In this document: positions 1 to 64,000 of the stretch, piece after piece
How the letters are laid out: every line of letters starts with the position of its first letter
Numbering within the stretch: the stretch's first letter is position 1
Notes under the pieces: model-generated
Database searches by the model: none
Told to the model about the DNA's origin: nothing
What the model saw: only the letters and a program-made list of their open reading frames with translations
NCBI RefSeq assembly: GCF_009905545.1
Contig: NZ_JAAALB010000012.1
Location: forward strand, 62,001-126,000
Source of the DNA: Cellulophaga sp. BC115SP
GTDB taxonomy: Bacteria; Bacteroidota; Bacteroidia; Cytophagales; Spirosomataceae
Direction: 5' to 3'
DNA: 64,000 nucleotides
Translations under genes and position numbers: made by a program

Positions 1-2
1 CA

Positions 3-335
3 AACGGGTATTTGTTGAAGCCCCTATCACTAAAAAAACTCGTAGAACAGATTGACATTATCAAAAATAATGGTGCACTTATCTCCCCTGAGATTGCATC
101 AATGCTTTTTTCTAAAATATCCCAACAACCACAAGAAAAGAAAATAAATGCTGAAGAGATATTAACAAGGCGCGAACTCGATGTGATGGATTACCTTTTG
201 AAGGGCTTATCCTACAAAGAAATTGCCGAAAAACTTTATATAAGTTATACTACCGTCAATGACCATGTAAAGAAAATTTACCACAAGCTAGGAATCAATT
301 CAAAAGGAGAATTGCTAGCCCTATTTATCCACTAA
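3..335 (+). CDS. NarL/FixJ-type response regulator, C-terminal part, cut by window edge
   Basis: The open frame runs back to the window edge, and the residues just before the first possible TTG start read N-G-Y-L-L-K. That matches the conserved GYLLK at the end of a receiver domain, where the Lys is the functional one. The TTG at position 12 is therefore probably not a real start; this is the tail of a longer regulator. The C-terminal part is a LuxR-type helix-turn-helix with the features LTRRELDVMDYLLKG, SYKEIAEKLYIS and TVNDHVKKIYHKLG. It probably binds DNA once its missing receiver is phosphorylated. It lies 4 nt before the next receiver gene and likely shares its operon. Confidence 0.85.
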   Translation, partial: NGYLLKPLSLKKLVEQIDIIKNNGALISPEIASMLFSKISQQPQEKKINAEEILTRRELDVMDYLLKGLSYKEIAEKLYISYTTVNDHVKKIYHKLGINSKGELLALFIH

Positions 336-339
336 TATT

Positions 340-747
340 ATGACAACCACTTTGGATCCGCCAATCATTTTGATTGTTGATGACGATTTTATCAACCGTT
401 TTGTATTAGGTAAAACGCTTGAAATACTAGAACAAACTTACCACGAATGTGAAAATGGTGAAGATGCTATAAACTGGCTCAAAGCAACCACTCATAACCA
501 TATTGTCGTATTGTTAGATCTCAATATGCCTATTATGGATGGTTATGATTTTTTGGAGTATTTAAAAGAATATCCAAGCGAATTTGAGCATACCAATATA
601 AAAGTAGTAGTAATATCAGCATCTCCGTATTCGCAATTTTTAGAAAGATTGCCCCACGCTGAAATAGTACAATTTTTATCAAAGCCTATTGATAAAGATC
701 AAATCAAAAATGCTATCGAAGAATCTATAGAATCGTTCCACCAATGA
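340..747 (+). CDS. Single-domain (CheY-like) response regulator
   Basis: This 135-residue protein is a lone receiver domain with no output domain. The acidic pocket is D14-D15-D16, the phospho-acceptor is D60 in LLDLNMP, the switch Ser/Thr is in VVISAS, and the conserved Lys is in FLSKP. Its stop codon overlaps the start of the next gene, a histidine kinase, by 4 nt (ATGA), so the two are probably translationally coupled. A phosphorelay or allosteric role with that kinase is an inference. The family assignment is secure. Confidence 0.9.
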   Translation: MTTTLDPPIILIVDDDFINRFVLGKTLEILEQTYHECENGEDAINWLKATTHNHIVVLLDLNMPIMDGYDFLEYLKEYPSEFEHTNIKVVVISASPYSQFLERLPHAEIVQFLSKPIDKDQIKNAIEESIESFHQ

Positions 748-2636
748 TACTCAACAACGACAAACTCTATTCACAACTTAACTTTGTACTCAACAAGATA
801 CCATTTGCGGTATTGATGGAAAATTATGAGCGTAGATTAGAGTTTGTCAACCAGAATTTTTGCCAGCTATTCAAAATCCCTCTTGCACCTGAGCAGTTAA
901 TTGGATTTGATTGCAAAATTGCGGCAGCACAAAGCGCTGCCATGTTTAGTAATCCGACTCAATTTTTAGTGCGAATAGAAGAGATTTTAACCGCTGAAGA
1001 ATTTGTTTCTCACGAAATAGTAGAACTGGCAGACGGTCGCTCTTTTCTTCGAGATTACTTGCCCATCATCAACGAGGGCGTACACAACGGGCACGTTTGG
1101 ATATATTATGATTACACCGAGGCCCGCACGATGGAGTATCATATACTTCATCTGAAAAAGTTTTATGAACAAATCTTGAATCATATACCCGCAGATATTG
1201 CCGTGTTTAACAAAAAACACCAATACGTATTTGTGAATCAAACTGCCGTTCATGATAATAACTTACGAGAGTGGCTTATCAATAAAGATGATTACGAATT
1301 TGCGAAAGAACGAGGTAAAAATATTTCCTTCGCCGATATACGTCGAGAAGCTTTTAACCAAGCAGTTTCCACACAAAAAGTATATGAGTTTTTGGAGGAA
1401 GGTATTAACCGTGATGGACACCACAAATTTAATCTGCGTCGTTTTCAGCCTATTTTTCAAGAAAATGGGGAGCTTGAATTTGTGGTAGGCTATGGGATAG
1501 ATGTGACTTCATTGAAAAAAACGGAAGAATATGCTCGTCAAAAGGATATTATATTCGCCAAAGTAGCTGATTTGCTAGATGTTGTAGTTATTGTTATTGA
1601 TAACAATTTTCAAGTAGTTTTTGCCAATGCTGCCTATGAATCCTTTTTTGGTATTCCTACTTCCCAAATTATTGGCAAAGAAATAGACGCTATTGCTATC
1701 GAGGATACCTCGATTATTAGAAAAGATATAGCACAATATCAGCAAACTCAGTATGCACATCATACTGCCAAAGTGTATCAGGTGAAGGATAAATATGGAA
1801 TGATTAAATATTTTTCCTATTCCTTTACACCTTATGTGCAGGGAAAAGCTGGAAATATCAACTATGCTGTATTCTTGAGCGATGTGTCGGACCAATATTA
1901 TGCTGTTGCAGAACTACAAAAAATCATTGATAAAGAGCGTCGACTTAATGAACTAAAATCGGGATTTGTCAACATTGTATCACACGAAATGCGTACACCA
2001 ATGTCGGTGATTCAATCGAGTGCCGAAATTCTTGAAATGCTCAATGACGCCGATAAAGTTACCAAACCACAACTTCAACTATACCTTTCCCGAATTATTA
2101 ATGAAGTAAGAGGAATGGAATCGTTGATGAAAGAGCTTTTGTTGGTCAGCAAAATAGAAGGAGGAAAAATGGAGTTTAAGCCATCTCCACAAAATATGAA
2201 TGAATTTATTGAACAGATCAACAGTACTAATTTTTCACCGTATAAAGATGGACGGAAAATCGATGTGCAGTTTAAAGGACAAGAATACCCCGTATCTTTT
2301 GATAAGCTGATGATGACACACATTCTCAAAAATCTCATTGAGAATGCCTTCAAATACTCAAGTAACAAAGCCTCCCCTATCATTCGAATAAGTTATCATA
2401 AATCTAAAGTAAGTATTCTAATAAAGGATTTTGGAATTGGTATTCCCGACAAAGATTTTCCCAATTTATTTAAAGCATTTGCTCGTGCATCTAACGTTGA
2501 AGGTATCAAAGGAACTGGTTTGGGACTACTGGTGGTCAAGTATTTTGTTGATTTCCATAAAGCCTCGATTCATTTTAGAAGCAAACAAAACCAAGGGACC
2601 TCAGTACTTTTAGAACTCAAAAATCATGATACCTAA
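744..2636 (+). CDS. PAS-domain sensor histidine kinase
   Basis: The 630-residue protein has three PAS-like regions (about 10-125, 140-260 and 275-390), then a HisKA dimerisation domain and an HATPase domain. The phospho-acceptor is H414 in IVSHEMRTP. The ATP lid carries GTGLGL at 590-595. I see no convincing transmembrane segments, so it probably senses a cytoplasmic signal. It overlaps the upstream receiver gene by 4 nt and the downstream receiver-kinase gene by 11 nt, which argues for one operon and one signalling unit. The ligand cannot be predicted. Confidence 0.9.
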   Translation: MILNNDKLYSQLNFVLNKIPFAVLMENYERRLEFVNQNFCQLFKIPLAPEQLIGFDCKIAAAQSAAMFSNPTQFLVRIEEILTAEEFVSHEIVELADGRSFLRDYLPIINEGVHNGHVWIYYDYTEARTMEYHILHLKKFYEQILNHIPADIAVFNKKHQYVFVNQTAVHDNNLREWLINKDDYEFAKERGKNISFADIRREAFNQAVSTQKVYEFLEEGINRDGHHKFNLRRFQPIFQENGELEFVVGYGIDVTSLKKTEEYARQKDIIFAKVADLLDVVVIVIDNNFQVVFANAAYESFFGIPTSQIIGKEIDAIAIEDTSIIRKDIAQYQQTQYAHHTAKVYQVKDKYGMIKYFSYSFTPYVQGKAGNINYAVFLSDVSDQYYAVAELQKIIDKERRLNELKSGFVNIVSHEMRTPMSVIQSSAEILEMLNDADKVTKPQLQLYLSRIINEVRGMESLMKELLLVSKIEGGKMEFKPSPQNMNEFIEQINSTNFSPYKDGRKIDVQFKGQEYPVSFDKLMMTHILKNLIENAFKYSSNKASPIIRISYHKSKVSILIKDFGIGIPDKDFPNLFKAFARASNVEGIKGTGLGLLVVKYFVDFHKASIHFRSKQNQGTSVLLELKNHDT

Positions 2637-3714
2637 AATCGTATTAATAGAAGATGATTTATTATTGGCCGAAAACACCAAAACAATTTTAGAACTCAAT
2701 CAATTTGAGTGTGAAGTTGCTCATAAAGGACAATTAGGGGTTGAGTTGGTTCAATCATTCAAGCCCGATTTAGTGGTTTGTGATATTATGCTCGATGAAG
2801 TGGACGGTTTTGAGGTACTCAAAAGGATTCGTGCTATTCCTGAGTTTATCTATCTTCCATTTATTTTTCTAACAGCTAGAGCCGATTTTTGGGATAAACG
2901 AAAAGGCATGAACCTTGGTGCCGATGACTTCTTGACGAAACCATTTATGTCTAAAGATTTAGTCGACACTATTCATGCAAGATTGGCACTAAGCAGTCAG
3001 AAAAAAGAAACAGTTGGTTTAGAAATTCGTAAAAATGCTGTTGATGTCTTTTACCATATTTCAAGTCATGAATATTTAACACCTTTGAATGGCATCGTAA
3101 ATTTGAGTAAAATGGCCATCGAAATGCTACAAAACAATCAAGTAAACGAAGCCTTACCTTTAATGGAAGGAATTAGTATTTCAGGCAACAGAATTCTAAG
3201 AACCACTCGTAAATTACTATGGTACAATCAATTATCTAACAATAACAATCCGTGGAGAAATGCGACCAGTGGCACAGTAAACATACTATCCTTACAACAA
3301 CAAATATATGCAGTCCTCAAAAAGGGCTCAGCTATGCCATTTGAATTTAGCTTTAAGTCTAATATCAATATTCTGTACGGTTATGATGAAGTTTTATTAG
3401 AGTTTGTCTTGACCGAGCTGTACCAAAATATCATTCAATACGCCAATCCAGCGCATAAAGTTTACACCGATACACGACTGGAAAACAATCATTTACTCAT
3501 GATTATTCGTAATCATTATAACGGAAATTACACCGTTTGCACAGAAGATATAAAGCCTTTCTTCCAAGCACATAATTCCAAAGATATGAATGGCACAGGG
3601 TTGGGACTATACATCATCCAAGAATGGGTTCGAACCGTTCATGGCAAAATGGAAGTATCGGCACAAAACAATCTTTTTGAGATTATCTTGAAAATACCTG
3701 TTAGTAATTTTTAA
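2626..3714 (+). CDS. Receiver-histidine kinase hybrid
   Basis: The 362-residue protein starts with a receiver domain (E9-D10-D11, phospho-acceptor D53, FLTKPF Lys). This is followed by a HisKA-like segment with H148 in SSHEYLTPLNG and an HATPase with GTGLGLYI. It overlaps the preceding sensor kinase by 11 nt. A receiver placed before a kinase core suggests that the upstream kinase phosphorylates this protein and so controls its own kinase activity. That is an inference from architecture and gene order. No output gene for its phosphate is certain; the neighbouring lone receiver and the truncated NarL-type regulator are candidates. Confidence 0.85.
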   Translation: MIPKIVLIEDDLLLAENTKTILELNQFECEVAHKGQLGVELVQSFKPDLVVCDIMLDEVDGFEVLKRIRAIPEFIYLPFIFLTARADFWDKRKGMNLGADDFLTKPFMSKDLVDTIHARLALSSQKKETVGLEIRKNAVDVFYHISSHEYLTPLNGIVNLSKMAIEMLQNNQVNEALPLMEGISISGNRILRTTRKLLWYNQLSNNNNPWRNATSGTVNILSLQQQIYAVLKKGSAMPFEFSFKSNINILYGYDEVLLEFVLTELYQNIIQYANPAHKVYTDTRLENNHLLMIIRNHYNGNYTVCTEDIKPFFQAHNSKDMNGTGLGLYIIQEWVRTVHGKMEVSAQNNLFEIILKIPVSNF

Positions 3715-3895
3715 GAAGAATTGAATAGCCAAACAAGATTTTATGAGACCATGGTAGCTGAATATATTCTGCGTTTATACGAATTATTCACTATTTCAAT
3801 TATGAAGGACGATATTTTTCTTATATTAGTGAAGAATATTCTATTTGCAATTTTTTACTTTGATTGTCACGATAGAATGAGAGCAACTTAAAATT

Positions 3896-4921
3896 ATGAA
3901 ATCATTACTTAACACATCAATTGTTTTTGAAAACCATCACCCATCAGCCTTTTTAAACGAACTATCAGAATATCTTCAAATTGACCAACAAAACCGCTAT
4001 GTTTATCAATTTGAAAATTCGCATGGAAAAGGTCAAATACTTTCTATCGAGATAGAACAAGGCTTTGAAGTTGAGCTTTTACAATTACATTTGAACGAAG
4101 ACTTACATATCAAACCAATAGCCTCCGAGGAAAATACTCGGTGGAATGTAAGTATTTGTAATGACTACCTATATACTAAAGAGTCGGCTGAGCTTACCCC
4201 CAATAATTACCCTTATTGTGTGGTACTAAGTTCGTCTTCGGCAACTAATACAAGAGTGTTCCCAGCGAATCGCCCAATTTTTAGTTTTTCTTTGACTTTC
4301 TCAAAACATTGGATAGAAACAAACATTATTCAGGATCTAAAGGAAGAACCAGCAGGAAGGCTCAGTGAAATTATTCACAGTAATGAGTCCGTTTTTATGA
4401 TCGATAACATAGACGTAGATCTGCACCGAATTGTGGATACACTACTCAATGAAGATCTTTATCAACAAAACACCAAATTGCTTTTTTATCGAACAGCCTT
4501 AGATTTGACTTTAATTTTCTTCAAAAAGTTAATTAACAAAAGCATATTTATACCAGCTAATCAGAATTTTAAAAAAAGAGATATACAAAAAATCCATGAA
4601 ATCAATGAAGCTATTTTAGCAGATTTGTCCAAGCCATGCCCTTCAATAGAAGAATTATCCAAATCGGTAGGCATGAGCACTGCTAAATTCAAAACGTTGT
4701 ATAAAGCTATTTTCAACAATAGCGTTTATAATTATCACCTCAACGAACGGTTAGTTCAGGCAAGAAAGTATTTGCAGTCTGGCAAATACACCATCAATGA
4801 AGTGGCGTATATGGTTGGTTTTAATTATCCATCTAGCTTTTCAAGAATTTTTAAAAAGACCTTCGGGCAATCACCTCTTCAATTTATGGGCTTGAACTAC
4901 GAAGAAGGTCAAGAAGAGTAA
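3896..4921 (+). CDS. AraC-family transcriptional regulator
   Basis: The C-terminal third (about 225-335) is an AraC double helix-turn-helix. The first helix pair lies in SIEELSKSVGMSTAKFKTLYKAIF. The second lies in TINEVAYMVGFNYPSSFSRIFKKTFGQSP, which ends in the typical G-x-S-P. The N-terminal two thirds is a beta-rich sensor region without a recognised name and resembles the layout of PchR-like regulators of siderophore genes; that likeness is weak. It stands alone with about 180 bp before it and 154 bp after it. A 16-bp perfect palindrome begins 7 bp after its stop codon. Confidence 0.85.
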   Translation: MKSLLNTSIVFENHHPSAFLNELSEYLQIDQQNRYVYQFENSHGKGQILSIEIEQGFEVELLQLHLNEDLHIKPIASEENTRWNVSICNDYLYTKESAELTPNNYPYCVVLSSSSATNTRVFPANRPIFSFSLTFSKHWIETNIIQDLKEEPAGRLSEIIHSNESVFMIDNIDVDLHRIVDTLLNEDLYQQNTKLLFYRTALDLTLIFFKKLINKSIFIPANQNFKKRDIQKIHEINEAILADLSKPCPSIEELSKSVGMSTAKFKTLYKAIFNNSVYNYHLNERLVQARKYLQSGKYTINEVAYMVGFNYPSSFSRIFKKTFGQSPLQFMGLNYEEGQEE

Positions 4922-4927
4922 AATATC

Positions 4928-4943
4928 CATTTATGCATAAATG
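4928..4943. repeat. 16-bp perfect palindrome
   Basis: CATTTATGCATAAATG is its own reverse complement and lies just after the AraC stop. It has no T-run, so it is not a terminator by itself. It could be a protein-binding site; no function can be assigned. Confidence 0.4.
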
Positions 4944-5075
4944 CCTAGCATCAGGCACCTCGAACCAACAATTTTAAAAAGAGAATCCACCATTATCTTT
5001 GACCATTTTTCTCGATGATTGGCAATTTTGATTGGCTAATCCCAATTAAAAATCCCATACAAAGAGCAAATTTCT

Positions 5076-8069
5076 ATGGAAACGTTTACTAATACCGAAT
5101 CTCAACTTTCAGAAAATACAACTACAAAAAACAACGTATTGATAGAGCAGGAAAATCTTGCTATTTATCAGGCGTTGAATTTTGCCAATGAAGCAATTCT
5201 TATTTATAATAAGAACCAAGAAAATATTTACCAAAATCACCAAGCTCAGGTTTTTGTAGAAAATTATCGCTGCTTAGAATCCGTGAAGCTTTTGCCACAG
5301 TTATTAAGCAATTTTGTATTTCAACAAGAATCCGAAAATCTTTCTACTCTTTCAAATGAATATATTTCGAGCTTATATGGACTAAAGGCTCGTGTGGTAC
5401 AAAGCTCCGAACAAACCTTCGTCTATATTTCGTTGAATCCCTTGTTGGCACAACAACAAGAGGTTATTAACACCATTATCTCTCCAGATTTTAACCCGAT
5501 TCTTAATCAATCAAATGATATTTTATGTTTGACCACTGCTTCGGGCAATATTCTTAAGATTAACCGAGCCGCAAGCACATCTTGGGGCTATGCCGTTCAG
5601 GAGTTTCAGCATAAAAACATTCTATCTTTTTTAACGGAATCTTCGGCAAGTTCAATCAAAGAGTCATTCGAATCTTTGTCGCAAGGACAACCCATTCAGA
5701 ACGTTGTTTTAGATATTCGTAAAAAAGATGGAAGTGTATTTCCTATGATTTGGAATGCCGTTTGGAACCATCAGCAACAAAGCGTCATCGCTATTGCAAA
5801 AGATATTTCTGAAAGTTTGGTTCAAGAAAAAGCACTCAAAATTTCGGAACAAAATTATTCTTATCTCTTCAATAACAATCCATTACCCATGTGGATTAAC
5901 GATTTCTATACCAAGGAATTTATAGAAGTTAACGACGCTACTTTACGACAATATGGTTATAGCCGAGAAGAACTTATAGGCATGACCGTATACGACATAA
6001 TTGCTCCTGAACAATTAGAGAGTTATAAAAATACCCGTTGGGATTTCACTACAAACCCTCCCAATTATAGAGGTATTTCTGTACACAAAACTAAGTCAGG
6101 CAATCCTATAAACGTCGATATTACGGCACATCAAATAGAATACAAAAATCGTACGGTATCACTGGTACTTGTCCATGATATCACCCTCAGAAAACTTGCA
6201 GAAAAAGAACTTATCCAGACAAATAATCGCTTGAAGGCTGCACAAGAAATTGCGCATCTTGCCTATTGGGAGCACGATTTGAGAACAGGAAAAGTATTCT
6301 GGTCAGAAGAAGTTTTTAAGATTTTTGAAATAACTGAAAACAAAGAAAGGTTTGATTATGAGGATTTTATCGGAATGGTTCATCCTGAGGATAGAATGTC
6401 AATCAAACTCTTAGAAGTATCCGTTTTGTATGGCAGTAAGCCTATCGAAAAAGAATTTAGAATCATATTAGCCTCTGGCAAAACCAAGTATTTATTTAGC
6501 AAAACACAGATTGTATTCGACACACTTGGTAATGCCTTGCGTATTGATAGTACGTTTTTGGATATAACTTTACAAAAACAAGCCAAACAAGCACTCAGAA
6601 AAAGTAATGAACGTTTTGAGCTAGCAAAAAAAGCGACAAGGGACATTATCTGGGATTGGGACATCGTTACTGGAGATTCCTATTGGTCAGACAATTACGA
6701 ATTTATTTTTGGAAAATATCCATACGGTCCTATGAAAGATTTTCAGGACTGGAGCAAAAATATTCATGCTGAAGATAAAGAAAGAGTTTTAGATGAAATC
6801 CAATTAGCACTAGCCAATCCTGAACAAACTACATGGGAAAGTGAATATCGCTATATACGAGCCAATGGCGAAATTGCTTACGTAAGTGACAAAGGATATA
6901 TGGTTTTTGATAACCATGGTAAACCTATCAGAATGGTGGGGGCTATGCGCGACATTACCAAAGAAAAAGAAGAAGAACAACAGTTAAATCTTTGGAAATC
7001 AGTCATTACCAATAGCAATGATGCCATTTTAATTACCGAAGCAGAACCTATCGAACAGCCAGGCCCTAGAATTATCTATGCCAACGAGGCATTCACCAAA
7101 ATGACAGGATATGAGCTTAATGAAATTATTGGAAAGTCACCCAGAATACTTCAGGGGCCAGCTAGTAATCGATATGAATTAAATAAGATTAGAACTGCTC
7201 TAAAAAAATGGGAACCATGCGAAATTGAAGTGATCAATTATAAAAAGAATAAAGAACCTTTTTGGGTAAATATCTCTATTGTTCCGTTAGCAGACGAAAC
7301 AGGCTGGTTTACTCATTGGATTTCCATTCAAAAAGATATTACCGAGCGCAAAAAGAACGAAGAAGAAAGGGAGTTATTGATTCGAGAATTGACCCAAATC
7401 AACCAAGATTTACGTCAATTTTCGTATATCACTTCACACAATATTCGTTCCCCATTATCCAATCTATTGGGTTTGCTCAAGATGTTGAATACCTCTACAA
7501 TAACAGACCCGATGACGTTGAAGGTATTGGAAGGTTTCAAAACTTCGACCAATCAACTCAACGACACCATCAATGATTTATTAAAGATTTTAGTAATCAA
7601 AGAAAATGTAAATGTTCAGCAGGAAGTTATAGCTTTTGAGACAGTTTGGAACAAAATAACACAGATGACCCAGCAGCTCATTCAAGATGCAGGTACATCT
7701 ATCACTACCAATTTCGACAAAGCTCCATTAGTGAATTTTAATATTTCGTACTTAGAAAGTATTCTTTTAAATCTACTGTCAAATGCGCTGAAATATCGTT
7801 CGAACAAAAGACCCTTAGAAATTTGGGTAAAAACAAGAAATACTTCGAAAGGTATTGAGTTAATATTTATAGATAATGGTTTGGGGATTGACCTCAAACG
7901 CCACAAAAATAAAGTTTTTGGTCTTTATCAGCGATTCCATAATCACCCAGATAGCAAAGGTATAGGTTTGTACATGGTGCAAGCCCAAGTAAAATCTCTT
8001 GGTGGAAATATTTCAGTAAAGAGTGAGGTAGACAAAGGGACTCAGTTTTCAATTTTATTCAAGAAGTAA
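5076..8069 (+). CDS. Multi-PAS sensor histidine kinase
   Basis: The 997-residue soluble kinase has about five PAS domains after a degenerate N-terminal PAS-like region: roughly 150-260, 265-385, 390-510, 515-640 and 645-770. The third and fourth are of the PAS_3 type (YWEHDLRTGKVFWS and IWDWDIVTGDSYWS). The last resembles a LOV core (FTKMTGYELNEIIGKSPRILQG) but lacks the photoactive Cys, which is replaced by S-P. The HisKA-like box has H788 in ITSHNIRSPLSNLLGL, a form common in Bacteroidota, followed by HATPase with KGIGLYMV. It precedes its cognate receiver by 2 nt. Ligand unknown. Confidence 0.9.
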   Translation: METFTNTESQLSENTTTKNNVLIEQENLAIYQALNFANEAILIYNKNQENIYQNHQAQVFVENYRCLESVKLLPQLLSNFVFQQESENLSTLSNEYISSLYGLKARVVQSSEQTFVYISLNPLLAQQQEVINTIISPDFNPILNQSNDILCLTTASGNILKINRAASTSWGYAVQEFQHKNILSFLTESSASSIKESFESLSQGQPIQNVVLDIRKKDGSVFPMIWNAVWNHQQQSVIAIAKDISESLVQEKALKISEQNYSYLFNNNPLPMWINDFYTKEFIEVNDATLRQYGYSREELIGMTVYDIIAPEQLESYKNTRWDFTTNPPNYRGISVHKTKSGNPINVDITAHQIEYKNRTVSLVLVHDITLRKLAEKELIQTNNRLKAAQEIAHLAYWEHDLRTGKVFWSEEVFKIFEITENKERFDYEDFIGMVHPEDRMSIKLLEVSVLYGSKPIEKEFRIILASGKTKYLFSKTQIVFDTLGNALRIDSTFLDITLQKQAKQALRKSNERFELAKKATRDIIWDWDIVTGDSYWSDNYEFIFGKYPYGPMKDFQDWSKNIHAEDKERVLDEIQLALANPEQTTWESEYRYIRANGEIAYVSDKGYMVFDNHGKPIRMVGAMRDITKEKEEEQQLNLWKSVITNSNDAILITEAEPIEQPGPRIIYANEAFTKMTGYELNEIIGKSPRILQGPASNRYELNKIRTALKKWEPCEIEVINYKKNKEPFWVNISIVPLADETGWFTHWISIQKDITERKKNEEERELLIRELTQINQDLRQFSYITSHNIRSPLSNLLGLLKMLNTSTITDPMTLKVLEGFKTSTNQLNDTINDLLKILVIKENVNVQQEVIAFETVWNKITQMTQQLIQDAGTSITTNFDKAPLVNFNISYLESILLNLLSNALKYRSNKRPLEIWVKTRNTSKGIELIFIDNGLGIDLKRHKNKVFGLYQRFHNHPDSKGIGLYMVQAQVKSLGGNISVKSEVDKGTQFSILFKK

Positions 8070-8071
8070 AT

Positions 8072-8476
8072 ATGTTTAAGAAGATTTTGTGCGTAGATGA
8101 CGACCCCATCACCTTGATGATTCTCAAGATGACAATGAAGAAATGTGAATTTACATCTATCGTTGAAACCGTGGCAGATGGGACAGAGGCAGTGCGATAC
8201 TATGAGGGCTTACTACAAAATCCTTCAATAGATGCTCCCGAGTTAATTTTTCTTGATTTGAACATGCCTCAAATGAGTGGATGGGCATTCTTAGATGTTT
8301 TTATAGCAAGGTTTCAAAAATATTTTCCAGCAACAAAAGTTATCATTCTTTCCTCGAGCATCGACCCCGAAGATATTCGAAAATCTCAAGCGGCACCTTG
8401 TGTCAAGGAATTTATCAGCAAGCCCATCCATACAACAACACTTTTGAGATTAAAGTCCGAAATAGAAGTTCACTGA
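8072..8476 (+). CDS. Single-domain response regulator, partner of multi-PAS kinase
   Basis: The 134-residue lone receiver has D9-D10-D11, phospho-acceptor D62 in FLDLNMP, a Ser switch in ILSSS and Lys in FISKP. It starts 2 nt after the kinase stop and is followed by a strong terminator. The kinase and receiver therefore form a two-gene operon. With no output domain it must act by protein contact or relay phosphate onward. Confidence 0.9.
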   Translation: MFKKILCVDDDPITLMILKMTMKKCEFTSIVETVADGTEAVRYYEGLLQNPSIDAPELIFLDLNMPQMSGWAFLDVFIARFQKYFPATKVIILSSSIDPEDIRKSQAAPCVKEFISKPIHTTTLLRLKSEIEVH

Positions 8477-8525
8477 GATTGAAAGATAAATATTTCATTA
8501 TTAATATTCTATTCCACAAGTAATC

Positions 8526-8568
8526 ATCAAAAAAGCGGTCGAAAACAATTTTCGACCGCTTTTTTGAT
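8526..8568. terminator. Bidirectional intrinsic terminator
   Basis: A perfect 20-bp inverted repeat with a 3-nt loop. The GC-rich core GCGGTCG is flanked by A6 and T6 tracts, so it works on both strands. It sits between the convergent receiver gene (+) and repressor gene (-). Confidence 0.9.
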
Positions 8569-8598
8569 GCTATATTATTAACATGAAATTACCCTCAT

Positions 8599-9294
8599 TT
8601 ACAGAGGAAACTCTCCAGTAAAGAAACCTACAAATTTCCAAAGTTCTTGAATATCGTCCTCCATTACGGGATAAGGCGCATATCTTTCGTTTGTCGATTT
8701 AAGAATCAACACATTTTTTTCGTTGAGATAATTGAACACCTTTTTCAAAACAACACCTTCATCTTTTGTAACAACAATACAAATAGTGCCATTCTTGATG
8801 GTTCTCCAATTGTCGACATACTCAGCAAAAACTAATGAGCCTTCTCTCAACGGTAACATCGAATCTCCTTGAATCGGAAATACACGATACTTACGATCTT
8901 TTGGTAAAAAAGGTACATTAAAAATTGGCAAACGACTAATATAATCAATGTCACCATAGCCGTTTGAATAACCCGCTACAGCCTTGATTGGAACAAACTC
9001 GATATTCTCTTCATTATCATTATTGACGGTAGTTGCCAATATTCTCAGCTTATCTTCCTGGCGTTTAGCTGGTTGATTTGTTGCTAAATCTTTTGTAAGC
9101 ATGTCGTCTACGCTTACATTAAAATAACTAGCCAATTTAATCAAATCAGCATAACGTGGTTCAGCGCGACCACTTTCATAAGAACCGAGTGTAGATTTTT
9201 TTAAATCAACTTCCTCAGCAAGTTTTTCCTGCGAAATTTTTCCGTCTAACTGTTTGCGTAGGTATTGCAGGTTTTGGCTAAAAAAAGTATCCAT
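8599..9294 (-). CDS. XRE-family repressor with LexA/CI-like S24 peptidase domain
   Basis: Residues 1-70 form an HTH_3 domain (ISQEKLAEEVDLKKSTLGSYESGR). The C-terminal half is a LexA/UmuD-like self-cleaving domain with the catalytic pair S145 (QGDSMLP) and K184 (GVVLKK). The likely cleavage site is A107-G108 in AVAGY. I chose the ATG at 9294 over an upstream TTG-type extension because the HTH fold starts directly after it. Proteins of this type repress target promoters until RecA or another signal triggers autocleavage. No prophage or SOS genes are adjacent, so its targets are unknown. It may act on itself. Confidence 0.85.
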   Translation of the reverse strand: MDTFFSQNLQYLRKQLDGKISQEKLAEEVDLKKSTLGSYESGRAEPRYADLIKLASYFNVSVDDMLTKDLATNQPAKRQEDKLRILATTVNNDNEENIEFVPIKAVAGYSNGYGDIDYISRLPIFNVPFLPKDRKYRVFPIQGDSMLPLREGSLVFAEYVDNWRTIKNGTICIVVTKDEGVVLKKVFNYLNEKNVLILKSTNERYAPYPVMEDDIQELWKFVGFFTGEFPL

Positions 9295-9352
9295 TGTGTG
9301 TATATATCTAATTCCTAAAGTGAATGCGAATAATTTGTGCAAAAACAATATA

Positions 9353-9360
9353 CAAAAATA
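9353..9360 (-). promoter_or_regulatory. Candidate -7 box for the repressor gene
   Basis: On the minus strand this reads TATTTTTG, an exact match to the Bacteroidota -7 consensus TAnnTTTG, about 60 bp before the chosen start. A good -33 TTG is not visible at the usual distance. The position supports the ATG at 9294 as the start. Confidence 0.4.
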
Positions 9361-9541
9361 CCATATTTAGTCATCTTTCCGCACATTATTTGATAATATT
9401 CGTTAATTCGGTGTAAAATTGTAGGCATTTTATTGCGTGCGGACTTGTTGTAGAAAGGTAGATAAGTAAATTTAGAGATTAGCATGCTTATTTCAAAGCA
9501 AATGTATAGGTTAAATTATAGATTTATTAGCCATAATAAAA

Positions 9542-9568
9542 AAAGGTGAGCATCGATTGCTCACCTTT
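9542..9568 (-). terminator. Intrinsic terminator of the NIPSNAP gene
   Basis: An 11-bp stem (AAAGGTGAGCA and its complement) with a 5-nt loop is followed on the minus strand by a long T tract. It lies about 20 bp after the NIPSNAP stop. Confidence 0.85.
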
Positions 9569-9587
9569 CTCTAATCATTTTAATTGT

Positions 9588-10394
9588 CTAGATATCAGAA
9601 TAATCCGTTGGTCTCAAGAAACGTGTATCATTTTTTGAAACATTGTGCTGATACTTTGGCATGGCTGATAAAGTTTTCCATTCTGGATCAGCACTAAATG
9701 CCTTCCAGTGAGCATCTCTATCGGCTTTATTTTCAAAGGTTGTCATATAAATCAAGTTCGGCATTGCTGCACCTGAAATTACTTCCGAGTAAAAAACTGC
9801 ATTGAAGTTCAATCTTTTAAACAATTTAACCTCTCCACCAGCATTAAACATATCTACTTTGTTGACGTATAGTTTCTCGCTTGGACCTTCATAACTTCTA
9901 AATTCATACACTCTTTCTGATTTCGGAGAAGAAAGCGCTGGCATTTGGAAATGCGGCTGGTCTACAAATGCTCTCATCAAAATCGACTCCATACGTGTGT
10001 ACACTGGCTTGTCCCAAGGAGTGTCAATATAGTCTTTACCAGCCTCTAAGTAGGTTTTATCAGCAGAAAGTTTACCTTCCAGTTTCGCCCATTCATCCTG
10101 TGACTTAAAAGGAATAAATACATACACTAATTTTTCGGCTGGCTCAGCAGCATCTGGTGCAATAATAGGCTTAAATACTCCAACTTTCTCAATTCCAGCA
10201 CGGTGCAATGCAGGCATATAAGCATTTTGTAAATAATTGTCGAGCCTTGATTCTTGCTCGGCTGTTTTCAAACGATAAATAACTAACTGATAAAAATCCC
10301 TTTTAGGAGCGGCTGCCCATGAAGCCAAAGAAGTAAGAATTGTAACCAATAGTGCCAATACAGCCACTAATTTGGTACGAAATACATGTTTCAT
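9588..10394 (-). CDS. Secreted NIPSNAP-family protein
   Basis: The 268-residue protein begins with a signal peptide (about 1-28; KLVAVLALLVTILTSLASWAAA). Two NIPSNAP-type ferredoxin-like alpha/beta domains follow: one from about 33 (FYQLVIYRLKTAEQESRLDNYL) and one from about 160 (VYEFRSYEGPSEKLYVNKVDMF). Proteins of this family in Bacteroidota are exported and of unknown function. It is transcribed alone, with its own terminator and a -7 box upstream. The family assignment is fairly sure; the role is not. Confidence 0.85.
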   Translation of the reverse strand: MKHVFRTKLVAVLALLVTILTSLASWAAAPKRDFYQLVIYRLKTAEQESRLDNYLQNAYMPALHRAGIEKVGVFKPIIAPDAAEPAEKLVYVFIPFKSQDEWAKLEGKLSADKTYLEAGKDYIDTPWDKPVYTRMESILMRAFVDQPHFQMPALSSPKSERVYEFRSYEGPSEKLYVNKVDMFNAGGEVKLFKRLNFNAVFYSEVISGAAMPNLIYMTTFENKADRDAHWKAFSADPEWKTLSAMPKYQHNVSKNDTRFLRPTDYSDI

Positions 10395-10484
10395 TTTCTA
10401 TTAAAATAATTAGTGAATAATGTTTGAATATATAGATAAAACAAGAAATCATTGTTTTTTACTTATACATCTAACAAAAATAGA

Positions 10485-10492
10485 AAATAAAA
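10485..10492 (-). promoter_or_regulatory. Candidate -7 box for the NIPSNAP gene
   Basis: The minus strand reads TATTTTTG, an exact TAnnTTTG match about 90 bp before the start. No clear -33 TTG is seen. Confidence 0.35.
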
Positions 10493-10543
10493 ATAGTCAT
10501 TCTACCATGTTTTATCGTTTAAGGATAAATAGCTTCCAAAAGC

Positions 10544-10585
10544 AAATTGCCTCTTGAAGAATAAATTCTTCAAGAGGCAATTTTT
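10544..10585 (-). terminator. Intrinsic terminator after the small unknown gene
   Basis: A perfect 19-bp inverted repeat with AATTGCCTCTTGAAGAAT on one arm and only two unpaired bases between arms (so a slightly larger loop in practice). It lies about 30 bp after the stop of the minus-strand gene at 10615-10965, flanked by A/T tracts on both sides. Confidence 0.8.
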
Positions 10586-10614
10586 ATTAAATACACCTAA
10601 ATTTTCACTAGCAT

Positions 10615-10965
10615 TTATGCTAAAGCCCCTTCTCCTAACACTTCGTATAACATACTATTTAAGGAAAGAACAAATTTTGTTCCATCCAACAAATCTCTCA
10701 ACTGAACAATTTCACAAAGCGTTAGCTCCCATGAAAGTTGAGCTTGAGGAGCCTCAACTAACTCATAATCAAAATCATCTGACAAATTAAATATCATTTG
10801 ATGAATATCTATTGAAGATACTTTACGGCGAAATGCTAGAAAATCATGAATTTTAAAACTCGCGACCATTCCATTAAAATGGACATGAATTTTGTTTGTC
10901 AAATCGCATTGCCAAGTACTCCCTTTTGAATTCTGATATAATTCGTGAAATGCTGGATATTCCAT
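10615..10965 (-). CDS. Small Bacteroidota protein of unknown function
   Basis: The 116-residue protein has no signal peptide or membrane segment. An early Cys lies in STWQCDLTNKIHVHFNG, followed by an FxxFRRKV segment and a C-terminal amphipathic part (LTLCEIVQLRDLLDGTKFVL). The layout matches the protein at 22962-23303, which has HCTCCNQ, LRQFKAVM and a similar C-terminal half. I take the two as distant members of one small family that I cannot name with certainty. It is followed by a strong terminator, so it is probably a genuine single-gene unit. Confidence 0.65.
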   Translation of the reverse strand: MEYPAFHELYQNSKGSTWQCDLTNKIHVHFNGMVASFKIHDFLAFRRKVSSIDIHQMIFNLSDDFDYELVEAPQAQLSWELTLCEIVQLRDLLDGTKFVLSLNSMLYEVLGEGALA

Positions 10966-11073
10966 AACCTAACCTCTATTTTGAATACACTACAAAGTTA
11001 ATAGGAGAAAGAATAACAAGCAATAGTTATTTAAAATAAGTCTAAATAAATTTTCATACCTACATCACAAAAA

Positions 11074-11097
11074 ACGGCTACTCCGAAAAGTAGCCGT
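11074..11097 (-). terminator. Intrinsic terminator of the MFS gene
   Basis: A 9-bp stem ACGGCTACT with a 6-nt loop is followed on the minus strand by T7. It lies about 80 bp after the MFS stop. Confidence 0.8.
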
Positions 11098-11178
11098 CCA
11101 ATAACAATTAAGATGTGGTGATAATCTGGGTTATATGATGCCAATTTACGGCATTAAACCTAATAATCCCACATTCAG

Positions 11179-12483
11179 CTATAATTTTACTTTCTCCATT
11201 TTTGGTGCAAAAAAGTGCATGGCTAACCAAGCAATAATATATGCCATAGAGCAAATGATGAAGATAACATTGTAACCGATGTTTATATCTCCTGCTTTTT
11301 TGTAAGTATCTAACAAATAACCTACTAAGATAGGAAACAGGATTCCACCAACAGAGCCTGCCATACTACCAATTCCTACTACTGAACTAATCGCCTTGCG
11401 AGGAAACATATCTGAAGCTGTTGTAAAAATATTCGCACTCCAAGCTTGGTGTGCTGCCATTGCTAGAGCAATCAGTCCAACTGCCTGCCAGATATTAGTG
11501 CAATATTGTGCAAAAAACACAGGCAATACCGCCAATGCAAAACTCAACATGGATGCTTTTCTTGCCTTAAATACAGTCCAACCTTTCTTGATGAGGTAAC
11601 CCGATAGGTATCCCCCGCCAATGCTGCCTATTGTCGTAGCTGTATAAACTACAATTAACTCGATACTTGGCTTTTTCAAATCTAGTTGAAAACGCTCTGC
11701 AAAATAAGAAGGTAACCAGTAAAGGAAAAACCACCAAATGGGGTCAGTAAACATTTTACCAAATACAAAAGCCCAAGTTTGACGAATCCCAAAAAGTTTA
11801 ATCCATTTCACCGATTCTGTCGTTTCTACTTCTTGCTCATCTGCATCGCTATTGATAAATTCTAATTCTTCTTGGCTTAATTTAGGGTGTTTGGTGGGAG
11901 TTTCGTAATATAATTTCCAGAAAATCAACCAAATAAAACCTACTCCACCCGTAATGATAAACGCCTCACGCCAACCATAAGCTCCCAAAATCCAAGGTAC
12001 CATAATTGGAGCTACTACCGCGCCAATGTTCGCACCTGAATTGAATATACCTGTAGCAAAAGCTCGCTCTTTTTTGGGAAACCATTCAGCAACCGTTTTA
12101 ATAGCAGCAGGAAAGTTACCAGACTCACCTAAGCCCAAAAGCATACGCATACTTGCTAGTCCAAAAGTTGAACTTACCGCAGCATGCAGAACTGCCGCAA
12201 TACTCCACCAAATAACCGAAATTGTGTAACCTAATTTTGTCCCAATTTTATCGATGATTCTACCAAAAAACAAAAAACCTGTGGCATAAGCGGCCGTAAA
12301 CGCCATAATTACTTGACTATAATCAGACTCGGTCCAGTTAAATTCTTTTTCTAGGGTTGGCTTCAATAATCCAATTACTTGACGGTCAAGGTAATTGATA
12401 GTGGTAGCAAAAAAAAGTAAGAGGACTATTCTCCAACGATATTGAGGAATTTTAGAATTCATAAAAAACAGTTTAGGGTTCAT
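11179..12483 (-). CDS. MFS transporter, anion:cation symporter family (hexuronate-type)
   Basis: The 434-residue membrane protein has about 12 hydrophobic segments. The N-terminal signature is ATTINYLDRQVIGLLKPTLEKEF, and the cytoplasmic loop motif is GRIIDKIGTKLGY. MLLGLGESGNFPAAIKTVAEWFPKKERAFATGIFNSG is typical of the ACS group (ExuT, GudP and relatives). It should import a sugar acid or similar organic anion with protons or Na+. Two in-frame ATGs exist (12483 and 12462); the second gives the more usual short N-terminus. It is divergent from a secreted carboxylesterase, which could supply its substrate; that is inference. Confidence 0.85.
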   Translation of the reverse strand: MNPKLFFMNSKIPQYRWRIVLLLFFATTINYLDRQVIGLLKPTLEKEFNWTESDYSQVIMAFTAAYATGFLFFGRIIDKIGTKLGYTISVIWWSIAAVLHAAVSSTFGLASMRMLLGLGESGNFPAAIKTVAEWFPKKERAFATGIFNSGANIGAVVAPIMVPWILGAYGWREAFIITGGVGFIWLIFWKLYYETPTKHPKLSQEELEFINSDADEQEVETTESVKWIKLFGIRQTWAFVFGKMFTDPIWWFFLYWLPSYFAERFQLDLKKPSIELIVVYTATTIGSIGGGYLSGYLIKKGWTVFKARKASMLSFALAVLPVFFAQYCTNIWQAVGLIALAMAAHQAWSANIFTTASDMFPRKAISSVVGIGSMAGSVGGILFPILVGYLLDTYKKAGDINIGYNVIFIICSMAYIIAWLAMHFFAPKMEKVKL

Positions 12484-12828
12484 TGCTCAACCACAACGGT
12501 ACGCAAACGAACATTTTGATGATTAGAGTTAATGAGTAAAGACGCCAATCATGATTATTTACCCAAACTTTCTTAGATATGTATAATTTTTTTCACACTT
12601 TTTTGTATTAAATCCAAATTTTTCACCACATTTGCATCTATAGTCTCACATTGAGACAATTGCTCAAATGATATTTTCTTATTATCCAATTATCTAAAAA
12701 AGTAAGTAAATGGATAATCATAAAGGTTGCTAGCAACAAGATATAAGCATTATTGCTGTACGACTTGTTATCTTTTGTAAAGAGCGCCTTCGCTTTATCT
12801 ATTTTCTTACACTTATACTTATTAACTA
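12484..12828. other. Divergent intergenic region between MFS transporter and carboxylesterase
   Basis: The 345 bp hold no ORF of note. They contain A/T-rich stretches and a 6-bp inverted repeat, GTCTCA-CAT-TGAGAC, at 12643-12657. I find no exact TAnnTTTG box on either strand. Promoters for both genes must lie here, and the short palindrome is a candidate shared operator. Confidence 0.4.
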
Positions 12829-14457
12829 ATGAAAAAAATCATTTTATTGGGTGGCTTACTGGCTGTAAGCACACTAGCAACCTCATCATTTTCATATTCC
12901 CAAACAGACCCGCTAGTGGCAGGTAAGAATATAGCCGTTGTAAGCACAGACCTAGGAAAAGTTCGAGGTTATATTCACAATGGAACTTTTACGTACAAGG
13001 GTATTCCTTATGCTCAATCTGAGCGCTTTATGCCTCCTACTCGCCCAAAAGCTTGGACAGATGTACGTAGTTCCACAGCCTATGGGCCAGTTTGTCCGAC
13101 CGACCCAACAACCACAGTATTTGATCCTCTCGAATTTGCCTTTAATCATAATTGGGGCTATACCAACGAAAACTGTCAAACCCTTAATGTTTGGTCACAA
13201 GGTATAAATGATGGCAAAAAGCGCCCTGTTATGGTTTGGTTACACGGAGGCGGCTTTAGTGCAGGTTCTGCTATTGAGCTACCATCTTATGAAGGCGAAA
13301 ATCTTAGTAAAAAAGGAGACGTAGTAGTCGTATCTATCAATCACCGTTTGAATGTCCTTGGCTTTCTGGACTTGTCAAGTTTTGGTGACAAATACAAAAA
13401 ATCAGCCAATGTCGGAATGATGGATGCTGTTATGGCTTTGGAGTGGGTCAAAAATAATATTGCCAACTTTGGTGGTGACCCAAACAACGTTACCATTTTC
13501 GGTCAATCGGGAGGTGGTGCCAAAGTTACCACGTTGATGTATGCACCGTCTGCAAAAGGTTTATTTCATAAAGCTATCAATCAGAGTGGTAGTTATCGCC
13601 AGAGCTTTTTGGAACAAGAAGATAGTAAAAAAATAGGCGAAGCTTTGTTAGAAGTATTGGGTTTGAAACCAAATCAGGTAGATTCTTTACAAAAAATCCC
13701 TTACGAAAAATTGAATGAGGCAAGCAAAAAAGCGATAGCTAAAGTTCAAGACCAAATGAAAAAAGACGGAAAAGCTTTTGTAGGAGGTGGCTTAGGCTGG
13801 GGACCTGTGCATGATGGAGACTTTTTGCCTTATCAACAAGTTGACCCCGCTGGTTTAGCTATTTCCAAAGATATTCCATTTATGTTGGGGTGCACCAAAA
13901 ATGAATTTATGGCTTCGTTGCTGAACCCTGCTATTCGTGATTTTAGCAAAGAACAAGCTGTAGATTTTCTTAAAAAACGTTACGCTGATAAAACGGATGC
14001 TTATCTGAAGGCTGTTGAAAAAGCCTATCCTAATACCACAAAACCATCCGACTATATCGATATTGATTTGGCAGCATTTAGACCAGGGATGGTCAAGCAT
14101 GCTAACTTAAAAGCAGACTTTGGAGGAGCGCCTGTTTATGCCTACCTATTTACATGGCAATCTCCTGTAAATGATGGTATGTACAAAGCGGTTCATTGTA
14201 TAGAATTGGGTTTTGTTTTCAATAACATCGACCGTTGCCAAGAAATGACTGGTGGTGGAAAAGAAGCAAAAATCCTAGAAGACAAAATGAGTCAAGCATG
14301 GATTAATTTTGCTCGAACTGGCAACCCAGCTCACAAAGGCTTACCATCTTGGCCAGCTTATTCCTCACAAAATGGAGCAACAATGTTTTTTGATAATAAA
14401 GTCGAAGTGCGAAATCATCATGATAAAGAATTGCTAGAGATAAGTTCTAGTAAGTAA
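12829..14457 (+). CDS. Secreted type-B carboxylesterase
   Basis: The 542-residue protein has a signal peptide (MKKIILLGGLLAVSTLATSS, cleaved near 24) and an alpha/beta-hydrolase fold of the carboxylesterase/PnbA type. Visible motifs are the oxyanion hole HGGGF, the nucleophile Ser in FGQSGGG, the acidic residue in GCTKNEF, and the catalytic His in AVHCIELGFVF (usual form HGxELPFVF). It hydrolyses carboxylic esters outside the cytoplasm. Deacylation of plant polysaccharides is possible given the glycan genes later in the window. It is divergent from the MFS transporter and ends in a terminator. Confidence 0.9.
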   Translation: MKKIILLGGLLAVSTLATSSFSYSQTDPLVAGKNIAVVSTDLGKVRGYIHNGTFTYKGIPYAQSERFMPPTRPKAWTDVRSSTAYGPVCPTDPTTTVFDPLEFAFNHNWGYTNENCQTLNVWSQGINDGKKRPVMVWLHGGGFSAGSAIELPSYEGENLSKKGDVVVVSINHRLNVLGFLDLSSFGDKYKKSANVGMMDAVMALEWVKNNIANFGGDPNNVTIFGQSGGGAKVTTLMYAPSAKGLFHKAINQSGSYRQSFLEQEDSKKIGEALLEVLGLKPNQVDSLQKIPYEKLNEASKKAIAKVQDQMKKDGKAFVGGGLGWGPVHDGDFLPYQQVDPAGLAISKDIPFMLGCTKNEFMASLLNPAIRDFSKEQAVDFLKKRYADKTDAYLKAVEKAYPNTTKPSDYIDIDLAAFRPGMVKHANLKADFGGAPVYAYLFTWQSPVNDGMYKAVHCIELGFVFNNIDRCQEMTGGGKEAKILEDKMSQAWINFARTGNPAHKGLPSWPAYSSQNGATMFFDNKVEVRNHHDKELLEISSSK

Positions 14458-14555
14458 CAGGCTGTTATTGGTTAATTGTATATCCGTTATTTGAAGATAC
14501 TCACCATTAGAAGTGTATTATAAGTGCAAATTTTCTTTATAGTTGATAAATGAGT

Positions 14556-14592
14556 AATTGGTTTCAGAGTTTTCTGAAACCAATTTTTTTTT
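14556..14592 (+). terminator. Intrinsic terminator of the carboxylesterase gene
   Basis: A 13-bp perfect stem (AATTGGTTTCAGA) with a 4-nt loop is followed by T9. It lies about 100 bp after the stop. Confidence 0.85.
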
Positions 14593-14631
14593 ACCCTATT
14601 TTTTCAAGAAATTTAGGAAAATTTATACGCC

Positions 14632-16056
14632 ATGACACTCCAAAATAATTCTCTAACCGACCTACATCAAGTAGAGACACTCAACACAACTGCTGCTCAT
14701 CTCTTAATTATCAGCGATTTACATATAGCCAGAGGAAAAGAACCCTCTGGAATGATTACAGGAACTGAAAACTTTTTTGCAGATGATGCGCTTCAGCGAT
14801 GGATTCAATTTCATCTGCACAAATACCAAGAAGAATCCGCTCTTTTAGTGATTAATGGCGACTTTATCGACTTTTTGAGAGTCATTTTTACCGAAACAGA
14901 AGTCCTTCACTTTGATTATGTTGAATGGCAAAAAATATTGCAAAAAGTTCAAATTCACAAAACTATTGAAGAGCTCAAAAACAGCTTCACAGAGGACGAG
15001 AAAGTATACGGATTTAAAACCGATGATTTTAAATCTATTTGGAAGTTAGAAAAAGTTTTTGCAGGTCACGAAAAAGTATTTCTTGCCCTTGTAGAATGGT
15101 TAAGCTGCCCCAACAAAGAACTCCTAATCCTTAAGGGAAATCATGATTTGGAATGGCACTGGGAAAAGGTTCAAGCCTATTTTTCTGTAAAATTAAATGA
15201 GATTGCCCTCCAACATAATAAGCGAATAATTGGCAAAATATCTTTTATACAAGACTCCATAATCATCAACGAAAAACTCTATATCGAACACGGGCATCGT
15301 TATGATAAATTTTCTCATGTAGTCGGAACGCCAACATTGGATGGCAAACTAAGCGGACAATTAAGATTGCCTTTGGGCTCATTTGTCAACAGATACTTGC
15401 TTAATCGCATTGAAATAGCCTATCCTTTTCTTGATAATATTCGTCCAACTAGTAATATTCTCGCTATTCTATTAAAAGAGAGATTTCCATTAGCTATCGA
15501 AATTTTGACTAAAAGGGTACTGGCATTATTAAAATTTGTTGATAAAAAGGCCTTTTCTTATGTTTTTGGTCAGGCACTGACCTTTATTGGCATCATCATG
15601 ATACCTGTGGTGCTTACCATTTTTTTGATGTATAAAGATATTACTAACATCAATCTAAAAGGAGACTGGAGCAACTTAAGCTTTTTGAAAAACCTAGGTA
15701 CTTTAGTTATCTCTTATATAATTGGACAGTTCGTGGGTGTTTTCAATCTCAAAGAACCTGATGATCTCTCGCAGGAAGCACCTAATATTTTCAAGAAATA
15801 CCCAAATCTAGAAGTCATCACGATGGGACATACACACAATCCTATGCAAATATTTCAGGATAATAAAGCATTTTTTAATTCAGGTACGTGGATTCCAATT
15901 GTCGAACATACCGTAGGAAACCTTAAAGAAGATAAAACTTATAATTATCTAGAGCTCAACTTTTTAGAAAAAGAACTATTTACGAAAGACTCGCTTAAGC
16001 GTTGGAATGATGATGCTTTAAGACCAGAAAGCTTGTATTTGACCTTAAAAAACTAA
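14632..16056 (+). CDS. Membrane-attached metallophosphoesterase
   Basis: The 474-residue calcineurin-like phosphoesterase shows the metal-binding blocks in order: SDLH (D29, H31), NGDFIDF, LKGNHD, IEHGHRYD and MGHTHNP. Between the last two blocks are two hydrophobic segments (ALTFIGIIMIPVVLTIFLMY and LGTLVISYIIGQFVGVF) that should anchor it in the membrane. The substrate is unknown; relatives act on phosphomonoesters or diesters, including UDP-diacylglucosamine. It is preceded by the esterase terminator and followed by an unrelated receiver gene, so it seems monocistronic. Confidence 0.85.
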   Translation: MTLQNNSLTDLHQVETLNTTAAHLLIISDLHIARGKEPSGMITGTENFFADDALQRWIQFHLHKYQEESALLVINGDFIDFLRVIFTETEVLHFDYVEWQKILQKVQIHKTIEELKNSFTEDEKVYGFKTDDFKSIWKLEKVFAGHEKVFLALVEWLSCPNKELLILKGNHDLEWHWEKVQAYFSVKLNEIALQHNKRIIGKISFIQDSIIINEKLYIEHGHRYDKFSHVVGTPTLDGKLSGQLRLPLGSFVNRYLLNRIEIAYPFLDNIRPTSNILAILLKERFPLAIEILTKRVLALLKFVDKKAFSYVFGQALTFIGIIMIPVVLTIFLMYKDITNINLKGDWSNLSFLKNLGTLVISYIIGQFVGVFNLKEPDDLSQEAPNIFKKYPNLEVITMGHTHNPMQIFQDNKAFFNSGTWIPIVEHTVGNLKEDKTYNYLELNFLEKELFTKDSLKRWNDDALRPESLYLTLKN

Positions 16057-16237
16057 TAGAATTAGCCTTCTAAAATGATTATCTCGTAGATTTTATACCG
16101 TAAAATAAAAACAAACAAAATTTTCTTCACTTAAGGTATGATTATTGCGATAAAATAGTTATTCTTGTAATGCAACAACAGAAGCATCACAAGAATAACT
16201 AACTACTTTGCCCTTAACTTTACCTACCATTGTTGTG

Positions 16238-16636
16238 ATGAATTTTAAAAAGAAACTTCTTGTTGTAGATCAGTCTGATTCTACCAAAATTATCCTCGAC
16301 CATTTTATAGGAAAAGAATTTGACATAATCCAGAAAAGTAACGGCTACGAAGCCATTGATTTTTTGAACTCTGGTGTTGACATTGATTTTCTTATTACTG
16401 AATTAAACCTCCCTCTATTGAATGGAAAAGAGTTAATACGAAAGCTCCGTCAGAGTCATCTTTTTTCCAATCTACCTATTCTATTGTTAACGGCAAGTTC
16501 AGAAAGCAAAGACCGCATTGAATGTATGAACTTGGGTGCTGACAATTACATAGAAAAACCTTTTAATCCTTTTGAAATTCAAGCTAGAATTAATGCTGTA
16601 TTGCGTTTGTGCCAACGTACAAACTATATTCAGTAG
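16238..16636 (+). CDS. Atypical receiver-domain protein with Glu at the phospho-acceptor site
   Basis: The 132-residue protein has a full receiver fold but altered chemistry. The acidic start is V-V-D11-Q-S-D14. The position normally held by the phosphorylated Asp is E55, in LITELNLPLLNG (usual form LITDLNMPxMNG). The switch Thr (LLLTAS) and the Lys (YIEKPF) are kept. Glu there often mimics the phosphorylated state, so it may be constitutively on or work without a kinase; that is inference. I prefer the ATG at 16238 to the upstream TTG at 16208. It stands alone, convergent with the next gene. Confidence 0.85.
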   Translation: MNFKKKLLVVDQSDSTKIILDHFIGKEFDIIQKSNGYEAIDFLNSGVDIDFLITELNLPLLNGKELIRKLRQSHLFSNLPILLLTASSESKDRIECMNLGADNYIEKPFNPFEIQARINAVLRLCQRTNYIQ

Positions 16637-16644
16637 CCTTTGAA

Positions 16645-16738
16645 GAGGTCATTTGTGGGATTCTATTTAGCTTTCTGAATATATATCCTTACTTTATGAT
16701 TTTAATGCAATAAAACCGCAGAATCCCCAAGTGGCCTC
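16645..16738. repeat. Imperfect inverted repeat between convergent genes
   Basis: Arms of about 20 bp (16645-16664 and 16720-16738) pair with a few G-T wobbles and one bulge, separated by 55 bp of A/T-rich DNA. The arms share GAGG and GGGATTCT. No T-run follows. It could be a weak two-way terminator or a tiny MITE-like remnant. Confidence 0.4.
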
Positions 16739-18264
16739 TACAAATGAGATTTGTTTTTTGATTTTAATACATAAACGCTAGCCCTTTTTCCAGAGGATGA
16801 TTTAGCTTGTCCGTCCCTATCTTGAATATTAAATGCCCCTAATACAAGCTCTATATTTCCGTCTTTATCCAAATCGCCACAATCCATTACCATCCATTTT
16901 TTATCAGAAATTCCTTCTATAAAATGCGGAGTAAAGCCTTTTCCTGTATTCTCAAAATATAAAAAACCCTCTCCAGGATTTTGCTTTTTATCAGGAAAAA
17001 ATGAGATAGCTGCAATATCCATATCTCCATCACCGTCAAAATCTTGACTTAGAGCCTTAGCTGCTCCGTGCATAGGATAGAAATATTGGTGCTTAAAATT
17101 CATTTTTCCATCGTTCAAATATACATGTACACCATGATAACGTTTTAGGGAGATAGAAGCGTCGGCATTATCGCCGTTGGTGTAAACTATATCTTGATAA
17201 CCATCTTTGTTGATGTCAACTACTTGAATAAAACTTGAGCCGTAAATAGGAGGAAAACGCAAGACACGCTGTGGCTCAAAATTTCCATTCCCTTGATTTT
17301 TGAGTATCCAAATACCCTCATCACCTTGGGTTTGCAAAACCACAATATCAGGTAATTTATCTCCAGTTATGTCAGTTATACTGGCATTTCGAATACCTGA
17401 AAAACTCAATATTTCTTTCTTCAATTTAAAGTTTTGATCATACCACGTTAACTTTCCTATATCGTTACCAAATTCACAAATCAGATAATCAGGCGTACCA
17501 TTAGCATCCAAATCTCCCACTGATATTTCGACAGGGCGACGGAGTTTTTCTACTAAGGTCTGAGGTGTGCTTTTTGAAATATTCCATAATTTCCCTAATG
17601 CTTGATCATTGGGATCCATGATTCCCATACCAAGCGCCATCATACTAACAGGTGTTTTTACAACATCCGAAACAGGACTTTCGGTTGGAACTTCTGAGAT
17701 TTTTTGAAGTATTTTATCCCATTTTTCCACACGATTTCTACCGCGATGCGCTACATATAAGGCTTGTTCATCGGGTAAAATTTTCACCATTGTTACTAAA
17801 GCAGGCTCGTTGTTGGCATTTTCTAGTTTCTGTACATCAAACAAACCAGAAAGAGGAGTAGCTTGAACTTTTGAAACTTGAGGAATAGGTTTTTCAGGAG
17901 CATTCTTAACATAAAAGTCGACGATTTTCTTCCAATCCTCGGGCGCCATAGCTGGTTCATCTGGATAAATATTAGCTACCGATACCTCCATCATGTCTTC
18001 ATAACTGAAATTGGTGAGGTATCCCATTTTGTTTCCCATGCCAAGTCGTAAGGCCATTTTAGGTAAAATACCTTTAGCCCACCATTCTTTTTCGACAAGA
18101 TTAGGAGAAGGATAAGCGTGACAAGCCACACAATGTTGTTGAGATAGTTGTTCACCCGTCAAACCTGAGGGAACTAACTTTTGTTTGTTCGCTTTTGTTG
18201 AGTCACAAGAAACGTACAGAAGGGTATTAGCAATTAATAAGCTAAAAATAGATGCTCTATTCAT
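16738..18264 (-). CDS. FG-GAP repeat lipoprotein with cytochrome-c-type haem motif
   Basis: The 508-residue protein starts with a lipoprotein signal ending in LLYVSC (C20). A haem-binding CxxCH follows at C45-H49 (HCVACHAYP) in a short cytochrome-c-like region up to about 130. The rest is a beta-propeller of FG-GAP/VCBS repeats with Ca-binding loops: VGDLDANGTPDY, ITDITGDKLPDI, VVDINKDGYQDI, SQDFDGDGDMDI and CGDLDKDGNIEL. It should sit in the periplasm or outer membrane. Similar fusions occur in Bacteroidota without a known role. A C-terminal secretion tag is not seen. Confidence 0.85.
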   Translation of the reverse strand: MNRASIFSLLIANTLLYVSCDSTKANKQKLVPSGLTGEQLSQQHCVACHAYPSPNLVEKEWWAKGILPKMALRLGMGNKMGYLTNFSYEDMMEVSVANIYPDEPAMAPEDWKKIVDFYVKNAPEKPIPQVSKVQATPLSGLFDVQKLENANNEPALVTMVKILPDEQALYVAHRGRNRVEKWDKILQKISEVPTESPVSDVVKTPVSMMALGMGIMDPNDQALGKLWNISKSTPQTLVEKLRRPVEISVGDLDANGTPDYLICEFGNDIGKLTWYDQNFKLKKEILSFSGIRNASITDITGDKLPDIVVLQTQGDEGIWILKNQGNGNFEPQRVLRFPPIYGSSFIQVVDINKDGYQDIVYTNGDNADASISLKRYHGVHVYLNDGKMNFKHQYFYPMHGAAKALSQDFDGDGDMDIAAISFFPDKKQNPGEGFLYFENTGKGFTPHFIEGISDKKWMVMDCGDLDKDGNIELVLGAFNIQDRDGQAKSSSGKRASVYVLKSKNKSHL

Positions 18265-18409
18265 TACTGAAAATCATTTATGTGATGCGTGTAGACATCA
18301 TTTTTGGATAATAATTCAGTAATTTTATCATTTTCTGAAGGTAATAAAAGATTACTTTCATTTATTCGACCATACAGGCAAAACAATAGATAAATCGGAG
18401 TAACAAAAA

Positions 18410-18430
18410 AAAGCACCTTACTGGTGCTTT
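18410..18430 (-). terminator. Terminator overlapping the ferredoxin stop codon
   Basis: The stem AAAGCACC / GGTGCTTT has a 5-nt loop and a long T tract on the minus strand. One arm includes the TAA of the ferredoxin-like gene, an economical arrangement. Confidence 0.75.
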
Positions 18431-18695
18431 ATTCTTTTTCTAAAATAAATTTTTTGAAAAGTGCATCGGCTTGCCATACGGTAACTTCAGACAGCCATTG
18501 ATTTTGCGGTTGAAAACATAATATGGGAGCATGTTTACAGCGATCAGTACATTCAATTTTCACAATTTCAATCTTGTCTTTGAGTCCATGGTCTTTTATA
18601 GACTCCTTAAAGAACTTCCGAAGTTCTTTATGTTTTCCGCATTTGCTACCATCGCAAATCAGAATGGTTTTTTCGGGAAATGTTACATGAGACAT
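18429..18695 (-). CDS. Thioredoxin-like [2Fe-2S] ferredoxin
   Basis: The 88-residue protein matches the small (2Fe-2S) ferredoxin family with a thioredoxin fold. The four likely cluster ligands are C14 and C19 (LICDGSKCGKHK) and C49 and C53 (IECTDRCKHAP), a CX4C...CX3C pattern. It is a cytoplasmic electron carrier. It lies next to a PepSY membrane protein and a siderophore receptor on the same strand, so it may donate electrons for reduction of ferric siderophore. That role is inferred from context only. A terminator between it and the PepSY gene suggests separate transcripts. Confidence 0.85.
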   Translation of the reverse strand: MSHVTFPEKTILICDGSKCGKHKELRKFFKESIKDHGLKDKIEIVKIECTDRCKHAPILCFQPQNQWLSEVTVWQADALFKKFILEKE

Positions 18696-18728
18696 AACTT
18701 TTGAAGATTTTTAGTACAAGATAAAAAA

Positions 18729-18757
18729 AAACCTATCCAAAATAAACGGATAGGTTT
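18729..18757 (-). terminator. Intrinsic terminator of the PepSY/receptor unit
   Basis: A 10-bp stem AAACCTATCC / GGATAGGTTT with a 9-nt loop is followed by T9 on the minus strand. It lies downstream of the PepSY gene and upstream of the ferredoxin-like gene. Confidence 0.8.
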
Positions 18758-18826
18758 CTGATAGCGAAATAAAGGTATAGAGGTCGACTTTCTAAATACA
18801 AATTGAAATGGCTTTTTGATTCGAAT

Positions 18827-18877
18827 TGCGCCAGTTGCACTGCGCCAGTTGCACTACGCCAGTCGCACTGCGCCAAT
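18827..18877. repeat. 14-bp tandem repeat, about 3.5 copies
   Basis: Units TGCGCCAGTTGCAC (18827 and 18841), TACGCCAGTCGCAC (18855) and a partial TGCGCCA (18869) follow one another without spacers in the intergenic stretch after the PepSY stop. The block is GC-rich compared with its surroundings. Function unknown. Confidence 0.75.
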
Positions 18878-18897
18878 CCTTTCATCAGACATTTTAG

Positions 18898-20049
18898 TTA
18901 CTCAGTAATTAATGCGGTTTTATTTTTTTGTTTCGGTAAAGTATCTTTCTTTTTATTGCGGCGGCCCCACCAAATCATAAATCCAGTAATAGGCAAACTT
19001 GCCGAAATGAGACTTACTGAAAAAGCTAAAATTTTTCCTGCAATACCCCAAATAGCACCAACATGAATATCATAATTCATTCTGAAAAGTTTGTCAGACG
19101 CAGTAGCATCTTTGAGACGACCATAAATGTGTGAAACATTAATTTCTTTGAGAGTATATTGATCAAAGTATCGATAATCTGTTGTCCAGTAAGTACCTTT
19201 TTGATGATTTACATTCACAGCAATTGAAGCAGAATCGGATTCGGGAACGTGGACTTCGATGGATGCTGCGTGAGGTGTTTCTTTCAATACTTTTTGCCAA
19301 GCTTGGTCTATGGCTGCTTCTGAACTTGAGGTAGGGACTTTTCTTGAAAGTGGTTCAACAAATTCTAAAGATTTTTTTCCGCCAATACCAGCATAAACTC
19401 CTTTAGAAAACCATTGAAATCCCCAAATCAATCCCGTTATAACCAATACAACCACCACCCATGAGGCATAAAAACCTAAGACATTGTGTAAATCATAGTT
19501 TTTGCGACGCCATTGAGCATTCCATTTAATTGAAAATCGTTGCTTGGCAGCACTCTTATTTTTAGGCCACCAAAGAATAATGCCAGAAATAAGTAAGATA
19601 AAAAAGACCAAAGTTGCCGATGCCACGATAGGTTGTCCAACTGTAGGAGGTAACCACAAATAATAATGCCCATCTAATACCCATCTAAAAAAATCCTTTG
19701 ACATATCTTTCACATGCAACACCTTGCCTGTGTATGGGTCGAGGTATACGAGGAAATAATGGTAAGGTTCGAAATGATAAAATATAGCTTGAACTGATTG
19801 GTCGGACGTGCCATACATAATTGCATGTAAATTTCTGGTAGGCAGAGTTTTAGTAGCTATCTCCTGTAATTGGGAAGGAGGTAACATTGCTGTTTTTTGG
19901 GGTGTAACAAAACGAAATTCCTCAGTTGTATTTTGTATTTCTTCCTGAAAAGCATACAAACAACCCGTAACACTTATGATAAAAACGATAATCCCTGAAG
20001 CCAAACCCAAGAATAAATGAATTTTTCCGACAAGTTTTTTAAAATTCAT
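18898..20049 (-). CDS. PepSY-associated membrane protein (siderophore/iron uptake)
   Basis: The 383-residue protein has about four transmembrane segments: near 15-37 (LFLGLASGIIVFIISVTGCLYAF), 140-160, 185-210 and 335-360. A PepSY-type periplasmic domain lies between them. The motifs HxxLG...W and the ending GFMIWWGRRNKKK fit the PiuB/PepSY_TM family, which accompanies TonB siderophore receptors and is thought to reduce or release iron. It lies directly downstream of the receptor gene on the same strand, separated by 67 bp that include a weak hairpin. The family is sure; the reductase role is inferred. Confidence 0.88.
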   Translation of the reverse strand: MNFKKLVGKIHLFLGLASGIIVFIISVTGCLYAFQEEIQNTTEEFRFVTPQKTAMLPPSQLQEIATKTLPTRNLHAIMYGTSDQSVQAIFYHFEPYHYFLVYLDPYTGKVLHVKDMSKDFFRWVLDGHYYLWLPPTVGQPIVASATLVFFILLISGIILWWPKNKSAAKQRFSIKWNAQWRRKNYDLHNVLGFYASWVVVVLVITGLIWGFQWFSKGVYAGIGGKKSLEFVEPLSRKVPTSSSEAAIDQAWQKVLKETPHAASIEVHVPESDSASIAVNVNHQKGTYWTTDYRYFDQYTLKEINVSHIYGRLKDATASDKLFRMNYDIHVGAIWGIAGKILAFSVSLISASLPITGFMIWWGRRNKKKDTLPKQKNKTALITE

Positions 20050-20084
20050 TGAAGAATAATTTTAGATGTATAATCAATAAATGA

Positions 20085-20108
20085 GCATCCCTCCTATTGG
20101 AAGGATGC
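20085..20108 (-). terminator. Weak hairpin between receptor and PepSY genes
   Basis: A 10-bp stem with one wobble (GCATCCTTCC against GGAGGGATGC) and a 4-nt loop has only a poor T tract after it. It may attenuate read-through from the receptor gene into the PepSY gene. Confidence 0.45.
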
Positions 20109-20116
20109 CTCTACAA

Positions 20117-22453
20117 TTAAAATTTGTATCCTACTGTCAAGCGAGCATTGCGTAGTGCTTCCGTTTGATAATAATAAAAACCACCCCAGTTGTAATAAGC
20201 ACCTGAATACAAATAGGCATTAAGTAAATTATTGATATTCAGAGCAAAAGATAATTTATTGACTTGATATGAAACTGCGCCATCCATTTTGAAATAATCT
20301 TTCAGAGGTTGTTTCGTTCCATCAAATACGTACCAAGACGAACGACCATTTTGATATTGAGCTCCCAACGAAACGCCCCAGCCTTTCAGTTTTCCATTGG
20401 TAGCTTTATATGATAACCAAGCATTGGCAATATTTCTGGTTGAACCTGGTACATCGACACCCTCATTTATAGGATTGGTATCTTTAGTTACTTTTGCGTT
20501 AGTATAAGCATAGTTTAAGGTTAGGTCTAGGCCATGAAGGATTTGTCCACGAAGGTCAAATTCAATACCTTTAGTTTGAGTTTGTCCCAACTGAACAGAA
20601 AAATTAGGGTTGCTAGGGTCAGCAGTCAATACATTATTCTTGGTAATATTATAAGCAGCCACAGAAGTAGTCCACAAGCCTCCAAGCCATTCTCTTTTCA
20701 AACCAACTTCTTTATTATTTCCTGTAATAGGCTTAAAACTTACACCATTCTGACCAGCACCAGCTTGAGGAATGAATGCTTCATCAAACACCGCATAAGC
20801 AGAAGTATGTTTGTCAAGCGAATAACTTAGGCCAACTCGTGGAGTAAATTTATTTCCAACAGCTTCGCCAGCATAAGGATTTCCATCGGTTGAGGACGTA
20901 AAGCGACCAGCTAAGGTTAATCTTAATTTGTTTTCAATTAGATGAATTTCATCTTGCACATAAAACGCATAATATTTTTGGTAGTAATGCGCTCCACGTT
21001 CTTTCAAGCTTTTACTTCTATCATACACAGGATATACCGATTCGGGAGTAATACCGTATTGTGGATTGTAAATTGCCAAAGGAGTAATTTCCTTTCCATC
21101 TACAAAATCATGATAATAATCCTTGTAACCAATGTCGGTACCTCCCAACAAAAGGTGTTTAAAAGAGCCCGTTTTAAAATCTCCATTTACAAAAAACTGT
21201 CCTAGCTTATTTTCACCTAATACATCCCAGATAGACATTTTGCGATAAAGTGTATCGCCATTGGCTGATATACCAGTAGGCCACATCGATTGTCCCACTT
21301 GGCTATAATTCATATAAGCCACCTGTCCTGTAAACTTCCAATTAGGATTAAACGCATGAGCAAACGTCAAAAAAATCGTATTGTCGTTGATATTGGTCGG
21401 ATCCATATTTTTCTCAGCAGTCGTAAAACTTGCTGGTAAATCAGCAAAACCTTTTTTGGAATAAGAATAATTAGACCCAATCATTGACATTTGGTTATAC
21501 TGATAGGTGTACTCAGCGGTCAATGAAGTTTTAGCTGAAATTTGGTATTTGATAACTGGTGCTACCGACACACGATTATTGTGCTCAAACAAGCGGTGCG
21601 AGCCTTTCGACTGCCCCATAATGTTTAGACGGTACAGTAATTTTCCATCATTCGTTAACTTTCCATCCAAATCCAATGTAGTACGATAGGTATTAAAACT
21701 TCCTACAGTACCAGTTACCTCGCCACGTGTAATCCCCGTTGGCTTTTTGGTTACTACATTGTAAAAACCCGCAGGTTCACCATTGGCAAGCATAAATCCG
21801 GCAGGACCTTTAACAAACTCAATACGCTCGACCATACTCATGTCTTCAGCAAGAGGTCCCCAAGCCATTTGCACATTCATACCATTACGAAAAGCTGCAA
21901 TTTGAGAACCACGCATATTCAAAAGTGCATAATTATCCCAGTGTTCAAGGCGTGTAACGCCACTTACATTGCGGGTTACGCCTTCGAGCATGTCAAAAAT
22001 TTGTTGGTCTTGAAGTAGTTGTTTTGTAACAACTTGGATATTTTGAGGTAATTCGAGTAAAGGGGTTTTTAATCTTAAAGAGATTGAAGGATAATCTGTT
22101 ACATATTTACTAGGGTTCGAGTTTACGATAACTTCCTGTAATTCTTTGGCACTTTCAGGTAAAGTCAAGGTAATTTCCAGTGTTTGTCCAGAGGTTAAAC
22201 TTACTTTTTGTTGAACAGCTTCTAAGCCTACAAAACTAGCCTGAACTATATAGTTACCAGCTTTAAGTCCTTGAATTTCAAAATTACCAGCATCGTTGGT
22301 TACTACACCTTTATTAGTACCGCGTAAAATTACATTCACAAATTCCGCAGGTTTGCCCTCTTTAGTTTTGACTTGTCCTTTCAATACTGCAGTTTGAGCA
22401 ATTGATAACCATGAACACATTAATAGCGTCAATGTAAAATAAATGTTTTTCAT
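20117..22453 (-). CDS. TonB-dependent siderophore receptor
   Basis: The 778-residue outer-membrane receptor has a signal peptide (to about 19) and a carboxypeptidase-regulatory-like domain (about 23-100; VLKGQVKTKEGKPAEFVNVILRGTNKG). A plug follows (about 115-225; TPLLELPQNIQVVTKQLLQDQQ), then a beta barrel ending in LTVGYKF. The phrase LLELPQNIQVV and the RIEFVKGPAGF motif are typical of ferric-siderophore receptors of the FhuE/FpvA kind. A strong promoter with a palindrome between the -33 and -7 boxes lies upstream, which suggests metal regulation. The next gene on the strand is the PepSY protein. Confidence 0.92.
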   Translation of the reverse strand: MKNIYFTLTLLMCSWLSIAQTAVLKGQVKTKEGKPAEFVNVILRGTNKGVVTNDAGNFEIQGLKAGNYIVQASFVGLEAVQQKVSLTSGQTLEITLTLPESAKELQEVIVNSNPSKYVTDYPSISLRLKTPLLELPQNIQVVTKQLLQDQQIFDMLEGVTRNVSGVTRLEHWDNYALLNMRGSQIAAFRNGMNVQMAWGPLAEDMSMVERIEFVKGPAGFMLANGEPAGFYNVVTKKPTGITRGEVTGTVGSFNTYRTTLDLDGKLTNDGKLLYRLNIMGQSKGSHRLFEHNNRVSVAPVIKYQISAKTSLTAEYTYQYNQMSMIGSNYSYSKKGFADLPASFTTAEKNMDPTNINDNTIFLTFAHAFNPNWKFTGQVAYMNYSQVGQSMWPTGISANGDTLYRKMSIWDVLGENKLGQFFVNGDFKTGSFKHLLLGGTDIGYKDYYHDFVDGKEITPLAIYNPQYGITPESVYPVYDRSKSLKERGAHYYQKYYAFYVQDEIHLIENKLRLTLAGRFTSSTDGNPYAGEAVGNKFTPRVGLSYSLDKHTSAYAVFDEAFIPQAGAGQNGVSFKPITGNNKEVGLKREWLGGLWTTSVAAYNITKNNVLTADPSNPNFSVQLGQTQTKGIEFDLRGQILHGLDLTLNYAYTNAKVTKDTNPINEGVDVPGSTRNIANAWLSYKATNGKLKGWGVSLGAQYQNGRSSWYVFDGTKQPLKDYFKMDGAVSYQVNKLSFALNINNLLNAYLYSGAYYNWGGFYYYQTEALRNARLTVGYKF

Positions 22454-22560
22454 TATAGAAATATTTGAGAGTTGATCAAGTGGTTAGTGTCCACTATTTA
22501 GGGTATCCCCAAGGCCATATTTATAGATTGAAATCCCTAATTATTTTGATTTTGATGAAA

Positions 22561-22592
22561 CAAAATTATAGCTTATTTAGACTAAATACAAA
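22561..22592 (-). promoter_or_regulatory. Promoter and palindromic operator of the siderophore receptor gene
   Basis: On the minus strand TTTG (22592-22589), 20 bp, then TAATTTTG (22568-22561) match the Bacteroidota -33/-7 pattern. The perfect palindrome TATTTAGACTAAATA (22574-22588) fills the spacer, where a bound repressor would block RNA polymerase. The palindrome resembles DtxR-family (IdeR/MntR-type) metal operators; that is inference. Confidence 0.7.
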
Positions 22593-22608
22593 TAAATGCA
22601 CGTTTTTA

Positions 22609-22641
22609 TTTGGAATAATTCTAAACAAGTAAATATATTTG
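22609..22641 (+). promoter_or_regulatory. Promoter and operator of the divergent HMA-like gene
   Basis: TTTG (22609-22612), 21 bp, then TATATTTG (22634-22641) match the consensus exactly. A near-perfect palindrome TTTGGAATAATTCTAAA (22609-22625) covers the -33 box. With the facing promoter 17 bp away, it makes a compact divergent control region. Confidence 0.7.
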
Positions 22642-22712
22642 CTTAGAATTTAACACAAGAAAATATATTAATTATCTATTAATCAAATAGTTAAACTTAA
22701 ATTAGCAAACCT

Positions 22713-22928
22713 ATGAATATTTTAATGTTTAGAACCGATATACAATCACCGATAGGTATCCAATCGGTATGGGAAGCTTTACAGCCACTCGGAATTAAAT
22801 CATTCAGTATTGATTTTTCTGATTTTAATCATGCGCTTTCTGTGGTGTCAGAAGAACTGATAACTCCTCAATCAATCAGTACTGCATTGAAAGGGATTGG
22901 GTATTACAGCGAATACCTTTCAAAGTAG
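22713..22928 (+). CDS. HMA-fold small protein lacking the metal-binding CxxC
   Basis: The 71-residue protein has the beta-alpha-beta-beta-alpha-beta order and spacing of heavy-metal-associated domains (MNILMFRTDIQSPIGIQSVWEALQPL, SIDFSDFNHALSVVS, ISTALKGIGYYSEYL). It has no cysteine at all, so it cannot bind Cu or Zn in the usual way. Such Cys-free HMA-like proteins are common in Bacteroidota. It shares a divergent promoter region with the siderophore receptor and is followed 33 bp later by the small Cys protein. A regulatory or chaperone role in iron uptake is a guess. Confidence 0.7.
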   Translation: MNILMFRTDIQSPIGIQSVWEALQPLGIKSFSIDFSDFNHALSVVSEELITPQSISTALKGIGYYSEYLSK

Positions 22929-22961
22929 ATTTTGACCTTATAAACTAAAAACGTATATACT

Positions 22962-23303
22962 ATGCGTCATCAAGAACATCAAACTCAAAGCATTTTGGAA
23001 AAAGAAAATGCTTTTGTTAGTCACTGCACTTGTTGCAATCAATATAATCTTTCCTATAAAAATTTGCTTTTTGCACTTTCTTTGGCTGAGCTTAGACAAT
23101 TTAAAGCTGTTATGGAGGAAAAAATAGGCTTTTATGAGTATCCAAGTTCTCATGGGAAAGAGTTGTTATTCAAAACTCCGCTACAGCACTTCTTTTTATT
23201 GTTTTCAGAAGCCGAAATCCTTGAACTATGTGATTTCATAACCGAAGCATTGTTGGTTATTGAAGCACGATTTATACTATCAAACAGTCAAATTGACGAA
23301 TAA
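22962..23303 (+). CDS. Small Cys-containing protein of unknown function
   Basis: The 113-residue protein has three clustered cysteines near 22-25 (FVSHCTCCNQYNLSYKN), then LSLAELRQFKAVMEEK and a C-terminal helical part (LFSEAEILELCDFITEALLVIEARF). It shares this plan with the protein at 10615-10965. The HCxCC group could bind a metal. It appears co-transcribed with the HMA-like gene from the promoter facing the siderophore receptor, and a strong terminator follows. I cannot name the family with confidence. Confidence 0.65.
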   Translation: MRHQEHQTQSILEKENAFVSHCTCCNQYNLSYKNLLFALSLAELRQFKAVMEEKIGFYEYPSSHGKELLFKTPLQHFFLLFSEAEILELCDFITEALLVIEARFILSNSQIDE

Positions 23304-23373
23304 AAATATAAAAATTTAACAAGGTACACAATACTATTTTGTATAATTAAAATAAGACAAAACAAAGTTTGCA

Positions 23374-23420
23374 AATGCTTTGGTTCAACAACTGTAGACC
23401 GTTGAACTAAGGCATTTTTT
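23374..23420 (+). terminator. Intrinsic terminator after the small Cys protein gene
   Basis: A 16-bp stem (AATGCTTTGGTTCAAC with two G-U pairs) and a 14-nt loop are followed by T6. It closes the two-gene plus-strand unit. Confidence 0.85.
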
Positions 23421-23756
23421 ATGTACCTAAGCGAAGAAATATCATGATAACCAAAGCCATTAGAAGAATTTTTGAAAGTAAAAATTAAGAATAAATACTC
23501 ATCTTTAAGAAATTATATTAATCTTTTGTAAAATTTTAGTAAAAAATACGCTAATTTTACCTCATAGCAATAAAATTCCTGTTTCTCACATACAAACAGT
23601 TATTTTATTTTGATATTTATAAAAACCACCATACATAATTTTTTCGATAAACCACAGCACCCTATTGGACTGCATTATTATTGGTACTTTTCATAGATAT
23701 CTTCTTTTTGCTAATTATTGTATTTTCTTTATCTACTAACTAAAAACGCACAAAAA
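23421..23756. other. A/T-rich leader upstream of susC
   Basis: About 335 bp without a gene. It holds the candidate susC promoter (23525-23559) and then about 190 bp of probable 5' leader. The in-frame extension of susC to 23718 is not believed because it lacks signal-peptide character. I see no further structure. Confidence 0.4.
23525..23559 (+). promoter_or_regulatory. Candidate susC promoter
   Basis: TTTG (23525-23528) is followed after 23 bp by TAATTTTA (23552-23559). This is one base off the TAnnTTTG consensus, and the spacing is at the long end. It would give a leader of about 190 nt. Confidence 0.35.
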
Positions 23757-26700
23757 ATGAATAATCGTTTACGAAACTTTCTCGTATTATTTCTGTTTGT
23801 GTTGACTTGTGGCTATGCCCAAGCTCAAACTACCGTGAAGGGGGTTATTTCTTCGAAAGAAGACGGTACAGCCTTACCTGGTGTTACAGTTGTTCTAAAA
23901 GGTACTACCAAAGGTACAACCACCGATAAGGATGGTAAATTTAGTATCGCTGCTACTGGAAATGGCACTTTAGTTATTTCATCGGTAGGTTACACAAAAC
24001 AAGAAATTGCTATCCAAAACCGTACGACTATCAATGTATCACTTGAAGGTGATGCTCAAATGTTGAACGAAGTATTAATTGTTGGATATGGTACAGTAAA
24101 TAAAGCTACTCACGTTGGTTCGTCTGCTCAAATAGGAAAAGACGTAATTGCAACTAAACCAGTAGCAAACGTAATGAACGCCCTAGTTGGTGCTGCTCCA
24201 GGGGTTCAGGCTACCTTGTCTGGTGGTGCTCCAGGTTCTGAACCTACCATTCGTGTAAGAGGTTTTGGTTCACTTTCTGCTTCAAACAACGCACTTTATG
24301 TAGTTGATGGTGTACCATTCAATGGTAGTACCTCTACTTTGAACCCAGACGATATTGAGTCAATCTCAGTATTGAAAGATGCTGCTACTACAGCTATTTA
24401 CGGTTCACGTGGTGCAAACGGTGTAATCATGATTACTACCAAAAAAGGAAAAGAAGGTCGTAATAACTTCAATGTAAGTGCATCAGTAGGTGTAATTGCT
24501 AGAGGTTTGCCTGAATATGAAACTGTAAGTGCTCAACAGTATTACCCTTTGATGTGGGAAGTATATCGTAATACGTTGGCATACGGTTCATTAAAAGTAC
24601 CTCAAGATGTAGCTAGTAGCATTGCCTCAGGTTTGACAACTTCTTATGGAGGTAGAACTTACACTGGTATTTACAATTTGCTTGGTAACTACAACCCATT
24701 CAACGTAGCATCAAATCAAATTGTAGATGTAAATGGACAATTGAACCCTAATGCTCAGCTATTATATCCAGAAGACTTGAACTGGGCAAATGCTATGCAA
24801 CAAGGGGGAAAAAGCAGAAAAAACTATACGATCAATTATGATGGTGGTACTAGCAAGTCTGACTACTTTGTATCATTAGGTTATACAAAAGAACAAGGTT
24901 ATTTGTTAAAATCTGATTTCGAACGTTTCACTGGTCGTGTTAGTGTAAATACGCAAGCTACAAAATGGTTGAAAACTGGTTTGAACTTGAATGGTACTTA
25001 CAGCATGGCAAATGTTGATGCTGGTTCAGATGGTGGTACTTCATTTATCAACCCATTCTTCATTTCACGTTTCATGGCTCCAATCTATCCTGTTTATAAG
25101 CATGATCCAACAACAGGCGCTTACGTATTGGATGCTAATGGAAATAAGGTATATGACATGGGAGACTCAAGACCAAACTCTAGTGGTCGTCATACAATTT
25201 GGGAAAATGAGTTGAACCAACGTAACCAAATCCGTGGTTTAATTGGTGCCCGTACTTTTGCTACTATCTCAATCTTACCAAGTTTGAAAGCTACAACTAA
25301 CCTGAGCTTTGATTTACAAGATACACACTACCGTACTTACGATAACCCAACGATTGGTGATGGTGCTCCAGCGGGTCGCTCATATCACTACTTGTACCGT
25401 ACGACTAACTACACATGGAACCAATTGTTAGAATATGACAAACAGATTGGAAAACACCATGTAACAGTTTTAGGTGGACACGAAAACTTTACTTATAAAT
25501 ATAACTATTTGACAGGTTCTCGTTCTGGAATTATCGTTGATGGTATTACTGAATTACCAAACTTTGCAACAGTATTAGGCGTTTCTTCTTATGAAGACAA
25601 TTACACAATTGAAAGTTACTTTGCAAGAGCAAACTATGATTTTGACAAGAAATATATTTTGAACGCTTCTATCCGTCGTGATGGTAACTCTCGTTTCGCT
25701 CCTGCTGTACGTTGGGCTAACTTCTGGTCAGTAGGCGGCGCTTATAATATCGAAAGAGAAGATTTCTTTGATGTAAAATGGGTTGACTTGTTGAAAGTAA
25801 GAGCCTCTTATGGTGTAGTAGGTAATGATGGTGGTTTAGGTTTTTATCCTTACCAAGCATTATATACCTTAGGTAGAAATAACAATGCTGAACCTGGATT
25901 TTCACAAGCATCCATTCCAAACCCTGATTTGACTTGGGAAACAGCAAACAACTTTGATTTAGGTGTTGACTTCAGTTTATTTAAAGGTAAATTGTCTGGT
26001 AGCCTTGAATATTTCAATCGTGAAACAGCAGGATTGATTTTCAACGTGCCTCTTCCTTTAGCTTCTGGTGGTACAACAGGTGGTGGTTTTACTATTCCTA
26101 AAAACATTGGTAACCTTTACAATAGAGGTCTTGAATTGCAATTGACAGGTGATATCATTAATACAGGTGACTTCAAATATTCAGCAACTATTAATGCTAC
26201 TACTTTGAAAAACCAGATCACTAAAATGCCAGAAAACCAACCGTTAATTATCAATGGCTCTAAAGCATATAGCGTTGGTCACTCTATTTACGATTTCTAC
26301 TTGCGTCAATTTTATGGTGTTGATTCCGAAACAGGTAACGCCTTGTACAAAACGAACATCTTGACGACTAACGGTAAAGTAATTGGTGCTGATACAGTTA
26401 CAACTGTATTAGCTGAAGCTAACCAACGTTACAATGGAACATCTTCTATTCCAGATGTTTATGGCTCGATGAATAACAACTTTTCTTACAAAAACTTTAC
26501 ATTGAGCGTACAATTAACTTACCAATTAGGTGGTAAAGTATATGACTCTGCATATGGTTCATTGATGCACGGTGGTACATATGGTAACGCATTACATGTT
26601 GATGCATTAAGACGTTGGCAAAAACCGGGTGACGTAACAGACGTTCCACGTTTCGATAACGGAAATATCACTAACCAGACTGGTGGTAGTACAAGATACT

Positions 26701-26933
26701 TAACAGATGCTTCATACCTAATGTTGAATAACGTTACCCTAACTTATAAAATCCCTTCAAACTGGTTAGCTAAGATTGGTGCTAAAAATGCAAGCATCTA
26801 TTTTTCAGGTGAAAACCTTGGTCTATTGTCAGCAAGAAAAGGTATGAACGTAACAGGTTCATTTAACGGTACTGTAGACAACACCTATAACTTCAACAGA
26901 GTTATGTCAATTGGTGCTCGTTTAGGTTTTTAA
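23757..26933 (+). CDS. susC: SusC/RagA-family TonB-linked outer-membrane transporter
   Basis: The 1058-residue protein starts at the ATG at 23757, directly before a signal peptide (NRLRNFLVLFLFVLTCGYAQAQ). A carboxypeptidase-regulatory domain (TVKGVISSKEDGTALPGVTVVLKGT) and a TonB-box-like LNEVLIVGYG follow. The SusC plug signatures are IRVRGFGSLSASNNALYVVDGVPF and VLKDAATTAIYGSRGANGVI, and the barrel ends in ARLGF. With SusD it imports glycan oligosaccharides or peptides across the outer membrane. The susD gene begins 32 bp later, so they form an operon. The nearby GH127, GH42 and GH3 enzymes suggest a plant-type glycan, but no substrate can be fixed. Confidence 0.93.
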   Translation: MNNRLRNFLVLFLFVLTCGYAQAQTTVKGVISSKEDGTALPGVTVVLKGTTKGTTTDKDGKFSIAATGNGTLVISSVGYTKQEIAIQNRTTINVSLEGDAQMLNEVLIVGYGTVNKATHVGSSAQIGKDVIATKPVANVMNALVGAAPGVQATLSGGAPGSEPTIRVRGFGSLSASNNALYVVDGVPFNGSTSTLNPDDIESISVLKDAATTAIYGSRGANGVIMITTKKGKEGRNNFNVSASVGVIARGLPEYETVSAQQYYPLMWEVYRNTLAYGSLKVPQDVASSIASGLTTSYGGRTYTGIYNLLGNYNPFNVASNQIVDVNGQLNPNAQLLYPEDLNWANAMQQGGKSRKNYTINYDGGTSKSDYFVSLGYTKEQGYLLKSDFERFTGRVSVNTQATKWLKTGLNLNGTYSMANVDAGSDGGTSFINPFFISRFMAPIYPVYKHDPTTGAYVLDANGNKVYDMGDSRPNSSGRHTIWENELNQRNQIRGLIGARTFATISILPSLKATTNLSFDLQDTHYRTYDNPTIGDGAPAGRSYHYLYRTTNYTWNQLLEYDKQIGKHHVTVLGGHENFTYKYNYLTGSRSGIIVDGITELPNFATVLGVSSYEDNYTIESYFARANYDFDKKYILNASIRRDGNSRFAPAVRWANFWSVGGAYNIEREDFFDVKWVDLLKVRASYGVVGNDGGLGFYPYQALYTLGRNNNAEPGFSQASIPNPDLTWETANNFDLGVDFSLFKGKLSGSLEYFNRETAGLIFNVPLPLASGGTTGGGFTIPKNIGNLYNRGLELQLTGDIINTGDFKYSATINATTLKNQITKMPENQPLIINGSKAYSVGHSIYDFYLRQFYGVDSETGNALYKTNILTTNGKVIGADTVTTVLAEANQRYNGTSSIPDVYGSMNNNFSYKNFTLSVQLTYQLGGKVYDSAYGSLMHGGTYGNALHVDALRRWQKPGDVTDVPRFDNGNITNQTGGSTRYLTDASYLMLNNVTLTYKIPSNWLAKIGAKNASIYFSGENLGLLSARKGMNVTGSFNGTVDNTYNFNRVMSIGARLGF

Positions 26934-26965
26934 TTAGGAAATCATCGATAAAAGAGAAAAAGCAA

Positions 26966-28456
26966 ATGAAAAATATACTAAAAAAAGGCGTTCTAGGATT
27001 AATGACTGCGCTGTCATTATCTGCGTGCGAATCGGATTATCTCGAAACAGCACCTACAGACCAAGTTGCTACAGTAGATGCTTTTAAAACAACTAAAAAT
27101 GCATGGGCTGCATTGAATGGTATCCACCGTTTGATGTACTCTCAAATTTTTAGTGTTCAACCACAAGGTGGTCAATCAGGAAACATGTTATACATGGATA
27201 TCATGGGTGACGACTTGGTGTTTCCTAACGTTTCTAATTCAGGTTTGAGAAATGAATACCAATGGATTAGTCACCGTACTGCAACCAGCTCAATTTGTTA
27301 TTATAACTATACTTTCTATTACATGCTTATCAGTAACGCAAACATGATTATTGCGAATATTGATAAAGCAGAAGGTTCTGATGCTGACAAAAAAGCGATT
27401 AAAGCAGAGGCTTTAACTTACCGTGGTTGGGCTTATTTCCAAATGGTACAGTTATTTGGAGAACGCTTTGTGGCTGGTGCTGCTAACAGTGGTTTAGGTG
27501 TTCCATTAGTTCTTGAACCAAAAACTACTCCAACGCCACGTGCTACCGTTGCTGAGGTTTATACTCAAATCAACAAAGACTTAACAGATGCTATTGCTTT
27601 GTTTTCAGGCTATACTCGTTTAGACAAGTCTCACTTCAATATCAATGTAGCTAAAGGTATCAAGGCTCGTGTTGCACTTACTCAACAAGATTGGACTACT
27701 GCTGCTACCTTAGCAAAAGAAGCAAGAGCTGGCTTTACGTTGATGTCAAATACAGACTATTTGGGTGGTTTCAACAACTATTCAAATGGAGAATGGATGT
27801 GGGCTTCTAGAATTGTAGCAGATCAGACTAACTACTTCTACTCGTTCTTCGCTTATATGTCGAACAACTATAGTTCAACGGCTATTCGTTCAACTCCAAA
27901 AGTGATGTTCTCAGCATTGTACAATAAAATTACTGATACAGATATTCGTAAGAAATTGTGGGATCCAACAGGTAAAAACACCGTTGATTTCCCTCTTCCA
28001 GCTTCTACGTTCAACAGATATGCATACCATCCTAAGAAATTTAGAGTGGCTGACGTTAACTTAAGTATCGGTGATGTTCCTTACATGCGTGCTGCCGAAA
28101 TGTATTTGATCGAAGCTGAAGCTTTGGCTCGTTCAGGAAATAACTCAGGTGCTGCCGATGCACTTTATCCTTTAGCAATTAACCGTGACCCTTCTTATGT
28201 AAAATCTACAAAGACTGGAGATGCATTAATCGAAGAAATCATGACTCAGCGTCGTGTTGAACTTTGGGGTGAAGGTTTCCGTTTCTACGATTTGAAACGT
28301 ACAAATGCTGCTTTGAACCGCAATGGTGGTAACCACAATGCTGCTTATACAAACGGTGTAATGGATGTACCTGCTGGTGATAAGAGATGGGTATTCTTGA
28401 TTCCTCAAGACGAAATCAATAACACTAATGGTGTGGTTGTTCAAAACCCACAATAA
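26966..28456 (+). CDS. susD: SusD/RagB-family nutrient-binding lipoprotein
   Basis: The 496-residue lipoprotein has a signal ending in LSLSAC (C21). It is followed by the usual SusD start ESDYLETAPTDQ and TPR-like helices (ADKKAIKAEALTYRGWAYFQMVQLFG). The C-terminal signature is RRVELWGEGFRFYDLKR. It sits on the cell surface as the lid of the SusC transporter and binds the substrate. A terminator follows at 28481. Confidence 0.93.
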   Translation: MKNILKKGVLGLMTALSLSACESDYLETAPTDQVATVDAFKTTKNAWAALNGIHRLMYSQIFSVQPQGGQSGNMLYMDIMGDDLVFPNVSNSGLRNEYQWISHRTATSSICYYNYTFYYMLISNANMIIANIDKAEGSDADKKAIKAEALTYRGWAYFQMVQLFGERFVAGAANSGLGVPLVLEPKTTPTPRATVAEVYTQINKDLTDAIALFSGYTRLDKSHFNINVAKGIKARVALTQQDWTTAATLAKEARAGFTLMSNTDYLGGFNNYSNGEWMWASRIVADQTNYFYSFFAYMSNNYSSTAIRSTPKVMFSALYNKITDTDIRKKLWDPTGKNTVDFPLPASTFNRYAYHPKKFRVADVNLSIGDVPYMRAAEMYLIEAEALARSGNNSGAADALYPLAINRDPSYVKSTKTGDALIEEIMTQRRVELWGEGFRFYDLKRTNAALNRNGGNHNAAYTNGVMDVPAGDKRWVFLIPQDEINNTNGVVVQNPQ

Positions 28457-28480
28457 GCTAATTTAGGGCTTAAAAATAGT

Positions 28481-28522
28481 AGGGCTGTTATCAACTTAGG
28501 TTAATAACAGCCCTCTTTTTTG
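28481..28522 (+). terminator. Intrinsic terminator of susCD
   Basis: An 11-bp perfect stem AGGGCTGTTAT with a 12-nt loop is followed by C and T6. It lies 25 bp after the susD stop. Confidence 0.88.
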
Positions 28523-28614
28523 AGAAAAAAATGAAATAAATAGCGTGTATAATTTAAATTTTATACAATATTTGTTTAATATTTATTTGTCCAATCCATA
28601 CTTTATTAAACCTC

Positions 28615-28833
28615 ATGCTATACAGACACAAAAAAAGCCTTTCTTGTATAAAGGTAATTAGTAGTTCCATCTATAATCGCGATATTGAAGCCTTCTGTGT
28701 AATGTTTACTCGATTCGACGATACAACTGAAGAACTATTCTTCATGACAAAAGATGAGTTTGATCAACAGTTCGAATTACAAAATGCCTCCCACAAATCA
28801 AACGAAACAGCCTTTGTAAATATTCCTAGTTAG
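28615..28833 (+). CDS. Small hypothetical protein
   Basis: This 72-codon frame between the susCD terminator and the converging FGE gene does not overlap any better gene. It has reasonable composition (EAFCVMFTRFDDTTEELFFMTKDEFDQQFEL). I recognise no family, signal peptide or motif. It could be real or chance; the lack of a competing gene on either strand is the main support. Confidence 0.4.
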   Translation: MLYRHKKSLSCIKVISSSIYNRDIEAFCVMFTRFDDTTEELFFMTKDEFDQQFELQNASHKSNETAFVNIPS

Positions 28834-28836
28834 TAC

Positions 28837-29904
28837 TTACATATCTTTAGCACATCGAAAGCCAATATGGTTTGTCGAACTCATGGCCTCTCCTTTTCCT
28901 CTACTCCCCGCCTCATATCTTACACAATACTGATCACTGCACAGATAAGAGCCGCCTCTTTGAACATACTTTACGACGCCAGGTTCTTCTGGGTCAAAAC
29001 TATTTTTAGGTCCTTTAGGGTTTTGCGCTGGACTCGACTTGTAATAATTCACATGATACAAATCACTACACCATTCCCAAACATTTCCTGTCATATCATA
29101 CACACCTGTGGTATTAGCTGGGAATGACCCTACTGGAGCTGTAGCAGCATAACCATCCTTTTTAAGGTTACTTGTCGGAAAGGTACCTTGAAAAATATTT
29201 GCCATCCATTTTCCATTAGGTAGTAATTGATTTCCCCATTCGTATTTGGAACTAGTATTTTTACCCTTCGAGGCAAATTCCCATTCGGCCTCCGTAGGTA
29301 GACGTTTTCCTGCCCATTTGGCATAAGCCATAGCATCTTCATGGGCAATATGAACAACGGGATAGTTCTCCTTTCCTGCAATATTACTCTTAGGACCTAA
29401 TGGATGTTGCCAGTCTGCGCCAGCTACAAACTCCCACCATTCGAAGTAGTTATCAAGCGAGCTAACTTGCTTTGGTGCTTTAAAAACCAATGACCCTGCC
29501 TTTAATTTTTCTAATGGAACACCAGGAAATGCTTTAGGATCGAGTGGTCTTTCTGCCACAGTGATATATTTGGTAGCTTTTACAAATGCTGAAAACTCCG
29601 CATTCGTTACCTCATGAGCATCTATCCAATATGAGTTGACTGTGACTTTATGAACAGGTACTGCATCTGAGAAGTCTTTATTTCCCATCATAAAACTACC
29701 TCCTTGCACAAACACCATTCCGTTATCTTTCTTGTCTGCATTAGCCTTGATACTATTTTTCGTGGCTATTCTAGCTAAGCTTTTTTTCTTAGGTTCTGTT
29801 TTACAAACAACTACAGAAGGCTTTTGCTGTGTGGTGATAGCTTCAGGAGAAATCGGGTTTAAAATCGATCCCACCAGACTTGCTAGCATTGTTATTCTTA
29901 TCAT
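28837..29904 (-). CDS. Formylglycine-generating enzyme (sulfatase-modifying factor) family protein
   Basis: The 355-residue protein has a probable signal peptide and the FGE-sulfatase fold: MVFVQGGSFMMGNKDFSDAVPVHKVTVNSYWIDAHEVTNAEF, then RLPTEAEWEFA and TGNVWEWCSD. Near the C-terminus C322 and C327 lie in RGGSYLCSDQYCVRY, matching the two copper-binding Cys (336 and 341) of human FGE. Many family members lack this pair, so this one may be a true FGE that oxidises a sulfatase Cys to formylglycine. No sulfatase is in the window. It is transcribed alone, towards susCD. Confidence 0.88.
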   Translation of the reverse strand: MIRITMLASLVGSILNPISPEAITTQQKPSVVVCKTEPKKKSLARIATKNSIKANADKKDNGMVFVQGGSFMMGNKDFSDAVPVHKVTVNSYWIDAHEVTNAEFSAFVKATKYITVAERPLDPKAFPGVPLEKLKAGSLVFKAPKQVSSLDNYFEWWEFVAGADWQHPLGPKSNIAGKENYPVVHIAHEDAMAYAKWAGKRLPTEAEWEFASKGKNTSSKYEWGNQLLPNGKWMANIFQGTFPTSNLKKDGYAATAPVGSFPANTTGVYDMTGNVWEWCSDLYHVNYYKSSPAQNPKGPKNSFDPEEPGVVKYVQRGGSYLCSDQYCVRYEAGSRGKGEAMSSTNHIGFRCAKDM

Positions 29905-29954
29905 GGTACAAAATTTTATAGAAAATAGGATTTTAAATCTCTACGGATAATGTT

Positions 29955-29962
29955 CAAATTTA
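29955..29962 (-). promoter_or_regulatory. Candidate -7 box of the FGE gene
   Basis: The minus strand reads TAAATTTG, matching TAnnTTTG, about 50 bp before the start. No convincing -33 TTG. Confidence 0.3.
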
Positions 29963-30040
29963 GTAAAAACTCAAGAGTTTTGTATCCTTTAGTTTTATTC
30001 TCCTTACTATCCTAAAATCTGCTGATTATTTATCTTAAAC

Positions 30041-30080
30041 AAAAAACGCTTCCTAAGGTCTGTACCTCAGAAAGCGTTTT
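30041..30080 (-). terminator. Intrinsic terminator of the GH127 gene
   Basis: A 16-bp stem in RNA with two G-U pairs (AAAACGCTTTCTGAGG against CCTTAGGAAGCGTTTT) and a 6-nt loop is followed by a T tract on the minus strand. It lies about 50 bp after the GH127 stop. Confidence 0.82.
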
Positions 30081-30129
30081 ATTGACAAAATTAGTTAGGT
30101 TACTGCAAGTGTTTGCATGAATTGAGCCT

Positions 30130-32508
30130 CTATTTCACCAATCGGATAGATTGTATAGCACCAGAACCATTTTCTCCTGTCGCGACTATTTTAATTTGAA
30201 TGCTTTTCTGCATCAAAATATTTTCCCCTAAGTCTATGGTAAAGACTTGTGATTTTCCGTTTTCTGTACTAGTCTCCACTTTTTGAGTTAAGGTATCATT
30301 CAACCAAACTTCGAAGGCATGAGCTTTTGAATCTTTCAATATGGTTATTTCAATCGCTTTAGACTTTAAGTCTGGGTTATTTAGTTTATAAGACATCCAT
30401 GCGGTTGTCGAACGCCAAAAATTACCAATACTCCCTCCTACTCTAGTCTGTTTTCCGTCAAATGCGTGGTCTGCTTCTGGTTGTTGTTCGCCCAAACTAA
30501 TCCAATCTACAGTTTTTTGACGCAAAATAATATCAGCCTGCTCTTCTGCCTTCAATTTTTCCTGATGCTGACTTACCTCATTAGCATTCATCAAAGGCCA
30601 GTACATCATATAACGAGCATCATGCAACTGATAAAATGGCTTTAAAATCAAACTTGTTTTTTGAGTAAAAAACAAATTAGGATTTTCTATTTTATAAGCA
30701 AGAGGCTGGTTTTTAAGAGGCTTCAAACTCGCAATTACGGCATTTTGTGAACCCACCAATACAGGAGCTTGATTGATAGGATACAATTTGCCCATAGCTT
30801 CATGACCCATTCTTGAATCATCTGCTACTAATCCCTTCAAATCTAAAGAATCTGTAGCAGCAGCCAAAATGATTGGCCCGTGAGCAAAAGCATACCAATT
30901 AGAGCCATCAGGCAATTGTTCCAAGCGAGTTTGCATTGGTAATGCTAATTGAATTTTGTCGCCATTTTTCCACGTCTTCTCAAGTGAGACATATCCCTGG
31001 GCATCAACCGTTAAGTATTGAGGTTGATTATTAACTTTCACCAATAGTTTTTCACTATTTAGCCAAAAAGGTTTTCTCAGAAATAACTTAAATTTTTGTG
31101 TTTGCTTCAACGAAAGTTGAATAACAGTGCTTTCTTGATTTGGAAAATCTGTTTTTTGGATAAAACGAATACCTCTTTCTTTCCAATCAAGTTGCGATGG
31201 CACAAATAAGTTTACCCAAATATTTTTATCATCATGAGCATATATCAGCTCGGCATACTTCCCGTGGTTTTCTATCCCAGACCCTACGCAACACCAAAAA
31301 CCTTTCTGAGCATCAGAATATACACGATAATGTTGAGGACGAATCGGTGTAAAATAAACCAATCCTCCATGTTCAGGATGCTGGGAAGAAAGAATATGAT
31401 TGTAAAGTGTTCTTTCGTAAAAATCTATATATGAAGACTTTGGCTCATGCAAAAATAAGGCTTTGGTGAGTTTTAGCATATTATACGAGTTACAAGTCTC
31501 TGGTCCTTGGTTAGACTCCAACATAGGCTTAAAATCGTTCGTCGCATTGAAATGTTCACGATAACTATTTCCTCCAAAAGCCACACTACGTTTTTGAGTT
31601 ACATTTTGCCAAAAATATTCACTCGCAGAATGCCAATCTTGACGGTTTTTCAACTCAGCGATTCGTTCAAAACCTATGACTTTCGGAATTTGTGTATTGG
31701 CATGCAAACCTGTTAGTTTGTCTTCATGCGACACCAATGGTGCAAGAATAGCCTGATGCGACATTCTTTCGGCTGCATCCAGATATTTGTTTTGTTGAGT
31801 TATTACATACACATCTGCCAAAACCTCATTCATACCTCCATGCTCTGTTTTAAGCATCTGTTGAATTTGCGTATCATTGAGTGGCGCAATTAGATTACAA
31901 AACCAGTCCGTAAGATGAATCAGCACTTCCTTAGCTTCTTGGTTTCCACCAATCAAATAGGCATCTCTTAAACCAGCAAATAACTTGTGAATGTTATACA
32001 AAGGCACCCAAGTGTTATTCAAACCAAAGCCACTACCATCAATATCACCTTTACCGATTCTTTCCCAAAAAATTTTGCCATTGGGTATTCCTCCCACATA
32101 ACCATTTTTGTTTTGTTGTTGACAAAGTGCTAGTTCAGCGATACAATAATCTAGCTTTTCTTTCAAACGCTTATCATCTGTAGATGCATACATCAACGCC
32201 AATGCAGACAAATAATGCCCTCCAATATGACCGTCTAAGCCCGAACTTTCCCAGTTACCATACGCTGGTGCTTTTACGGGTAAACCAGCTTCCTTGCGAT
32301 ACGGCGCAAGCAATCTGTCGGCATTAAGTGAAAGAATATAGTCTAAATCCTTTTGTTGGGCATGCTGAAATGCACCGCCTGTCAATCTGACTTCATTCAA
32401 AGAAAAAGCCTCAATCGGCTTTGGAGAGTTTTGGGCATAGCTTACTGAAGAACTTATCGTAAAGCCAAGCCCAATGAGGATAGAGGTTACTTTTGTCATT
32501 ATCGTCAA
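30130..32508 (-). CDS. GH127-family glycoside hydrolase (beta-L-arabinofuranosidase type)
   Basis: The 792-residue secreted enzyme has a signal peptide (to about 25) and then the family start LNEVRLTGGAFQHAQQKDLDYIL. Alpha/alpha-barrel motifs WESSGLDGHIGGHYLSALALMYA and NNTWVPLYNIHKLFAGLRDAY follow. The Cys pair in GFWCCVGSGIENHGKYAELIY corresponds to the zinc-bound Cys region of HypBA1, where a Cys is the nucleophile. The C-terminus is beta-rich and CBM-like. It should remove L-arabinofuranose from glycans or glycoproteins. GH42 lies upstream on the same strand, separated by a terminator. Confidence 0.9.
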   Translation of the reverse strand: MTIMTKVTSILIGLGFTISSSVSYAQNSPKPIEAFSLNEVRLTGGAFQHAQQKDLDYILSLNADRLLAPYRKEAGLPVKAPAYGNWESSGLDGHIGGHYLSALALMYASTDDKRLKEKLDYCIAELALCQQQNKNGYVGGIPNGKIFWERIGKGDIDGSGFGLNNTWVPLYNIHKLFAGLRDAYLIGGNQEAKEVLIHLTDWFCNLIAPLNDTQIQQMLKTEHGGMNEVLADVYVITQQNKYLDAAERMSHQAILAPLVSHEDKLTGLHANTQIPKVIGFERIAELKNRQDWHSASEYFWQNVTQKRSVAFGGNSYREHFNATNDFKPMLESNQGPETCNSYNMLKLTKALFLHEPKSSYIDFYERTLYNHILSSQHPEHGGLVYFTPIRPQHYRVYSDAQKGFWCCVGSGIENHGKYAELIYAHDDKNIWVNLFVPSQLDWKERGIRFIQKTDFPNQESTVIQLSLKQTQKFKLFLRKPFWLNSEKLLVKVNNQPQYLTVDAQGYVSLEKTWKNGDKIQLALPMQTRLEQLPDGSNWYAFAHGPIILAAATDSLDLKGLVADDSRMGHEAMGKLYPINQAPVLVGSQNAVIASLKPLKNQPLAYKIENPNLFFTQKTSLILKPFYQLHDARYMMYWPLMNANEVSQHQEKLKAEEQADIILRQKTVDWISLGEQQPEADHAFDGKQTRVGGSIGNFWRSTTAWMSYKLNNPDLKSKAIEITILKDSKAHAFEVWLNDTLTQKVETSTENGKSQVFTIDLGENILMQKSIQIKIVATGENGSGAIQSIRLVK

Positions 32509-32532
32509 AAAATAAATTGTGTATTATTGACA

Positions 32533-32540
32533 CAAATATA
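32533..32540 (-). promoter_or_regulatory. Candidate -7 box of the GH127 gene
   Basis: The minus strand reads TATATTTG, an exact consensus match, about 25 bp before the start. A -33 TTG is not evident. Confidence 0.4.
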
Positions 32541-32607
32541 AATAACAGAAAAGTAACTAAATCATGATTTGTCATGGTTTTTTAAAAATAAATCTCTTTA
32601 AAATGAA

Positions 32608-32649
32608 ATTGTCTTTCAAAATAGGTCCAAAACCCTTTTGAAAGACAAT
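32608..32649 (-). terminator. Intrinsic terminator of the GH42 gene
   Basis: A 14-bp perfect stem ATTGTCTTTCAAAA with a 14-nt loop is followed by a weak T tract on the minus strand, about 20 bp after the stop. Confidence 0.7.
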
Positions 32650-32671
32650 CCATTAGCTGAAAAAGAATCTG

Positions 32672-34753
32672 TTATTTCTCCTCTATTATCACAAATCCCC
32701 ACGGCTCAAGCGATACTCCTTGATTAGAAGTTATAGCTTTATTGGCCAACAATTCAGTACCAGCATTTTCTTTGTATGTAAAATTTTGAGAAGCTCCTGA
32801 ATAGTTAAAAAAGTAATGTAATTTCTTCCCCAGTTGATTGGTACCCGAACGATGAACTAGTGGAAACTCCAACCCTGATTTTTCTTTTGGTAATTGGGCT
32901 TTATCCAAAACATTTTGTAAAACCTGCTTGTAAACAAACTCACTGGTCAAACATCCAACATAAGTTGCTGTTCCTTTACCAAATTGATTTTGAGTAATAG
33001 CTGCATATTTTCCCCATTGAGGATGCTCATAATTAGCCAAAACTTTGGCTGTTGTTGGAGTCAGCAATTCCATCCATTGGGTTACTTTAGTTTTGTCTGA
33101 TGTCCATTTTCCTTCTGTATCTTTCAAACTTACACCATTAGGAATAGAAAACTGAGAATATTGTACTCCACAAGCTTCGGATATGATGGCAGGTTGTATT
33201 TCTGTTCTGACTTTGACATTTTCATCAGAAAAACCACTTTTCAAAGTATAAACCACATGTCCGCCATTTTTGACAAAATCATTCAGTTTTTTCAAAAGAT
33301 TGGTTGGGGCGGCATAAAGGGCAGGAACAACAATTACTTTGTATTGCGAAATATCCTCTGTTGAAGGGTCGATAAAATCAAGCTCGACATTCATTTTATA
33401 CAAAGCATCATAGTAAGGTCTCAAAATATCATTATAAGTCTCACGAGCTCCCCAACCAAAACTAAACGCATTAAATGCTGTCAAAGCCTCGTTACTGAAT
33501 AGAATTGCTACTTGATTATTCTTTTTAAGATTGATTAATTTTTGTCCAACTCTTTGAAAATCTTGACCTATCGTAATAGCTTCATTATACGTAGGATTAG
33601 GCTGAAAATCATGACTTAGCAAACCTTTCCAATATGTTTCGGCCGAATTATGAATTGAGTGCCAATGCCAATATTCAACCATATTTGCTCCAGAAGCTAA
33701 ATGACTAAAAGCCTGCAAACGTAATTGATTAGGATATGGTGTCCATTGAGGAAAGCCTTGAGCTTCAGTTTCTAATACAAAATAATTCTTTCCATTCTTC
33801 ATCGAACGAGTAATGTCTCCCCCCAAAGCAATTTCAGTCCCAGTTAATTGGTCTTGACTAGGGTGATAAATATCTATCCCTGCCACATCCAAGGTTTTAG
33901 CCGTTGCAAAATGATCTACATCAGGCTGAATCCCATAAGAATACCCTCGCCAATCTAGGTCAAAATTTTGCGTAATAAATTGCTCAGGACGCTTATATTC
34001 ACGAACTATATCTGCTTGCCATTTCAAGAAATCAACCACCAATTTACGTTGGAACTTAGCAAATTCAGCAGCGAAACTTGCATTGATAGTCCCAACTGTT
34101 GAAGGAAAATCTTCCCATGTATTAATTCTGTTACTCCAATAATCAAAACCAAAAGCTTTATTTAGTTTATCAAGTGTGCCGAATTTTTGTTTACAATATT
34201 CTACAAAAGCCTTTTGTACATTGGGCCCTGCTGTACCATAAGCCTTAGTTTCATTATCTACTTGATACCCAATTATAGCAGGATGTTTACTAACATGCTC
34301 CATTAATTTGCGGATAACCCTCTCGCTGGCTTCACGATAGTGCACATTCGAAATATCCATATTTTGTCGCGCCCCATATTGATTCTGTCCACGAGAGGTC
34401 ACAGCTAAAACATCAGGATGCTTACGAACCAGCCAAGTTGGTACAGCGTAAGTAGGCGTTCCTATAATTACAGCGATTCCAGCTTTGTGCATGGCATCTA
34501 AAACTCGATCAATATGCGAAAAGTCAAAGGTATTTTCTTGAGGCTCTAAAGTGCTCCAAGTAGACTCAGCAATACGGACCACGTTAATGCCAGCCTTTTT
34601 CATCATTTCAACATCTTGCTGAAGCCTATCATAGGGCATATACTCATCATAATAAGCTACACCATAATAAGGAGTTTTGGGAGAGAAATTCTGAGCTTGT
34701 AAACCATGATGAGAAGCAACAGCCAAGCAGATAGCGCACCAAATTTTTTTCAT
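32672..34753 (-). CDS. GH42-family beta-galactosidase
   Basis: The 693-residue enzyme has a signal peptide (MKKIWCAICLAVASHHGLQAQ) and a TIM barrel of the GH42 type (YGVAYYDEYMPYDRLQQDVEMMKKAGINVVRIAESTWSTLEP). The acid/base Glu is E168 in YQVDNET and the nucleophile Glu is E328 in FVLETEAQ. GH42 trimerisation and C-terminal domains follow. It should release beta-galactose from exported or surface oligosaccharides such as galactans. Its predicted export differs from many cytoplasmic GH42 enzymes and fits a Sus-type scheme. It has its own terminator. Confidence 0.9.
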   Translation of the reverse strand: MKKIWCAICLAVASHHGLQAQNFSPKTPYYGVAYYDEYMPYDRLQQDVEMMKKAGINVVRIAESTWSTLEPQENTFDFSHIDRVLDAMHKAGIAVIIGTPTYAVPTWLVRKHPDVLAVTSRGQNQYGARQNMDISNVHYREASERVIRKLMEHVSKHPAIIGYQVDNETKAYGTAGPNVQKAFVEYCKQKFGTLDKLNKAFGFDYWSNRINTWEDFPSTVGTINASFAAEFAKFQRKLVVDFLKWQADIVREYKRPEQFITQNFDLDWRGYSYGIQPDVDHFATAKTLDVAGIDIYHPSQDQLTGTEIALGGDITRSMKNGKNYFVLETEAQGFPQWTPYPNQLRLQAFSHLASGANMVEYWHWHSIHNSAETYWKGLLSHDFQPNPTYNEAITIGQDFQRVGQKLINLKKNNQVAILFSNEALTAFNAFSFGWGARETYNDILRPYYDALYKMNVELDFIDPSTEDISQYKVIVVPALYAAPTNLLKKLNDFVKNGGHVVYTLKSGFSDENVKVRTEIQPAIISEACGVQYSQFSIPNGVSLKDTEGKWTSDKTKVTQWMELLTPTTAKVLANYEHPQWGKYAAITQNQFGKGTATYVGCLTSEFVYKQVLQNVLDKAQLPKEKSGLEFPLVHRSGTNQLGKKLHYFFNYSGASQNFTYKENAGTELLANKAITSNQGVSLEPWGFVIIEEK

Positions 34754-34870
34754 AGTAAAATAAGATATTTATTGAATCATAAAGATACAATAAATATAGT
34801 CAAACAAATACTTCGTAAAGTCTAAATTTAATAAAGGGATTTTTGCAGATACTTATCAAAAAATAAAAAA

Positions 34871-34896
34871 GAAGCTATCCTATTCAGGATAGCTTC
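34871..34896 (-). terminator. Intrinsic terminator closing the rha-lut run
   Basis: An 11-bp perfect stem GAAGCTATCCT / AGGATAGCTTC with a 4-nt loop is followed by T6 on the minus strand. It lies about 90 bp after lutC and separates it from GH42. Confidence 0.88.
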
Positions 34897-34986
34897 AATC
34901 GCTAAAACGCAGTGCTTAAATGAACATTTTATAAATATTATTCACGTAAACATTTAAAAACAATTCCTGAAATCAGGATATACCAA

Positions 34987-35571
34987 TTACACTTTTAAAA
35001 ACACGGTTAAACCACGAGCCCCATGCGCACCCAATACCAATGATTGTTCAATATCGGCCGTTTTAGAAGGTCCAGCTAAGAAAGTCGCAAAACCATATTC
35101 CTCCATTCCGATTTGAGTATAAGCTTCATGCATTGATGATACTAAAGAATTTGCTTCTAAAACAATCGCCAAATATTGTGGAATAAATGCCGAAACACGT
35201 TGCTTCAAAAGGGATTCGGTAATCCATATAGCGCTGTTTTCAGCAACGCCCAAATGACCTCGTATGATAGTGAAATCAACATTCTCCAAAGTATGCGGGT
35301 CATTATCGACCCAATCAAGCTCGGCAATATCCGCCAATTCGGGAAGAGTTGAGGTGATTCTGGCATTCGAATCGAAATGTTCGTGGACGAAAGCCTTTAT
35401 TTCTGACCAATCCGAAAACTCGATTACTTTACCACCAATACCTTCCAAAATTGTTTTAAACTGTTGGGCAGGGCTTTCATAGACGTTCCCCAATCCTTTC
35501 AAATCAGGTAATGCACTAAATTCTGGTTGATTTTGAGCTATTTTTGCTAAAATTTTATCTCTGCTACTCAT
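34987..35571 (-). CDS. lutC: LutC, LUD-domain lactate utilisation protein
   Basis: The 194-residue protein is a LUD (YkgG/DUF162) domain. It starts at MSSRDKILAKIAQNQP and ends in GAHGARGLTVFLK, with GLAENSAIWITE-like and ATFLAGPSKTADIEQSLVLGAHGAR motifs. I rejected the 33-residue upstream extension because it has no family likeness. LutABC together oxidise L-lactate to pyruvate. It is the last gene of the minus-strand run and is followed by a terminator. Here the lactate most likely comes from rhamnose. Confidence 0.9.
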   Translation of the reverse strand: MSSRDKILAKIAQNQPEFSALPDLKGLGNVYESPAQQFKTILEGIGGKVIEFSDWSEIKAFVHEHFDSNARITSTLPELADIAELDWVDNDPHTLENVDFTIIRGHLGVAENSAIWITESLLKQRVSAFIPQYLAIVLEANSLVSSMHEAYTQIGMEEYGFATFLAGPSKTADIEQSLVLGAHGARGLTVFLKV

Positions 35572-35746
35572 GATATTTGGGCAACCAATGAAGGTTTTAT
35601 CAATGTGATTCAACTTTAGTTTGATGCAAAATAGAAAGAAAAGAAGGCGGGTGGAAAATCTCTCACCCAATCCGACTTTTACACCTCACTATGTCATGGA
35701 TAAACTCCAAATTTTGCATTGTCGTTTGTAAATCCTCTCGGACAAA

Positions 35747-37123
35747 CTAAGATTTTTTATTATTCAGATACCATTCTCTAAAAGATTCCTTTGGAGGCTC
35801 TGGCATTTCTCTATTTTTGAACCAAGGATTTAACCCATTATTAACCACAAAAGGTATATTACGCATAAACCATCGCCCAACTTTCCCTCCTGTTTGATAA
35901 ATAGCAGGATTTGATAATGTAAAGGTCATTGCGCCCATTCCTAGTTTTTTGGAAGTGGTCGCATAACCCTCTTTTACAATCACCTGACGCCATTTATAAA
36001 GTTGGTCGTGAATATCAATTTTGACGGGGCATACATTCGAGCATGAACCACATAGCGTCGAAGCAAATGGTAAATCTGCATTCTTACGCATATCCAAATT
36101 AGGCGCTAAAATAGAACCAATTGGACCAGCAACCGCATTATGATAACTGTGACCACCACTACGACGATACACAGGACACGTGTTCATACAAGCTCCACAA
36201 CGAATACACTTCAACGAGTTACGAAAATCTTCACGACCCAACTGCGTCGAGCGACCATTATCGACAATCACAATGTGCATTTCTTGACCTTCACGGGGCT
36301 TTTTGAAATGACTCGAGTATGTTGTAATGGGTTGCCCTGTAGCACTTCTCGCCAACAATCTCAAAAATACACCGAGGTGTTCACGACGAGGTATTAATTT
36401 TTCAAAACCCATACATGCAATATGAACATCAGCCAAGTGAGCGCCCATATCTGCATTTCCTTCGTTGGTACAAACCACAAACTCTCCAGTTTGAGCTACT
36501 GCAAAATTCACACCTGTCAGTGCTATTTTACGAGTCAAGAAAGTTTCACGCAAGTGGTGACGTGCGGCTTCAGTAAGATATTGCGGATCCTTATTTCCTT
36601 TTTCAGTTCCTAAATGTATGTGGAAAGTTTCACCAACATCCTCTTTTTTCAAGTGAATCGCAGGTAAAACAATATGACTTGGTGGCTCATCGCGCAATTG
36701 AACAATGCGTTCACCTAAGTCAGTGTCAATTACCTCAACACCATTTTTGGCTAAATAATCGTTCAAATGGCATTCCTCGGTCAGCATTGACTTACTCTTT
36801 ACCATACGAGTAACGCCATGCTTAGCAATAATACCATGTACAATCTTGTTATGCTCCTCGGCATCGGCAGCCCAATGCACATGTACGCCATTGGCCAAGG
36901 CATTCTTCTCAAACTCGACTAAATAGTCGTGCATATTTGACAGCACATTATGCTTGATGTTCGAAGCCGTAGAGCGCAATAATTCCCAATCAGGAATATT
37001 ATGGGCAGCTTTATCTCGCTTACTTCTTACAAACCAAAGTGTTTCGTCATGCCAACCTACACGCTCTTTGTCTTTATTAAATACCTCCGAGGCTTTGCTA
37101 TGTTCAAGAACTTTAGATTCCAT
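35747..37123 (-). CDS. lutB: LutB, iron-sulfur L-lactate oxidation subunit
   Basis: The 458-residue protein has an N-terminal LUD region (EMHNYLVEFEKNALANGVHVHWAADAEEHNKIV-like). Two 4Fe-4S clusters follow: CIRCGACMNTCPVYRRSGGHSYH and LCGSCSNVCPVKIDIHDQLYKW. The C-terminal DUF3390-type tail has GKVGRWFMRN. It is the electron-transfer core of the LutABC lactate dehydrogenase. LutA lies 135 bp upstream and lutC follows about 175 bp downstream, all on one strand. Confidence 0.93.
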   Translation of the reverse strand: MESKVLEHSKASEVFNKDKERVGWHDETLWFVRSKRDKAAHNIPDWELLRSTASNIKHNVLSNMHDYLVEFEKNALANGVHVHWAADAEEHNKIVHGIIAKHGVTRMVKSKSMLTEECHLNDYLAKNGVEVIDTDLGERIVQLRDEPPSHIVLPAIHLKKEDVGETFHIHLGTEKGNKDPQYLTEAARHHLRETFLTRKIALTGVNFAVAQTGEFVVCTNEGNADMGAHLADVHIACMGFEKLIPRREHLGVFLRLLARSATGQPITTYSSHFKKPREGQEMHIVIVDNGRSTQLGREDFRNSLKCIRCGACMNTCPVYRRSGGHSYHNAVAGPIGSILAPNLDMRKNADLPFASTLCGSCSNVCPVKIDIHDQLYKWRQVIVKEGYATTSKKLGMGAMTFTLSNPAIYQTGGKVGRWFMRNIPFVVNNGLNPWFKNREMPEPPKESFREWYLNNKKS

Positions 37124-37258
37124 ATTTGATTACTGAATAAGTAAGTACTAGTGCTGAATGATGAGTTGTGAACTTTGTGTAAAAACTGACAATTAGAACC
37201 TTACATTCACAATTTAACAGTTACCACTCAGCATTATAACTTAAGTTGGTAGCAAAAT

Positions 37259-37999
37259 CTATTTGACTGTACTATTTAATATTTCCGCAATATGTATCAC
37301 TTTTACAGGGCTTTGTTGACGACGAAGTATTCCTTCCAAGTGCATCAAACAAGACATATCTCCTCCAGTAATAAACTCCACGTTCTTGTCTTCATGGTCT
37401 TTCACACGGTCTTGTCCCATGCGTACCGAAATGGCTTCTTCGGTCACACAGAACGTTCCACCAAAACCACAGCATTCGTCTTTTCGAGACAAAGAAACCA
37501 AATCCAATTGTTTGACTTGTTTCAATAATTGTTCAGGTTTTGAGAAAAAAGGAGCATTCAACTCAGACATTTGTGCCAGTTTCAAACCTCGCTGACCATG
37601 ACAACTTTGATGCAAACCTACTCTGTGTGGGAAATTAGCCTCCAGATTCTCCACTTTTAGTACATCTGTCAAAAACTCTGTCAATTCATAAACTCGTTTA
37701 CGAATCGTGGAAGCTTTTTCTTCTCTTTTCTCCTCATGTAAGTGTTCTTTAATATGCAAAGTACAACTTCCAGAAGGGCAAACGATATAATCAAAGCCTT
37801 CAAAATTATCGATAAACAAAGAGTTACATCCTCCTGTCAAATGTTCAAAACCGGAATTGGCCATCGGCTGACCACAGCAAGTTTGATTTAAAGGAAAATG
37901 AACCTCACATCCCAATTTTTCGAGCAACTCCAAAGTTGCCACTCCTATCTGAGGATAAAATTGGTCAACATAACAAGGAATGAATAAGCCAACACGCAT
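37259..37999 (-). CDS. lutA: LutA, CCG-domain L-lactate oxidation subunit
   Basis: The 246-residue protein has two cysteine-rich CCG domains. The first has FIPCYVDQFYP and TCCGQPMANSGFE; the second has LHQSCHGQRGL and DECCGFGGTFC. Such domains bind unusual 4Fe-4S clusters as in heterodisulfide reductase and GlpC. In LutABC this subunit takes part in oxidation of L-lactate. I see no exact TAnnTTTG box before it, which fits read-through from the rhamnose genes. Confidence 0.92.
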   Translation of the reverse strand: MRVGLFIPCYVDQFYPQIGVATLELLEKLGCEVHFPLNQTCCGQPMANSGFEHLTGGCNSLFIDNFEGFDYIVCPSGSCTLHIKEHLHEEKREEKASTIRKRVYELTEFLTDVLKVENLEANFPHRVGLHQSCHGQRGLKLAQMSELNAPFFSKPEQLLKQVKQLDLVSLSRKDECCGFGGTFCVTEEAISVRMGQDRVKDHEDKNVEFITGGDMSCLMHLEGILRRQQSPVKVIHIAEILNSTVK

Positions 38000-38233
38000 A
38001 ATCTTGGATATTTCATATTGGTGGCACTTGAGCGTACCACTTTAAATGTATTTCAAATTCAATAAAAGTGATCTTCAAAAAAGCCTAAAGCTATTATAAT
38101 CAACAAATTGTACTTTTTTATGTTTACCCAAATATGTCAAATATTTTCAATCACCACTCAAATAAGGTATTTTACTAAAAAACTACTCTTATTTCAGACT
38201 GGTTTTCTATAACTTGAGATATAGAGGTTCAAC

Positions 38234-39637
38234 TTAACCTTTAGGTAAAAGCGTAGGCTGACACGCATAAAACTTCAAATCTATCAAATCTCCTGGCAAA
38301 GCTTTTGAATTCCAATGCTTATGAATCGCTAATGCAGCCCCTAAAGAACTAGCCTGTGCCATCGATGCCGCAAACACTTCTAATTCAGGAAAAGCAGCAG
38401 CTAACAGGTTCATGAATATAGGATTTTTACTAAAACCACCATCTACAAAAACTCGCTTCACAGGGTAATTGTGCAAAACCAATTCCGTAGAAATTAATTG
38501 TTGGGTCATAATATCCAACATCAATTGATGGTAAGCTTCCTCAACGGATGAATAATCTGCTAAGTCACGATGTTCAAATAAAGAACTTTTTAATAGTTCA
38601 TATTTATTATCCTCTTCCGAAACCGATGGGCTTTGTGCATTTTTCAATCGATCGATGATTTGTGCATCATAAGCTACGGTTTTGAAGAAATCATTTTCTA
38701 CGTCAAAATGCTGTGCAATACGCTTCGTTTGAATTTCATGTTCGTAACCCGAAAACAAACGAGACGCTTTTACAGGCTTACCCTGATAGTGCATATAACA
38801 CAAACAGTCATACTGCAACTCTTCAAAAGTAAGCGGAATATCATTGAATGGGTTCAGGGTAATACTCCATGTTCCCGTTGAAAGTAAAATAAAAGGTTCT
38901 TGAAAATTTATCAAATAAGGAATCAAAGCTGATGAACTATCGTGTAAGCCCACACCTACAGAAACAGCCTTATCCTCATTCGCTAATTTTACCACTTCGT
39001 CTGAATAGAAAAGTGTTGGTAGTTTTGTTTCAATTTTTTCGCGAGAAGTCCATTCGTGATACTTCTGCACTCTGAAATCCCAGAGATTGGTATGGCAACC
39101 AATACTGGTAATATCAGAATAATATTTTTTTGTAAAGAGGCTATGTAAAAATTGAGGCAAGTGAAGACAATATTTTACTTGTTCAAATATTTCAGGTTTT
39201 TCGTATTTCAAACGATAAATCTGCATACCAGAATTAAGAGAACCTAATACTGGAGACGCTGTTCTGACTGCGAATTCTTCTTCGCCACCATAAGTATCAT
39301 AAAACTGCTTCTGCAACTCAGCCGAATACACTTTGAGATAATTATAGAGAGGTGTCAAGATATTTCCCTCTTCATTTACATAGACAAAACTTGCGCCATA
39401 AGTTGAAAAATTAAGTGCATTTACGACGAAATTATCCAAACCTAGCACTTCATTCCATGATTCTAATACCCATGATTGCAGCAAGTTTACATCCTCGCAA
39501 GCATCCCCATCCTCGTCGATAGTTTCGGGGAATTGCATACTTTTTTCCCAAACAATTTGGTATTGTTCGTCAAATAAAAACAGTTTTTTATTGGTTTTGC
39601 CAATATCAAAAATTGCGCAAACTGGTATCGGATTCAT
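38234..39637 (-). CDS. rhaB: FGGY carbohydrate kinase, probable L-rhamnulokinase
   Basis: From the ATG at 39637 the protein is 467 residues with the FGGY start VCAIFDIGKTNKKLFLFD, the middle block SVGVGLHDSSSALIPY, and the ATP-site block FVDGGFSKNPIFMNLLAAAF. The 33-residue upstream extension is not convincing. Its position between rhamnose isomerase and the lut genes points to phosphorylation of L-rhamnulose at O-1. Fuculose or xylulose kinase activity cannot be excluded from sequence alone. It is about 145 bp from the isomerase gene. Confidence 0.82.
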   Translation of the reverse strand: MNPIPVCAIFDIGKTNKKLFLFDEQYQIVWEKSMQFPETIDEDGDACEDVNLLQSWVLESWNEVLGLDNFVVNALNFSTYGASFVYVNEEGNILTPLYNYLKVYSAELQKQFYDTYGGEEEFAVRTASPVLGSLNSGMQIYRLKYEKPEIFEQVKYCLHLPQFLHSLFTKKYYSDITSIGCHTNLWDFRVQKYHEWTSREKIETKLPTLFYSDEVVKLANEDKAVSVGVGLHDSSSALIPYLINFQEPFILLSTGTWSITLNPFNDIPLTFEELQYDCLCYMHYQGKPVKASRLFSGYEHEIQTKRIAQHFDVENDFFKTVAYDAQIIDRLKNAQSPSVSEEDNKYELLKSSLFEHRDLADYSSVEEAYHQLMLDIMTQQLISTELVLHNYPVKRVFVDGGFSKNPIFMNLLAAAFPELEVFAASMAQASSLGAALAIHKHWNSKALPGDLIDLKFYACQPTLLPKG

Positions 39638-39782
39638 ATTTCGGTAATGAATTTTAAAACAGCCTAAGGCCTCAACAGATATGTCAGTAAATGAAGGGAA
39701 GAATATTCCCGAGCTATTAGTCACTCGGGAATACAAATTCTAAAGTATATAGAAAAAGAGAAGAGGTTTCTCTTTTAAAATC

Positions 39783-41057
39783 TTACAAACCAGTAGATAC
39801 AGTTTTCAGACCACGCTCAGCAATAAGATTTTCTCTTACTTTCAACTCACGGTACAATGCTACTGGGTTCAAAGCAGCACCTGCACGCAAACGAGCCTCA
39901 GCTACGATAGCACGAACATCTGTACGGAAAGCATTTTGAAGAATTTCTTGAGCACGAACTACGTCGTTGTTCTCTTGTGCATCTTCTAAGGCTTTTCTGT
40001 CTACTGAAAGGGCTTGAGCATAAGCAATCATGATAGCCTCAACAGATTGTAATAAATCCTCCAAAGGATCTTTTACATTGTGAGAAGCATCAATCATCCA
40101 ACCCAAATCTTTGGCATGATTCATACCACGAGCGTCCATACCTTCAACTAATTCATTGAAAATCAAGAATAATTGATAAGGTTTTACTGAACCAGCTGTT
40201 AAATCGTCATCGCCATATTTAGAGTCGTTAAAGTGGAAACCACCCAATTTCTCTTCCATCAACAACAACGAAACAATTTGTTCGATGTTAGCGTTTGGTA
40301 AATGGTGTCCCAAGTCAACCAATGTGTAAGCCTTATCTCCCAATTTGCGAGCGTACGATAATGATTGTCCCCAATCTCCTACTGTCATTGAGTAGAAGTT
40401 TGGTTCAAATGCTTTGTACTCAACAAAGATTTTCCAATCATCTGGTAAAGCTGCGTAAATTTCTTGCAAACTTTCCAAGGTATTTTGATAAGCCTTTCTA
40501 AAGTTTAATTGACCCGGGAAGCAAGAACCATCCGACAACCAAACAGTCAATGAATCAGAACCCAACTCGATACCATGCTTAATCACCTCGATATTATGGT
40601 CGATAGCCTGCTTACGAATGGCTTTGTTTACATTTTGTAAAGAACCAAACTTATAAGTATGTTCTTGATCAGCTTGATCTTGAAATGTATTTGAATTTAC
40701 TGCGTCAAACTTCAAACCATGCTGAGCTGCCAAAGCACGAATCGCTTTAGGATCAGTTGGAATATCCCATGGAATATGCAACGAAATAGCCCCAGAAGCT
40801 TTGTTCAAAGTGTGTAAAAGACCAACGTCTTCGATTTTTTCTTCCAAAGTACGTGGCTCACCACCACCTGCAAATCGTCCGAAACGAGTACCACCAGTAC
40901 CTAAAGCCCAAGAAGGAATAGCAATTTGGAAGTCAACAAGTTTTTGAATGATTTCTTCGGTTCCAGCGATTTCAGAGCGAGTAAACGCCAATTTATTTTC
41001 GTGGCCTTTCAACAAAGAGTCGTTGTGTGAGGCAATTTTGTATGATTCGAGTAACAT
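39783..41057 (-). CDS. rhaI: L-rhamnose isomerase of the Pseudomonas stutzeri type
   Basis: The 424-residue TIM-barrel isomerase matches the RhaI family that is distinct from E. coli RhaA. Motifs are LVDFQIAIPSWALGTGGTRFGRF, ISLHIPWDIPTDPKAIRALAAQHGL, FVEYKAFEPNFYS, YTLVDLGHHLPNANIEQIVSLLL and FHFNDSKYGDDD; the last three carry metal ligands. It interconverts L-rhamnose and L-rhamnulose. It lies 33 bp after the mutarotase gene in the same run. The family also acts on other sugars, but gene order supports rhamnose. Confidence 0.9.
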   Translation of the reverse strand: MLLESYKIASHNDSLLKGHENKLAFTRSEIAGTEEIIQKLVDFQIAIPSWALGTGGTRFGRFAGGGEPRTLEEKIEDVGLLHTLNKASGAISLHIPWDIPTDPKAIRALAAQHGLKFDAVNSNTFQDQADQEHTYKFGSLQNVNKAIRKQAIDHNIEVIKHGIELGSDSLTVWLSDGSCFPGQLNFRKAYQNTLESLQEIYAALPDDWKIFVEYKAFEPNFYSMTVGDWGQSLSYARKLGDKAYTLVDLGHHLPNANIEQIVSLLLMEEKLGGFHFNDSKYGDDDLTAGSVKPYQLFLIFNELVEGMDARGMNHAKDLGWMIDASHNVKDPLEDLLQSVEAIMIAYAQALSVDRKALEDAQENNDVVRAQEILQNAFRTDVRAIVAEARLRAGAALNPVALYRELKVRENLIAERGLKTVSTGL

Positions 41058-41090
41058 GAGATGTTTCTGTTAAAATTCGGATAGTTTGTC

Positions 41091-41405
41091 CTAAGGTAAA
41101 TGAAATACATCAACGAGTGGTACACTTACTGGAGAGTTATCGGGATTGGCATCCATGATATCGCCCATATATTTCCACCACTTTTGCATAACTGGATGTT
41201 TAGGAAGTTCATCCATCAATGCAGGGTTTTCTATTTTTAAAACGCCAAACAGGGCATAAGTGTCTGGATCAAGGAAAATCGAATAATCCTCAATTCCTAT
41301 GCTTTTGAGCAATTCTACTAGTTCAGGCCAAATTTCGTCATGACGACGCTTGTATTCTTCTACCTGTCCTTGATGCAATTGCATTTTGAAGGCAACTCGT
41401 TTCAT
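41091..41405 (-). CDS. rhaM: L-rhamnose mutarotase
   Basis: The 104-residue protein is a ferredoxin-like RhaM. It starts MKRVAFKMQLHQGQVEEYKRRHDEIWPELVELLKSIGIEDYSIFLD and has the His of RRHDEIWP and the MQKWWKYMGDIMD segment. It converts the anomers of L-rhamnose, feeding the correct one to the isomerase. It stands between the aldolase/dehydrogenase and isomerase genes. An imperfect inverted repeat occupies the 80 bp before it. Confidence 0.93.
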   Translation of the reverse strand: MKRVAFKMQLHQGQVEEYKRRHDEIWPELVELLKSIGIEDYSIFLDPDTYALFGVLKIENPALMDELPKHPVMQKWWKYMGDIMDANPDNSPVSVPLVDVFHLP

Positions 41406-41411
41406 AATTTA

Positions 41412-41482
41412 TGGAGTGATTGAGCAAATGAGCAAATGAATGATTTTGTTTGTAAATCGCTCATTTACTCATTCGCTAAATA
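41412..41482. repeat. Imperfect inverted repeat between aldolase/dehydrogenase and rhaM genes
   Basis: TGAGCAAATGAGCAAATGA on one side pairs with most of TCATTTACTCATTCGCTAA on the other. Each arm holds two copies of a GAGCAAAT-like word. It could process or partly terminate the operon transcript between the two genes. Confidence 0.45.
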
Positions 41483-41485
41483 AAT

Positions 41486-43630
41486 CTATCTATAGAAGCC
41501 CATTGCAACACCACCATCTACGTTCAAGGCATTTCCTGTTGATTTACCCAACAAACCACCAACAAACGCAAAACAAGCATTAGCAATATCAACTGGCAAA
41601 ATGATTTCGTTCAACAACGTACGTTTGGCATAATAAGCTGGCAACTCTGCTACTGTAATACCATACGCTTTTGCACGACCTTCAGCCCAGCCACCTGCCC
41701 AAATATTTGAGTCAGAGATAACCGCATCAGGGTTAACAGTATTCACGCGGATTTTGTCAGCACCTAATTCTGCTGCCATCAATCTTGTCAAATGCGCTTG
41801 AGCCGCTTTAGCCGAACCATAACCAGGGTTGTTTGGTCCTGCAACTACCGCATTTTTAGAAACAATATTTACGATGTCACCACCAAAACCTTGCTTACGC
41901 ATTACTTCGATACCAGCTTTAGAAACGATAAATTGACCTTTTACCAAAATATCATATAATCTATCCCATTCTTCTAAGCTATGATCAGCAATAGATTTTG
42001 AAATACTGATACCTGCGTTATTGATAACAATGTCAACACCACCAAATGCCAAACAAGCATTATCAAGCGCTTGCTCAGTACTAGCTGCATCTGTTACGTT
42101 CAACAAAGTAGAAGCTACCGCATCTTTTCCGAAGATTTGAACAAACTCAGCCCTTGCACCATCCAAACGCTCTTCGTTGATGTCGTTGATAATAACACAA
42201 GCACCTTCTTCAGCAAATTTCTTAGCAATTGCTTTACCAATACCACCAGCAGAACCAGTCACTAATGCCACACGACCTGACAATGCTTTTGGTTTTGGCA
42301 TTCTTTGCAATTTTGCTTCTTCCAACAACCAGTATTCAATATCAAAAGCCTCCTGACGTGGCAATGAAGTATATTCAGAAACAGCTTCAGCACCTTTCAT
42401 TACATTCACAGCGTTGATGTAATATTCTGATGCCAAACGAGCTGTAGTTTTATCTTTTGCAAAAGTAAACATACCTACACCAGGGTAAAGAATTACTACT
42501 GGGTTCGGGTCGCGCATCGCTGGCGAGTTATCATGCTTACAAGTGTTATAGTACTCTGTGTACATCGCACGGTATGCCTCAAACGCAGGAGTCAATTTAG
42601 CTTTAATGCCTGCTACATTAGATAAATCTTCGCTTGGAGCCAATTCCAATACTAAAGGAGAAATTTTAGTACGCAAGAAGTGGTCAGGACATGATGTGCC
42701 AAGTGGAGCTAATTTCTCTAAATCGTTAGAGTTGATGAATTCCAAAACACGTATATCATCTGTGAAATGGCCAATCATTTGGCGCTCTGATGAGCAGAAA
42801 CCACGTAAAATTGGTGCAACTTTAGCCGCTTGTAATTTACGATCAGCTTCTGGCAAACTATCGATTTTAGCACCTCCAAACACTGGACGAGATTTACCGT
42901 AGTTAGATTCCAAATATTCAGCACATTTCTCAATTACTTCCAGCGTGTTGATATAACTTTCGTAAGCAGTGTCGCCCCAAGTAAACAAACCGTGAGAACC
43001 CAACATGATACCACGAAGCTTGATTCCTTTAGCAGCAGCTTCTTCCAAACAAGCACGCAATTGCAATCCTAAGTCGAAACCTGGACGTTGCCAGCCTACC
43101 CAGCCAATTTCGCCATTAAATAATTCTTCTGTGATTTTTTGACCATCTTTCGCAGCGGCAATAGCAATCGCAGCATCTGGGTGAAGGTGATCGATATGAG
43201 CAAATGGAAGGAATCCATGAAGAGGCGTATCAATTGATGGCGCTTTTGAATCCAAATCAAATATACAATGGTTGAACAATGCTACCATTTCATCTTCAAA
43301 TTCGATTCCACGATATACATTTTCCAATGAACGAAGTCTATCTACGTACAACGCAGCGCAACCGCTTTTTTTCAAAGTACCGATGTCACCACCCGAACCT
43401 TTAATCCACATTATGTCCGTTTCCTGACCTGTAAGCGGATCCACATCTTTGAGCTTTACAGAAGTGTTACCACCACCATAGTTAGTCAAACGAAGGTCGG
43501 CACCCAACATGTTTGAACGGTAAATGAAAAGAGCTACTTCATCGCCTGCCAACGCTGCTGCTTTGGCATCGTCCCATAAATAGCTTACATGCTTAAATTT
43601 AGTTGCATCCACTGTTGAAATCGTTGTCAT
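41486..43630 (-). CDS. rhaEW: Bifunctional rhamnulose-1-phosphate aldolase / L-lactaldehyde dehydrogenase
   Basis: From the ATG at 43630 it has 714 residues. The N-terminal half is a class-II aldolase (HIDHLHPDAAIAIAAAKDG and LGSHGLFTWG carry zinc-binding His). The C-terminal 270 residues are a short-chain dehydrogenase (ALVTGSAGGIGKAIAKKFAEEG, NNAGIS, and YGSAKAAQ with catalytic Tyr/Lys). The family is known to cleave L-rhamnulose-1-phosphate to DHAP and L-lactaldehyde and to oxidise the latter to L-lactate with NAD+. It is the first gene of the seven-gene minus-strand run ending in lutABC. Confidence 0.92.
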   Translation of the reverse strand: MTTISTVDATKFKHVSYLWDDAKAAALAGDEVALFIYRSNMLGADLRLTNYGGGNTSVKLKDVDPLTGQETDIMWIKGSGGDIGTLKKSGCAALYVDRLRSLENVYRGIEFEDEMVALFNHCIFDLDSKAPSIDTPLHGFLPFAHIDHLHPDAAIAIAAAKDGQKITEELFNGEIGWVGWQRPGFDLGLQLRACLEEAAAKGIKLRGIMLGSHGLFTWGDTAYESYINTLEVIEKCAEYLESNYGKSRPVFGGAKIDSLPEADRKLQAAKVAPILRGFCSSERQMIGHFTDDIRVLEFINSNDLEKLAPLGTSCPDHFLRTKISPLVLELAPSEDLSNVAGIKAKLTPAFEAYRAMYTEYYNTCKHDNSPAMRDPNPVVILYPGVGMFTFAKDKTTARLASEYYINAVNVMKGAEAVSEYTSLPRQEAFDIEYWLLEEAKLQRMPKPKALSGRVALVTGSAGGIGKAIAKKFAEEGACVIINDINEERLDGARAEFVQIFGKDAVASTLLNVTDAASTEQALDNACLAFGGVDIVINNAGISISKSIADHSLEEWDRLYDILVKGQFIVSKAGIEVMRKQGFGGDIVNIVSKNAVVAGPNNPGYGSAKAAQAHLTRLMAAELGADKIRVNTVNPDAVISDSNIWAGGWAEGRAKAYGITVAELPAYYAKRTLLNEIILPVDIANACFAFVGGLLGKSTGNALNVDGGVAMGFYR

Positions 43631-44019
43631 TGTTTTTTGGTATTTGATATTCAAGCGAATTTGCATCGCTTTTGAATAGATTGTTTTATTTCTGTTTAAA
43701 GGGTAATTAAAGATAGATTTAAAATTTCGTTATGTGATTAATCCCAAAAATTTCTCTATCATTTATTCTATATCGAATTGTTTTTTTCTTAGATAGCACA
43801 AACTTAACAGTTGTAATTCAGTCAACTTTCCTTTACCGTCCTGTATCAAACAAATAAATAATCATAAGTAATTGATTTACTGAACATTATATCATAAAAA
43901 TATTTTGTTTTTTTATAAAATTGTTTAATTTTTCTACCTAAAAACCACACCTTTGGTAGAAAAACAACTTTCCTTTATGATAAAAGGAGTAATTTTGACT
44001 TGAAAAGAGACGATTCACA
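43631..44019. other. Divergent control region between the rha operon and thioredoxin
   Basis: The 389 bp hold no ORF. A perfect 10-bp inverted repeat, TTTTTCTACC / GGTAGAAAAA (43929-43964, 16-nt loop), lies about 55 bp before the thioredoxin start. A shorter AGTTG/CAACT pair lies near 43809-43826. No exact TAnnTTTG box for the rha operon is visible. The two repeats are candidate operators. Confidence 0.45.
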
Positions 44020-44361
44020 ATGAAAAAAAAGTCAATGGAGCTTCCTGCTTCAATCGAAGCTTATATTAATGCTAAAACACCGCTTTTGTTGGTGTTTCAT
44101 GCACAATGGTGTCAGCCTTGCAAAGGACTTACTCCAATCTTAACTGATTTGAGCAAACAAATGGGTGATGGGATATTGATACAAAAAATAGATGTGGATA
44201 GAGAGAAAAATATAAGCGACTATTTTGGTGTAAAAAGTATGCCTACCCTGTTTTTATTTCAACAAGGCGAGCTTATTTGGAAACACGTGGGTATTATCAC
44301 CAAAAGTTCATTGGAGCAGGTTATTAAGACCAAAACTGTCAAACCCTATTTACTCAAATAA
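44020..44361 (+). CDS. Thioredoxin-like protein with CQPC active site
   Basis: The 113-residue protein is a thioredoxin fold with the redox pair C31-Q-P-C34 (FHAQWCQPCKG) in place of the usual CGPC. The cis-Pro is kept in SMPTLFLF. It has no signal peptide, so it acts in the cytoplasm as a disulfide reductant. Gln in the second position would alter redox potential. It is divergent from the rhamnose operon and ends in a strong two-way terminator shared with the replication gene. Confidence 0.9.
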   Translation: MKKKSMELPASIEAYINAKTPLLLVFHAQWCQPCKGLTPILTDLSKQMGDGILIQKIDVDREKNISDYFGVKSMPTLFLFQQGELIWKHVGIITKSSLEQVIKTKTVKPYLLK

Positions 44362-44402
44362 CAGAAAAGGCATTGGACTAATTAGTTCAATGCCTTTTCT
44401 GT
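44360..44402. terminator. Bidirectional terminator between thioredoxin and rep genes
   Basis: A 20-21-bp stem (AACAGAAAAGGCATTGGACTA and its near complement, one G-T pair) has almost no loop. It lies between convergent genes and shields the replication gene from the thioredoxin transcript. Confidence 0.85.
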
Positions 44403-44411
44403 TATTCTTTA

Positions 44412-45845
44412 CTAGTAGGTCAATCTCAAGCCTATTTCTTTTGCTTTAGGTAGATATTCATCTTTGATATATCCAAATACGGGAAATTCGGCCTCTAAAA
44501 TATTCATTACGATTCCATAAAAACCAGTTCCTAGGTTAAAATAAGTCAGAAACGTATCAATAGATATTTGTCCACCACAAAACTGGAGATAACTATCATA
44601 CTGCATCGATCCAAGTAAATTAGCGCTCATTCTGTCGAGAATACTTAAGTATAGCTGAGGATTTTGATTTAGTATGTTATTGGCTTCATGCCGCTTGGCA
44701 TTAGTATACTCCTCTAATAGTTGATCTTTCCGATATTGTTGTTCTTTTTTACGTTGAACTTCCGCCTTTTGGGTGGCTTGTATTCTTTTGGCTTCCTCTT
44801 TCTTTTTTACCTCCCGTTGCTGTGCGTGCATTAGGTCTGGACTTTTTACCATGATGGTCAAATAACCTCCAATATTTTTGATATTTCGTCCAGTAGCAAG
44901 TTCTTTTTTCAGATAGTTAATTGCTAGTTGTATTTGCTCGACAGATATTTCATCAAGCCACTCTTTAATGGTGTGCTGCGTAATTCCAAAATCTTTTACC
45001 TGCTCGTAAATTAAGTTTAGAGTCTCGTTTGCTTGAATTTCTATTGATTGCGTTATCAACGGCAATGGGTCTTTATTAGCCTCTTTAAAACTAGCCGATA
45101 TTTGCTCTACCAATGGATCTTCAACTTCCTCTAGTTTATTTTTCTTTACCACAAACCTTAATTTAACGACTTTTTTCCCTTGTTTGATTTCGTTAAACTC
45201 AAAATACAATTCCGAATTTTTCATTAACTCGTTTTGTGCTTGTACAACTACTTTCATTTTAAAATCAAAATAGTTTTTGTACTTGTGCTCAATGTTAAAC
45301 ATTCTTTTGAGCTTATCTACTTCAAATTCAAATGTCCCGATGCGTTCTTTCTCTTTACATATTTCATAAAAACGCATTGCATACGAGCTATCTAGCCGTA
45401 AAATATTTCGAATATCTAATACCGTAAAGTTTTCTTTGAGTTGTAATAAAAACGGTTTTAGGAGATTGGGAAATTCTAATACAAAATACCCTTCTTTTTT
45501 GAAATATACATAGCCACTTATCAAGTGTGAATCTAATTCTATGCGATCGTCTTTGTAATAAACTTTCTTGTCAATCATCTTCTTCACCTCTTGTTGCAGG
45601 TGCGAATACAAACTTCCTCCTTCTACACCAGTAAATTTTTGAAAGTCTTTCACTGTGATAGTTAGTGGTACAAAACTTTCTTTGCTGATGTCCAATAACG
45701 ACAGCATGTAAATAAAAAGCTTCATTTGAGTCGGAGTTAACTCAAAACGAGCTTCTATCAGAGGATTGCCCTTGACAATCCGATAAGGGTCTTTGGTCAC
45801 GCTATCCAAAGCTTGCTCTCTTTTCTCTGTCTTCATATCTTCCAT
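44412..45845 (-). CDS. Rep_3-family plasmid replication initiator (RepB-like)
   Basis: The 477-residue protein has the Rep_3 two-winged-helix core. The first winged helix is about 20-130 (NPLIEARFELTPTQMKLFIYMLSLL, TITVKDFQKFTGVEGGSLYSHLQQEVKKM). The second is about 140-240 (ILRLDSSYAMRFYEICKEKERIGTFEFEVDKLKRMFNIEHKYKNYFDFKMKVV). A long helical, Lys/Glu-rich C-terminal part from about 330 is an extension beyond the usual 300 residues. It should bind the iterons at 46029-46651 and open the origin. A second ATG three codons in is possible. Its presence with iterons and parAB marks a plasmid or chromid. Confidence 0.9.
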   Translation of the reverse strand: MEDMKTEKREQALDSVTKDPYRIVKGNPLIEARFELTPTQMKLFIYMLSLLDISKESFVPLTITVKDFQKFTGVEGGSLYSHLQQEVKKMIDKKVYYKDDRIELDSHLISGYVYFKKEGYFVLEFPNLLKPFLLQLKENFTVLDIRNILRLDSSYAMRFYEICKEKERIGTFEFEVDKLKRMFNIEHKYKNYFDFKMKVVVQAQNELMKNSELYFEFNEIKQGKKVVKLRFVVKKNKLEEVEDPLVEQISASFKEANKDPLPLITQSIEIQANETLNLIYEQVKDFGITQHTIKEWLDEISVEQIQLAINYLKKELATGRNIKNIGGYLTIMVKSPDLMHAQQREVKKKEEAKRIQATQKAEVQRKKEQQYRKDQLLEEYTNAKRHEANNILNQNPQLYLSILDRMSANLLGSMQYDSYLQFCGGQISIDTFLTYFNLGTGFYGIVMNILEAEFPVFGYIKDEYLPKAKEIGLRLTY

Positions 45846-45960
45846 GACATTAGGGAAACCGAGTATTTATACTAATTGGCTTAGAATGAAATACTTAATT
45901 TTTTATTAAGACCCTTAATCAAAAAATTGTCACAGACTTCGGTTTCTTTCCTTTATTGTA

Positions 45961-45995
45961 CAAAAATAAGAGTAATTAAAAAAAAAGCATCACAA
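45961..45995 (-). promoter_or_regulatory. Candidate rep promoter
   Basis: The minus strand has TTG (45995-45993), 24 bp, then TATTTTTG (45968-45961), an exact -7 match with a somewhat long spacer. The leader would be about 110 nt. The tight iteron group starts 34 bp further upstream, so initiator bound there could repress rep. Confidence 0.5.
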
Positions 45996-46028
45996 AAACT
46001 ACTTTAAATTTATACAGGTAGTTTTAAG

Positions 46029-46135
46029 CACCATAAAAGTAGTTTTAATGCACCATAAAAGTAGTTTTAAGCACCATAAAAGTAGTTTTAATGCACCATA
46101 AAAGTAGTTTTAAGCACCATAAAAGTAGTTTTAAT
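46029..46135. repeat. Iteron group A: five direct repeats at 21/22-bp spacing
   Basis: CACCATAAAAGTAGTTTTAA starts at 46029, 46051, 46072, 46094 and 46115, spacings 22, 21, 22 and 21. All five copies are identical over the core. A half copy (GTAGTTTTAA) precedes them at 46018. An inverted ATGGTGCTT at 46134-46142 pairs with AAGCACCAT at 46112. They are two helical turns apart, so bound initiators would line up on one face. Confidence 0.95.
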
Positions 46136-46142
46136 GGTGCTT

Positions 46143-46320
46143 AAAAAACTGAAAATCAAATAGTTACAAACCCCTAAAAGATTTAAAAGAATAAAAGATT
46201 TAAAAGACAACAAAGGAAATTGTTGATTTTTTATTAATTTTTTTCTTAAAAATTCAAGTTTAAAAATCTTCTAAAATTAGTCATGGATAAAATTCGTACG
46301 AGAAAGAATTGAAAGTGGAG
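46143..46320. other. A/T-rich segment with direct repeat, candidate unwinding element
   Basis: TAAAAGATTTAAAAGA occurs at 46175-46190 and again at 46192-46207, followed by long A and T runs (46226-46275). Location between the two iteron groups fits a DNA unwinding element. This is inference from composition. Confidence 0.6.
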
Positions 46321-46321
46321 A

Positions 46322-46651
46322 CACCATAAAAGTAGTTTTTAGTGAAAGTAGTTAAAACAGCACCTGCACCATAAAAGTAGTTTTTATAAAACGATAAAAA
46401 TTGACCAAACACCATAAAAGTAGTTTTTTTAAAGCTGTAAAAAATCCTCATGGCACCATAAAAGTAGTTTTTGAGTAACTCGATAGAAGAATATAGACAC
46501 CATAAAAGTCTTTTTTGAATTTATGATTAGACCTTGTAATGCACCATAAAAGTAGTTTTTTGAAATTCCATCAAAATTATAAATGACACCATAAAAGTCG
46601 TTTTTATTGTTGGCTTATCTTTTACAAATTGACACCATAAAAGTCGTTTTT
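46322..46651. repeat. Iteron group B: eight direct repeats at 43-46-bp spacing
   Basis: The same core CACCATAAAAGTAGTTTTT starts at 46322, 46367, 46410, 46454, 46498, 46542, 46587 and 46633, all in the orientation of group A. Spacings are 45, 43, 44, 44, 44, 45 and 46, about four helical turns. Copies 5, 7 and 8 have variants AGTC or AGTCG in place of AGTAG. Spacers differ in sequence, so spacing rather than sequence is conserved. Confidence 0.95.
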
Positions 46652-46698
46652 ACTTTCAATAAAATATGTTGCTTAAAGAAAGAATTATTATAAGGTAG

Positions 46699-46732
46699 TT
46701 GTATCAAAACTGATACCTTTTTGGTATATTTG
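46699..46732 (+). promoter_or_regulatory. parA promoter with palindromic operator
   Basis: TTG (46699-46701), 23 bp, then TATATTTG (46725-46732), an exact -7 match. The perfect palindrome GTATCA-AAAC-TGATAC (46701-46716) lies in the spacer, and a further GGTATA follows. The leader would be about 23 nt. ParA, which has an extra N-terminal domain, probably binds here to control its own synthesis. Confidence 0.65.
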
Positions 46733-46761
46733 TATGAAATGTAATACAAACGATTTTACCT

Positions 46762-47718
46762 ATGATAAGCCAAGAATTAGTCCTAAAATTCTTAAGACAT
46801 AATCCAGCACTTTCTGTTTCGACTGTAGAAAAGGAATCAACCCTAGCGAAAGGAACACTTACCAAAGCCATCACAGGCGAGCGAAATCTGAATGAAAGGC
46901 ATTTAGCTGCGCTATTACCAGTATTGACTAAATATGGATATTCGCCGAATCTTTATCAAAACGCTCGTGTGATTTCGATAATTAATCACAAAGGAGGTGT
47001 TGGTAAAACTACTACGACAGGTTCTTTGGGGGAAGCTTTAGCCAGAAAGGGATTTAATGTATTATTGATAGACATGGATCCTCAGGGAAATTTGTCTCAA
47101 ATACTAGGAGTAGATACCCCAGAAAAGCAAGTTGTAGATGCCCTGCTGAAAGCAGATGAGTTGCCAGTCATGAATATTGCTCCAAATTTAGATCTAAGTC
47201 CATCAGATATAGATTTGGCCAAGGCCGAAATAGAATTAATTATTTCTTTGGGGGGAGTGTCGAGGCTCAAGAACAAATTAGTCCCATTGATGGAGCAATA
47301 CGATTACATTCTGATCGATTGCCCTCCCTCGCTCAACGCACTTACCTCTTCGGCATTGATTGCATCCAAAAGCTGTTTAATCACACTTCAACCGGAGATA
47401 TCTGCTGTAAAAGGATTAAACACCCTTTTAGATAGAATCTCGGAAGTTCGTACAAGCTGGAACCCTGCTATTGAAATAGATGGAATCGTATTTACCATGG
47501 TAAAGAAAAACTCTGTACACGATGGCGTGAAAGAACACGTTAGAGAAAGTATGTCACAGTTCAGAGTATTTCGTACTGAAATAAAACATCTTGTAGATTT
47601 TCAAAAAGCACAAATAGAACAAAGCACAATATCCAAATTTGCTGAAAATTCGGAAGCAGCCAAATTGTATCGTGAGTTTTCGGAAGAGTTTATACAGTAT
47701 TTACAAGTGGTAAAATAG
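46762..47718 (+). CDS. parA: ParA partition ATPase with N-terminal DNA-binding-like domain
   Basis: The 318-residue protein has a deviant Walker A motif KGGVGKTT at 77-84, Walker A' in DMDPQGNLS, and Walker B in YILIDCPPS. The first 65 residues (STLAKGTLTKAITGERNLNERHLAALLPVL) look like a helix-turn-helix, as in type Ia ParA proteins that repress their own promoter. It segregates the replicon with the ParB and centromere that follow. It starts about 110 bp after the last iteron. Confidence 0.92.
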   Translation: MISQELVLKFLRHNPALSVSTVEKESTLAKGTLTKAITGERNLNERHLAALLPVLTKYGYSPNLYQNARVISIINHKGGVGKTTTTGSLGEALARKGFNVLLIDMDPQGNLSQILGVDTPEKQVVDALLKADELPVMNIAPNLDLSPSDIDLAKAEIELIISLGGVSRLKNKLVPLMEQYDYILIDCPPSLNALTSSALIASKSCLITLQPEISAVKGLNTLLDRISEVRTSWNPAIEIDGIVFTMVKKNSVHDGVKEHVRESMSQFRVFRTEIKHLVDFQKAQIEQSTISKFAENSEAAKLYREFSEEFIQYLQVVK

Positions 47719-47725
47719 AGATTAG

Positions 47726-48646
47726 ATGAAAGCAAATTTTAAAGACGTTATAGCCTCCAAAACCAAGCAAGCCTTGGGTAGTAATCTCATATCCCTCGAG
47801 GCCATCAAGCAAAACATACAAATCCTTGAAGAACTTCGCGATTTTATACCTCCTTTGAGTGTTGAAGAATCTCAACAACTTGAACAAAACATTTTAAAAT
47901 ACGGATGTAAAGATGCACTATTGGTATGGGAAACCACTCGAAGTGTAGCTGGATTAAGTCTCACAGAAGACTCCACACCAGCCTATATCCTAATAGATGG
48001 ACACAACCGCTATCGAATTTGTCAAACCAATCAATTGAATTTCAATATTCAATTACTGTCTTTTAACACCTTGAAGGAAGTAAAAGACTATATGATTGAT
48101 TTGCAATTGGGGCGTCGTAATCTTACACCTCAACAGGCATCTTATTTCAGAGGTTTGCGCTATAACAACGAAAAATCTGAAAGAGGTAAATATGACCGTG
48201 TTACTGACGAAGGACTCATTAACGTCGATGATTATTTTGAAAGTAAGAAGGTGAAAGTTTCCACAGCATCGAAACTATCTGAGGAATATAAAGTAAGTCC
48301 TGCTACAATTCGCCGTGATGCTGAGTTTGCTGAAGGGCTGGGAAAATTGTCTACCACCTTACGAAATGAAGTCTTGGCTGGAAATCAAAATATTGAAAAA
48401 GGGCTTTTACAAAAAGTCGCTAAAGTAAGGGAGTTACCTAAACCTATTGAAAGCGCTGATGAATTGGTAACGGTGTTACAAACAAGTGGATTAGTAGAAA
48501 GAGTTGAAACCGTTCCAACAGACCATACACTTGTCAATTGTTCCAATGAAATTATAGCCCTTGTAAAGAAAATTGTTAATGCAAAGGATAAAGAAAGACT
48601 AGAAGAATTAAAAAAGTTAGTTGGTAAACTAGAAGAATTACTTTAA
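47726..48646 (+). CDS. parB: ParB-family centromere-binding protein
   Basis: The 306-residue protein has the ParB N-terminal fold (IPPLSVEESQQLEQNILKYGCKDALLVW). DGHNRYRI at 91-98 stands where chromosomal ParB has GERRxR, so CTP binding may differ. Then comes LGRRNLTPQQASYFRGLRY and a helix-turn-helix around STASKLSEEYKVSPATIRRDAEFA. The C-terminal tail is Lys/Glu-rich and may dimerise. It begins 7 bp after parA. The 47-bp repeats after its terminator are the likely binding sites. Confidence 0.9.
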   Translation: MKANFKDVIASKTKQALGSNLISLEAIKQNIQILEELRDFIPPLSVEESQQLEQNILKYGCKDALLVWETTRSVAGLSLTEDSTPAYILIDGHNRYRICQTNQLNFNIQLLSFNTLKEVKDYMIDLQLGRRNLTPQQASYFRGLRYNNEKSERGKYDRVTDEGLINVDDYFESKKVKVSTASKLSEEYKVSPATIRRDAEFAEGLGKLSTTLRNEVLAGNQNIEKGLLQKVAKVRELPKPIESADELVTVLQTSGLVERVETVPTDHTLVNCSNEIIALVKKIVNAKDKERLEELKKLVGKLEELL

Positions 48647-48678
48647 CAAAAAAGAGGTCAATCGACCTCTTTTTTGTT
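48645..48678 (+). terminator. Intrinsic terminator of parAB
   Basis: A perfect 15-bp stem (AACAAAAAAGAGGTC) with a 4-nt loop and T6 on the descending arm. It begins in the parB stop codon and works in both directions. Confidence 0.88.
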
Positions 48679-48684
48679 ATCAAC

Positions 48685-48811
48685 CATATTGCTCATTTTG
48701 AGCACTATGGTTTGAGCATTCTCATCACTATCATAATGCTCATTTTGAGCATTATGGTTTGAGCGTTTTGATCATTATCATATTGCTCATTTTGAGCACT
48801 ATGGTTTGAGC
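48685..48811. repeat. Three 33-bp palindromic repeats with 47-bp period, candidate parS
   Basis: Units at 48685-48717, 48732-48764 and 48779-48811 repeat exactly every 47 bp with 14-bp spacers. Each begins with a 25-bp palindrome, arms CATAATGCTCA / TGAGCATTATG around TTT in unit 2, with one arm mismatch in units 1 and 3. Each then carries a lone GGTTTGAGC half-site. Placement right after parB makes a centromere very likely, but this is inference. Confidence 0.8.
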
Positions 48812-49052
48812 GTTTCAGAGAGCATGATCAATGACAAATAGATATCAAGGGCAAGTAGCTATTTCTTAACAATGCTAAAATATAATTTTGAATAAAGAGC
48901 GTATTCTAAAATAATCAAAAAGTAAAATGAATATTAAGTAGAATATAATTTCTTTAAGAGAATTTATAAATTTTCATTTGGAGGTTGATATTTCATGGAT
49001 TTTTTCACTTTTTTTACATAAATCCATGATTGAACCTTCAAAATAATCTCGT
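48812..49052. other. Leader region upstream of the amidoligase operon
   Basis: No gene is seen. TAATTTTG at 48883-48890 matches the -7 consensus but has no good -33 partner. A 10-bp perfect inverted repeat TCATGGATTT / AAATCCATGA spans 48993-49029, ending 23 bp before the start of the next gene. It could be an operator or leader hairpin. Confidence 0.45.
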
Positions 49053-52000
49053 ATGTCTTTAAAAGTTGCGATTTCTCATAAAACTAAGTATAAGTTTGAT
49101 CGTAGCGTCAGCTTGTCTCCCCATATTTTTAGATTAAGACCTGCACCGCATTCACGAACTGCGATTGAAGGATATTCTTTAAAGATTACTCCTGAAGAGC
49201 ATTTTATTAACTGGCAGCAAGATCCATTTGGAAATTATCAAGCAAGAGTTGTCTTTCCTGAAAAAACAAAAGAGCTAAGTGTAGAAGTTGAGGTAATAGC
49301 TCGCATGGAAGTGATTAATCCTTTTGACTTTTTCGTGGAAGAATATGCTGAAAAATTTCCGTTCAGATACGATGAGATTTTAGCAAAAGAATTAGTACCA
49401 TATCTAGAAGCACGTGAATCAGGACCATTGTTGACGGAGTTTTTGAAAGAAGTAGAAGCTCAGGAAGATATTAATACTGTTGATTTTTTGGTGTATGCCA
49501 ATCAAAAAGTCTATGGTCATCTTGATTACAATATTCGGATGGAGCCAGGGGTACAAACTTGCGAAGACACACTAACAATTAAAAGTGGGAGTTGTCGTGA
49601 TTCAGCCTGGTTACTGGTTCAGATTCTACGTCATAAAGGTATTGCTGCTCGATTTGTATCTGGCTATTTGGTTCAACTAACGCCAGATGTAAAGTCATTG
49701 GACGGTCCTTCTGGTCCAGAAGAAGATTTTACAGATTTACATGCTTGGGTAGAAGCATATATTCCAGGTGCAGGATGGATTGGATTAGATCCAACATCAG
49801 GATTATTTGCAGGAGAAGGACACATTCCGCTGTGTTGTACACCTGATTATGCGAGTGCGGCACCTGTTACTGGAGCTACAGATATTTGTGAAGTAACTTT
49901 TGAGTTTGATAATAAAGTTTTCCGTATTCATGAAGACCCAAGGGTAACCAAACCTTACACTGACGAACAGTGGGAGAAAATCATGAAAGTTGGGAATATC
50001 GTAGAGAAAGATTTACAAGAAGGGGATGTGCGTATGACGATGGGAGGAGAGCCAACCTTTGTATCAATCGACGATTTTGAGTCTCCTGAATGGAACTCTA
50101 CCGCCGATGGACCACTCAAGCGACAACTTGCCTATAATCTTGCTTTGCGCCTTAAAAATCGCTTTGCTCATGGAGGCTTATTGCATTTTGGGCAAGGAAA
50201 ATGGTATCCTGGTGAATTGTTCCCACGTTGGCAGTATGCCCTTTACTGGAGAAAAGACGGACATACTATTTGGAAAAATGATGACCTTATCGCAAAAGAA
50301 GGACAAACAAATTATACTTTCCACGATGCTGAATTATTTGCAACAGAGCTCACCAAATACTTGGGTATTCGTCCGAGTAATTTATGCCCTGCTTTTGAAG
50401 ACCCTATTTATTGGACGTTAGAAGAAGGTAAATTACCTGTGAATGTAGACCCATTGGCAGTCAACCTAAAGGATTCGATTGAACGTCGAACCTTAGCCAA
50501 GGTATTGGAAAAGGGCTTAAATAACCCTGTAGGTTTTGCCTTACCCATACGATGGAACTGGAATACCAGCTCATGGACTAGTTGTGTTTGGGAATTTAGA
50601 AGAGAGAATTGCTTTTTAATTCCGGGTAATTCTCCTGTAGGTTTAAGATTGCCGTTAAATTCTTTACCCGCAATTTCTAAATTTCAAAGAGAAGAACCGC
50701 TAGAACGTAGTCCATTTGAAGATTTACCCGAACTGGGAGATTATAGTGCGGTTGCCGAGGCACGATATGGATCTGAAGCACCCGACTATGTGGCTCCTGT
50801 CAAAAAAGCCTCCAAAATCAAGGATGAAGAAAAAATAAAGAAGGCAGATGACTTGGAAGAAAAGCCTTTGTTGTTTGAAGTAAATACGATTCAAACAACC
50901 TTGGTAATTGAGGAAAGAGAAGGAATCCTATATGCCTTCTTGCCTCCAACAGAATACCTAGAGCATTATTTAGATCTTATCGCTTCTATTGAGGCTACCG
51001 CAGAGAAACTGCAAATGCCTATCAGAATAGAAGGATATACCCCTCCATCTGATTATAGAATGGAGAAACTTGTGGTGTCGCCAGACCCTGGGGTAATTGA
51101 GGTAAATATTCACCCATCAAAAAATTGGCAGGAGTTAGTCGACAATACCACGGCTTTGTATGAAGAAGCATTTCTGTCGAGATTAGGTACAGAAAAGTTT
51201 ATGGTAGATGGACGACACACAGGAACAGGTGGTGGTAACCACGTAACGATTGGTGGAGCAAAACCTGCTGATAGTCCGATTTTACGTCGCCCTGATTTAT
51301 TGCGTAGTTTAGTTACTTATTGGCAGCATCACCCTGTATTGAGTTATTTATTTGCTGGGTCATTTATTGGTCCAACAAGTCAAGCACCACGAGTTGACGA
51401 AGGTCGTGACGAGCGTTTATATGAACTCGAAATTGCTTTTGACCAAATCCCAGACGATGGCAATGTGCCATTTTGGATGGTAGATCGAATTTTCAGGAAT
51501 CTCTTGGTTGATATTACAGGAAACACACACCGTACCGAATTTTGTATAGATAAGCTGTATTCACCCGATTCTTCTACAGGTCGTTTGGGAATTCTTGAGT
51601 TTAGAGCTTTTGATATGCCACCACACAAGCACATGAATTTAGTACAAAATTTACTAGTTCGTGCCTTGATTGCTAAGTTTTGGAAACAGCCATATAAGAA
51701 AAAGTTAGTTCGTTGGGGAACAGAATTGCATGATAGATTTTTACTGCCTCACTTCGCCTATTTGGATATGATTGATGTAGTAAACGATTTGAAAGATGCA
51801 GGCTATGATTTTGATATTTCATGGTTTGATGCCTTTTTCGAATTCAGATTCCCACACCATGGTGGGGTAACTGTCGATAATCTACAACTGGAGCTTCGTT
51901 TAGGAATCGAGCCTTGGCATGTACTTGGCGAAGAACTCTCAAATTCTGGCACCGCTCGTTTTGTGGACTCATCATTAGAAAAACTACAAGTTAAAGTTTC

Positions 52001-52478
52001 TGGATTTGTTCAAGATCGACATATTTTAGTTTGTAATGGATGTCGAGTGCCATTACGTCCAACAGGAACTAAAGGCGAATATGTAGCTGGAATCAGATAC
52101 AAAGCTTGGAATCCACCGTCTGCTCTCCATCCTACAGTTGGTGTCGATGCACCATTGGTATTTGATATTGTAGATACTTGGAATAACCGTGTGATTGGTG
52201 GATGTACCTATTTTGTATCACACCCAGGCGGAAGAAGTTTTGATACGTATCCGATTAATAGCTACGAAGCCGAGTCGAGAAGAATTAGTCGCTTCTGGGG
52301 CTTTGGACATACTCCATCGACAACAGATATGGTGCCTGCTCCTGTTAGATTTAATACAGCGCCTTCACGATTTGTGGCTGAAAACAAAAAGGAAATGAAA
52401 ATCGATACGCCTGTTGAACTTATCAATGCTGAATATCCTACTACACTCGACTTGAGAAGATTCTGGAAGGCGAGATAA
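49053..52478 (+). CDS. Transglutaminase-like / DUF2126 predicted amidoligase fusion
   Basis: The 1141-residue protein has a transglutaminase N-terminal domain (about 1-85). A transglutaminase/protease core follows with the triad C181 (SGSCRDSAW), H230 (LHAWVEAYIP) and D246 (GLDPTSG). From about 310 (DVRMTMGGEPTFVSIDDFESPEWN) runs a DUF2126 region with HTGTGGGNHVTIGG and HRTEFCIDKLYSPDSSTGRLGILEFRAF. DUF2126 is classed as a putative amidoligase. It probably forms or cuts peptide-type bonds on an unknown substrate. The next two genes are its usual partners. No signal peptide is seen. Confidence 0.9.
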   Translation: MSLKVAISHKTKYKFDRSVSLSPHIFRLRPAPHSRTAIEGYSLKITPEEHFINWQQDPFGNYQARVVFPEKTKELSVEVEVIARMEVINPFDFFVEEYAEKFPFRYDEILAKELVPYLEARESGPLLTEFLKEVEAQEDINTVDFLVYANQKVYGHLDYNIRMEPGVQTCEDTLTIKSGSCRDSAWLLVQILRHKGIAARFVSGYLVQLTPDVKSLDGPSGPEEDFTDLHAWVEAYIPGAGWIGLDPTSGLFAGEGHIPLCCTPDYASAAPVTGATDICEVTFEFDNKVFRIHEDPRVTKPYTDEQWEKIMKVGNIVEKDLQEGDVRMTMGGEPTFVSIDDFESPEWNSTADGPLKRQLAYNLALRLKNRFAHGGLLHFGQGKWYPGELFPRWQYALYWRKDGHTIWKNDDLIAKEGQTNYTFHDAELFATELTKYLGIRPSNLCPAFEDPIYWTLEEGKLPVNVDPLAVNLKDSIERRTLAKVLEKGLNNPVGFALPIRWNWNTSSWTSCVWEFRRENCFLIPGNSPVGLRLPLNSLPAISKFQREEPLERSPFEDLPELGDYSAVAEARYGSEAPDYVAPVKKASKIKDEEKIKKADDLEEKPLLFEVNTIQTTLVIEEREGILYAFLPPTEYLEHYLDLIASIEATAEKLQMPIRIEGYTPPSDYRMEKLVVSPDPGVIEVNIHPSKNWQELVDNTTALYEEAFLSRLGTEKFMVDGRHTGTGGGNHVTIGGAKPADSPILRRPDLLRSLVTYWQHHPVLSYLFAGSFIGPTSQAPRVDEGRDERLYELEIAFDQIPDDGNVPFWMVDRIFRNLLVDITGNTHRTEFCIDKLYSPDSSTGRLGILEFRAFDMPPHKHMNLVQNLLVRALIAKFWKQPYKKKLVRWGTELHDRFLLPHFAYLDMIDVVNDLKDAGYDFDISWFDAFFEFRFPHHGGVTVDNLQLELRLGIEPWHVLGEELSNSGTARFVDSSLEKLQVKVSGFVQDRHILVCNGCRVPLRPTGTKGEYVAGIRYKAWNPPSALHPTVGVDAPLVFDIVDTWNNRVIGGCTYFVSHPGGRSFDTYPINSYEAESRRISRFWGFGHTPSTTDMVPAPVRFNTAPSRFVAENKKEMKIDTPVELINAEYPTTLDLRRFWKAR

Positions 52479-52580
52479 GTTTATCTGTAGTGCTAGGAGT
52501 GGTAAGATATGAGTTTAAAAATGTTTACAGACTCCTAACTTATCATTGTGTAGAAAACAATTGAGTAAGACTTTTGAAAG

Positions 52581-52636
52581 GGATAGGTTATCTGATGTTT
52601 TTTGATTCGTCGGGATAACCTATCCTTGTATTTTTT
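52581..52636 (+). terminator. Internal terminator in the amidoligase cluster
   Basis: A perfect 12-bp stem GGATAGGTTATC / GATAACCTATCC with a 21-nt loop is followed by TTGTATTTTTTT. It lies between the first and second genes, so they are probably transcribed as separate units or the downstream level is lowered. Confidence 0.8.
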
Positions 52637-52748
52637 TCGTAAATACTTACATTTATACTTTTTACGCTCATAGAATTATATGAGATAAATAAATCGTAAA
52701 TGATTTACCATTTTGCAGTCAATATTTTGAGTGCTTGCTTATGATAAT

Positions 52749-55322
52749 ATGATTACTGAAGTGAAAGATAGTTTACTCAAAGCATACCTTGGCGAAATAG
52801 AGTCTTACGACGAAATTTTGGACGCCAATCAACAAGTAAAACCTTATTGGAAAAAAATGTTTGATACCCTCGAAAAGTTGGGTATGGAACAACTGGTGGT
52901 GCGTAGTCAGGAATTAGCTAATAAACTACGTGAAAATGGTGTTACTTACAACGTATATGGTAGTTCTGAGGTAAGCGCTAGACCTTGGCAATTAGACCCT
53001 ATTCCTTTTTTATTGGAAAAGTCAGAATGGGATTTGATATCGGAAGGGTTGAAGCAAAGAGCCGTGGTGTTGGATTTGATGCTGAAAGATATTTATGGAC
53101 CTCAACTTTTAGTAAAAGAAGGTATATTACCTCCTGAGTTGATTTACGAAAATAGTGGCTTCTTTCGCCCTTGTATGGATGTAAAATTAGCATCCGAAAA
53201 ACAATTACTTGTTCATGCCGTAGATATAGCCCGTGGACCAGATGGTCGCATGTGGGTAGTCGATAACCGAACACAAGCGCCTTCGGGATCTGGATATGCA
53301 CTCGAAAACCGTACGGTTATGAGTGCCATATTGCCTGAACTGACTACTGGAATGACGGTCAATCGTCTTTCTCCATTTTTCAAAACTTTTCATAAAGAAG
53401 TTACTGCTCTGACAGGAAAAAGTCGAGAACACCCGACTATTGTGTACCTGACCCCAGGTTCAGGTAATGAAACCTATTTCGAGCATGCGTATTTGGCTTC
53501 GTATTTGGGCTATACTTTGGTTCAGGGCGATGATTTAGTAGTGAGAGATGGTTTTGTATGGCTACGTTCAATAGATGGCTTAGAAAAGGTTGATGTGATA
53601 ATTCGTCGAGTAGATGACGATTGGTGTGATCCGCTTGAGTTGCGGGAGGATTCTCGATTGGGCATTCCTGGCTTATTACAGGCTATGCGCTTAGGCAATG
53701 TAGCAGTGGTCAATACACCAGGAGCTGGAGTTCTTGAAAATAGTGGTCTTTTAGCTTTTATGGCGGCTGCTTGTCGCTTTTTTCTGAAAGAAGAGTTGAT
53801 ATTACCTTCCATTGCCACATGGTGGTGTGGACATCAACATGAACTCAATTATGTGATTGAAAACCTGCCTCAACTTATCATTAAAAAAGCGAATCGTAAG
53901 CAAGTTTTTCGTTCTGTATATGGCAGATTGTTAACGCCAGAACAGCGAGAAGAGTTAATACAACAAATTTTACTGGCACCTCACGAATACGTTGCCCAAG
54001 AAGAAATTGGACTTTCGACCACACCAGCCTTGGTAAATGGGAAGTTGGTGCCTCGTTTGGCGGCGCTTCGAGCTTACTTGGTAGCCAATGGCGACGACTA
54101 TATGGTTATGCAAGGTGGGCTGACAAGAAGTTCTGCTGTAAAAGGTCGTTTTGAAGTTTCACATCAACATGGGGGGTGTTCTAAAGATACTTGGATTGTA
54201 TCTGACACTGAAATAGCGCAAAAGGAGATTCGCATCGAAATGCCCAAAGAGTCGGTGCATCATCATACTTCCTTGCCTAGTAGAAGTGCTGAGAATCTTT
54301 TTTGGGTTGGTCGTTATGCCGAGCGAACTATGTCGACTACCAAATATATCAAGTTGTTGATTAATGCACTCCATGAAAGTGTCAAGTTTGGGAATGCTTC
54401 AAAGTCAGAACATATCGAAGTTTTGTTGAAAGGTCTAACACATTTGACGTTAACTTATCCTGGATTTTTAGATGAGGAAAAACCTGAGCTATTGGCTAAT
54501 CCTTACTCCGAAATACACAAGATAGTTCATGATCTTAAAATATTGGGCTCCGTGGCTTCCAGTACTGAAGCTTTTTTGAGAGGTGTGATTTCAGTTAGTG
54601 ATCGGTGGAATCATGATACATGGCGTGCTATTTACTCGATTGAGAATACATTTAAAAAAATTAAACGACCCGACGATGCTTATTCTAATAGCAACACCAT
54701 GCAAAAGCTATTAGATAAACTTCATGCACGTTTATTTACTTTTTACGGAATTGTAGCCGATACTATGCCAAGGGATAGTGGGTTTTATTTGTTCGAATCT
54801 GGAAAATTTATTGAAAGAATTTTACTAAAAATTAGTACAATTCGTGCTTGTTTTAGCTTTAAAAGCGAATCCCACATTGAGAATGAACTTATTGAAGCAG
54901 TTCTTATCAACCATCATTTGTTGATTCATTATCGACAGCTTTATAAATCCAACTTGAATTTGGAAGCCATGCTTGATATGATTTTTTTGGAAACAAAACT
55001 ACCTTATTCTTTGGCTTTTCAGTTGGATGAACTGGGGCGTTGTTTATCAGAATTACCTAAACCATCACATACAGAGCGTCTCAATTTGGCACAGAAGGCT
55101 GTCCTTCAGGCGACTATGAAAATCAAACTCGCTGATGTTTCTCAAATGGTCATTTTCGAGCAAGATACCTTGTATCGTGAATACTTAGATAGCTTACTGG
55201 CAGATGTATTCGATTTAATCTTATCAGTAAACAACTCTTTGACAAATTTGTACTTTACTCATACTGAAATACAACATTCTTTTTTGAGTAGTACCGAAAA
55301 TTCGAGTCAGAATGAAATATAA
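52749..55322 (+). CDS. Circularly permuted ATP-grasp / alpha-E fusion
   Basis: From the ATG at 52749 it has 857 residues; the GTG six codons earlier is less likely. The N-terminal half is a circularly permuted ATP-grasp ligase (PWQLDPIPFLLEKSEWDLISEGLKQRA, DIARGPDGRMWVVDNRTQAPSGSGYALENR, VIIRRVDDDWCDPLELREDSRLGIPGL). The C-terminal part from about 510 is the helical alpha-E domain (LPSRSAENLFWVGRYAERTMSTTKYIKLL). In other bacteria these are often two genes; here they are fused. It likely ligates an amino group to a carboxylate using ATP. It overlaps the next gene by 11 nt. Confidence 0.9.
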   Translation: MITEVKDSLLKAYLGEIESYDEILDANQQVKPYWKKMFDTLEKLGMEQLVVRSQELANKLRENGVTYNVYGSSEVSARPWQLDPIPFLLEKSEWDLISEGLKQRAVVLDLMLKDIYGPQLLVKEGILPPELIYENSGFFRPCMDVKLASEKQLLVHAVDIARGPDGRMWVVDNRTQAPSGSGYALENRTVMSAILPELTTGMTVNRLSPFFKTFHKEVTALTGKSREHPTIVYLTPGSGNETYFEHAYLASYLGYTLVQGDDLVVRDGFVWLRSIDGLEKVDVIIRRVDDDWCDPLELREDSRLGIPGLLQAMRLGNVAVVNTPGAGVLENSGLLAFMAAACRFFLKEELILPSIATWWCGHQHELNYVIENLPQLIIKKANRKQVFRSVYGRLLTPEQREELIQQILLAPHEYVAQEEIGLSTTPALVNGKLVPRLAALRAYLVANGDDYMVMQGGLTRSSAVKGRFEVSHQHGGCSKDTWIVSDTEIAQKEIRIEMPKESVHHHTSLPSRSAENLFWVGRYAERTMSTTKYIKLLINALHESVKFGNASKSEHIEVLLKGLTHLTLTYPGFLDEEKPELLANPYSEIHKIVHDLKILGSVASSTEAFLRGVISVSDRWNHDTWRAIYSIENTFKKIKRPDDAYSNSNTMQKLLDKLHARLFTFYGIVADTMPRDSGFYLFESGKFIERILLKISTIRACFSFKSESHIENELIEAVLINHHLLIHYRQLYKSNLNLEAMLDMIFLETKLPYSLAFQLDELGRCLSELPKPSHTERLNLAQKAVLQATMKIKLADVSQMVIFEQDTLYREYLDSLLADVFDLILSVNNSLTNLYFTHTEIQHSFLSSTENSSQNEI

Positions 55323-56178
55323 CTTAATTCATAAAACTTCCTATAAATATTACGAGACAGTTAATAATTATCATAGTTTGGTGTGTTTGAAACCGAAAGA
55401 TTTGGAAGGTCAAGTTTGTGATAGTTTTAAATTAACAATAACACCATCTCCCAATGAAATTATTGAAAGAAAAGATTATTTTGGAAATACTGTCCACTAT
55501 TTTTCAATCCATGTTCCTCATCAAGAATTGATTGTACAGGCTGTTAGTAAAGTACATAGTTTACCCAAAATTCAAAAGAATATATCTACCATATCAGTTC
55601 AAGATTGTAAAAATATGCTTTGGAATAACCGTGAACTTAAAGTTGAACTTTTACAATATATGCTACCAAGTCCATTTATTAATTGGGACGCTGAAATACA
55701 AGAGTTTGCGCTTAGTTGCTTGCAAGGTAATATTGTACTTTATGAAGGTGTCATGCAGTTATGTCATAAGATTTTCAAAGAGTTTAAGTTTGTTTCAAAT
55801 ACTACTTCTATTTATACGCCTATCAAAACGGTGTTAAAAGAACGAAGAGGGGTTTGTCAAGATTTTTCTCATTTAGCGATTGCTTGTCTTCGAAGTATGG
55901 GACTGGCAGCGAGATATGTTAGCGGGTATATTGAAACGCTTCCTCCAATTGGACAACAGAAGTTACAAGGCTCGGATGCTTCTCACGCTTGGATTTCGGT
56001 GTATATCCCTGAGATGGGCTGGTGTGAATTTGACCCGACGAATGACATGATTCCTCAGGAGCGTCATATTATTACAGCTTATGGTCGTGACTATAGCGAT
56101 GTAGCTCCATTGAAAGGAGTAATCTTTAGTTCTGGTGGGCACCAATTGTCGGTTTCGGTAGATGTAATTCCTGTTTAA
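55312..56178 (+). CDS. Transglutaminase-like cysteine protease family protein
   Basis: The 288-residue protein has a beta-rich transglutaminase N-terminal domain (about 1-80; KYNLIHKTSYKYYETVNNYHSLVCLKPKD). The catalytic core has C182 (RGVCQDFSHLA), H225 (ASHAWISVYIP) and D241 (EFDPTND). It could hydrolyse or transfer the bond made by the ATP-grasp partner. The 11-nt overlap indicates translational coupling with that gene. A terminator follows, so the three-gene cluster ends here. Confidence 0.9.
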   Translation: MKYNLIHKTSYKYYETVNNYHSLVCLKPKDLEGQVCDSFKLTITPSPNEIIERKDYFGNTVHYFSIHVPHQELIVQAVSKVHSLPKIQKNISTISVQDCKNMLWNNRELKVELLQYMLPSPFINWDAEIQEFALSCLQGNIVLYEGVMQLCHKIFKEFKFVSNTTSIYTPIKTVLKERRGVCQDFSHLAIACLRSMGLAARYVSGYIETLPPIGQQKLQGSDASHAWISVYIPEMGWCEFDPTNDMIPQERHIITAYGRDYSDVAPLKGVIFSSGGHQLSVSVDVIPV

Positions 56179-56222
56179 TAAATGATAAACAAAAGATAAT
56201 AATTCAAGTAAAATAGTGATAG

Positions 56223-56255
56223 AAAGGATAACCCTACTGAGTTATCCTTTTTTTG
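56223..56255 (+). terminator. Intrinsic terminator of the amidoligase cluster
   Basis: A 10-bp stem AAAGGATAAC / GTTATCCTTT with an 8-nt loop is followed by T7. Confidence 0.85.
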
Positions 56256-56386
56256 TATCTATCGATTTATTTCCCTTATCTGACTAAAAATTAACATGAA
56301 TTATATAAAAATTTAATCAAATAATGGTAATAATCCTTTTCTTTGTATCATATTAATTCAATAATAACCTTATTAATTTTTACGAT

Positions 56387-58708
56387 ATGAAATATAAACA
56401 TATACCATTATTTGTTGCTACTTTGGCGCTATCACTGAGTGCCCAAGCTCAGAAATATACAGCACAATCGAAGAGCGATTTTACTCTTATTCAAAACAAA
56501 GGTGGCGTTAAATTAGGCTATGCTCCGAGTTCTGGTGTGAAAATATTGACAGTAGATGGCTGGGCATTTAAAGATTTGAACAAAAACGGAAAGCTTGATA
56601 AATATGAAGACTGGCGTTTGCCTATCGACGTTCGTGCTAAGGATTTAGCATCAAAGATGTCAGTCGAGCAAATTGCAGGCTTGATGTTATATTCAGGTCA
56701 CCAGTCGTTGCCTGCAAGACCTATGGGATATTTTTCTGGAACCTATAATGGTAAGCCTTATAAGGAAGGTGAAACTGACCCTTCGGACATGACCGACCAG
56801 CAGAGAACATTTTTGGATAAAGATAATCTACGACACGTTCTGTTGACTACAGTAAAAAGCCCTGAGGTAGCTGCTAAATGGAATAATAAAATGCAAGCTT
56901 TTGTCGAAAGTACTGCATTGGGTGTTCCTGCCAATAATAGTTCTGACCCTCGACATGGAACTTTGGCAAGTGCCGAATATAATGCTGCGGCTGGTGGTAC
57001 TATTTCGATGTGGCCTGGCTCTTTGGGTTTAGCTGCAACCTTTAATCCTTCAATTACACATCGTTTTGGAGAAGTCGCTTCTGCCGAATACCGTGCTTTG
57101 GGGATTGCTACGGCCTTATCCCCGCAAGTAGATATTGCTACCGAACCTCGTTGGAGTCGTGTTAGTGGAACTTTTGGCGAAAATCCTTATCTGAGTGCAG
57201 CCATGGCGCAAGCATATTCTGATGGTTTTCAAACTTCTTATGGTGATAGAGAAATTAAGGATGGTTGGGGTTTTGGAAGTGTGAATGCGATGGTGAAACA
57301 CTGGCCTGGTGGTGGTTCTGGCGAAGCTGGTCGTGACGCTCACTATGCTATTGGGAAGTATGCTGTTTACCCTGGTAAAAACTATTCACAACATTTTATT
57401 CCTTTTACAGAGGGTGCTTTTAAACTAAAAGGGAAAACTAAGATGGCTTCTGCTGTGATGCCGTACTATACAATTTCTTGGGGATTTGATACAAAGAATA
57501 ATGAAAACGTAGGTAATAGTTACAACAAATATATCATTACAGACTTACTTAGAGATAAATACCATTATGATGGCGTAGTTTGTACTGACTGGAGTATTAC
57601 CCATGCGCATACAGTGATGGATAATTTTGTTGATGGTAAGCCATGGGGCTTGGAAAAACTTACTGAAGCGGAATTGCATTATAAAGCTTTGATGGCTGGT
57701 GTTGATCAATTTGGTGGTAACAATGATTCTAAACCTATTATCGATGCTTATGCGATGGGTGTAAAGGAGCACGGAGAGACTTGGATGCGTGCTCGCATGG
57801 AAAAATCAGCGGTTCGTTTGTTACGTAATATTTTCCGTGTAGGTTTGTTTGAAAACCCTTATTTGGATGTTCAAGAAACGGTGAAAGTAGTAGGTAATCC
57901 TACATTTATGCGTGAGGGTTTCGAAGCGCAGACGAGTTCGATTGTAATGCTAAAAAACAAAGGAAATACCTTACCACTTCGTTTGGGTAAAACGGTATAT
58001 ATACCTAAGCGTTTCGTTGCCAAATCTCGTAACTTCCTAGGCATGGAAACCCCTGAATCATTAGATTATCCTGTCAATTTGAATATTGTTAAAAAGTATT
58101 ACAATGTTACAGATAATCCTGATGAGGCAGATTGTGCTATCGTATTTGTGAATAACCCTGCCTCTGGTATTGGTTATGATAAAGCTGATTTAGCAAAAGG
58201 CGGTAATGGCTATTTACCGATAAGTCTGCAGTATAAAGAATACACTGCTATTGAGGCTCGTGAGACGAGTATTGCTGGTGGTGATCCTTTGGAGGCTTCG
58301 ACGAACCGCTCTTATAAGGGTAAAACCATTAAAGCTGCAAACTCTACAGATTTGGATATGATTTTAGAGACAAAAGCTAAAATGAAAGGAAAGCCTGTTA
58401 TCGTTTCAGTTTCTATGGATAATCCGATGGTATTTAATGAATTTGAGAAGGAGGTAGAGGGTATTTTAGTAAACTTTAAAGTACAAGACCAAGCCATTTT
58501 TGAAATTATTTCTGGTAAAAAAGAACCATCTGCTTTGTTGCCAATTCAGATGCCAGCCAATATGAGTACTGTAGAAAAACAAGCTGAGGATGTTCCGCAG
58601 GATATGGAATGTCATAAAGACTCAGAAGGTAATATCTACGATTTTGGTTTTGGCCTAAACTGGAAAGGTGTTATCAAAGACGGTCGTGTTAAGTTGTATA
58701 AAAAATAA
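56387..58708 (+). CDS. GH3-family beta-glycosidase with EF-hand-like loop
   Basis: The 773-residue secreted enzyme has a signal peptide (to about 21). A 12-residue EF-hand loop follows at 63-74 (DLNKNGKLDKYE), with all Ca ligand positions kept. The GH3 (alpha/beta)8 barrel has EPRWSRVSGTFGENPYL and MVKHWPGGGSGEAGRDAHY, and the nucleophile D401 is in GVVCTDWS. The alpha/beta sandwich domain follows from about 500. The closing FGFGLNWKG is typical. It should act as a beta-glucosidase or beta-xylosidase in the periplasm. It is monocistronic with its own terminator. Confidence 0.92.
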   Translation: MKYKHIPLFVATLALSLSAQAQKYTAQSKSDFTLIQNKGGVKLGYAPSSGVKILTVDGWAFKDLNKNGKLDKYEDWRLPIDVRAKDLASKMSVEQIAGLMLYSGHQSLPARPMGYFSGTYNGKPYKEGETDPSDMTDQQRTFLDKDNLRHVLLTTVKSPEVAAKWNNKMQAFVESTALGVPANNSSDPRHGTLASAEYNAAAGGTISMWPGSLGLAATFNPSITHRFGEVASAEYRALGIATALSPQVDIATEPRWSRVSGTFGENPYLSAAMAQAYSDGFQTSYGDREIKDGWGFGSVNAMVKHWPGGGSGEAGRDAHYAIGKYAVYPGKNYSQHFIPFTEGAFKLKGKTKMASAVMPYYTISWGFDTKNNENVGNSYNKYIITDLLRDKYHYDGVVCTDWSITHAHTVMDNFVDGKPWGLEKLTEAELHYKALMAGVDQFGGNNDSKPIIDAYAMGVKEHGETWMRARMEKSAVRLLRNIFRVGLFENPYLDVQETVKVVGNPTFMREGFEAQTSSIVMLKNKGNTLPLRLGKTVYIPKRFVAKSRNFLGMETPESLDYPVNLNIVKKYYNVTDNPDEADCAIVFVNNPASGIGYDKADLAKGGNGYLPISLQYKEYTAIEARETSIAGGDPLEASTNRSYKGKTIKAANSTDLDMILETKAKMKGKPVIVSVSMDNPMVFNEFEKEVEGILVNFKVQDQAIFEIISGKKEPSALLPIQMPANMSTVEKQAEDVPQDMECHKDSEGNIYDFGFGLNWKGVIKDGRVKLYKK

Positions 58709-58736
58709 TATAACATGATCCATTATTTGTAATTAG

Positions 58737-58775
58737 AAATACAGGCGAAAAGAGTTCCTTATCGCCTGTATTTTT
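58737..58775 (+). terminator. Intrinsic terminator of the GH3 gene
   Basis: A 12-bp stem AAATACAGGCGA / TCGCCTGTATTT with a 13-nt loop is followed by T tracts. It reaches the stop codon of the converging phosphotransferase gene. Confidence 0.82.
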
Positions 58776-59841
58776 AATTATTTTTCTTAATTATTCGTTT
58801 GCAACGCCAGTTGAGATAATTGACCATAAACCAAAAGTTTTTGAATGCAGGATTACTAGTCTGTTTATGATGATACCGAAAATAAATTTGCTGAATTATC
58901 ACCAATAATCTAAATAGTCCATATACTTCATAGAAGGTAAAATCTACATTTTTTAGGCTCATTCGTTCACAATAGTAGCTAATGACTTCCTTACGAGTTA
59001 GCATTCCTCTTAGATGTGTGGGTTGTTTTCTGAACATTTTAAAAACAAAATCATCATCTGCCTGAATCCAATAAGCTAGACTATTGCCCAAATCCATCAG
59101 TCCATCGCCCACCGTTGCCATTTCCCAATCCAGAATACCGATTACTTCTAAATGTTCATCTGCTGAAAGAACGATATTATCGAAACGAAAATCATTGTGA
59201 ATAAAACAGGTATATTCTTCAGACGGAATGTTGTTTTCTAGCCAATGAATCACATATTCGCAAGAAGGCACATTCCATGTTTTGGCTTTTCTGTACCGTT
59301 CTACCCAACCCGTGATTTGCCTATTTGCGTAGCCTTTTCCTTTGCCAAATTCTTGTAAATCAGTATTTTCAATATTGATTTTATGTAAATCAACTAATTT
59401 GTCTATTACCCTAATACATAGATTTCGTACCTTTTCAGGACTTAATTCTAAACCTTTAGGAAGATTTGCTCTAGGAATAATTCCTGAGATTTTTTCCATT
59501 ATGTAAAACTCTCGACCTATTATGGCAGTATCCTTACAGTGTAACTCTATTTTGGGTACGTAGGGGTAGTAAGGTGACAATACCGTCATTATTCTAGACT
59601 CTCTTGCCATATCATGTGCCCCCTTGGCTTTGGTACCTTTAGGCGGACACCTCAGAATGTATTCTTTATCATTTATTGTAATTTGATACGTTAAATTAGA
59701 GGCTCCACCACTAAACTGCTTCAAGGTAATGGAGTCAATAGTGATAGAGAACTCTTTGGCTAAATAGCTTTTCAATGTATCCAAATCTAGTTGGTCTTCG
59801 TTACGAACTTCTTTGGGTTTATCAATCAATAAGTTTTCCAT
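58774..59841 (-). CDS. Phosphotransferase (APH/ACAD11 kinase-domain family)
   Basis: The 355-residue kinase-like protein has the aminoglycoside-phosphotransferase fold. Its motifs are FSGGASNLTYQITINDKEYILRCPP (nucleotide loop), HNDFRFDNIVLS (catalytic HxDxxxxN) and GILDWEMATVGDGLMDLG (metal Asp). In human ACAD10/11 and Pseudomonas LvaA, such kinases phosphorylate 4-hydroxyacyl-CoA so that the paired dehydrogenase-like enzyme can rearrange it. Here the partner gene lies 11 bp upstream. The substrate is inferred from that pairing only. Confidence 0.87.
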   Translation of the reverse strand: MENLLIDKPKEVRNEDQLDLDTLKSYLAKEFSITIDSITLKQFSGGASNLTYQITINDKEYILRCPPKGTKAKGAHDMARESRIMTVLSPYYPYVPKIELHCKDTAIIGREFYIMEKISGIIPRANLPKGLELSPEKVRNLCIRVIDKLVDLHKINIENTDLQEFGKGKGYANRQITGWVERYRKAKTWNVPSCEYVIHWLENNIPSEEYTCFIHNDFRFDNIVLSADEHLEVIGILDWEMATVGDGLMDLGNSLAYWIQADDDFVFKMFRKQPTHLRGMLTRKEVISYYCERMSLKNVDFTFYEVYGLFRLLVIIQQIYFRYHHKQTSNPAFKNFWFMVNYLNWRCKRIIKKNN

Positions 59842-59852
59842 TTTCAGCCCTT

Positions 59853-61064
59853 TTAGGATTCTCGATATTTCTTTAGTTCTAGTTTTGCCACCACATTTCT
59901 ATGAACTTCATCAGGACCGTCAGCTAGTCTTAAGGTTCGAGCGTAGGCATATAACCCAGCGAGTGGCGTATCGTTGCTAAGTCCTTTACCTCCAAATAGT
60001 TGCATTGCTTGGTCTATGATTTTACAAGCAACTGTCGGTGCAACTACTTTAATTTGTGAGACCTCACTTAAGGCACCTTTGATACCATAAGTATCTAGTA
60101 AAAAGGCAGTTTTCATAACGAGCAATCTTGCCATATCGATTTCCATTCGAGCATTGGCTATAATATCTGTATTTCCTCCAAGTTCAATAAGCGACTTTCC
60201 AAAAGCGGTTCTTGATTTTCCTCTTTCTATCATTAGTTGTAAGGCTCGTTCACTTGCTCCAAGCACCCGCATACAATGATGGATTCGACCAGGACCTAAG
60301 CGACCCTGTGCTATTTCAAAGCCTTTTCCTAGTCCGCCGATAAGATTTGATTTAGGGACTTTGACATTTTCAAAACTCACCTCCCCATGACCATACGGCG
60401 GGTCATAAGTACCAAATACAGGCAACATTCGTTTGATGGTTACTCCCTCTGCATCTAGCGGAATTAGTACCATTGAGTGCTGGGCGTGCTTGGCTGCTTC
60501 TGGATTTGATAAACCCATAAATATCGCAATTTTACAATTAGGATGCCCTATGCCCGTACTCCACCACTTGGTACCATTTATGAGTAAATAGTCGCCTTTG
60601 TCTTCAATCGTAGCCTTCATATTAGTTGCATCACTTGAGGCAACTGCTGGTTCGGTCATACAAAAAACAGAGCGAATAGAGCCTTCCAAGAGAGGAGTAA
60701 GCCATACTTCTTTTTGTTCAGCAGTTCCGTATTTCCAGAGTACCTCCATATTGCCTGTATCAGGAGCATTACAATTAAAAACTTCTGGAGCCAATAACGA
60801 ATATCCCATTGCTTCGGCAAGAGGCGCGTATTCAACATTGCTCAAGCCACTAACTTCTGGAAGAAAGAGGTTCCACAATCCTTGAGATTTTGCTAGTTTC
60901 TTTAAAGATTCTATCCCTTCATCGAGAGACCATTCTTGAAATTTTGGATTCGAGATAAAGGGTTCTTCTCGAAATTTTTCTTCAATGGGTAAAATGTATT
61001 TATGGACGAAGTGCTCAACTCTTTGAATCAAGTCAAGTGTTTTAGGAGAATGAGAGAAGTTCAT
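59853..61064 (-). CDS. Acyl-CoA dehydrogenase, ACAD11-like
   Basis: From the ATG at 61064 it has 403 residues; a TTG five codons earlier is less likely. The acyl-CoA dehydrogenase fold shows VFCMTEPAVASSDATNM, INGTKWWSTGIGHPNCKIAIFMG, ILPVFGTYDPPYGHGEVSFENVKVPKSNLIGG and a C-terminal ADGPDEVHRNVVAKLEL. It binds FAD. With the phosphotransferase it forms the two halves of an ACAD10/11-like system for 4-hydroxy fatty acids. A long leader with an orphan terminator lies upstream. Confidence 0.9.
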   Translation of the reverse strand: MNFSHSPKTLDLIQRVEHFVHKYILPIEEKFREEPFISNPKFQEWSLDEGIESLKKLAKSQGLWNLFLPEVSGLSNVEYAPLAEAMGYSLLAPEVFNCNAPDTGNMEVLWKYGTAEQKEVWLTPLLEGSIRSVFCMTEPAVASSDATNMKATIEDKGDYLLINGTKWWSTGIGHPNCKIAIFMGLSNPEAAKHAQHSMVLIPLDAEGVTIKRMLPVFGTYDPPYGHGEVSFENVKVPKSNLIGGLGKGFEIAQGRLGPGRIHHCMRVLGASERALQLMIERGKSRTAFGKSLIELGGNTDIIANARMEIDMARLLVMKTAFLLDTYGIKGALSEVSQIKVVAPTVACKIIDQAMQLFGGKGLSNDTPLAGLYAYARTLRLADGPDEVHRNVVAKLELKKYRES

Positions 61065-61156
61065 ACAATGTTTTTTCAAAGTGAATTATGATAGGAATTT
61101 ACAAAGAAAAGTTTAATATTTTCTTGAAATGAGAATAATCACTTTGGTATAGGCAC

Positions 61157-61192
61157 AAAAAAAACTGACACCATAAATATTATAGTGCCAGT
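61157..61192 (-). terminator. Orphan intrinsic terminator in the acyl-CoA dehydrogenase leader
   Basis: On the minus strand a 12-bp stem with two G-U pairs (ACTGGCACTATA against TATGGTGTCAGT) and a 5-nt loop is followed by U8. Only the minus strand pairs well. It lies about 90 bp before the dehydrogenase start and after no gene. Confidence 0.65.
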
Positions 61193-61385
61193 AACTACAC
61201 CCAATTTTCTATAAAAACTATGATAATATGTTTTAGCTCAGAGAGCGCTTAAAATCATGAGAATTACCTGTGATACAGGAAAATAAGATTTTTTTGTAAA
61301 AGTAATATATTACCGCAAATTTGACAACTAAATTAGGATAGTATTCAAATTATTCCAACGAGGATGAATATTTTTTTTACGCAAT

Positions 61386-61399
61386 CGTTATCGGTAACG
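61386..61399. promoter_or_regulatory. LacI-type operator-like palindrome
   Basis: CGTTA-TCGG-TAACG resembles operators of LacI-family regulators. No LacI-type gene is in the window, so the regulator would be elsewhere. Confidence 0.35.
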
Positions 61400-61682
61400 T
61401 TTTCGTTTGGATTATGATAGTAATAATTTGAATATTTCTTTTCAAAACTCCACTATTAAAAGCACACTTTGCCTATTCTTTACTATAAAATATCCTCAAA
61501 TTTTTAGCCAAACTTATTAAGCGGACAGATTCTTAGGCAAAATTATTTTTGAATAAGCTTCTATGAGATAAAAGGAATTTGATTCTTCCTACGTTTTGGA
61601 ATTATACAAGATATTGAAAAAATTAGTATCTTACTAACAGTTTGGTTTGAGTTTGCCAACTCGGTAATTTTGATTGAATCCG

Positions 61683-62012
61683 ATGAGATATTCACTTTTT
61701 AACGAACAACCTATTTGGTATTTGGATGTTTTTGCTGAATCTATCCTAGAAAAAGGTCGTGTACGATTACGCCCTCTGGATGGACAAACAGCTGATAGCA
61801 CACTTCGTATAGAGTGCAGTCGAAAACTTCGTCAGAAATATGGAGTAGGTACGGTTTTTAAATTGGATGTTCGACTGGTACGTCCACATAATAAGAAGCC
61901 GTATTTAATTTGTCGGAATAGAAAGGAATTGACTCGTGCACTTGAATATTTTGAAAGAAATAAGCGTGTTCAAATAGAGCATCTGATAGGCACGCAACTA
62001 ACTCTTTTTTAA
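61683..62012 (+). CDS. Hypothetical protein, probable accessory plasmid gene
   Basis: From the ATG at 61683 (a TTG three codons earlier is possible) the protein has 109 residues and is rich in Arg and Lys. It has no signal peptide or membrane segment. I do not recognise a family. Basic stretches (RECSRKLRQKYGVGTVFKLDVRLVRPHNKKPYLICRNRKEL) suggest nucleic-acid contact, but this is weak. It converges on the serine recombinase gene with a hairpin between. Confidence 0.6.
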   Translation: MRYSLFNEQPIWYLDVFAESILEKGRVRLRPLDGQTADSTLRIECSRKLRQKYGVGTVFKLDVRLVRPHNKKPYLICRNRKELTRALEYFERNKRVQIEHLIGTQLTLF

Positions 62013-62034
62013 GGAGTTTGCTAAAAAAATAAAA

Positions 62035-62110
62035 GCGTCGAAGGCGCTGAGAATTGAATATTCTCGATAACAGCCTACGACGCCTTACAATAAGCTACCT
62101 ACGACGCCTT
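62035..62110 (-). repeat. Repeat cluster and terminator at the recombinase 3' end
   Basis: CCTACGACGCCTT occurs at 62074-62086 and 62098-62110; the second copy includes the recombinase stop codon. GCGTCGAAGGC at 62035-62045 is an inverted, one-mismatch copy and pairs with 62074, enclosing a smaller GAGAAT/ATTCTC palindrome. On the minus strand the hairpin is followed by TTTTATTTTTTT, so it can terminate the recombinase transcript. Confidence 0.6.
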
Positions 62111-62812
62111 CAAAATGCTTGAAATAGGTACTTTTCGGCGCTCAATTAATCTTTTTACGGTAGTTGGGTGAAACATTTTTCCCTTCGAAGTCCTAAATCC
62201 TTTAGAGTTTAGCTCATCTGCAATTTGTTGAAGGGTGTACAATCCTCGGTCGAATCTTTCAATTAAGGCCGAAGCCAAGCGATTGTTTAAATTTTTTAAG
62301 GCTTTTTGTTTTGTCGATGCGGCTCCCACGGCTCTTGATTCATTTGTAAAATTTTCAGGTTTACCTAATTTCACGCCCCGATTCTTCTTTGCCTGTAAGG
62401 CAGCTTTAGTTCGGATGCTTATCAGTTCACGTTCACGTTGCGCCAAACCTGCAAAAACTGCTAACGTGAAGGTATCCAAAACCCCGTTTTGAGTAGGAAT
62501 GTCACAACTTACAAATTTCCCTCGAACTTTTTCTAAAATATCAAAAGTATCTTTCACGTCACGACTGAGTCTATCTAACTTGGCTACTATCAAAAACGCA
62601 TCTTTGTCATTTAAGCAATCGGCAATCGCAGATTGAAGCATCGGTCTGTTGTCTATATCTTTACCCGACTCCGCTTCGATATACTCTTGCGCTACTTCAA
62701 TTTTATCAAGAGTTGCATAATGATAAATGATAGCTCGCTGTGCTTCTAATCCTAAGCCTGAGCGTTCTTGTCCTTTAGTCGAAACTCTCAGGTAGGCTAT
62801 ATACTTCTTCAT
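62099..62812 (-). CDS. Serine recombinase (resolvase/invertase family)
   Basis: The 237-residue protein has the resolvase catalytic domain with S11 in YLRVSTKGQERSGLGLEAQ. The AKLDRLSRDVKDTF and GLAQRERELISIRTKAALQAKK motifs (catalytic Arg) and the long E-helix are present. A C-terminal helix-turn-helix follows (YTLQQIADELNSKGFRTSKGKMFHPTTVKRLI). It is a full-length small recombinase. On a plasmid it would resolve multimers; inversion of a segment is an alternative. A nested palindrome just upstream may be its target. Confidence 0.92.
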   Translation of the reverse strand: MKKYIAYLRVSTKGQERSGLGLEAQRAIIYHYATLDKIEVAQEYIEAESGKDIDNRPMLQSAIADCLNDKDAFLIVAKLDRLSRDVKDTFDILEKVRGKFVSCDIPTQNGVLDTFTLAVFAGLAQRERELISIRTKAALQAKKNRGVKLGKPENFTNESRAVGAASTKQKALKNLNNRLASALIERFDRGLYTLQQIADELNSKGFRTSKGKMFHPTTVKRLIERRKVPISSILKAS

Positions 62813-62827
62813 ATAACAGTTTAGAAA

Positions 62828-62865
62828 ATTTTACAAGGCTACAATGCTCGTTATTGTCTTGTAAA
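62828..62865. promoter_or_regulatory. Nested palindrome upstream of the recombinase, candidate res site
   Basis: Outer arms TTTTACAAG / CTTGTAAAA (9 bp) and inner arms ACAAT / ATTGT (5 bp) form a 38-bp dyad 16 bp before the recombinase start. Resolvase target sites commonly lie here and also control the gene. Confidence 0.5.
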
Positions 62866-62911
62866 AATAATAGAAAAATACATAAGTCCAAATGACATCC
62901 ACTCTTAAAGA

Positions 62912-62951
62912 CAAAAAGTCTGACCAACTCGTGTGCTGATCAGACTTTTTG
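62912..62951. terminator. Terminator of the ohr gene
   Basis: A 12-bp perfect stem CAAAAAGTCTGA / TCAGACTTTTTG with a 16-nt loop. T tracts occur on both strands. It lies about 25 bp after the ohr stop. Confidence 0.78.
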
Positions 62952-62975
62952 ACAAAACTTAAGCTATTGCCAGTT

Positions 62976-63392
62976 TTACACAATTTCTAGTGTAACTGGC
63001 ATATTACCTCTCGTTGCATTTGAGTATGGACATACCTCATGGGCTTTTTCAACCAACGCTTGTGCAACTTCTTTTTCTACACCTGGAATATGTACTTTCA
63101 ATGTTGTTGATAAACCAAAGCCTCCTGCGTCGTTTTTACCGATAGCAACCTCTGCTGTTACAGAAGTTGTACCCGTAGTTACTTTTTGCATACGAATCAC
63201 AAGATTCAAAGCGCTATCAAAACACGCTGAATAGCCAGCAGCAAAAAGTTGTTCAGGGTTGGTAAATGCACCTCCTGTTCCTCCTAATTCCTTGGGCATT
63301 CTTACTTCTAAATCCAATACTCCGTCTGAAGATTTTACTTGTCCATTGCGACCACCTGTCGCTGTTGCCGATGCCTGATATAATGCTTGCAT
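62976..63392 (-). CDS. ohr: Organic hydroperoxide reductase, Ohr/OsmC family
   Basis: The 138-residue protein has the Ohr catalytic set: R15 in ATGGRNGQVKS, peroxidatic C57 in GYSACFDSAL, and resolving C121 in HEVCPYSNATRGN. It reduces fatty-acid and other organic hydroperoxides with lipoylated or thiol donors in the cytoplasm. Length and motifs are those of Ohr rather than OsmC. The regulator gene ohrR lies 93 bp upstream on the same strand. Confidence 0.95.
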   Translation of the reverse strand: MQALYQASATATGGRNGQVKSSDGVLDLEVRMPKELGGTGGAFTNPEQLFAAGYSACFDSALNLVIRMQKVTTGTTSVTAEVAIGKNDAGGFGLSTTLKVHIPGVEKEVAQALVEKAHEVCPYSNATRGNMPVTLEIV

Positions 63393-63485
63393 GATTGTAT
63401 AATTTTATTGCTTTATTAGAAAAACATACCACTAATAAGAGCAAATATTAGTTTATTGAATTATGATTAAAATTGTATTTTTCTG

Positions 63486-63917
63486 TTATTTCAAAGCTGA
63501 GGTTGTCTCCATTAGTTTATCTAATTGGGCTTTCAAATTGATAAACTCTTCCATCGAAAGTGCCAAGCATGAGGCTAACTTGAAGGGGATATCTTTCGCC
63601 TCATTTTCTAGTGTAATTCCTTTCTCAGTCAAGCTTACCAATACGACTCTTTCATCTGCTTTGTCACGTTGGCGGATTACTAATCCATCTTGTTCCATAC
63701 GCTTTAACAGCGGAGTTAATGTCCCACTATCGAGCAATAGCTTTTTCCCTAAATCCTTCACAGATAAACTTTTGGATTCCCATAAAACCAACAAGACTAG
63801 ATATTGTGGGTAGGTCAAGTCGAGTGGTTCGAGCAATGGTCTATACAGGGCAGTTATTTGCCTTGAAATAGCGTAAAAAGGAAAGCAAAGCTGGTTTTCT
63901 AACTTGAGTTGATTCAT
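63486..63917 (-). CDS. ohrR: OhrR, MarR-family peroxide-sensing repressor
   Basis: The 143-residue MarR protein has the redox-sensing Cys at C11 in LENQLCFPFYAISRQITALYRPLLEPLDLTYPQYLVLLVLWE. The winged helix-turn-helix is SVKDLGKKLLLDSGTLTPLLKRMEQDGLVIRQRDKADERVVLVSLTEKG. Oxidation of the Cys releases it from DNA and turns on ohr. The palindrome about 20 bp before its start closely resembles known OhrR operators, so it probably represses itself and ohr. Confidence 0.94.
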   Translation of the reverse strand: MNQLKLENQLCFPFYAISRQITALYRPLLEPLDLTYPQYLVLLVLWESKSLSVKDLGKKLLLDSGTLTPLLKRMEQDGLVIRQRDKADERVVLVSLTEKGITLENEAKDIPFKLASCLALSMEEFINLKAQLDKLMETTSALK

Positions 63918-63938
63918 TTGCTTGTTTTTTTTGTGTAA

Positions 63939-63962
63939 AATTAAATTGTAAACAATTTAATT
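63939..63962. promoter_or_regulatory. OhrR operator
   Basis: A perfect 24-bp palindrome with arms AATTAAATTGT / ACAATTTAATT around AA. It matches the AAATTGTA...ACAATTTA core known for Bacillus OhrR. The 93 bp between ohrR and ohr contain only half-site-like ATTGTA words, so both genes may be driven from here. Confidence 0.75.
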
Positions 63963-64000
63963 GCAAGATATTTTATTAAAATTTTCTGAAAATGCTAAAA

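What the first reader, a model, noticed from the sequence alone, without database searches (positions are those of the whole stretch)
48685..48811. Candidate centromere: three palindromic repeats with an exact 47-bp period after parB
Each 33-bp unit holds a 25-bp palindrome (arms CATAATGCTCA) plus a lone TTTGAGC half-site, and the three copies are 47 bp apart with no drift. It lies between the parB terminator and an unrelated operon. Three TGAGC half-sites per unit, one unpaired, is an unusual centromere architecture and differs from the 16-bp chromosomal parS. The ParB here also lacks GERR, so the pair may recognise DNA in a non-standard way.
Basis: partly seen in the sequence, partly recalled or inferred. 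Interest (0 to 1): 0.75.

Follow-up and report, generated by a model that had tools for sequence, protein, structure and literature searches.

The report
Plasmid centromere array beside parB
The three repeats look like the site where a plasmid-sorting protein grips its plasmid; related plasmids carry matching sites, often inside the sorting gene itself, and the bases of each site track a few amino acids of the protein that reads it.

Summary
In detail: three units at an exact 47-bp period follow parB, and the core TGCTCA-WWW-TGAGCA occurs in the 7.08-Mb genome only there. The centromere reading is well supported. Two orthologues (95%, 93%) keep the array in at least 6 and in 9 copies. A third (71%) keeps the gene order but has two copies inside parB and none downstream. 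Across 80 homologous loci the family site is a ~25-bp palindrome, best consensus CATAA-N4-CA-NNN-TG-N4-TTATG; 72 of 80 show a form of it in or beside parAB, 49 of them wholly inside parB. Its variable bases track three ParB recognition-helix residues: 193 with base 8, 196 with base 6, 197 with base 10; the same pairs separate cleanly in 21 further loci, two of them on cyanobacterial plasmids. AlphaFold and Foldseek place the protein with ParB/Noc. Binding, CTP use and plasmid stabilisation are untested. It is a new variant of ParABS: replicon-specific, often intragenic parS sites with a readable recognition code.

The parts
48685..48709 (.). parS-like palindrome, copy 1 (10 of 11 pairs)
48732..48756 (.). 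parS-like palindrome, copy 2 (11 of 11 pairs)
48779..48803 (.). parS-like palindrome, copy 3 (10 of 11 pairs)
48682..48814 (.). whole centromere-like array, 47-bp period
   Evidence: orthologous arrays of at least 6 and of 9 units in L037 and L038
48711..48717 (+). lone TTTGAGC half-site after copy 1 (the others at 48758-48764 and 48805-48811); kept in 6 of 9 units of L038, lost in L037, so probably not essential
48644..48679 (+). inverted repeat after parB with a T-rich 3' arm, possible transcription terminator (not listed by the scan)
   Evidence: I4, 16-bp arms
47726..48646 (+). parB, 306 aa, centromere-binding protein of ParB/Noc fold
48299..48340 (+). codons of the predicted recognition helix (residues 192-205); A193, R196 and R197 covary with the palindrome bases
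48185..48253 (+). codons of the disordered linker (residues 154-176), the region where many relatives carry the palindrome inside parB; no copy here
46762..47718 (+). parA, 318 aa: ParA-type ATPase with about 68 residues ahead of the ATPase domain (HTH-like by eye, no Pfam match there)
44412..45845 (-). Rep_3 replication initiator of the same replicon
46030..46660 (+). 13 iteron-like ACCATAAAAGT repeats in two sub-arrays, probable origin (inferred)

Best explanation
The array is the centromere (parS) of a Rep_3-type secondary replicon in a Flectobacillus-like bacterium. A ParB dimer reads one 25-bp palindrome with two recognition helices, one per half-site. A193 sits over base 8 and its neighbours, R196 over base 6 and R197 over base 10, which fixes the replicon's word TGCTCA. 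Several loaded ParB dimers then engage the ParA encoded upstream, which moves sister plasmids apart. Co-resident plasmids use ParB paralogues with other words. Shown here: the genome-unique array, its conservation and relocation together with parB, selection on the DNA of intragenic copies, and covariation of helix residues with site bases. Inferred: physical binding and the residue-base contacts, nucleotide-gated clamping and spreading, activation of ParA, and plasmid stability.
For: Core found 3 times in 7.08 Mb, all in the array. Orthologues L037 and L038 keep it in at least 6 (array runs to the contig end) and 9 copies at 47-48 bp. L019 keeps ParA (93%), ParB and the DUF2126 gene in order but has its two TGCTCA sites inside parB and none downstream. 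In 80 loci there are 159 palindromes within parA-parB+1 kb, against 1-4 in five Markov controls and about 15 at the density found farther away; density is 11.5 per 10 kb in parB and 7.5 in the next 1 kb against 0.54 farther away. Intragenic copies located by peptide pair at 9.55 of 11 positions against 6.37 (sd 0.14) after synonymous codon randomisation. Of 247 ParB columns, the top mutual-information column is 193 for bases 7, 8 and 9 (9 nearly tied with two others), 196 for base 6 and 197 for base 10 (57 representatives). Counts: K193-G8 32 of 32, R193-G8 10 of 10, S193-T8 6 of 6, N193-C8 3 of 3, A193-C8 5 of 6; R196-T6 8 of 8; R197-C10 52 of 52, N197-A10 5 of 5. In 21 further loci: 15/0 versus 0/6, 6/0 versus 0/15, 4/0 versus 0/17; in the 13 under 70% identical to any earlier ParB, Fisher p = 0.0035, 0.0008 and 0.013. 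Model pLDDT 82.9; the 22 best Foldseek chains are all ParB, Spo0J or Noc.
Against: No binding or stability data exist. 8 of 80 loci (L065, L069, L079, L085, L086, L102, L104, L113), and 15 of 104 ParBs, showed no site by the scans; a few of the 72 may be chance hits, since about 15 of the 159 near palindromes are expected at the far density. Of 31 further loci 10 were dropped, nine for lack of a credible site and L169 as a duplicate of L168. Some co-resident plasmids share the inner six bases: L003 and L008 (TGGTCA), pEMTOL02 and pEMTOL05 (TGGACA), so outer bases must matter or cross-talk is tolerated. On the tree each residue-base pair has only 1-4 supported independent contrasts, none significant alone. 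For base 5 the best columns are not in the helix. A193 is less strict (A8 in L173 and in one site of L152; G8 in L100). The protein matches neither Pfam ParB_N nor a PDB sequence, and whole-chain TM-scores to ParB are low (0.21-0.38 by query length). L006-type ParBs share PAT at the helix start, yet no TGCTCA-like site was found for them.
Confidence: 0.91

Rival explanations
1. The array is an operator of the downstream transglutaminase/DUF2126 operon (or of parB), bound by a regulator other than ParB.
For: It lies about 240 bp upstream of the DUF2126 gene, which is conserved there in L038.
Against: L019 keeps DUF2126 downstream but has no array; its sites are inside parB. Other relatives carry the sites inside parB or upstream of parA. 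The bases track ParB helix residues.
Confidence: 0.03
2. The palindromes act as RNA hairpins: terminators or stabilisers of the parAB messenger.
For: Copies 1 and 3 fit a loose terminator pattern (3 found in the region, 1.3 expected from shuffles), while the inverted repeat before them was not listed. In L002, L003 and L007 the site sits in a 43-49-bp perfect or near-perfect inverted repeat just after parB.
Against: The inverted repeat at 48644-48679 already lies between parB and the array. Copies inside the parB coding sequence and upstream of parA cannot be terminators of the operon. Covariation with the HTH is not expected. A dual role in some paralogues is possible.
Confidence: 0.03
3. Intragenic copies are kept for the peptide they encode (HKGQN[VD]PY in the ParB linker), and palindromy is incidental.
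For: 89 of 91 scanned copies start in the same reading frame, and the peptide recurs.
Against: Pairing exceeds synonymous randomisation by 3.2 of 11 pairs. QN is replaced by HF in 8 of 73 distinct copies, where the centre is inverted. The same words occur in noncoding arrays. One frame is also expected from a common ancestral copy.
Confidence: 0.03

Closest known systems
F plasmid sopABC (type Ia ParABS)
   Same: Order parA, parB, centromere; tandem repeats of similar length (43 against 47 bp), each with one palindrome (PMC9178275, passages). A ParA region ahead of the ATPase domain is also recalled for SopA.
   Different: Site is about 25 bp with a 3-bp centre, not 16 bp; 3 copies (at least 6 and 9 in orthologues), not 12; ParB scores against no ParB or SopB model; many relatives put the site inside parB
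Bsr ParB-parS systems of Burkholderiales
   Same: Related palindromes, replicon-specific within one multi-replicon cell, read as a result of selection for compatibility (PMC5450999, passages, some from its abstract)
   Different: 16-bp palindromes with a CG centre and experimental binding data; here longer sites, often inside parB, without binding data
SCP2 ParATS (ParT), Streptomyces
   Same: 18-bp inverted-repeat parS inside the coding sequence of the centromere-binding protein (PMC12260392, passages)
   Different: ParT lacks a CTPase domain; this ParB has the ParB nucleotide fold and GxxR
Chromosomal ParB/Noc with parS or NBS
   Same: ParB fold; specificity set by few residues at the DNA interface (PMC7383237, passages)
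   Different: Different site; no PF02195 match; GHNR for GERR; a separate chromosomal ParB with GERR is present (L150)
repABC parS sites, Alphaproteobacteria
   Same: Sites in or close to the partition operon at varying positions, incompatibility determinants (PMC9040568, passages)
   Different: Other replication and ParB families; in the passages seen, mostly intergenic or at the 5' end of repB

Membership tests
Type I ParABS partition system | ParA-type Walker ATPase gene next to the centromere-binding gene | tested here: met
   AAA_31 1.2e-49, CbiA 4e-23
Type I ParABS partition system | ParB nucleotide (N-domain) fold | tested here: met
Type I ParABS partition system | Central helix-turn-helix | tested here: met
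   HTH_DeoR 21.3 bits, just over its cut-off of 21; model helices 180-188 and 192-205; this part was barely tested by the fold comparison
Type I ParABS partition system | GxxR P motif | tested here: met
   G92 H93 N94 R95; G92, H93 and R95 invariant in 64 rows; aligned to GERR (probability 3.2%)
Type I ParABS partition system | Pfam ParB_N (PF02195) by sequence | tested here: not met
   No match in the window protein at E up to 0.1, in 64 members at E up to 0.01, or in any of the eight paralogues when the own genome was searched; the family is divergent
Type I ParABS partition system | Cognate cis-acting palindrome near parAB | tested here: met
   by sequence association only:
Type I ParABS partition system | CTP binding, clamp closure, stimulation of ParA | not testable with these tools
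   needs biochemistry
F sopC-like centromere | Tandem repeats of about 43 bp, each with a palindrome, downstream of parB | tested here: met
   3 x 47 bp; at least 6 and 9 copies in orthologues
F sopC-like centromere | Cognate protein is a SopB homologue by sequence | tested here: not met
   No ParB or SopB model matched the window protein in Pfam or NCBIfam; it works like sopC but is not filed as SopB
Canonical chromosomal parS | 16-bp TGTTTCACGTGAAACA (sequence recalled) | tested here: not met
   Array sequence differs; 0 matches with at most 1 mismatch in the genome
ParT/SCP2 type | No CTPase domain | tested here: not met
   ParB nucleotide fold is present in the model

The most novel reading that the evidence does not exclude
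A family of plasmid ParBs, mostly in Cytophagales with distant members on cyanobacterial plasmids, reads ~25-bp palindromes by a near-deterministic code (residue 193 to base 8, 196 to base 6, 197 to base 10). Its ancestral centromere lies inside the parB gene, in the codons of the disordered linker, so that binding protein and site travel and diversify as one unit. This would let one cell keep many related plasmids apart. In the window's lineage the site moved out into a sopC-like array.
Probability: 0.7. Interest if true: 0.72.

Novelty: new variant of a known kind. Interest (0 to 1): 0.62.

Why it matters
It assigns a function to genes listed as 'hypothetical protein' beside parA on complete plasmids of Runella, Emticicia and Spirosoma (8 of 9, the ninth 'HTH domain-containing'; 7 of 7), and gives many of these plasmids a predicted centromere. 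The set is a natural library of dozens of related ParB-parS pairs, eight ParB paralogues in this genome alone, so the open question of how partition specificity diverges without crosstalk can be tested directly by swapping three residues and three bases. Intragenic placement would explain how protein and site stay linked.

Tried and rejected
Lone half-site as part of the architecture: rejected because L037 has lost it, though L038 keeps it in 6 of 9 units. Non-standard DNA reading because of missing GERR: rejected. DUF2126 operator: rejected on L019. Terminator: not a sufficient reading, though copies 1 and 3 fit a loose terminator pattern. PDB search by sequence: nothing useful, best E 0.29. 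Profile comparison of A2 with the chromosomal ParB: probability only 3.2%, though motifs align; the fold search settled it. Viral contigs: 3 relatives, 2 used, which showed the same site. Class-wide genomes: 4 of 395 with a match at 1e-10 (one the window's own genome, one of its family), against 71 of 222 in the family at 1e-15. Canonical parS and GTTNCACGTGNAAC are absent from the genome. Tree contrasts agree in direction but are too few to be significant singly; for A193 against C8 or A8 they go the same way in 2.5 of 3 and the other way in 0.1, for S193 against T8 there is 1. Mutual information also gave high values for some N-terminal columns (for example 16, 17 and 20), and for base 5 no helix column is first; I read these as shared ancestry. 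For bases 1-5 the best columns lie in the linker (156, 158), near the intragenic site, and are not interpreted. Literature: no report of this family's sites was seen in the listings or in the passages opened; PMC10645730 (passages) reports parAB on Persicobacter rrn plasmids but has no mention of ParB or parS by those words. Subscription papers and preprints are not covered. The viral structure library was not searched.

Full report
WHAT IS THERE. The window (G000:C24:62001-126000) holds a plasmid-maintenance block: a Rep_3 initiator (44412-45845, minus), 13 iteron-like repeats (46030-46660), parA (46762-47718), parB (47726-48646), an inverted repeat (48644-48679) and then the array. The three units are exactly 47 bp apart. 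The middle palindrome is perfect over 11 pairs and the outer two pair at 10 of 11. The general pattern is absent from 100 shuffles, and its 15-bp core is found in the 7.08-Mb genome only at these three places.

THE SAME SITE IN RELATIVES. The genome carries eight ParB paralogues. Six of the eight have a recognised palindrome near parAB, each with a different 11-base half-site: CATAATGCTCA (window), CATGCGGTTCA, TCTAATGGTCA, CATAAAGGTCA, CCAAGTGGACA, CGCAGTGGTCA. L005 shows a weaker one when read by eye and L006 none. The orthologues L037 and L038 keep the window's array with at least 6 units (cut by the contig end) and 9 units; 4 of the 9 in L038 have TGCCCA on the left arm. In L019 (71%) the gene order including the DUF2126 gene is kept, but the two TGCTCA sites lie inside parB and none follows it. 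Location therefore moves while the word stays with the protein; on the tree the inside/outside state changes at least 8 times.

FAMILY SITE. In the 80 loci, palindromes with a CA-NNN-TG core and at most 2 of 11 mismatched pairs number 86 in parB (by midpoint), 57 in the next 1 kb, 16 in the 1.7 kb before parB and 33 in 612 kb farther away. That is 159 near, against 1-4 in five order-1 Markov controls and about 15 at the density found farther away. 63 of 80 loci have one near. In 49 loci a copy lies wholly inside parB; in 5 more the only copy in the gene overlaps the parB stop (one search counted these together as 54). Nine of the 17 without have the variant CATAAGTGCAA-NNN-TTGCACTTATG, all at or after the end of parB, which makes 72 of 80. 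The remaining eight have none that I recognise.

INSIDE THE GENE. Of 91 copies that start in parB, 89 are in one frame, typically reading HKGQN[VD]PY; 65 of 91 lie between the N-domain and HTH landmarks (the rest lack a landmark or lie elsewhere, six of them at the stop). Copies located by peptide alone pair at 9.55 of 11 positions, against 6.37 (sd 0.14, maximum 6.77 of 500 draws) under synonymous codon randomisation (90 instances, 73 distinct, three of them chance peptides). So the DNA palindrome is selected beyond the peptide. In the AlphaFold model of the window protein the matching linker, residues 154-176, is the longest stretch under pLDDT 50.

RECOGNITION CODE. From 104 ParBs (80, 8 own, 16 of the 20 genus loci; L017, L018, L028 and L035 left out as duplicates or fragments) 89 have a site, 57 of them under 85% identity to each other. 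Of 247 columns the best for half-site bases 7, 8 and 9 is residue 193, for base 6 residue 196, for base 10 residue 197; for base 9 columns 20 and 148 are nearly as good, and for base 5 no helix column is first. Controlling for overall identity keeps 196, 193, 193 and 197 first for bases 6, 7, 8 and 10; for base 9 residue 197 is first and 193 third. The three residues lie at the start of the predicted recognition helix 192-205. Counts are in Best explanation. Of 31 further loci, the strict scan found a palindrome in 19; its top palindrome obeyed the base-8 rule in 18 of 19, the base-10 rule in 18 of 19, and the base-6 rule in 14 of the 15 where a rule exists (failures L173 for base 8, L187 for bases 6 and 10). 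For the table of 21 (17 strict, 4 by eye; 10 dropped: L164, L169, L174, L180, L181, L185-L189) the separation is complete for all three residue-base pairs. Some of these are close relatives of earlier loci (8 of 21 at 70% identity or more), and the 13 others separate as well. The best single case is pEMTOL03: its helix EKTIRND calls for T6, G8, A10 by the rules, and the sites CATAATGGTAAAATTTTCCATTATG and CATAATGGCAAAATTTACCATTATG, first seen, are in its parB. The Oscillatoria plasmid locus L166 carries TCAAGTGGTCATTTTGACCACTTGA inside its gene. On a tree without helix and linker columns there are 3, 4 and 3 supported independent contrasts for K/R193-G8, R196-T6 and N197-A10, going the same way in 2.8, 3.9 and 3.0 and the other way in none; no single test reaches 0.05.

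COMPLETE PLASMIDS. On nine complete plasmid records (five scanned whole, four over 48-50 kb of 59-107 kb), clear family sites lie only in or within about 250 bp of parB; the remaining hits have mismatches or, in one case, are AT-rich. In pEMTOL03 this scan found no family site; one search did. Among the co-resident plasmids examined the sites differ: Runella rosea (GTCCCA, GGCTCA, GTGCAA), Runella slithyformis (GTCCCA, GTGCAA), Emticicia oligotrophica (four). Against a simple compatibility story, pEMTOL02 and pEMTOL05 share TGGACA, and the window genome's L003 and L008 share TGGTCA; outer bases must then decide, or cross-talk is tolerated.

MECHANISM. ParB dimers load at the palindromes, ParA engages the loaded complex, and sister replicons move apart. 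This follows from the known type I systems and is not shown here. An array of tandem palindromes after parB is the F sopC plan (PMC9178275, passages); replicon-specific palindromes in one cell are known from Burkholderiales (PMC5450999, passages); one plasmid parS inside its binding-protein gene is known from SCP2 (PMC12260392, passages). What is new, as far as the held library shows (listings), is this ParB family with its ~25-bp sites, their frequent placement inside parB, and the residue-to-base code.

Noticed in passing
46030-46660: 13 ACCATAAAAGT[AC]... iteron-like repeats in two sub-arrays, five spaced 21-22 bp and eight spaced 43-46 bp, beside the Rep_3 gene.
   Followed up: partly
L150 (own genome C1), 997-1938 minus: A chromosomal ParB with GERR beside ParA is present, but the usual parS (at most 1 mismatch) and GTTNCACGTGNAAC are absent from the genome; its centromere probably differs.
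   Followed up: partly
L003, L025, L052 (paralogous replicon): Five to eight palindromes, mostly at about 79-bp spacing, upstream of parB, most of them ahead of parA, one inside parB and one in a 45-bp inverted repeat just after parB: three site locations in one replicon.
   Followed up: partly
L006, L065, L069 downstream of parB: ParBs of this type have no family site; a long inverted repeat with half-sites like CACAAAGTGA follows parB instead.
   Followed up: no
L161 (Persicobacter pPP3), 50-1083: Five AAGTGGTAA-WWW-TTACCACTT palindromes upstream of parA, irregularly spaced, agreeing with the code (T6, G8, A10).
   Followed up: partly
L163 and L167: E196 goes with C at base 6 in two distant loci (an Aureibacter and a cyanobacterial plasmid), a possible further rule.
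   Followed up: no
49053-55322: Transglutaminase/DUF2126 and circularly permuted ATP-grasp/Alpha-E genes next to the par locus, conserved there in L038.
   Followed up: no
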